From a virus, in the IMG/VR virus record IMGVR_UViG_3300038441_001856, positions 1-21,401 of that record: 21,401 bases of DNA; one strand, given 5' to 3'. This document shows positions 1 through 21,401 of this stretch, one piece after another. Made by a program: the position numbers and the translations under genes. Below the pieces are notes generated by a model. That model saw only the letters and a list, made by a program, of their open reading frames with translations. It was not told the origin of the DNA and made no database searches. Position 1 is the stretch's first letter. Each line of letters starts with the position of its first letter.

Positions 1-63
1 TCGGGCACGACGGGTCCGTCCGCCGTCGCCGCGCAGCGGATCATGCGGGAGGGCGGGCTGTGA
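1..63 (+). CDS. C-terminal end of an unidentified gene (partial)
   Basis: The frame starting at base 1 is open to a TGA at 61-63 and gives a 20-residue tail ending in QRIMREGGL. Its stop overlaps the GTG start of the next gene (GTGA at 60-63), a typical translational-coupling arrangement. The fragment is too short to identify. It is called mainly because of the overlap and the codon bias. Confidence 0.5.
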   Translation, partial: SGTTGPSAVAAQRIMREGGL

Positions 64-245
64 CCGAGCCAGTGACGACGATGGAGGCCGCGCCCGCCCT
101 GGGCGAGCCGCTGCCCGAGCCGGAGCCCGCCCCCGGCTGCGCCAACTGCCGCGGCTGGGCCTGCCGCCGGGACATAGCCCGGAAGGCCGGCGACCTCACG
201 CGCGTCTCCGACTGCAACGTGATGATCCGCCGCTGCACCCACTGA
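60..245 (+). CDS. Small Cys-rich protein (61 aa), function unknown
   Basis: The gene starts at a GTG overlapping the previous stop. The N-terminal third is Pro/Glu-rich (PLPEPEPAPG). The C-terminal half contains CANCRGWACRRD and SDCNVMIRRCTH, so five Cys and a final His could form a metal site. Small actinobacterial proteins of this type sit near HTH regulators, as here (XRE regulator at 424-660). No enzymatic motif is visible. Two stem-loops follow the stop. It may belong to the host flank rather than the phage. Confidence 0.6.
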   Translation: MTEPVTTMEAAPALGEPLPEPEPAPGCANCRGWACRRDIARKAGDLTRVSDCNVMIRRCTH

Positions 246-250
246 CCCCC

Positions 251-286
251 GCGCCCGGTGTGCAATCCGCCGATCGCACCGGGCGC
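251..286 (+). terminator. Stem-loop after the small Cys-rich gene
   Basis: Ten-base arms GCGCCCGGTG (251-260) and CACCGGGCGC (277-286) are fully complementary, with a 16-nt loop. The structure lies six bases after the stop at 245. There is no U-tract, as is common for Streptomyces terminators. Confidence 0.5.
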
Positions 287-292
287 GGGACC

Positions 293-333
293 GAGCGGCC
301 CGTCACCCGCCCCCCGTCGGGGACGGGCCGCTC
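293..333 (+). terminator. Second stem-loop between convergent genes
   Basis: Twelve-base arms GAGCGGCCCGTC (293-304) and GACGGGCCGCTC (322-333) are perfectly complementary. The hairpin lies between a plus-strand gene ending at 245 and a minus-strand gene ending at 424, so it could work in both directions. Confidence 0.5.
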
Positions 334-381
334 ACCCCCACGCCTGGCACGCCGCGCCTGCCTGAAGGCCGGAGCCAGGAC

Positions 382-425
382 GAGCGGGCCGCCGACGGCG
401 AAGCACCACAAGAGGCGGCCCGCTC
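382..425 (-). terminator. Stem-loop at the end of the XRE regulator
   Basis: Twelve-base arms GAGCGGGCCGCC (382-393) and GGCGGCCCGCTC (414-425) are perfectly complementary. The structure abuts the TGA (424-426) of the minus-strand XRE gene, so it can terminate that transcript. It is the third strong hairpin within 180 bp. Confidence 0.5.
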
Positions 426-660
426 ACCCCACCAGTTCGTGCAGGGGTACGCCGATCGCCGCGGCGAGACGGATCAGGGTGTCGAGGGTGGGGGACTGCT
501 GGCCGCGCTCGATCCTCACCACGGACGGGCGGTCCGTCTCGGCGGCCAGGGCCACGGCCTCTTGCGTGAGGTTCGCGCGGAGGCGGGCGGCGCGGATGCG
601 TTCGCCTACTGCCTGCCGCTCGGCGAGAACCCAGTCCGGCGGGGGCGAGGCAGATGGCAC
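424..660 (-). CDS. XRE-family helix-turn-helix regulator (78 aa)
   Basis: This is a single HTH_3 (Cro/C1-type) domain covering about residues 16-76. The pattern is typical of the family: RIRAARLRANLTQEAVA for the first helices, VVRIERGQQSPTLDTLIRLA for the recognition helix and after, and the end GVPLHEL. No effector or protease domain is attached, so it probably binds DNA as a small dimer. It starts at GTG (658-660). An inverted repeat 35 bp upstream (695-712) is a plausible autoregulatory operator. It could be a host regulator next to the integration site or part of the element. Confidence 0.85.
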   Translation of the reverse strand: MPSASPPPDWVLAERQAVGERIRAARLRANLTQEAVALAAETDRPSVVRIERGQQSPTLDTLIRLAAAIGVPLHELVG

Positions 661-694
661 CCGCCAACCGTCGCCGGTCCATGATCCATATGTC

Positions 695-712
695 TGTAGG
701 AGCTGGCCTACA
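695..712. promoter_or_regulatory. Inverted repeat upstream of the XRE gene (candidate operator)
   Basis: TGTAGG (695-700) and CCTACA (707-712) form a perfect six-base inverted repeat with a six-base spacer. It lies just upstream of the minus-strand XRE start. The related half-site CCTACAG recurs at 882-888 and 1065-1071. Its size and symmetry suit an HTH dimer site; the assignment is an inference from position. Confidence 0.45.
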
Positions 713-830
713 TCGTTTGATCTTGCAGGGGTGGTGGGTATCGACCCGGGAAGCCCCCCTCACGGACGCCGGCCGCGGTGACCCTCTGCACGAGGTCTCC
801 GCTCAGATAGCGGACCCGCGCGTCGGCTGG

Positions 831-859
831 CCGCCCCGGTCCTCAACGGACCGGGGCGG
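831..859 (+). terminator. Strong stem-loop in the pre-integrase region
   Basis: CCGCCCCGGTCC (831-842) pairs perfectly with GGACCGGGGCGG (848-859) around the five-base loop TCAAC. There is no U-tract. It may insulate the integrase from upstream transcription. Confidence 0.5.
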
Positions 860-925
860 TCCTGTTCCGGGGTGTGGAGTTCCTACAGCCAGCCGTCGAC
901 GCGCCGCCCAGAAGACGGGTGTCGG

Positions 926-1122
926 ATAGGGCAGATAACTCCCGAGAACACGCTCAGAGGCCAGCAGGTCAAACGGCACCGAGCACAGCGCTCGCAGCGT
1001 GATAGTTGCTCCCTACCGGCCGCACGTCGATTCCCCAATCAGTGGCGTGACCTGCTGTTTCGACCCTACAGACTTTCTCCGGAGCCTTGTACAGCGCTCA
1101 TAGGGCGGATAAGTTCCCGGAG
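926..1122 (+). repeat. Three imperfect repeats upstream of the integrase (candidate arm sites)
   Basis: ATAGGGCAGATAACTCCCG (926-944) and ATAGGGCGGATAAGTTCCCG (1100-1119) differ by one base and one insertion/substitution block. A third, looser copy has GATAGTTGCTCCC (1001-1013). The second and third copies are both preceded by ACAGCGCTC (985-993 and 1091-1099). The last copy ends three bases before the integrase start. Such repeats beside a tyrosine integrase could be arm-type binding sites or an integrase/excisionase operator. Confidence 0.45.
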
Positions 1123-1124
1123 TC

Positions 1125-2087
1125 ATGGGAGACCAACGACGCCTGTTCACCACGCTCATCCGTTCGTGGGAGTTGTCGCTCCGCTCCAACAACAAGAGCG
1201 CCGAGACCATCCGCTCCTACCTCCGCTCCGCAAACCTCTTCGCCGACTATCTCATTGATCCACCCGAGCCTCCCAAGGACAGCGGCATCCAGCCCGTCGC
1301 CCCCGTGGACGACGTCATCGACATCACCAAGGCCCACGTCCAGGCGTTCACCGTCCACGAGATCGCCCGCACCTCCGCCTCGTCGGCACGCTCTCGCTTC
1401 CTCGGCGTCCAGCAGTGGATGAAGTGGCTCGTCATCGAGGAGGAGATCAGCCGGTCCCCCGCGGAAGGACTCTCCGCGCCACAGATCGAAGAGCCGGAAG
1501 TGCCGATCCTCAGCACCGACCAGCTGCAGCAGCTCCTGAAGACCGTCACCGGCCGCGGCTTCGCCGAGCTGCGGGACCGCGCCCTGATCCTGCTCTGGCT
1601 CGACTCCGGCGTCCGCCTGTCCGAGGCGGTGAACCGCACCGTGGAAGACGTGGACCTCGACATGCAGGTGATGCACGTGATGGGCAAGGCCGGCGGCGGG
1701 CGGGCGGCGCGCGGCCGGGCGGTCCCGTTCGGCACGAAGACCGCCCAGGCCCTGGACCGGTACATCCGGGCGCGGGCCCGGCACCCCGACGGCAAGCGAC
1801 TGGACGCGCTGTGGATCGGCCAGAAGACGCGGAAGCCGCTGACCGTCTCGGGAGCGGGCAAGCTGCTGGCCCGCCGGTCGGAGGAGGCCGGGCTCGGCAG
1901 GATCCACCCGCACCAGTTCCGGCACACGTTCTCCCACATGTGGCTGACGGCCGGAGGGAACGAGACGGACCTGATGCGGATCACCGGGTGGAAGTCCCGC
2001 TCGATGGTGGACCGGTACGCGCGGTCGGCAGGCGCCGAACGGGCGCGCGAGCAGCACCGGCGGCTGAGCCCCGGCGACCGGCTGTAG
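1125..2087 (+). CDS. int: Tyrosine recombinase / phage integrase (320 aa)
   Basis: The protein has the two-domain layout of tyrosine integrases: a SAM-like core-binding domain (about residues 5-105) and a C-terminal catalytic domain (about 125-310). The catalytic set is complete: Arg164 in SGVRLSEAV, Lys188 in MGKAGG, His263 and Arg266 in HPHQFRHTF, Trp289 in TGWKS at the position that is often His, and nucleophile Tyr298 in VDRYAR. It cuts and rejoins DNA at attP/attB to integrate and, with an excisionase, excise the phage. The length is normal for the family. There is no separate arm-binding domain obvious before residue 20. The ATG lies three bases after one of the upstream repeats, so integrase or another regulator bound there could repress its own expression. 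Confidence 0.95.
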
Positions 2088-2125
2088 GCCGACGCCAGGA
2101 AGAGAGCGGTCCCGACGCCCGCCGC

Positions 2126-2148
2126 GCCAGGACCTCCGCTCACCTGGC
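2126..2148. terminator. Weak stem-loop between convergent genes
   Basis: GCCAGG (2126-2131) and CCTGGC (2143-2148) flank an 11-base loop between the integrase stop (2087) and the minus-strand stop at 2171. The stem is short; it may terminate either transcript or be unrelated. Confidence 0.3.
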
Positions 2149-2170
2149 CACCCCAGTGCTCGGTGCGGGG

Positions 2171-2386
2171 CTAGTCCCCTGCGCCCCCGTCGTCGTCCGG
2201 GTCCTGCCGCCGCCACCGGCGCGTGTCCACGCTCTCCTGAAAGATCTCCGTCAGGCTGGCCGCGATCTTCTCGGGCGGCTGGCTGAAGTCGATCGCCAGC
2301 AGAAACTCCTTGCGGCTGTCCTTCAGCGCGGCCGGCGCTCTTCCTCCGAGATCGGCCGCGTAAACCGTGACCTGCGGTGCGTCCAC
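2171..2386 (-). CDS. Hypothetical protein (71 aa), minus strand of the immunity region
   Basis: The GTG-started frame has strong G/C bias at third codon positions, supporting real coding. The sequence (LLAIDFSQPPEKIAASLTEI in the middle, an acidic DPDDDGGAGD tail) gives no recognised domain. It lies downstream of the repressor-like gene at 2550-2951 on the same strand with a 163-bp gap, so it may be in the lysogenic transcript. A lysogeny-associated accessory protein is possible, but no function can be assigned. Confidence 0.6.
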   Translation of the reverse strand: MDAPQVTVYAADLGGRAPAALKDSRKEFLLAIDFSQPPEKIAASLTEIFQESVDTRRWRRQDPDDDGGAGD

Positions 2387-2549
2387 TCGACCCCCACCCT
2401 TCCGCGCACGCGCGAGGGCAGCGCCGTCCGCACGTACGTTCGACCTGCACGAGGTTCGATCACTGTACGCGCAACGTGCTTAGTCAGGGAGTCACCTGAA
2501 TGGCTGAAGTTAAACGTGCGGTGCATGAAACTACGCAGGTCGACGGCTG

Positions 2550-2951
2550 TTACTGCGAGTCAGGCTCTGGCTCGGGGTTGTCCAGAACAGCCCTTGCCTT
2601 CTCCAACTCCTCGGCGCTGACGCCGACTTCATGCGCAACGCGGATCACCGTGTCATCGTCGCCGGGGTCCGTATTGAACGGGTCGGTCACCTCGATACCG
2701 ATGTACTGACGGATGGCTGCGCTGCGCACCTTGGCCGGATCCTCACCGATGCCGGCCGCGATGGCGCGCAGCACCGAAGGGGTGACCTTGATCTGGTGCC
2801 CCTTGGCCACGTTCTCAGCGGTGGACTTGCTGATGCGTCGCCCCGTCACCGGGTCGACGGCTTGCTCCTCGAATGCGCGGAAGGTGAGGCGACGTCCCCG
2901 GCCTACGTGCTCCTGCACTAGGCGCGTGAGCGCGTCATCATGATCCGCCAT
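2550..2951 (-). CDS. Probable phage repressor-like HTH protein (133 aa)
   Basis: Residues about 20-80 look like an extended HTH domain of the kind found in actinobacterial prophages. LTFRAFEEQAVDP is followed by GRRISKSTAENVAKG as the recognition segment, then TPSVLRAIAAGI. The C-terminal 50 residues are acidic and could mediate oligomerisation. The gene diverges from the HTH gene at 3207, and the 255 bp between them is packed with TGTCCA/TGGACA repeats, the classic CI/Cro arrangement. It is therefore the best candidate for the lysogeny repressor, although either regulator could be the one binding the repeats. A purine-rich GGGAGAGG lies just upstream of the ATG on the minus strand. No LexA-type protease domain is present, so induction would not be by self-cleavage. 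Confidence 0.75.
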   Translation of the reverse strand: MADHDDALTRLVQEHVGRGRRLTFRAFEEQAVDPVTGRRISKSTAENVAKGHQIKVTPSVLRAIAAGIGEDPAKVRSAAIRQYIGIEVTDPFNTDPGDDDTVIRVAHEVGVSAEELEKARAVLDNPEPEPDSQ

Positions 2952-2985
2952 CCGGCCTCTCCCTCACCACGTGTCCACGCGTCCC

Positions 2986-2997
2986 CTGCAATTGCAG
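2986..2997. repeat. 12-bp perfect palindrome in the divergent promoter region
   Basis: CTGCAATTGCAG is a perfect palindrome 35 bp upstream of the minus-strand repressor start, in a locally A/T-richer stretch. It may overlap that gene's promoter. It differs from the TGTCCA operators, so a second regulator could use it. Confidence 0.3.
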
Positions 2998-3010
2998 AGA
3001 AACGTCCCAG

Positions 3011-3037
3011 GCTGGGGGTTGTTAGGCAACCCTCAGC
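3011..3037. repeat. Imperfect hairpin in the divergent promoter region
   Basis: GCTGGGGGTTG (3011-3021) and CAACCCTCAGC (3027-3037) pair over 11 bases with one mismatch around loop TTAGG. Located between the divergent regulators, it could be an early terminator in the leader of the minus-strand transcript or another protein site. Confidence 0.35.
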
Positions 3038-3206
3038 GTGTGGACACCCATTGTCCACGGTCGTGGACGCGCCCGGCCAGCGGGGCTTGCCTCTTTGGCG
3101 AACTCCTTGCCTAAACCGTGGACAGCACGTGTCCAGGAAACTGGACAAGCGCTGTACTAAGTGCCATGCTTCACGTGTCCAGAAACGTGGACACGAACGG
3201 AGAACC

Positions 3207-3617
3207 GTGGACGACCGCTACCGACTGCATGCCGGTGACCTGCTGCGGAGGTTGCTCGACGACCACCGCGCCGACGAACCGGCGAGCGTCCGCGAACTCG
3301 CCGCCGCCATAGGGCTCAGCAAGAGCAAGGTCCAGGCCCTTGTGGACGAAGACCGGCCAACGGTCAACGGCGACGAGGCGCGGAGGGTGGCACGCGCCTA
3401 CCACCTCCCCCCACGCGCTCTTTTTCACCCCGTGTCCATGTCCATGGACATGGACAGCGACCACCTCACAGGCAAGGAGACACACAGTGCCGACGGAACT
3501 GAGTCCCGAGGAGCGCTCCCTGCGCGCCCGGCTCGCCGCGCACACCAGCTGGGCGAACACGCTCGACCCGCGGAGCCGGACGGCGAAGGCACGAGCCGCG
3601 GCGAACGACCGCTTTGA
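3207..3617 (+). CDS. Cro-like HTH regulator (136 aa), divergent to the repressor
   Basis: It starts at GTG 3207 with ACGGAG at 3197-3202. Residues about 8-75 form an HTH domain: LLRRLLDDH, then SVRELAAAIGLSKSKVQALV as helix-turn-helix, then EARRVARAYHLPPRALF. The position opposite the minus-strand repressor and downstream of the operator cluster suggests a Cro- or anti-repressor-like role in the lytic/lysogenic choice. After residue about 73 the protein is unusual. Residues 76-84 are translated from the 24-bp palindrome at 3433-3456, and the last 44 residues overlap the next gene out of frame (3487-3617). The functional protein may be only the first 75-85 residues plus a dispensable tail, or the original stop may have been lost. 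Confidence 0.75.
   Translation: MDDRYRLHAGDLLRRLLDDHRADEPASVRELAAAIGLSKSKVQALVDEDRPTVNGDEARRVARAYHLPPRALFHPVSMSMDMDSDHLTGKETHSADGTESRGALPARPARRAHQLGEHARPAEPDGEGTSRGERPL
3433..3456. promoter_or_regulatory. 24-bp perfect palindrome, candidate operator before the gene at 3487
   Basis: Two copies of TGTCCA are followed directly by two copies of TGGACA, giving a perfect 24-bp palindrome. It uses the same hexamers as the operator cluster and lies 30 bp before the next start. A near-identical arrangement is found before the primase at 8956-8979. It lies within the 3' part of the HTH gene. Confidence 0.65.
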
Positions 3618-3765
3618 GAAGAAGGCCCGCGAGCAGCACCCGAACGCGACGGACGAGCAGATCGCCCGCGTGACCGAGCACCTGCGCAAGGCCCACTTCT
3701 CGGCGATGGCACTGAAGTCCGCCGCCGCCCGCCGCGCCAAGGCCCGCAAGCCGGCCATCGCCTGA
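3487..3765 (+). CDS. Hypothetical phage protein (92 aa), helical and basic
   Basis: It starts at GTG 3487 with AAGGAGA at 3474-3480 (six-base gap). The protein is mostly charged helix: SPEERSLRARLAAH, then SRTAKARAAANDRFEKKAR, then ALKSAAARRAKARKPAIA. The middle (NATDEQIARVTEHLRKAHF) looks like a small folded helical unit. The basic C-terminus suggests nucleic-acid binding. No named domain is recognised. Being the first gene after a candidate operator, it is probably the first gene of an early operon. Confidence 0.75.
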   Translation: MPTELSPEERSLRARLAAHTSWANTLDPRSRTAKARAAANDRFEKKAREQHPNATDEQIARVTEHLRKAHFSAMALKSAAARRAKARKPAIA

Positions 3766-3858
3766 CCCTCCCCCACACGCCGAAGGGCCGCTCCGACTTG
3801 CCGGCCTGAGCGACCCCCGACTCGGCGCCCCTACACAGCAGAGAAAGCAGAGGTCACC

Positions 3859-4731
3859 GTGACCACGATCATCCCAGACCAACCGCCCTCCCGCCGCACC
3901 GAGTCCGGCATGCACACCCGCGCCGTGAACGCGGCCGCCGGCGTGCTCCTCGCCGCCATGCAGCAGGGACGGCAGACCCCGACCGGACTCGCCATCGCCC
4001 TCGACTCCGCGCGCCTCCTCAACTCCCCCGAGCACGCCGCCGAGGACGTGCGGCTGCGCGCCCGCGTCGAGGAGCTGGTGGCCCAGCGCGACGACCTCCT
4101 GGTGGAGTCGGCGACCGCCCCGGACACCGACGACCTCCAGCAGGAACTGCGCCACTGCAAGGAGCAGTTCGCCGAGGCCGCGGCCACGGTCGCCGAGCTG
4201 GAGTCCCTGACCGCGCAGGCGACGGAGTTCCGTCTGTGGGAGCCGGGCTACGGCTTGTACGTTCGCCGGGCGCCCGGTGCGCAGGGCTTCGGCGTGCTGG
4301 AGGCGCGTCGGTCGGACAAGGGCCGCCGCTGCTGGACGACCGCCGGGTGGCAGTACAGCGCGGTCCTGTCGGACACGGAGTTGTTCTGCTGGCCGGATGC
4401 TCAGACGGCGGTGGCCGAGGCCCGACGGGTGATGCCCGGAGCCGCGGTCTGTGAGCCCGTGCCGTTCGAGGCCCGGCCGCTGACGGTGTATCGGGCGTCG
4501 CACGACTCGATCGTGATGGGCCTGTACACCACGGCCGCCGCCGCCCGCGCCCACTGCGAGACCGAAGAGCGCCGGGCCAACAGCAGCGAAGCCACGCTCG
4601 ACTGGATCGAGGACGAAGAGGACGGCGTCGCCGAGCTGGTCGCCGAGACCGTCCTTGGTGAGGAGAGCACGGGCTACGTGGTCACCGCGCTGGAGATCGC
4701 CGCCAAGTACGACGAGGAGGCCGACCAGTGA
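3859..4731 (+). CDS. Coiled-coil phage protein of unknown function (290 aa)
   Basis: GTG 3859 has the purine-rich GCAGAGG upstream. Residues about 60-118 form a heptad-like coiled coil (VRLRARVEELVAQRDDLL, then LQQELRHCKEQFAEAAATV). Residues about 120-200 are a Trp/aromatic-rich region (RLWEPGYGLYVRR, CWTTAGWQYS). The C-terminus carries an acidic segment (DWIEDEEDGVAELV) and the end GYVVTALEIAAKYDEEADQ. Modular proteins like this are common in Streptomyces prophages and integrative elements, with no known activity. The stop overlaps the WhiB-like gene (GTGA at 4728-4731), so the two are probably translated together. Confidence 0.85.
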   Translation: MTTIIPDQPPSRRTESGMHTRAVNAAAGVLLAAMQQGRQTPTGLAIALDSARLLNSPEHAAEDVRLRARVEELVAQRDDLLVESATAPDTDDLQQELRHCKEQFAEAAATVAELESLTAQATEFRLWEPGYGLYVRRAPGAQGFGVLEARRSDKGRRCWTTAGWQYSAVLSDTELFCWPDAQTAVAEARRVMPGAAVCEPVPFEARPLTVYRASHDSIVMGLYTTAAAARAHCETEERRANSSEATLDWIEDEEDGVAELVAETVLGEESTGYVVTALEIAAKYDEEADQ

Positions 4732-5180
4732 GCCGCCGCGCCCCCGCCACCCTGCCGAGCATCCTCTCCTGGGCCGCCCGCGCCGCCTGCCAAGGCCAGG
4801 ACCTCGGACTGTTCTTCTCCGACGCCGAGCAGAAGGTGCAGCAGGCCAAGGCCATCTGCGCCGCCTGCCCCGTCCGCACCGCCTGCCTCGACGAAGCGCT
4901 GCGCGCCGAGGCCACCTCCAGCGGCGCCGGCATCTTCGGCGGCCTCACCGCCGACGAGCGCACCGAGCTCGCCACCGAGCGGGCCCGCCAGCAGGCCGCC
5001 GCCCAGGGACAGGAGCCGCCCAAGCCGCGCACCGGACGCAGGCCCGCCCCCTGCGGCACCCGCTCCGCCTACCAGCGGCACGTCAAGAAGCGCGAGCCCA
5101 TCGACGACGCCTGCCGGGCCGCGAACACGGCCGCCGACAGGAGCCTGCGCACCACCGGCAGCACGAGGCCCTGCCGATGA
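4728..5180 (+). CDS. WhiB-family Fe-S regulator with a C-terminal extension (150 aa)
   Basis: The four WhiB cysteines are in order: Cys21 (AACQGQDLGLFF), Cys44, Cys47 and Cys53 (ICAACPVRTACLDEAL). They should hold a [4Fe-4S] cluster. The turn motif is GIFGG at 68-72 rather than the usual G-[VI]-W-G-G, so the conserved Trp is Phe70. After about residue 108 there is an added Cys-containing module (CGTRSAYQRHVKKREP, then DDACRAAN). I have seen similar modules in other actinobacterial phage and WhiB-like proteins, probably DNA- or RNA-binding. WhiB proteins act with the main sigma factor to modulate promoters. Phage members can alter host sporulation/septation genes and superinfection. The start GTG overlaps the upstream stop; the stop overlaps the next ATG. 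Confidence 0.9.
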   Translation: MSRRAPATLPSILSWAARAACQGQDLGLFFSDAEQKVQQAKAICAACPVRTACLDEALRAEATSSGAGIFGGLTADERTELATERARQQAAAQGQEPPKPRTGRRPAPCGTRSAYQRHVKKREPIDDACRAANTAADRSLRTTGSTRPCR

Positions 5181-5395
5181 ACGCCGCGACCACCGCCGAG
5201 TGGCTCGACGCCGCCGCCATCGGCGCGGGCGCCTTCGTCCCGGGCGCGCTGCTGATCCTCGCCCTGGACCACGACCTGAACCCCGGTCACGTCCCCGCCG
5301 TCCGCGCCACCGCCGACCGCGCCCGCCTGGTGCTCGCCGTCGGTGTGCTCCTCGCCGCGATCCACGTCGACCCCACCACCGTTGGGAGCCGCTGA
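5177..5395 (+). CDS. Small membrane protein (72 aa)
   Basis: The start ATG at 5177 overlaps the WhiB stop (ATGA). Two hydrophobic segments are visible: about residues 13-31 (AIGAGAFVPGALLILAL) and 48-63 (ARLVLAVGVLLAAIHV), joined by a short His/Asn-containing loop. It is probably a two-pass inner-membrane protein. No family is recognised. Its stop overlaps the next start (TGATG at 5393-5397). Confidence 0.75.
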   Translation: MNAATTAEWLDAAAIGAGAFVPGALLILALDHDLNPGHVPAVRATADRARLVLAVGVLLAAIHVDPTTVGSR

Positions 5396-5703
5396 TGTTC
5401 GGCCTCACCACCACCCGCCGCCGCACCCGGGAACTCCTCGCCGCGCACGCCGAGACCACCCGCGTCCGCGCCGAGCGGGACGCCGCCCTCGACGAACGCG
5501 ACGCGTTCAAGGAGGCCGCGAAGACCGCCGCCCGCATCGTCAGCCAGGGCGACGTCTACGCCGAAGGCGGACGCCCCGGCGGCCCGCCCACCCCGCTGCA
5601 CCTGCAGCTGCGCCGCTCCCGCGAACAGGCCCGCGCCCTCGACAAGCAGCTCGCCCACCTCGAGGCCATCAACCAGCGCTGCACCTGCGGCGGGACGGCG
5701 TAG
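5395..5703 (+). CDS. Coiled-coil protein with a C-terminal Cys pair (102 aa)
   Basis: ATG 5395 overlaps the previous stop. Residues about 8-50 (RELLAAHAETTRVRAERDAA and onward) and 70-93 (LRRSREQARALDKQLAHLE) are helical with heptad character. A Gly/Pro-rich hinge separates them, and the end is RCTCGGTA. Proteins of this type are frequent in Streptomyces phage early regions, without assigned function. A 13-bp stem-loop follows the stop, marking the end of the 3859-5703 transcription unit. Confidence 0.75.
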   Translation: MFGLTTTRRRTRELLAAHAETTRVRAERDAALDERDAFKEAAKTAARIVSQGDVYAEGGRPGGPPTPLHLQLRRSREQARALDKQLAHLEAINQRCTCGGTA

Positions 5704-5713
5704 CCACCTGACC

Positions 5714-5747
5714 GGCCGGGCCCGCCCCGACTCCGGCGGGCCCGGCC
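5714..5747 (+). terminator. Stem-loop after the coiled-coil gene
   Basis: Thirteen-base arms at 5714-5726 and 5735-5747 (core CCGGGCCCGCC / GGCGGGCCCGG) are perfectly complementary around an eight-base loop. There is no U-tract. Confidence 0.5.
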
Positions 5748-5786
5748 CCCGCACCACCCAGCACACCGACCAGGAAGGCCCGCACC

Positions 5787-6611
5787 GTGGCGAAGACCAG
5801 CGGCTCCGATGACGTCGGCGAGATGCTCGCCGAGCGCATCGCCGCCCTCATCGTCGACACCGCCAACAACGCCCCCCGCTCCCTCCAGAAGCGGCTCGGG
5901 CCCTCCGAGGTCGGCGACCCCTGCGAGCGGCGCCTGTCCTACAAGGAGTTGGACTGGCCCCGCGCGGCCGCCGACAGCGACCCGGCCGCCTCCATCATCG
6001 GCACCGGCTTCCACACCTGGATGGAAGAAGCGTTCACCCGGCGGCAGACGCTGCTGCCCGACGGCCGGCCCCGCTACAAGATCGAAGAGCGGGTCACCGT
6101 CGAGCCCTCCGCCATCGAGGCCGCCACCGTCGCGGGCAGCACCGACCTGTACGACCGGCTGACCCGGACCGTGTGGGACTGGAAGCTCGTCGGCCACACC
6201 ACCCTCGACAACTACCGGCGCAAGGGGCCCGGCCCCCAGTACCGCACCCAGGCACACCTGTACGGGCTCGGGCAGGAGAACGCCGGCGAGCAGCCGGAGC
6301 GCGTCGCGATCTGTTTCGTCGGCCGCTACCACGAACTCCGCGTCCACGTGTGGACCGAGCCGTATGACCGGCAGGTCGCCCTCGACGGGCTCGCCCGCCT
6401 GGCCCGCATCCGCGCCCACCTCACCGGCCCGGAAGCCGCGGCCTCCGACTACGACCACGCCTGGTGGTCCCAGATCCCCACGAGCGAACTGGCCAAGTGC
6501 CGGTTCTGCGAGTGGTTCAAGCCCGGCAGCACCGACCTCACCGTCGGCTGCCCGGGCGTCCAGCAGCAGGCCGCGACCCCGCGGCACGGCTTCGAATCCC
6601 TCATCGCATAA
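5787..6611 (+). CDS. Cas4/RecB-type PD-(D/E)XK exonuclease (274 aa)
   Basis: GTG 5787 follows AGGAAGG. Motifs match the RecB/Cas4 nuclease family: His76 in GTGFHTWMEE, Asp120 in GSTDLYD, Asp131-Trp-Lys133 in VWDWK, and Gln156/Tyr159 in QAHLYGLG. Four cysteines (Cys46 in GDPCERR, Cys238 and Cys241 in CRFCEWF, Cys255 in GCPG) sit in the arrangement that carries an Fe-S cluster in Cas4 and AddB. It should degrade one DNA strand from ends to create single-stranded tails. The next gene encodes an SSB-like protein, so the two probably form a recombination/replication pair. No CRISPR array or other cas gene is present, so an adaptation role is not supported. Confidence 0.88.
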   Translation: MAKTSGSDDVGEMLAERIAALIVDTANNAPRSLQKRLGPSEVGDPCERRLSYKELDWPRAAADSDPAASIIGTGFHTWMEEAFTRRQTLLPDGRPRYKIEERVTVEPSAIEAATVAGSTDLYDRLTRTVWDWKLVGHTTLDNYRRKGPGPQYRTQAHLYGLGQENAGEQPERVAICFVGRYHELRVHVWTEPYDRQVALDGLARLARIRAHLTGPEAAASDYDHAWWSQIPTSELAKCRFCEWFKPGSTDLTVGCPGVQQQAATPRHGFESLIA

Positions 6612-6625
6612 GGAGACGCATCCGC

Positions 6626-7180
6626 ATGGACGCGAACAGCTTCCTCATGGGCGGCGGCGGTGCCCCCACCGCCAAGTTCCCCACCCCCGGGACCATCGTC
6701 GGCGGCCGTATCACCGAGCAGCCCAAGGTCGAGCAGCAGCGGGACATCCAGTCCGGCGAGAAGAAGTTCTGGTCCGACGGCGACCCGATGATGCAGCTCG
6801 TCGTCACCGTCCAGACCGACCAGCGCGACCCGAGCCTGGAGGACGACGACGGACGACGACGCATCTTCGTCAAGGGCCAGATGAAGAACGCCGTCGCCGA
6901 CGCCGTCCGCCAGGCCGGCGCCAAGGGCCTCGAGGTCGGCGGCAACCTGCGCGTCCGCTACACCCACGACGGCACCCCGAAGCAGCGCGGGTTCTCCGCC
7001 CCCAAGCACTACGAGGCGAGGTACGTCCCGGCCGCGCATGTCGAACTGGCCGCCACCGCGCCCGCCCCGGCCCCCGCGCCCGCGACCGCACCGGCCGATG
7101 ACCCGTGGGGCACCGCCGCCGTCCCGGCCGGGGTGAACACCACCACCGGCGAGATCACCGGCGACGAGCCGCCGTTCTAG
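6626..7180 (+). CDS. Single-stranded DNA-binding-like protein (184 aa)
   Basis: ATG 6626 has AAGGAGA at 6610-6616. The first 135 residues look like an OB-fold-type beta-rich domain (PGTIVGGRITEQPKVEQQ, MMQLVVTVQTD, RRRIFVKGQMKNAVADAV, GGNLRVRYTHDG). An Ala/Pro-rich flexible linker follows, then an acidic tail ending GDEPPF. Linker plus acidic tip ending in P-F is the hallmark of SSB proteins (compare the D-D-I-P-F tip of bacterial SSB), which recruits partners. It would coat ssDNA made by the neighbouring nuclease or by the prim-pol/helicase. The family assignment rests on architecture and context; an annealing protein is the alternative. Confidence 0.75.
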   Translation: MDANSFLMGGGGAPTAKFPTPGTIVGGRITEQPKVEQQRDIQSGEKKFWSDGDPMMQLVVTVQTDQRDPSLEDDDGRRRIFVKGQMKNAVADAVRQAGAKGLEVGGNLRVRYTHDGTPKQRGFSAPKHYEARYVPAAHVELAATAPAPAPAPATAPADDPWGTAAVPAGVNTTTGEITGDEPPF

Positions 7181-7198
7181 GCCCCAACCCGCCAGCAC

Positions 7199-7238
7199 CG
7201 CCCGCCGCCGCCCGGCCCCCACACCGCGGCGGCGGGCG
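7199..7238 (+). terminator. GC-rich stem-loop after the SSB-like gene
   Basis: CGCCCGCCGCCGC (7199-7211) pairs perfectly with GCGGCGGCGGGCG (7226-7238), loop 14 bases. It lies 19 bp after the stop and lacks a U-tract. Confidence 0.5.
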
Positions 7239-7262
7239 GGCCAAGCCCCACAGCGCAACAAC

Positions 7263-7287
7263 CCCCGCCCGGGGCCATCGGGCGGGG
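7263..7287 (+). terminator. Second stem-loop before the clamp-like gene
   Basis: CCCCGCCCG (7263-7271) and CGGGCGGGG (7279-7287) pair perfectly around a seven-base loop. With the previous hairpin it makes a tandem barrier 31 bp before the next start. Confidence 0.4.
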
Positions 7288-7317
7288 ATCGCCAACCAGC
7301 ATCCCATGGAGAACAAG

Positions 7318-8148
7318 ATGATCAGCATCACGGCCAGCGAACTTCGCCGCATGCTCCAGCAGGTCACCCCGCACATGTCCGACCCCGAGGATGGCCTGCC
7401 CGTCATCTCCTGCATCCAGTTCCAGGCCCGCGCCGGCTGGCTGTACGCCGCGGCCACCGACCGGTACACCATCGCCGTCTCCCGCCGGGAGGTCGCCACC
7501 ACCGAGAACCTGACCGGCTACATCCCCGGCCACCTGGTGCCCGCCCTCACCGCCTGGCTCGACGGCTTGGCCAACCTCGGCGAGGCGGTCGGCCTGACCC
7601 TGCCCGTGGTGGAGGACCCGGCCGAAGTCGTCCTCACCTCCTCCGGCCTCGGTAACTTCACCGTCCAGTACGACACCGGCGACTTCGAGAAGTTCCCCGA
7701 CTGGCGGAAGATCCTCCACGCCGCCCTCACCTGCGAGCCGGGCCCCATCCCGCTCACCGGCTTCACCGCCAAGTTCCTCGCCCGCTGGCAGCACGCCGCC
7801 GAGAAGCTGATCACCTGGCAGGAAGCCCCCGGCAAGCCGCTGGTTCTCCTCGACGAGCTCGGCTACTTCGCCGGACTGCACATGCCCATCGGCTACCACC
7901 GCGACGGCATGACCCGCCAGAAGGCCGTCGGCAGTTGGATCGCGGCCACTGTCCGCACCGCCACCGTCGACGGCTTCACCTACCACCTCGACCGGTCCTG
8001 GACCGACCGGGACGGCGACGTCTGGACCTACACCGGCGACGACTACCTGGACGGCACCCCGCTCATGGCCATCGAGGGCCTCGAAGAAGACCCGCACCCG
8101 CTCGACTCGGTCATCACCATGTTCGGCCCCCTGACCGACCACGCCTGA
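7318..8148 (+). CDS. DNA polymerase III beta (sliding-clamp)-like protein (276 aa)
   Basis: The start chosen is ATG 7318, because GGAGA lies at 7308-7312. An in-frame ATG at 7306 would swallow that site. The N-terminus follows the clamp pattern: a helix (ITASELRRMLQQVTPHM), then GLPVISCIQFQAR, then LYAAATDRYTIAVSRRE, which parallels the ATDxxxxAV signature of DnaN. Later segments (GNFTVQYDTGDFEKFPDW) match the clamp's second-domain FP-D region. It is about 90 residues shorter than chromosomal DnaN, so it may be a reduced clamp. It would tether a polymerase or nuclease on DNA. No replicative polymerase is seen in the window, so partners may be host proteins. Confidence 0.7.
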   Translation: MISITASELRRMLQQVTPHMSDPEDGLPVISCIQFQARAGWLYAAATDRYTIAVSRREVATTENLTGYIPGHLVPALTAWLDGLANLGEAVGLTLPVVEDPAEVVLTSSGLGNFTVQYDTGDFEKFPDWRKILHAALTCEPGPIPLTGFTAKFLARWQHAAEKLITWQEAPGKPLVLLDELGYFAGLHMPIGYHRDGMTRQKAVGSWIAATVRTATVDGFTYHLDRSWTDRDGDVWTYTGDDYLDGTPLMAIEGLEEDPHPLDSVITMFGPLTDHA

Positions 8149-8158
8149 CCCCGCCACC

Positions 8159-8184
8159 GCCCCGCCCGCCGCGACGGGCGGGGC
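8159..8184 (+). terminator. Stem-loop after the clamp-like gene
   Basis: GCCCCGCCCG (8159-8168) and CGGGCGGGGC (8175-8184) pair perfectly around a six-base loop, directly after the stop at 8148. Confidence 0.45.
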
Positions 8185-8207
8185 AACCCCAACAGCAGAG
8201 GAACACC

Positions 8208-8456
8208 ATGCTCACCGCACCCAGCATCAGCAGCGAGACCGCCCGCCACGTCCTCTTCCACTACGGCAGCCCCCAGGGCTACAGGCCCGGCAGCTTCACC
8301 CAGCGGCTCATGGAGGCCATCGACGCCGCCGACGTCGTCCACACCGCCCGCCTCCGCGCCGCCTACCCCGAGCTGGTCGACGCGATGAACCTCGCCGCCA
8401 ACCAGCGCGACGGCATCGCCCGCCTCACCGCCATCGCCACCGGCAAGGAGGCGTGA
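8208..8456 (+). CDS. Hypothetical helical protein (82 aa)
   Basis: ATG 8208 follows AGAGGAA. The protein is a compact helical sequence (SETARHVLFHYGSPQGYRPG, then FTQRLMEAIDAADVVHTARL, then NQRDGIARLTAIATGKEA). The pattern resembles small phage proteins conserved in streptomycete elements, but no function is known. The following gene's ribosome site lies within its last codons, which suggests coupled translation. Confidence 0.75.
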   Translation: MLTAPSISSETARHVLFHYGSPQGYRPGSFTQRLMEAIDAADVVHTARLRAAYPELVDAMNLAANQRDGIARLTAIATGKEA

Positions 8457-8458
8457 TC

Positions 8459-8932
8459 ATGGCCGAGCGTCCGTACACCGACGACGACCTCCGCGCCGAG
8501 GCCGCCCGCCAGCACGCTGGCCTCACCGAGGACCCCGACTTCATGGGCGTCGGCGAGGCGATGGAGGACTCCGAGGTCGAGAGCCTGGCACCGCGCCACG
8601 AGCCCCAGGACATCGACGGCCAGCCGAACGACGCCGACGGCGTCACCTGGAACCAGCTCCTGCCGTTCGAGGCCGACGAGGGCGCCGCGTACCGGACGGC
8701 GCAGCACGCGATCTACGACCTCATCAACGGCGCCGCCGACGTGTCCGAGTGGGCCGTCAACCTCGGCGCCGACGACCTGGAGCCCCTCCCCGAGCAGCTC
8801 ACCGCCCACACCCAGGACGGGCCCTGGTTCCGCCTGCACTTCGCCGTCCGCCCCGACATGCCCGACGACATGCGCCGCGCCCTCGTCGAGGGCGTCGGCA
8901 GCGAGATCGCGAAGCACTTCCCGACCGCCTGA
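8459..8932 (+). CDS. Conserved acidic phage protein (157 aa), unknown function
   Basis: The start is ATG 8459, eight bases after the AAGGAGG at 8444-8450; a GTG at 8453 is too close to that site. The sequence begins MAERPYTDDDLRAEAARQHA, and the N-terminal half is strongly acidic. The C-terminal part (GPWFRLHFAVRPDMPDDMRR, then GVGSEIAKHF) looks like a small folded domain. Similar proteins occur in streptomycete prophages without known function. It is the last gene before the candidate operator for the primase. Confidence 0.8.
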   Translation: MAERPYTDDDLRAEAARQHAGLTEDPDFMGVGEAMEDSEVESLAPRHEPQDIDGQPNDADGVTWNQLLPFEADEGAAYRTAQHAIYDLINGAADVSEWAVNLGADDLEPLPEQLTAHTQDGPWFRLHFAVRPDMPDDMRRALVEGVGSEIAKHFPTA

Positions 8933-8949
8933 CCTGCCCCGCAATCCGC

Positions 8950-8985
8950 CCGGGGTGTCCACGTCCACGGACGCGGACACCCCGG
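8950..8985. promoter_or_regulatory. Palindromic operator candidate upstream of the primase
   Basis: The 24 bp at 8956-8979 read TGTCCA, CGTCCA, CGGACG, CGGACA: the same four-hexamer plan as the palindrome at 3433-3456. The outer inverted repeat extends to 8950-8960 / 8975-8985 (CCGGGGTGTCC and its complement). It sits 27 bp before TTG 9012. It probably allows the phage repressor to control replication; a stem-loop terminator for the upstream gene is the alternative. Confidence 0.6.
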
Positions 8986-9011
8986 CTCCACCCTCCGAGG
9001 AGCGCACCACC

Positions 9012-11459
9012 TTGAGCACCGCAACGGTCCGCGACACGCCACTCGACGGCGCCCTCTGGCTCACCCGCCACGGCTTCGCCGTCTTCCCCGTGGACCACCC
9101 CGGGCTGCAACAGTGCGCCGGCATCGGGCAGGGCCACGACCCCGCCACCTGCACCCACCGTGGCAAGCACCCCGCCGTTGCCTTCACCCGCACCCACGCC
9201 AGCGACGAGCACCAGGTGCGCGCCCTCTTCGGCGCCCAGCTCCGCAACGTCGGCGTCGCCGTCGGCGCCACCACCGGCCCCGACGGCGAGCAGCTCCTCG
9301 TCGTCGACTCCGACCGGCCCGCCGCCCTCGAAGACGCCGCCACCGCCCTCGGCCAGCAGCACACCCCCACCATGCGGGTCCACACCGCCAAGGGCCACCA
9401 CGACTACTACTGGGCGCCCGCCCACCTGAAGCTCGGCAACGGACTCGGCACGTTGAAGGGCCAGTTCGACGGCGACGTCCGCGCCGGAAACGCCTACGTC
9501 ATCGGCCCCGGCTCCGTCCACGCCACCGGCGTCATCTACGAACTGGACGACCCCGAGCAGCCGCCTGTCGCCGCCCCCGCCTGGCTCCTCACCGCCCTCA
9601 CCACGAAGCCCACGCCCGCCCCGGCACCCGCCGGGCCGGCCGCGCCGATACAGCTGGACACCGACCGGCTCGACGCCTACACCCGCCGCGCCCTGCAGGC
9701 CGAATGCGACGCCATCGCCCGCGCCGCCGACGGCGAGCAGAACAACCAGATCAACACCAGCGCGTTCAGCATCGGCACCCTCGTCGCCGCTGGCGCCCTC
9801 ACCGAGCACGAGGCCCGCCAAGCCCTCGCCGCTGCCGCCCGCGCCGGTGGGCACCCCGACGGCCGCGCCCTCCCCACCATCCAGTCCGGGCTCACCGCCG
9901 GCATGGCCCACCCCCGCACCCCGTGGCCGCCCACCACCCGAGACCGCAACAGCTTCGCCGGACTCCTCCCCCAGCAGCCCGCCACCGCGCCGGCCCCAGC
10001 GCCCCGCGGCTGGACCGCGCCCCTCGAGGAACCCGTCCCCCTGCCCTCACCGATGCCCGCCCGCGAATGGGACGACCTCGGCAACGCCGAACGCGTCATC
10101 GACCGGCACGGCCACACGATCCGCTGGCTCGCCGACATCGAACGCTGGGCCTACTACGAGCACGGCCGCTGGAACCTCAAGGCCGCCAACACCGGCGTCT
10201 GGACCCGCGTCGTCGACACCATCAACCAGCTCGCCGACGAGGCCCCCAACTACGACGACGAGCCCGTCACCGACGACAAGGGCAAGGAGACCGCCAGCCA
10301 GCAACAGCAGTTCCTCGCCTGGGCTCGCAAGCAGCGCATGCGCCCCAAGGTCGCCGCCGCCCGCGACGTCCTCCAGGCCTACCCCGCCGTGCACACCACC
10401 ATGGACGCCTTCGACCAGCCGCAGATGCTCCTCAACGTCGCCAACGGCATCGTCGACCTGCAGACCGGCCAACTGCGCGCCCACGACCGCAGCCTCTACC
10501 TGATGCAGCAGTCCCCCATCCACTACAACCCCACCGCCACCTGCCCCATGTGGGACAAGTTCCTCGCCGGCGTCATGCCCGACCCCGAACGCCGCGCCTA
10601 CCTCGCCCGCGTCATCGGCTACAGCCTCACCGCCGACACCGGCGAACAGGTCATGTTCATCCACCACGGCGAAGGCCAGAACGGCAAAGGCGTCTTCACC
10701 CGCGTCGTCATGGCACTCCTCGGCGAGTACGCCCAAGCCGTCCCCGCCTCCACCCTCATGGCCAAGCACGGCGACGGCGGCATCCCCAACGACATCGCCC
10801 GCATGGTCGGCAAGCGACTCCTGTCCACCAGCGAGACCGGCCGCACCTCCGAAGGCCGCGGCAAGCCCCTCGACGAGGAGCTGGTGAAGCGGCTCACCGG
10901 TGAAGACCCCGTCTCCGCCCGCTTCCTCAACGCCGAGTTCTTCGAGTTCAAGCCCGTCGGGAAGATCCACCTCGCGACCAACCACCTGCCCGACGTGTCC
11001 GGCAGCCACAGCATGGCCCGCCGCCTCCAGTCCATCGGCTGGGACGTCATCGTCCCCCCGGCCAAGCGCATCAAGGGCCTCGCCGAACAGATCCTCGCCC
11101 GCGAAGCCGCAGGCGTCCTCAACTGGGCCATCCGCGGCTGCCTCGACTGGCAGAAGCAGGGCCTGGCCGTCCCCGACTCCGTTACCGCCAAGACCCGCGA
11201 GCACATCGCCCAGTCCAACCCGCTCGCCACCTGGCTGGAGGAAGAGACCGACGCCGTCCCCGACGCGGTCACCGAGAACGGCCAGCTGTACGGCAGCTAC
11301 AAGACGTGGGCCGACCGCGTGGGCGTGAAGCACCCCATGACGATGAAGGCGTTCACGACCCGCCTGCAGGAGCAGGGCTTCGTCCAGGACAAGGACTCCC
11401 GTACCCGCCGGTCCGTCACCCGCGGGCTCGCGCTGGCCATCCTCGGCGGTGCCCGATGA
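9012..11459 (+). CDS. Bifunctional prim-pol / SF3 helicase (phage/plasmid primase, 815 aa)
   Basis: The chosen start is TTG 9012, nine bases after GAGGAG (8997-9002). A GTG at 8955 would translate the palindromic operator. The N-terminal domain (about 1-195) is a prim-pol: VVDSD at about 97-101 and GHHDYYW at 128-134 carry the catalytic acid and aromatic motifs, and AYVIGPGSVHATG is the third motif. A Pro/Ala linker follows, then a D5_N-type region. The SF3 helicase has Walker A GEGQNGKG at 553-560 (Gly instead of Ser/Thr after GK), an acidic motif B region, sensor KIHLATNHLPD from 651, and the Arg-finger region ARRLQSIGWD. A winged-helix-like C-terminus follows. It should open the origin, prime and unwind. 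The giant inverted repeat begins eight bases after its stop. Confidence 0.93.
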   Translation: MSTATVRDTPLDGALWLTRHGFAVFPVDHPGLQQCAGIGQGHDPATCTHRGKHPAVAFTRTHASDEHQVRALFGAQLRNVGVAVGATTGPDGEQLLVVDSDRPAALEDAATALGQQHTPTMRVHTAKGHHDYYWAPAHLKLGNGLGTLKGQFDGDVRAGNAYVIGPGSVHATGVIYELDDPEQPPVAAPAWLLTALTTKPTPAPAPAGPAAPIQLDTDRLDAYTRRALQAECDAIARAADGEQNNQINTSAFSIGTLVAAGALTEHEARQALAAAARAGGHPDGRALPTIQSGLTAGMAHPRTPWPPTTRDRNSFAGLLPQQPATAPAPAPRGWTAPLEEPVPLPSPMPAREWDDLGNAERVIDRHGHTIRWLADIERWAYYEHGRWNLKAANTGVWTRVVDTINQLADEAPNYDDEPVTDDKGKETASQQQQFLAWARKQRMRPKVAAARDVLQAYPAVHTTMDAFDQPQMLLNVANGIVDLQTGQLRAHDRSLYLMQQSPIHYNPTATCPMWDKFLAGVMPDPERRAYLARVIGYSLTADTGEQVMFIHHGEGQNGKGVFTRVVMALLGEYAQAVPASTLMAKHGDGGIPNDIARMVGKRLLSTSETGRTSEGRGKPLDEELVKRLTGEDPVSARFLNAEFFEFKPVGKIHLATNHLPDVSGSHSMARRLQSIGWDVIVPPAKRIKGLAEQILAREAAGVLNWAIRGCLDWQKQGLAVPDSVTAKTREHIAQSNPLATWLEEETDAVPDAVTENGQLYGSYKTWADRVGVKHPMTMKAFTTRLQEQGFVQDKDSRTRRSVTRGLALAILGGAR

Positions 11460-11719
11460 CCGGCCGTGCGAAGGGGTGCGAAGGGGTTGCGAAGGGGTTT
11501 GCGAAGGGGTCTGCGAAGGCTTTGACCTGCAAGTCGAAGGGGTCGAAGGGGTTTTTCTACGCTCGCACATACAAGGGGAAGGAAAACCAGCACGCCTTAT
11601 ATGCAAGGGCAGTGGCGCGAAACCCCTTCGACCCCTTCGAACCGCAGGTCAACCCCTACGCGCACCCCTTCGACAACCCCTTCGCAACCCCTTCGCACCC
11701 CTTCGCGGGCCTCCCATGA
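11456..11719 (+). CDS. Possible 87-aa protein encoded inside the giant inverted repeat
   Basis: ATG 11456 overlaps the primase stop (ATGA), and the frame's own TGA overlaps the next start (ATGA at 11716-11719), the arrangement used by true genes here. The product would be Lys/Gly-rich at first (AKGCEGVAKGFAKGSAK) and Pro/Phe-rich at the end (NPFDPFEPQVNPYAHPFDN), the two halves being translations of complementary repeat arms. That composition suggests the DNA structure, not the protein, is conserved. The open frame may simply keep ribosomes coupled across the repeat. No ribosome site beyond the overlap is seen. Confidence 0.35.
   Translation: MTGRAKGCEGVAKGFAKGSAKALTCKSKGSKGFFYARTYKGKENQHALYARAVARNPFDPFEPQVNPYAHPFDNPFATPSHPFAGLP
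11468..11706. repeat. Giant inverted repeat of iterons; candidate replication origin
   Basis: Arms 11468-11554 and 11620-11706 are each 87 nt and align without gaps, with 77 of 87 positions complementary. The outer 32 nt and inner 21 nt are perfect, and the nonamer TTGACCTGC is kept in the middle. Each arm has seven GCGAAGGGGT/TCGAAGGGGT-type units, starting at 11468, 11478, 11489, 11501, 11513, 11534 and 11543 on the left, mostly one helical turn apart. The 65-nt centre is clearly A/T-richer (CGCCTTATATGCAAG) and could melt. P4-type primase-helicases bind iterons near their own gene, so an origin is likely. An RNA hairpin acting on the transcript is the alternative. Confidence 0.8.
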
Positions 11720-12045
11720 CCCGCCTCCCGGCGCACCTCATCGCCGAGCGTGCCGCCCGCGCCGCCGAGACCGTCCGCACCACCCCGTGCCCCCGCTGCG
11801 GAGCCGACACCCTCACCGCCCGCACACCCGACCGCGTCGCCGCCGTCGACGTCCGCACCGACCCGCACCCCGTCGACCCCGCCGCCATCCCAGCCGGCCG
11901 CATGGCCTGGTGCCTCACCGGCGGCAGCAACCACGCCCCGCAGCGCATCCGCTGGCGCGCCCGCTGGCACGCCCCGCACTGCACCCACCCCGTCCTCATC
12001 GACCACCACTGCCCAACCCGCCCTGTTCAAGGAGTCCTGCTGTGA
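11716..12045 (+). CDS. Small Cys/His-rich (zinc-binding-like) protein (109 aa)
   Basis: ATG 11716 overlaps the TGA of the repeat-embedded frame. A CPRCGADTLTAR zinc-ribbon half lies at about residues 25-36. A possible second half is near the end (HAPHCTHPVLIDHHCP). The middle is a strand-rich stretch (VAAVDVRTDPHPVDPAAIPAG). The protein resembles small DNA-associated proteins in streptomycete phages, but its role is unknown. It has no good Shine-Dalgarno sequence, which makes coupling to the upstream frame more plausible. Confidence 0.7.
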   Translation: MTRLPAHLIAERAARAAETVRTTPCPRCGADTLTARTPDRVAAVDVRTDPHPVDPAAIPAGRMAWCLTGGSNHAPQRIRWRARWHAPHCTHPVLIDHHCPTRPVQGVLL

Positions 12046-12563
12046 GCCGATCGAAAGCCAAGGGCACCGCCGCCGAAACCGCGGTCGTCCGCTTCCTCCA
12101 GGCCGCCGGCTTCGCCCAGGCCGAACGCCGCACCCTCAACGGGGTGAAGGACCGCGGCGACATCGCCGGCCTGCCCGGCGTCGTCATCGAGGTGAAGAAC
12201 TGCGCCCGGCAGGAACTCCCCGCCTGGGTGGAGGAGGCCGAGCTCGAGCGCGACAACGACCACGCGACGCTGGGCGTGGTGTGGCACAAGCGTCGGGGTA
12301 CGACCGACCCCGGCCGTTGGTTCGTCACGATGTCCGGCGACCAGTTCGCCGCGCTCCTGCGCGAGCAGCAGGGCCTGCCCGCCCCGGCCGCCGAGACGCA
12401 GCCCTCCAGCGTCTCGCCCACCCCCATGACGGTGTACCTCGCCACCCCGTGCGACACCTGCGACCACACCCTGAACTGGCACCGAAACGACGTCGGGTGC
12501 ACCGTCCCGACCTGCGTCTGCAGCCGCTTCCACTACCCCGCCGAGGGCGGTGAGGTCGCGTGA
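12042..12563 (+). CDS. PD-(D/E)XK nuclease, Holliday-junction-resolvase-like, with zinc finger (173 aa)
   Basis: GTG 12042 overlaps the previous stop and has AAGGAG at 12029-12034. The N-terminal domain carries Glu12 (KGTAAETAVVRFLQAAGF), Asp40 (RGDIAGLPG) and Glu50-Val-Lys52 (VVIEVKNC), the metal-binding set of archaeal Hjc-type and phage resolvase nucleases. After about residue 125 there is a Cys-rich tail (CDTCDHTLNWH, then CTVPTCVCSRFHYP) that probably binds zinc. It should cut branched DNA produced during replication and recombination before packaging. A general single-strand endonuclease role is the alternative. It opens a chain of overlapping small genes. Confidence 0.85.
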   Translation: MSRSKAKGTAAETAVVRFLQAAGFAQAERRTLNGVKDRGDIAGLPGVVIEVKNCARQELPAWVEEAELERDNDHATLGVVWHKRRGTTDPGRWFVTMSGDQFAALLREQQGLPAPAAETQPSSVSPTPMTVYLATPCDTCDHTLNWHRNDVGCTVPTCVCSRFHYPAEGGEVA

Positions 12564-12757
12564 GCGAGCAGCCCGCCCTCGTCACCGGCATCCGGCCGGG
12601 CCTCACCGTCCGCGGCCTCGACCGCGACGACACCCCCACCGCCGACTGGCTGTGCTCCTGCCGCGAGCACGAGCGCGCCACCGGCCGTGCCGCCGTGCAG
12701 CAGCTCCTCGCCCGCGCCCGCACCGGCGTCTGCCCCCACCGGCAGGTGGCCGCGTGA
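12560..12757 (+). CDS. Small hypothetical protein with Cys/His pairs (65 aa)
   Basis: GTG 12560 overlaps the nuclease stop (GTGA). The C-terminal half has CSCREHERATGRAAVQQLL and ends in CPHRQVAA, so a small zinc site is possible. Its stop overlaps the next ATG (TGATG at 12755-12759). No function can be assigned. Confidence 0.65.
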   Translation: MSEQPALVTGIRPGLTVRGLDRDDTPTADWLCSCREHERATGRAAVQQLLARARTGVCPHRQVAA

Positions 12758-12924
12758 TGCCCGCCGTCGCCGTCCAGGCCATCCCCGACGCCATCGCCCC
12801 CGTCATCGCCGCCGTCATGCAGCAGCACCCCGGCGCCGCCCCGGACGTCATCGCCCGCCTCGTCGTCCACGAACTCCGCGACCTCGGCTGGCACATCACC
12901 GCCAAACCCACCACCAGGAGCTGA
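12757..12924 (+). CDS. Small hypothetical protein (55 aa)
   Basis: ATG 12757 overlaps the previous stop. The sequence is helical, hydrophobic but not clearly membrane-spanning (AIPDAIAPVIAAVMQQHPG, then DVIARLVVHELRDLGWHI). The Val/Leu-rich helix followed by DLGW recalls a small dimerisation unit. Codon bias supports coding. Confidence 0.6.
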   Translation: MPAVAVQAIPDAIAPVIAAVMQQHPGAAPDVIARLVVHELRDLGWHITAKPTTRS

Positions 12925-12926
12925 CC

Positions 12927-13514
12927 ATGACCCGACCCCGCTGCGGCAACGACCCCCGCGCCCAGCTCACCGACGGCGACCGCCAGGCCATCGCCGACTT
13001 CAAGGCGTACCTCGCCGACCGGGCCGCGCTCCGCGACCGCATCGCCGAGGCCCTCACCGCCGAGCACTACCGCCGTTCCGAGGCTCGCATCGTGGCCAGC
13101 CCCGAGGAGCACTGCGCGGCGATGGCCGCCGCCGTCCTGGCGGTGCTGCCGCCGCCCGCCGACCGGGCCGCCGTCCTCCGATGGGCCGCCGACCAGTACG
13201 CCAAGCTCACCGACCAGAACGAGGCCTACGACCGCGAGCACGGCGAGCTGGACGAGGATGCCCGGCTCCGGCACGAGGTAGTCCGCGACGTGGTGACCGG
13301 GCTGCGCCGCATGGCCGACGAGACCCCGGCCGCCGAGACACAGCCCGAGTCCTGCGCGCACTGCGGTCAGCCCATCAGCCGCGTGACCGGCACGCTCGCC
13401 GCGTGGTGGGTCCACAACCCGGGCGGCAACACCGTCTGCGACTGGGCCCGGGCCGCCGCCAGCACCCGCGCCACACCGGCCGCCGCCGGGGCGCGGCAGG
13501 AGGGGGAGGCATGA
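12927..13514 (+). CDS. Hypothetical protein with C-terminal zinc-ribbon-like segment (195 aa)
   Basis: ATG 12927 follows CAGGAG at 12915-12920. The first 125 residues are helical, with a central AAVLRWAADQYAKLTDQNEA segment often seen in streptomycete phage and mobile-element proteins. Residues about 140-170 contain CAHCGQPI and a later HNPGGNTVCDW, a possible zinc site. No enzymatic motif is visible. The stop overlaps the next ATG (ATGA at 13511-13514). Confidence 0.8.
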   Translation: MTRPRCGNDPRAQLTDGDRQAIADFKAYLADRAALRDRIAEALTAEHYRRSEARIVASPEEHCAAMAAAVLAVLPPPADRAAVLRWAADQYAKLTDQNEAYDREHGELDEDARLRHEVVRDVVTGLRRMADETPAAETQPESCAHCGQPISRVTGTLAAWWVHNPGGNTVCDWARAAASTRATPAAAGARQEGEA

Positions 13515-13708
13515 CCCGCCGACTCAACTGGTGCGGCATCTCCGTCGAGACGATCGCCGCCGAGTACGAGACCGACGCCGCCCTCACCGAAGCCGGGATG
13601 GACGTGGACGACGGGTACTTCCTCGCCGCGTTCGCCGCCGAGGAGGAGCAGCGCACGCTCGACCACCAGGCCGCCGCCCAGGCGCGGCAGGACGGGGCGC
13701 AGCCGTGA
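13511..13708 (+). CDS. Small acidic hypothetical protein (65 aa)
   Basis: ATG 13511 overlaps the upstream stop; GGGGGAGG lies just before it. The sequence (NWCGISVETIAAEYETDAAL, then FLAAFAAEEEQRTLDHQAAA) is acidic and helical. Its stop is overlapped by the next GTG. The function is unknown. Confidence 0.65.
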   Translation: MTRRLNWCGISVETIAAEYETDAALTEAGMDVDDGYFLAAFAAEEEQRTLDHQAAAQARQDGAQP

Positions 13709-14046
13709 CCCACCGCCTCACCCACGCCCTCGCCGTCCTCTACGCGCTGACCGCGCTCGGCCTGGTCCGCTGCGCCGTCGTCTCCTGGCAGAACGGCAGC
13801 TGGCCCTTCGCCCTGTTCTTCGCCGGCGCGTCGGTCCTCCTCGTCACCGCGACCGTCCACCACTCCTGGCAGCGCGACGAACTCCGCTATGCCCAAGCCC
13901 TCCTGGAGCGCGCGAGCCGCCCGCCCGAGCCCGCAGTCGAGGGCGTCATAGCCGTCGCCCTCGCCGCGGCCTGCTGCGAACGCTGGTGGACGTCGGCCGG
14001 CGCCGAGCACGAGCCGGGCTGCGAGCGGCACCGGAGCACGGCATGA
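13705..14046 (+). CDS. Two-pass membrane protein (113 aa)
   Basis: GTG 13705 overlaps the previous stop. Two hydrophobic helices lie at about residues 8-27 (ALAVLYALTALGLVRCAVV) and 35-54 (ALFFAGASVLLVTATV). A charged helix follows (WQRDELRYAQALLERA), then a Cys-containing end (ACCERWWTSAGAEHEPGCER). It is probably an inner-membrane protein of unknown function. The stop overlaps the next ATG. Confidence 0.7.
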   Translation: MTHRLTHALAVLYALTALGLVRCAVVSWQNGSWPFALFFAGASVLLVTATVHHSWQRDELRYAQALLERASRPPEPAVEGVIAVALAAACCERWWTSAGAEHEPGCERHRSTA

Positions 14047-14222
14047 CAGGCCCGTCCTCGGCGCCCCGGCCTGAGCACACCCCGAAGCCCGGCATCACCT
14101 GGACCACCACCGTCGAATGGTCCGGCGAGCAGCTGGTCGACGACGACAGCCCCGACCCCACCCCGCCCAACCGAGCCACCCGCCGCGCACTCAAGCGCGC
14201 GGCACGGAGGAAGCGCACGTGA
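14043..14222 (+). CDS. Small protein with basic NRATRRALKRAARRKR tail (59 aa)
   Basis: ATG 14043 overlaps the upstream stop. The first part is Pro/Thr-rich, the middle acidic (EQLVDDDSPDPTPP), and the last 18 residues strongly basic. Basic NRAxRR tails are common in small phage proteins and may bind nucleic acid. The stop overlaps the next GTG. Confidence 0.65.
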   Translation: MTGPSSAPRPEHTPKPGITWTTTVEWSGEQLVDDDSPDPTPPNRATRRALKRAARRKRT

Positions 14223-14839
14223 GCGACTGCGAGACCTGCGGCAGGCCCGGCCAGCACCTGTGCGAGCGGCACACCACCAAGCTCGCCAAGATCCTGGCCG
14301 ACCTCCCCACCCTGTACGACGAGGTCGGCCAGTGCCTGGTGCCTCGCGGGCACGGCTTCGGCGAGATCGTCACCACCCGTGGCGCGGCCGGCCCGCGGTC
14401 CCCGATCAACGAGGACGTCCTCGACACGGTGAACATGGCGCGGGCCGCCGAGGTCCTCCAGCTGTGGCGGGTGGATGTCCAGCGGGAGCGGTGGCCGCAG
14501 CACACTCCGCCGCCGCCGGCCTCCCTGGACGCGAACTGCCGCTGGCTGAGCATGGAGCTGGACTGGATCGCCGCCCACTACCCGGCCGCCGGGGAACTGG
14601 CCGGCGAGATACGCGCGCTGGAGGCGCAGGCCCGCGCCGTCGTCGGCGATCCGGTCCCCCGGCGGAGGGTCGTCGGGCAGTGCGTCGCCGTCGTCGACGA
14701 CCGGGGCACGGTGTGCGGGGAGGAGATCACCCACCGCGCCGGGGAGTCCCGGCTGGTGTGCCGTGTCTGCCGCTGCGTGTACGAGGGTGAGCAGGACCTG
14801 CTCCTGCTCCTGCACTACCAGCCGGAGGGGGCCGTGTGA
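14219..14839 (+). CDS. Zinc-finger-containing phage protein (206 aa)
   Basis: GTG 14219 overlaps the previous stop (GTGA). The N-terminus CETCGRPGQHLCERH is a zinc-binding-like motif. A helical middle follows (NMARAAEVLQLWRV, LSMELDWIAAHYPAAGELAG). A second Cys cluster is at the C-terminus (CVAVVDDRGTVCGEEITHRA, then VCRVCRCVYEGEQD). Proteins with this two-finger plan recur in actinophages next to small regulators and may bind DNA. It closes the 12042-14839 chain. Confidence 0.8.
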   Translation: MSDCETCGRPGQHLCERHTTKLAKILADLPTLYDEVGQCLVPRGHGFGEIVTTRGAAGPRSPINEDVLDTVNMARAAEVLQLWRVDVQRERWPQHTPPPPASLDANCRWLSMELDWIAAHYPAAGELAGEIRALEAQARAVVGDPVPRRRVVGQCVAVVDDRGTVCGEEITHRAGESRLVCRVCRCVYEGEQDLLLLLHYQPEGAV

Positions 14840-14854
14840 GTATCGCATCCCCCA

Positions 14855-14882
14855 TTGCGCATAACCCCCCGTGTGATAGCCT
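14855..14882 (+). promoter_or_regulatory. Promoter candidate directly before a leaderless GTG
   Basis: TTGCGC (14855-14860) and TAGCCT (14877-14882) are separated by 16 bp, close to the streptomycete housekeeping consensus. Transcription would start about 7 bp later, at or next to GTG 14890. The local sequence is A/T-richer than the coding DNA around it. Confidence 0.55.
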
Positions 14883-14889
14883 CGGAGAG

Positions 14890-15099
14890 GTGGAAACGCC
14901 CCCATGGCGGGACCGTCTCCGTGCTGAGGACGCGCTGCTGGAACAGCTCGAAACTCAGGCGGAAGCGGCCCGCAGACGACGAGCGCAAGCCCTGAAGGAC
15001 GGGGTCACCGAGCTCGGCAGCGTCTACGCCGTGGCGAAACGGCTGGGCATCAGCTGGACCGCCATCGCGAAGGCGATCAAGAAGTACACAACCGCATAA
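14890..15099 (+). CDS. Small HTH DNA-binding protein (69 aa), probably leaderless
   Basis: The C-terminal half is an HTH (LGSVYAVAKRLGISWTAIAK), preceded by a basic coiled helix (LLEQLETQAEAARRRRAQAL). The start chosen is GTG 14890, placed where transcription from the promoter at 14855-14882 should begin. A GTG at 14836, overlapping the previous stop, is in frame, but the 18 extra codons would be translated promoter DNA. Small HTH proteins of this kind often regulate neighbouring genes; here the membrane-protein block lies downstream. Confidence in the gene is higher than in the start. Confidence 0.75.
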   Translation: METPPWRDRLRAEDALLEQLETQAEAARRRRAQALKDGVTELGSVYAVAKRLGISWTAIAKAIKKYTTA

Positions 15100-15231
15100 C
15101 GAACGAGGGCCGGACAGCAGCTCTCCACGGTGCTGGAACACCGAGGAGGCGCGCGCGCCGTCCGACCCTCTACGCCCCCGGAGCGCAGCAACGCCCCGGG
15201 CACTTGGCCACGAACGAGATCGGACCTCGTC

Positions 15232-15579
15232 ATGACCCAGCAGAACCCTAACGCCCCCACGGGCGCGCAGATCGCCCACACCAACGGCCTGACGTTCACG
15301 ATCGTCCCGGCGGACAGCTTCACCGCCCGCCTGGCACGCGACGTCCGCCAGCTCGCCATGGCCGACGGCACCGTGTGGACCGTCGGCACCCGCGGCTACG
15401 GCAGCACGTTCGCCTGGCAGCCGCCCCAGCAGACCGACGACGGCAGCGACGACGCTTGCCCCCTCTGCGGCCGCTGGTCCTGCGACCCGACCACCTGCCC
15501 GCCCGAGGCCTCCGACGGCACCGACCGCGACCAGCTCGCCCCGGGCCGCGCGCACACCGCCGAGGCGGTCAGCCGATGA
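15232..15579 (+). CDS. Hypothetical protein with C-terminal Cys motif (115 aa)
   Basis: ATG 15232 lacks a strong Shine-Dalgarno sequence. The first 70 residues look beta-rich (GLTFTIVPADSFTARLARDV, GTVWTVGTRGYGSTFAW). A Cys motif follows (CPLCGRWSCDPTTCPPEA), possibly binding zinc. The stop overlaps the DUF2637-type gene, so translation is probably coupled. The 132 bp before it contain no gene. Confidence 0.7.
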   Translation: MTQQNPNAPTGAQIAHTNGLTFTIVPADSFTARLARDVRQLAMADGTVWTVGTRGYGSTFAWQPPQQTDDGSDDACPLCGRWSCDPTTCPPEASDGTDRDQLAPGRAHTAEAVSR

Positions 15580-16442
15580 GCACGCCCACCCGGGCCCTCG
15601 CCATCGCGGCCGGCCTCGTCATCGTCGCCCTCACCGCCGCAGCCTTCTGGCTCTCCTACGCCCACCTCGCCGAGGTCGCCCTCGCCCACGGCATGCAGGA
15701 CAAGGAGATCCGCGCCTGGGCCTGGCCCGCCACCCTCGACCTGTTCATCGTCGCCGGGGAGCTGCTCATGCTCCGGGCCGCCCTGAACCAGCGCGTCGAC
15801 TGGTGGGCCATCGGCCTCACCGTCGTCGGCTCCGGCAGCTCCATCGCACTCAACGTCGCCGGAGTCGGCTCCCACGCCGACCCCCTCGACTACGTGGTCG
15901 CCGCCGTCCCGCCCACCGCCGCACTGCTCGCCTTCGGTGCCCTCATGCGCCAGATCCACCAGGCCCTCGCCGCACGCTCCGCCGAGCCGGTCACCGTCGC
16001 CGAGGTGACCATGGAGCGCCTCGACGCCGACCAGCCGGCCCCGCCCGCCCTGACCACCCGCCCCATGCCCGAGGTAGTCCCGGCCAGCGCCCGCATGCTG
16101 CCGCTCGTCGCCCGCCCGGAGCCCAGCGAGGAACCCGACGAGGTGGTCATGCCGCCGATGCCCCCGCTGGAGTTCCACCCCATCGTGTGGCCGCCCCAGG
16201 TGACCACCCTGCCCCGCCCCCAGACGACCGCCTCGGTACCCGCCGAGACGACCCGCGAAGTGGTCACCGAGGTCATCGCCCTCACCCCGGCTGAGCTGCG
16301 AAGGAAGGCCCGCAGCCTCAACCGGCAGGCGGTCAGGTCGACGAACCGGCCCGTGACCATCAAGGAACTGCAGGACACGTTCGGCCTGTCGCGCCGCGAG
16401 GCGACCGAGCTGCGCCGCGAAGCCCTCAGCGACCGGTCATGA
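15576..16442 (+). CDS. DUF2637-type membrane protein with C-terminal HTH-like region (288 aa)
   Basis: ATG 15576 overlaps the previous stop. Four hydrophobic segments lie in the first 130 residues: about 8-26, 48-67 (WPATLDLFIVAGELLMLRAA), 75-95 and 104-125. The combination of a membrane segment with WAWPATLDLFIV matches DUF2637 proteins of Streptomyces mobile elements, some of which accompany plasmid-spread genes. Residues 140-255 are a Pro-rich linker. The end (VTIKELQDTFGLSRREATEL) is an HTH-like unit, so the protein could anchor DNA at the membrane. It leads a block of four membrane proteins. A direct role in conjugation is not supported by anything else in the window. Confidence 0.8.
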   Translation: MSTPTRALAIAAGLVIVALTAAAFWLSYAHLAEVALAHGMQDKEIRAWAWPATLDLFIVAGELLMLRAALNQRVDWWAIGLTVVGSGSSIALNVAGVGSHADPLDYVVAAVPPTAALLAFGALMRQIHQALAARSAEPVTVAEVTMERLDADQPAPPALTTRPMPEVVPASARMLPLVARPEPSEEPDEVVMPPMPPLEFHPIVWPPQVTTLPRPQTTASVPAETTREVVTEVIALTPAELRRKARSLNRQAVRSTNRPVTIKELQDTFGLSRREATELRREALSDRS

Positions 16443-16585
16443 TCCTCGCCGCGTTCTTCGCCGCCTCGGCCACCCTCGCCCTCTTCGGACTCTGCGCAGT
16501 CGCGCTGCACGACGTCCCCCGCATCACCGGGACCGTCGCCTTCATCCTCACCCTCGCCACGCTCGGCGTGGCCATCATCCGCTGA
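16439..16585 (+). CDS. Very small two-pass membrane protein (48 aa)
   Basis: ATG 16439 overlaps the stop of the DUF2637-type gene (ATGA), and the frame ends at TGA 16583-16585. It is nearly all hydrophobic: residues about 2-22 (ILAAFFAASATLALFGLCAV) and 31-47 (TGTVAFILTLATLGVAII), joined by the loop HDVPR. Position, overlap and codon bias support a real gene despite the size. Confidence 0.7.
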   Translation: MILAAFFAASATLALFGLCAVALHDVPRITGTVAFILTLATLGVAIIR

Positions 16586-16598
16586 AGGACCGCACCCC

Positions 16599-17105
16599 AT
16601 GCCGTACATGGCCATCAACCTCGGAGGCGTCGCCCTCGGCGTCGGCATCATCCTCCTCTTCACCATGCGCTGGATCATGCGCGACAAGAAGCGCCTCGGC
16701 GCCCTCGTCCCGTTCGTCCTGGCCGTCCTGTACGGCATGCTCGCCGCCCTCGCCGCCCTCGGTTCCGTCTCCGCCCTCGGCGGCATCACCTGGGTCGCCC
16801 TCTGGGCGGGCAACGTCGCCGGATACGCCAGCCTCGTCTACGGCGTCGGCGGCAACGCGCCCGACGTCACCCGCGCCCAGCAGCTCATCCTCACCGACGG
16901 CGGATACGTGATCGTCTTCCTGATCACCCTTGTCCTCCTGGGCCTGCTCAAGTGGGGGCCCCGCCAGTCCAAGCCGGTCATCCTCATGGGTGTCCTGGCC
17001 GGTGTCCTGATCGCCCTGTCCGGCAACGTCGCCGGCGTGGCCGCCATCCCCCTCGGCTCCGGCGCCAACCTCGCCGGCACCGCCTTCACCGGAGCGTTCG
17101 GATGA
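16599..17105 (+). CDS. Multi-pass membrane protein (168 aa)
   Basis: ATG 16599 follows AAGGA at 16585-16589. Five hydrophobic helices are visible: about residues 5-24, 34-58, 60-84, 100-118 and 127-150. A short cytoplasmic-type loop lies after the first (RWIMRDKKR). Similar membrane proteins are found with DUF2637 proteins in streptomycete integrative elements; their role is unknown. The stop overlaps the next ATG (ATGA at 17102-17105). Confidence 0.75.
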   Translation: MPYMAINLGGVALGVGIILLFTMRWIMRDKKRLGALVPFVLAVLYGMLAALAALGSVSALGGITWVALWAGNVAGYASLVYGVGGNAPDVTRAQQLILTDGGYVIVFLITLVLLGLLKWGPRQSKPVILMGVLAGVLIALSGNVAGVAAIPLGSGANLAGTAFTGAFG

Positions 17106-17725
17106 GCGCCACCGAGGCCGAGCCCGCCGAGCAGGCCGCCGAGGCGGGGGAGCCCGACGGGATGAGCGAGCGCGCCGCCCGCCTGGTCCTGCTCGCCGTG
17201 CTGCTGCTCGCCATGTGGGGCATCGTCGTCGCCCTCCCCGAGACCGCTTACGTCGTCATCGGCGTACTGGCCACCCTCGGCTGGCAGCGCGTCCAGGCGT
17301 GGCGGGCCGGCCGCCGCGAGGACACCGCCCCCGACGCGAAGGAGCCGGGCCCCGACGTCACCGCCGCCCTGCACCGGCTCGTCGGCGACGACCGCGGCGT
17401 CCTCCTCACCCGCCTCCGCGAGGACCTCGGCGCCGCCGACACGAAGACCGTCCGCGCGCTCCTCGACGAGGCCGGCATCCGCGTCCGGGCGGGTGTGCGC
17501 ACCCGGGCGGGTAACGGGCCCGGGGTCCACGCGGACGATATCCCCGCCCCTCCCCCGACCCCTGACGACGGTTGTTGCTGCAGGTCAGACGCCAACGCCA
17601 ACGCCAACAACGGACCGGAGGGCGAAGGCCAAGAGGGGCTGCGTAAAGAGCACATCGGTCAGTCCGCCCGCATCTGGCGCGACCCCGCCGAGCCCGCCCG
17701 CCACCACACGGTGCGCGGCAAGTAG
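17102..17725 (+). CDS. Membrane protein with cytoplasmic winged-helix-like domain (207 aa)
   Basis: ATG 17102 overlaps the previous stop. After an acidic N-terminus, two membrane helices lie at about 27-45 (RLVLLAVLLLAMWGIVVAL) and 48-62. Residues about 85-127 (ALHRLVGDDRGVLLTRLRED, then TVRALLDEAGI) look like a winged-helix DNA-binding fold. The C-terminal 65 residues are low-complexity, with a CCC cluster and an Ala-Asn repeat from tandem GCCAAC units (17592 onward). A membrane anchor fused to a DNA-binding region suggests tethering or membrane-linked regulation. A 14-bp stem-loop follows the stop. Confidence 0.75.
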   Translation: MSATEAEPAEQAAEAGEPDGMSERAARLVLLAVLLLAMWGIVVALPETAYVVIGVLATLGWQRVQAWRAGRREDTAPDAKEPGPDVTAALHRLVGDDRGVLLTRLREDLGAADTKTVRALLDEAGIRVRAGVRTRAGNGPGVHADDIPAPPPTPDDGCCCRSDANANANNGPEGEGQEGLRKEHIGQSARIWRDPAEPARHHTVRGK

Positions 17726-17728
17726 ACC

Positions 17729-17776
17729 CCGGGACGGGCCGCTACCAACCGCCAAGAAGAGCGCGGCCCGCCCCGG
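17729..17776 (+). terminator. Stem-loop after the membrane block
   Basis: CCGGGACGGGCCGC (17729-17742) and GCGGCCCGCCCCGG (17763-17776) pair over 14 bases with one mismatch around a 20-base loop. It starts four bases after the stop at 17725. Confidence 0.5.
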
Positions 17777-17811
17777 TCCCCTTCCCGAACACGAGACAGG
17801 AGACCGCCATC

Positions 17812-17946
17812 ATGGCACTCGGCTTCAAGAAGCCCATCCAGCAGGACGACCCCCGCCTCCAGGGCCACGAGACGACCTACCAGGCCTCCCGCGGCGGCTG
17901 GCTCAAGCCCGCCAAGAAGGCCAAGCCCGCCGAGCCGAAGAAGTAG
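17812..17946 (+). CDS. Small basic protein (44 aa)
   Basis: ATG 17812 has AGGAG at about 17799-17803 (good spacing), and the frame closes at TAG 17944-17946. The sequence starts MALGFKKPIQQDDPRLQGHE and ends in a Lys/Pro repeat (KPAKKAKPAEPKK), which resembles nucleic-acid-binding tails. Strong codon bias, a good ribosome site and a following terminator support it. Confidence 0.65.
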   Translation: MALGFKKPIQQDDPRLQGHETTYQASRGGWLKPAKKAKPAEPKK

Positions 17947-17964
17947 CCAAGCACCGCCCTACCC

Positions 17965-17999
17965 CGGGCCCCGCCGCGCACCCGTCGCGGCGGGGCCCG
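17965..17999 (+). terminator. Perfect 14-bp stem-loop
   Basis: CGGGCCCCGCCGCG (17965-17978) and CGCGGCGGGGCCCG (17986-17999) pair perfectly around a seven-base loop, 19 bp after a stop and 18 bp before the next start. It is a strong streptomycete-type terminator without a U-tract. Confidence 0.6.
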
Positions 18000-18016
18000 C
18001 CGGGCATCATGGACGC

Positions 18017-18217
18017 ATGGACAGCCTGTACGCCCCGCCCGGCCACCTCACCGCCGAGCAGACCCGCCAGGCCCTCGGCATCACCGCCGGCGCCCTCCGC
18101 AACCTCGTCTACCGAGGCCGCCTCACCCGCTCCGGCGGCACCGAGCGCTACCCCTGGTACGCCGCCCGAGACGTCGCCGCCCTACACGCCAACCGCGCCG
18201 CCCGCCAGTCCGCTTGA
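18017..18217 (+). CDS. MerR/excisionase-like HTH protein (66 aa)
   Basis: ATG 18017 is preceded by no clear Shine-Dalgarno sequence; transcription may begin close to the start. The protein is a single winged-HTH: LTAEQTRQALGITAGALRNL, then VYRGRLTRSGGTERYPWYAA as wing, then RDVAALHANR. This is the layout of AlpA/Xis-type proteins and MerR-like phage regulators. It could direct excision with the integrase, although it lies 16 kb from int. A promoter regulator is the alternative. Confidence 0.7.
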   Translation: MDSLYAPPGHLTAEQTRQALGITAGALRNLVYRGRLTRSGGTERYPWYAARDVAALHANRAARQSA

Positions 18218-18243
18218 CCCCAGGTCACACGCTGTGTGACGAT
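18214..18243 (+). promoter_or_regulatory. Promoter candidate with an overlapping inverted repeat
   Basis: TTGACC (18214-18219) and GACGAT (18238-18243) are 18 bp apart. GTCACAC (18224-18230) and GTGTGAC (18234-18240) form a perfect seven-base inverted repeat with a three-base spacer between the two hexamers, a good operator position. The -10 match is poor. Confidence 0.35.
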
Positions 18244-18286
18244 CGCCGTGCACCACTGTGCCCACACGCGGCACCCACAGACGCAT

Positions 18287-18326
18287 GACGAAGCCCCCGC
18301 GCACCCCACCCGCCGGGGGCTTCGTC
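18287..18326 (+). terminator. Stem-loop in the leader before the gene at 18496
   Basis: GACGAAGCCCCCG (18287-18299) and CGGGGGCTTCGTC (18314-18326) pair perfectly over 13 bases with a 14-base loop. It lies between the candidate promoter at 18214 and the next gene. It may end the excisionase-like transcript or attenuate the next one. The rest of 18218-18495 contains no gene. Confidence 0.55.
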
Positions 18327-18495
18327 GTGCCCCCACGTCCGCGCAGGGCGCACCCTGAATCGCTCACACGACCCGGGTTGCTGCTGGCGCACGCCCTGCG
18401 CGGACCCCAACGTCACAGGACAGGCACAGCGCCCCCACACGCGCCCCGCAGCGCTGATGATGGCCACGCCAGCATCAGCACACCGTGGGGGCCCC

Positions 18496-18750
18496 ATGAG
18501 CGACTACAGAGACGTCCAGACCGCCGTGAGAGTCGAGAAGCTCCGCATCTGGTTCGCCTGGATCTGCGGCAACGTCATCCTGCTCATCATCGCCAACGGC
18601 ACCCAGGACATCGCCGTCGTCAGCGTCATCACCCAGGTGCTGCTCATCGGCGGCTTCCTCGCGCTCACCGTCGCCCTGTTCCGCATGACCGGCGCCCTCA
18701 ACCGCAAGGCCGCAGCCGCACGCCGCGAGGTCCTCGGCGACGACGCGTAG
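18496..18750 (+). CDS. Two-pass membrane protein (84 aa)
   Basis: ATG 18496 has GGGGG close upstream. An upstream in-frame ATG at 18457 is less likely, because it lacks a ribosome site. Hydrophobic helices lie at about residues 17-33 (RIWFAWICGNVILLIIA) and 40-62 (VVSVITQVLLIGGFLALTVA). A basic C-terminal helix follows (LNRKAAAARREVLG). The function is unknown. It lies directly before the HNH gene, where small membrane proteins are not usual in packaging modules. Confidence 0.7.
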   Translation: MSDYRDVQTAVRVEKLRIWFAWICGNVILLIIANGTQDIAVVSVITQVLLIGGFLALTVALFRMTGALNRKAAAARREVLGDDA

Positions 18751-18763
18751 GGAGGTGGCGCCC

Positions 18764-19045
18764 GTGGCCGGCAACCCCCGCAACGGGCGCCCCTACCGCC
18801 GCCTCGTCGACTGGCTCCGCGCCCAGCACCTCCCGTGCTGGCTCTGCGGCCACGAGATCGGCTACGGCCTGGACGCCCAACACCCGCTGTCCTTCACCCT
18901 CGACCACGAGACGCCACTGTCCAAGGGCGGCAGCCTCCTCGACCCAGCCAACGCCCGGCCCGCGCACCGACGGTGCAACAGCAGCCGCGGCAATCGCACC
19001 ACCCAGCCCAAGGCGGCACCGGTACGGTCGTCACGGAGGTGGTGA
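18764..19045 (+). CDS. HNH endonuclease (93 aa)
   Basis: The start is GTG 18764, eight bases after GGAGG (18751-18755); a GTG at 18755 overlaps that site. The protein is a compact HNH domain: CWLCG binds structural zinc, LDHETPLSKGGS contains the catalytic DH, and NARPAHRRCNSSRGNR completes the H-N-H and second Cys. Small HNH proteins next to the terminase genes are known to work with the large terminase in DNA cutting and packaging in several phages (HK97-type). The gene order HNH, small genes, TerS, TerL fits that role. Confidence 0.88.
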   Translation: MAGNPRNGRPYRRLVDWLRAQHLPCWLCGHEIGYGLDAQHPLSFTLDHETPLSKGGSLLDPANARPAHRRCNSSRGNRTTQPKAAPVRSSRRW

Positions 19046-19049
19046 CACC

Positions 19050-19247
19050 ATGGCACACATGGATGCTGAGCTTGACCCACGCTGGGAATGGATCGAGCTA
19101 CCTACGGTGGGCGGCCCATCGGAGTGGATCCGGGGCGCCTGCAACCACCTGGAGCCGGTGGAGGTGCGAAGCACCGTCGACGGCGAGCTGCTCGCCCTGC
19201 TGTGCACCGACTGCGACACCCAGTTCCCGGCAGATTGGCGGCGCTGA
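19050..19247 (+). CDS. Small zinc-binding-like phage protein (65 aa)
   Basis: ATG 19050 follows CGGAGG. The sequence MDAELDPRWEWIELPTVGG, then CNHLEPVEVRS, then LLCTDCDTQFP has a Cys-His near the middle and a C-x-x-C near the end, a likely zinc site. This pattern is seen in many actinophages close to the packaging genes; its role is unknown. Confidence 0.75.
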   Translation: MAHMDAELDPRWEWIELPTVGGPSEWIRGACNHLEPVEVRSTVDGELLALLCTDCDTQFPADWRR

Positions 19248-19263
19248 CCGGAGGTGACGCAGC

Positions 19264-19701
19264 GTGCTGTACGTCGTCACGGGCCCGCCGGCCGCAGGCA
19301 AAAGCTCCTGGATCGACGCGCACGCCAAGCCACGCGACATCGTCATCGACCTCGACCGCATCACCCAGGCCCTCACCGGGCCCGGCGCCCCGGCCTGGAA
19401 CCAGGACCCGCTCCACATCCGCGTCGCCCACCGTGCACGCTACGCAGTCATCGAGGAAGCGCTGCAGCTCCTCGACCGGTTGGACGTCTACCTCATCCAC
19501 ACCATGCCCAGCGCCAAGGCCTTGGCCAAGTACAAGCGGTACAAGGCGCGCATCGTCGTGGTCGATCCAGGCGAAGCGATCGTGATGCAGCGCATCGAGA
19601 GCATGCGCGCCCCGGAGATGGAGAGGGTGGCCACCCGGTGGTACCGGGCCAGGGCAGGCCGGCCCCGAGAGTCCATGCCGCAGGCGTCACGGTCGTGGTG
19701 A
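19264..19701 (+). CDS. P-loop NTPase / small kinase-like protein (145 aa)
   Basis: GTG 19264 follows GGAGGTGA (19250-19257). The N-terminus YVVTGPPAAGKSSW has Walker A GPPAAGKS at residues 7-14, and VIDLDRI at 27-33 carries a conserved acidic pair. A basic region (RIESMRAPEMERVATRWYRA) resembles the lid of nucleotide or polynucleotide kinases. It could phosphorylate nucleotides or DNA ends; the exact substrate is not visible. It is common upstream of actinophage terminases. The unit ends in the terminator-bearing gap that follows. Confidence 0.8.
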   Translation: MLYVVTGPPAAGKSSWIDAHAKPRDIVIDLDRITQALTGPGAPAWNQDPLHIRVAHRARYAVIEEALQLLDRLDVYLIHTMPSAKALAKYKRYKARIVVVDPGEAIVMQRIESMRAPEMERVATRWYRARAGRPRESMPQASRSW

Positions 19702-19950
19702 CACACCGTCGCACCGCGTCGCTGCGCAGCGTGAAACGCGCTCGCGAACATGATCGAATCGCGCTCTGATCATGATCGCGGGGGGAGAGTGAGTCAAAAG
19801 TTCAGAAGGACACCGGGCGACCCAAAAGCCCTTGTCGCCCGATTTTTTGCGCGCCCAATTTTCAAGATCTATTCGCGCGAACTCGGTTCGACCATTTTAG
19901 TGAGTGTCACCCTGAGTGACCATCACGCACTGTGACGGGCGGTGGTGATC
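19702..19950. other. 249-bp gene-free, A/T-richer region before the terminase genes
   Basis: No frame with coding character is present. It contains small palindromes (GCTGCGCAGC, GATCATGATC, TTCGCGCGAA), two copies of CATGATCG, a true Rho-independent terminator (19814-19848), and repeats of GAGTG-type half-sites (19898-19935). Its composition differs from the flanking genes. The location directly upstream of TerS suits a cos/pac site. Confidence 0.6.
19814..19848 (+). terminator. Rho-independent terminator with U-tract
   Basis: CGGGCGAC (19814-19821) pairs with GTCGCCCG (19834-19841) and is followed by ATTTTTT (19842-19848). It is the only hairpin in the window with a clear T-run. It separates the early/HNH unit from the terminase unit. 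Confidence 0.85.
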
Positions 19951-20226
19951 ATGAGTGTGGCCGACATGATCGACGCCGAGCTGAGTGACCTCCACGCCGA
20001 CGAGACCTCGCCTGGCATGGCGGCTGTTGCCCGCGCCCTGGCCAGGTCGATCGACGACACGGACGCCCTGACCGCGAGGGCGGTAGGTGCCGACAAGCTG
20101 CGTTCGATCATGGCCGACCTGCGCAAGCTCGCACCTGTCGAGACGAAGGGGGACGCGGTCGATGACATTGCTGAGCAGCGAGCGAAGCGCCGAGCGGCGG
20201 CCCGACAGCAGTCCGCCGGCGGCTGA
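19951..20226 (+). CDS. Probable small terminase subunit (91 aa)
   Basis: The start chosen is ATG 19951; a GTG at 19942 is also in frame. The protein is fully helical: SVADMIDAELSDLHAD, AVARALARSIDDTDALTARA, KLRSIMADLRKLAP, and a basic tail (QRAKRRAAARQQ). Position directly before the large subunit, size and charge suit an actinophage TerS, which recognises the packaging site. Its last 65 bp overlap the large-subunit gene. Confidence 0.75.
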   Translation: MSVADMIDAELSDLHADETSPGMAAVARALARSIDDTDALTARAVGADKLRSIMADLRKLAPVETKGDAVDDIAEQRAKRRAAARQQSAGG

Positions 20227-21401
20227 CGACGGCACGGTGTACGGCTGGCAGACCCCGCCGATCCAAGTCGCTCCCCCAGCCGTGACCAGCGCGGGCCAGG
20301 AGGCCATCGACCTCGCCGCCCGCGCCGGCCTGAAGCTGGACCCGTGGCAGCAGCACATCCTGCGCGTCGGCATGGGTGAGAAGTCGGACGGGAGTTGGGC
20401 GTCGTTCGAGGTCGCAGTGAACGTGCCGAGACAGAACGGCAAGGGCGGGGTGATCGAAGCCAGGGAGCTGTGGGGCCTGTTCATCGGCGGCGAGGAACTG
20501 ATCCTCCACTCGGCGCACGAATTCAAGACGGCCAAGGCGGCGTTCAAAAGGATCGAGCGCCTGATCCGTCAGACTCCTGACCTGCACAAACGCGTGAAGA
20601 CGTACCGGCAGACGGTGGGCGAGGAAGGCATCGAGCTGTACACCGGGCAGCTGCTCCGGTTCATCGCCCGGTCCAAGGGGTCCGGCCGCGGCTTCACCGG
20701 GCACTGCAACGTGATGGACGAGGACATGATCCTCGGAGATCCGGAGATGGATGCCCTGCTGCCCACGATGGCGGCCGTGCAGGACCCGCAGATCTGGTAC
20801 CTGGGAAGCGCTGGCATCGGCGCCCCGTCCGTCCAGCTGGGGCGTCTGCGCCGCCGCGCGCTCGCCGCTCTCGAGGCCGGCCGCCCTGACCCGTCGCTCG
20901 CGTACATGGAGTGGTCGGCTGACCCGCACGTCGACGAGTGCCCGAACGACTGCACCGAACACGACGATCCGGCCTCCGACGAGGCGGTGCTGAAGTCCAA
21001 CCCGGGCGTCGGCTACCGGCTGACGCTGGAGAAGGTGGCGCGGGAGCGGGCGACGTTGAGCAGGGAGGGATACCTCCGTGAGCGGCTCGGCGTCGGCGAG
21101 TACCCGGCCGACGAGGCGGACACCTGGCAGGTCATCGGGGAGGACGTCTGGCGGGCCCTCGCGGCGGCGGAGAGCCAGCCGTCGGACCCGGTGGCGTTCG
21201 CCATCGACATGACCCCCGAGCGGTCGCACGCGGCGATCTGCGTGGCCGGTGAGTGGCGGGGCGGCACGCACGTCGAGGTCGTCGACCATCGGCCCGGGAC
21301 GGGATGGATCCTCGAGCGGGCCGTCGAGCTTCACGAGAAGTGGGGGCCGCGCTGCTGGGTCGTCGACGGGGCCGGCCCCGCCGGGTCGCTCATCGCCGAG
21401 C
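20162..21401 (+). CDS. Large terminase subunit (partial, first 413 aa)
   Basis: ATG 20162, preceded by AAGGGGGACG, starts a frame open to the window end. The packaging ATPase domain has Walker A PRQNGKGG at 89-96 (the RQNGK form usual in actinophages), and Walker B VMDEDM at 184-189 with the catalytic Glu. The nuclease domain begins with AFAIDMTPERS (Asp349) and has VVDGAGPAGS (Asp402) at the cut edge; later metal ligands are missing because of truncation. It cuts concatemers and pumps DNA into proheads. It overlaps the TerS gene in another frame by 65 bp. Confidence 0.93.
   Translation, partial: MTLLSSERSAERRPDSSPPAADDGTVYGWQTPPIQVAPPAVTSAGQEAIDLAARAGLKLDPWQQHILRVGMGEKSDGSWASFEVAVNVPRQNGKGGVIEARELWGLFIGGEELILHSAHEFKTAKAAFKRIERLIRQTPDLHKRVKTYRQTVGEEGIELYTGQLLRFIARSKGSGRGFTGHCNVMDEDMILGDPEMDALLPTMAAVQDPQIWYLGSAGIGAPSVQLGRLRRRALAALEAGRPDPSLAYMEWSADPHVDECPNDCTEHDDPASDEAVLKSNPGVGYRLTLEKVARERATLSREGYLRERLGVGEYPADEADTWQVIGEDVWRALAAAESQPSDPVAFAIDMTPERSHAAICVAGEWRGGTHVEVVDHRPGTGWILERAVELHEKWGPRCWVVDGAGPAGSLIAE

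Follow-up and report, generated by a model that had tools for sequence, protein, structure and literature searches.

Results

A mirrored iteron array lies directly behind a primase-helicase gene

The window analysed here is a whole virus record of 21,401 bases, which is of Streptomyces type, as the closest helicase relatives with a named host are found in Streptomyces contigs. The gene of a protein that joins a Prim-Pol domain to a D5 helicase is followed by a large inverted repeat built of short repeated units (iterons) and then by a small gene (Table 1). The inverted repeat spans 11468-11706 and its two arms of 87 nt (11468-11554 and 11620-11706) pair without gaps at 77 of 87 positions, with no mismatch in the outer block of 32 nt or the inner block of 21 nt, and the stretch of 65 nt between the arms is 55% GC versus about 70% around it. 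An earlier note, made from the sequence alone, had described these arms and blocks, the lower-GC stretch of 65 nt and the location right after the prim-pol/helicase gene, all of which held; its count of seven units per arm held as six exact units, CGAAGGGGT, and one degenerate unit in each.

The motif CGAAGGG occurs six times forward in the left arm and six times reversed in the right arm and never in the wrong orientation, and the degenerate units are CGAAGGC at 11514 on the left and CCCCTACG on the right. Read inward, the left outer units are followed by a middle element, here called M, and then by a pair of units 9 bp apart; the right half mirrors the left, the inner spacing of 9 being followed outward by 12, 11 and 10. 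The mirrored-word score was 15.0 versus a maximum of 5.0 in 40 dinucleotide shuffles, none of which reached the real score (0/40), and the array is the densest region of repeated 7-mers in the 21.4-kb record. The array is intergenic: it begins 9 nt past the stop codon of the primase (11459), and the next conserved start codon (ATG 11716) comes 10 nt after its end. The start context and the N-terminus of this next gene are conserved in L002-L005, L012 and L013. Coding repeats were ruled out, since the spacing does not run in multiples of three and the array is positioned between two conserved coding regions.

Elsewhere in the record, a single CGAAGGGGT followed by GACCT is found at 2775-2783, far upstream of the primase, where chance is a possible explanation, and the protein encoded at 7105-8145 shows weak similarity to the DNA polymerase beta clamp, with a phiSA1p31-type domain at its end.

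Table 1. Coordinates of the genes and array elements in the window
Feature	Position	Strand	Remarks
Prim-Pol / D5 (SF3, P4-family) primase-helicase gene, predicted initiator	8955..11459	+	834 aa
Codons of C-terminal winged helix (residues 741-830), predicted iteron reader	11175..11444	+	Pox_D5 match, model, fold matches
Wing residues 814-820 (DSRTRRS)	11394..11414	+	aligned with mycobacteriophage residues that covary with the iteron word (alignment A3)
Left outer iterons	11468..11522	+	CGAAGGGGT at 11469, 11479, 11490, 11502; degenerate CGAAGGCTT at 11514; spacing 10, 11, 12, 12
Left M element, TTGACCTGCA	11522..11531	+	between outer and inner iterons; TGACCTGC invariant in 10 aligned relatives
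Left inner tandem iteron pair	11535..11552	+	9 bp apart, adjoining core
Core, predicted melting zone	11553..11621		69 bp, 52% GC vs 72% for the record
Right inner tandem iteron pair	11622..11639	-	mirror image of left pair
Right M element	11644..11652	-	TTGACCTGC on - strand
Right outer iterons	11652..11706	-	11664, 11676, 11687, 11697 (spacing 12, 11, 10); degenerate ACCCCTACG at 11652
Next gene	11716..12045	+	109 aa, CPRC motif; downstream limit of origin; ORF frame 11449-12045

The predicted initiator ends in a putative origin-binding domain

The primase-helicase carries the Pfam domains Prim-Pol (residues 33-210), D5_N (378-539, 88 bits) and DUF5906 (571-690) and matches the NCBIfam model TIGR01613, 'phage/plasmid primase, P4 family', at 231 bits (cut-off 108.7). 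The D5/P4-family SF3 helicase that characterises phage and satellite origins recognised by their own initiator, of the SaPI, Sfi21 and P4 kind, is thus present in the window initiator. As the model of the full-length protein was poor (pLDDT 59), only that of the C-terminal domain was used. This domain, which matches Pox_D5 above the cut-off, was modelled by AlphaFold with a pLDDT of 83 and a pTM of 0.74, and the model matched the RFX DNA-binding domain on DNA (Foldseek probability 1.00; Z 9.7-9.9) and the origin-binding domain of phage P4 (1ka8; Z 8.8, rmsd 2.4 over 78). On the strength of the confident model, the two fold matches and the Pox_D5 match, the protein is predicted to end in a winged-helix origin-binding domain of the SaPI, Sfi21 and P4 kind. 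In the model the wing comprises residues 814-819, flanked by strands 810-813 and 820-827.

The array accompanies the helicase C-terminus

Each of the 12 other loci found to share this helicase C-terminus (L002-L007, L012-L014, L211, L212 and L248, L003 and L015 being one prophage; 51-88% identical where aligned) also has the array immediately behind the gene. The inward spacing of 10, 11, 12, 12, 21 and 9 is common to most of these loci, with L007, L212 and L248 less regular. Within a locus the unit word shifts together in most copies and the spacing is kept; the word is CGAAGGGGT in most loci, CGAAGGACT/ACC in L006, mainly CGAAGGGAT in L007 and L212 and mainly CGAAGGCTT in L211. The cores of the relatives hold an imperfect GCATAAGG...CCTTATGC. 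As L016-L020, in which only the N-terminal prim-pol is common (64-70% identical), lack the window-type iterons, the array tracks the C-terminal module. On detailed reading L017 and L018 carry other repeats.

A different mirrored array, GTGGACA/TGTCCAC, resembling DnaA boxes and with an AT-rich core, lies directly behind the prim-pol of L016 (L016:8288-8465), whose C-terminus is a weak DUF3987 match; this array appears to be an origin that arose by convergence.

Scanning viral contigs for the M element together with the unit pattern gave, among the matches covered, single sites besides the known L005. The same scan of 296 Streptomyces genomes gave mostly single sites; three loci were read, among which L211 and L212 proved to be true arrays, and the match in L213 was discarded as a chance occurrence and not an array.

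Wing residues covary with the iteron word

Covariation was analysed in 34 distinct mycobacteriophage primases (L214-L245, L163 and L164), about 30% identical to the window protein, the unit words of which are AGTACAGAT, AGAACAGAT, AGCACAGAT, GGCACAGAT, TCTACAGAT and TGGACAGAT. The best predictors of the word were residues 845-849 and 851 (L216 numbering), which form a short stretch near the C-terminus and rank as the top 6 of 464 variable columns. Among the 30 phages whose words begin with A or G, A at word position 1 went with Asn847 (22/22) and G with His847 (8/8); at word position 3, T went with Ser848 (9/9) and C with Val851 (17/17). Mutual information is biased when sequences are few, and we relied on the contiguity of the top columns, a tree check and six held-out phages. 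When the tree was built with the C-terminal domain left out, the word changed 14 times versus a shuffled-label mean of 16.3, which is nearly random, indicating that kinship does not explain the match between residue and word. The six further phages, chosen solely for record lengths differing from those used, all fitted (6/6).

At the same site in a Marvinvirus-like group Arg goes with GGGGACAT and Asn with AGGGACAT. In the window family, where only 13 loci and few words are available, Arg or His at the aligned residue 816 goes with GGGGT, Lys with GGACT and Thr or Val with GGGAT/GGCTT. In RFX, DNA is known to be read chiefly by the wing, which fits the finding that the covarying residues are those of the wing and not of the helix. 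We infer from this natural covariation in relatives that the primase-helicase itself binds the iterons, an inference made without binding data and with few words in the window's own family.

In three K-type phages (L233, L239 and L266) the inner units are TCTACAGAT and the others of the GGCACAGAT type, as if the word were in the midst of changing.

Wing codons and the proposed origin diverge together

Between the mycobacteriophages L222 and L224 identity is 94-100% in the upstream gene and falls to 66% in the wing codons (the stretch from 100 to 50 bp ahead of the stop); it is 48-90% over the origin and returns to 88-98% farther than about 300 bp past the stop. In the other close pairs with different words identity falls at the wing codons and origin too, and in two same-word pairs no drop was seen at the wing. 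These profiles therefore suggest that reader and sites move as one unit, which is possible because the wing codons adjoin the origin. Although convergent change is not excluded in every case, it is probable from the mycobacteriophage profiles that wing codons and origin are swapped as one small specificity cassette.

Distant phages have the plan with other words

A word-blind scan detected clusters of inverted words behind the primase in mycobacteriophages L148, L154, L164 and L165, in L011, and in Lactobacillus T25 and Latilactobacillus TMW 1.591 P1, with weaker clusters in other phages; direct reading of the sequence added Veliki (L163), Arthrobacter phage Peas, Listeria LP-101 and a Staphylococcus phage. 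These distant relatives among mycobacteriophages, Arthrobacter phages and Firmicutes phages, including Sfi21, have a common plan and different words. The iterons lie directly 3' of the initiator gene and on both sides of a lower-GC core in the window, and in 16 of 16 origins compared the GC content of the core is below that of its own locus. Full mirror symmetry is not a requirement, since in mycobacteriophages some outer units point in the opposite direction and the right arm is the shorter one.

On the helicase tree, loci with the array cluster together (4 changes versus a shuffled mean of 12.1). A large phiBT1-like sister group with D5 primases, which includes Microbacterium phages and most Arthrobacter phages, has no such array. 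The relatives without a mirrored array behind the primase are phiBT1, AbbeyMikolon, TP1604 and those from Microbacterium, most Arthrobacter, Gordonia and Corynebacterium. The primase domain of phiBT1 is Toprim. Reading the region behind the primase of BPP-1 revealed no iteron array; a stem-loop behind the primase has been published for the near-identical BIP-1.

The M element, TTGACCTGC (11522-11531 and 11644-11652 in the window), is found again in the origins of actinophages, where it sits between the outer and inner units and points either way; in most of the mycobacteriophages it is in the opposite orientation (GCAGGTAA).

Discussion

Based on our data we propose that, very probably, the array is a phage replication origin and the prim-pol/D5 helicase encoded just upstream recognises it, although both origin function and binding are inferred and there are no binding, replication or marker-frequency data. 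What the comparison shows is the position, the plan, the concerted words, the covariation and the fold. The reading is supported by the same position in 12 of 12 loci, the concerted words, the distant arrays including an annotated origin in Sfi21, the covariation, the paired divergence and the P4 and RFX fold matches. Against it stand the low identity to the window protein of the primases in which covariation was found, the large D5 sister group without an array and the incomplete symmetry in mycobacteriophages. The earlier note had inferred an origin, which is supported by the relatives and the covariation, and had held that relatives with the same primase but no repeat would refute it; this check came out in favour of the origin. 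Its view that the mirror shape was unfamiliar is corrected, since inverted iterons around a low-GC core occur in other phages and the shape is thus not unique, and the phiBT1-like group has to be added as a correction.

The general kind of origin is already known from SaPI, P4 and Sfi21. Among the closest known systems is Streptococcus thermophilus phage Sfi21, in which the region behind the P4-family primase is annotated as 'origin of replication, 302 bp non-coding region, phage inhibitory sequence' and, as in the window and in the same place, outer repeats, a middle element, an inner tandem pair and an AT-rich core are followed by an inverted inner pair, a middle element and outer repeats. 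Unlike the window, Sfi21 has GTTACT-type words, a Firmicutes host, a far more AT-rich core and less regular outer arms, and no prim-pol domain was detected in the same protein. The Sfi21 protein is of the P4 family with a Pox_D5 C-terminus, but BLAST gave no direct link between the two helicases and the link rests on the shared family model. The Rep proteins of SaPIs, including SaPI5, are D5/P4-family helicases whose C-terminal domain recognises iterons directly downstream of the gene, apparently as two hexamers (PMC7581432), and the window has the same kind of helicase with iterons in the same place; in the SaPI comparison the A2 profile matched PDB entry 7ola, 'DNA primase'. P4 alpha, which binds iterons, is likewise a P4-family helicase with the C-terminal origin-binding fold, but it has a Toprim primase (PMC4234260), whereas the window protein has a Prim-Pol (AEP) domain and not Toprim. 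P4 is also known to need the distant crr element; no second array was seen in the 21.4-kb record, which may be partial.

With its prim-pol, SF3 helicase and winged helix and its array 3' of the gene, the window meets the layout of pRN1, where ORF904 has these domains and the origin, directly 3' of the gene, has inverted symmetry (PMC4234260). In pRN1, said to lack iterons, structure is conserved over sequence, whereas in the window family the units are conserved and the spacers do not pair. The PLE satellites of Vibrio cholerae offer a parallel for the cassette, as the DNA-binding domain of RepA and the origin covary and swap as a module and replication occurs only with the cognate pair (PMC8263062); reader and origin appear to be exchanged as a unit in the window's relatives too, although the PLE initiator is unrelated (RepA_N) and the relevant sections of that paper report no residue-to-base code.

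A hairpin origin as proposed for pRN1, a long stem-loop recognised by shape and not by sequence, is suggested by the long inverted repeat in the same position 3' of a prim-pol/SF3/winged-helix protein and by the finding that a 100-bp stem-loop is needed for pRN1 replication (PMC4234260). We regard it as highly improbable. In ten aligned relatives cross-arm pairing was found in 91% of cells in the unit cores, 88% in the M elements and only 67% at other positions (spacers), so the family does not conserve pairing in place of sequence as pRN1 does, and selection for a hairpin was not supported; the unit cores show almost no compensating change, mismatches persist at several spacer sites, and where other positions do differ in both arms it is mostly in the unit tails, whose copies all change in concert. 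Distant relatives keep the inverted unit orientation without arm-long pairing, L148 for example having no more than three exact units in its right arm, and there is the covariation of the word with residues of the protein. This pattern fits protein sites in mirror orientation, and it is very likely the units, and not the pairing of the arms, that are conserved, as in an iteron array rather than a hairpin.

The array could alternatively be a regulatory operator, or a structure at the end of the primase transcript, to which the primase or some other protein binds to control expression and which has no origin function, as it lies between genes on one strand and the arm pairing would allow a transcript to form a strong stem. 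This too is hard to credit, since the size and mirror plan of the array go beyond those of a usual operator, the Sfi21 record annotates its origin at this very place and covariation points to the D5 helicase C-terminus as the reader; an operator role could nevertheless hold in addition to that of origin, as initiators may also regulate themselves. A partition (centromere-like) or packaging site can be practically dismissed. The phage ends are unknown in the 21.4-kb record and iterons are also known from plasmid centromeres, but domain and family searches of the record recognised no partition gene beside the array and the identity of the array follows the replication helicase C-terminus.

Returning to the origin reading, we propose that the C-terminal winged helix of each subunit would read one CGAAGGGGT unit, largely via its wing, as inferred for the window from the covariation in relatives. 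With mirror-oriented units on either side of the 69-bp low-GC core, two helicase rings would be loaded facing each other head to head; the rings would melt the core and begin bidirectional synthesis from primers made by the fused prim-pol. Specific binding in this phage, loading of the two rings, melting, the bidirectional start and priming are all inferred from P4, SaPI and SF3 helicases (PMC7581432, PMC4234260).

The mirror plan and its grammar, the wing-to-word code and the cassette exchange were not found described in the open-access literature searched, subscription papers being largely outside the search. A bolder reading, which we can neither favour nor dismiss, is that phages that have D5-type initiators share a general, modular kind of origin with a fixed positional grammar (inner tandem pairs facing the melting core, phased outer units and the middle element), in which the word is set by a wing code of nearly one residue to one base and a wing-and-origin cassette of roughly 400 bp is rapidly exchanged and diversified, so that origins would be predictable from sequence across phages of Actinobacteria and Firmicutes. 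If this is true, the rapid exchange could plausibly serve escape from replication parasites or rival phages. A single recombination event can exchange reader and sites together, which is a suggested reason for the origin lying immediately behind the initiator gene. The covariation provides a natural data set in which wing residues of the protein predict the letters of the origin DNA, making an initiator recognition code directly testable.

The comparison places a probable replication origin in a broad set of actinophages, including the heavily studied mycobacteriophages of the cluster K type, and some cluster-K-type annotations put a hypothetical gene over it. Annotated hypothetical proteins overlap the arrays in TiniBug (70; L262:3819-4154), Veliki (71; L163:4365-4721), Syra333 (73; L267:3792-4130) and Arthrobacter phage Peas (61; L166:4368-4709), and these four are probably not genes.
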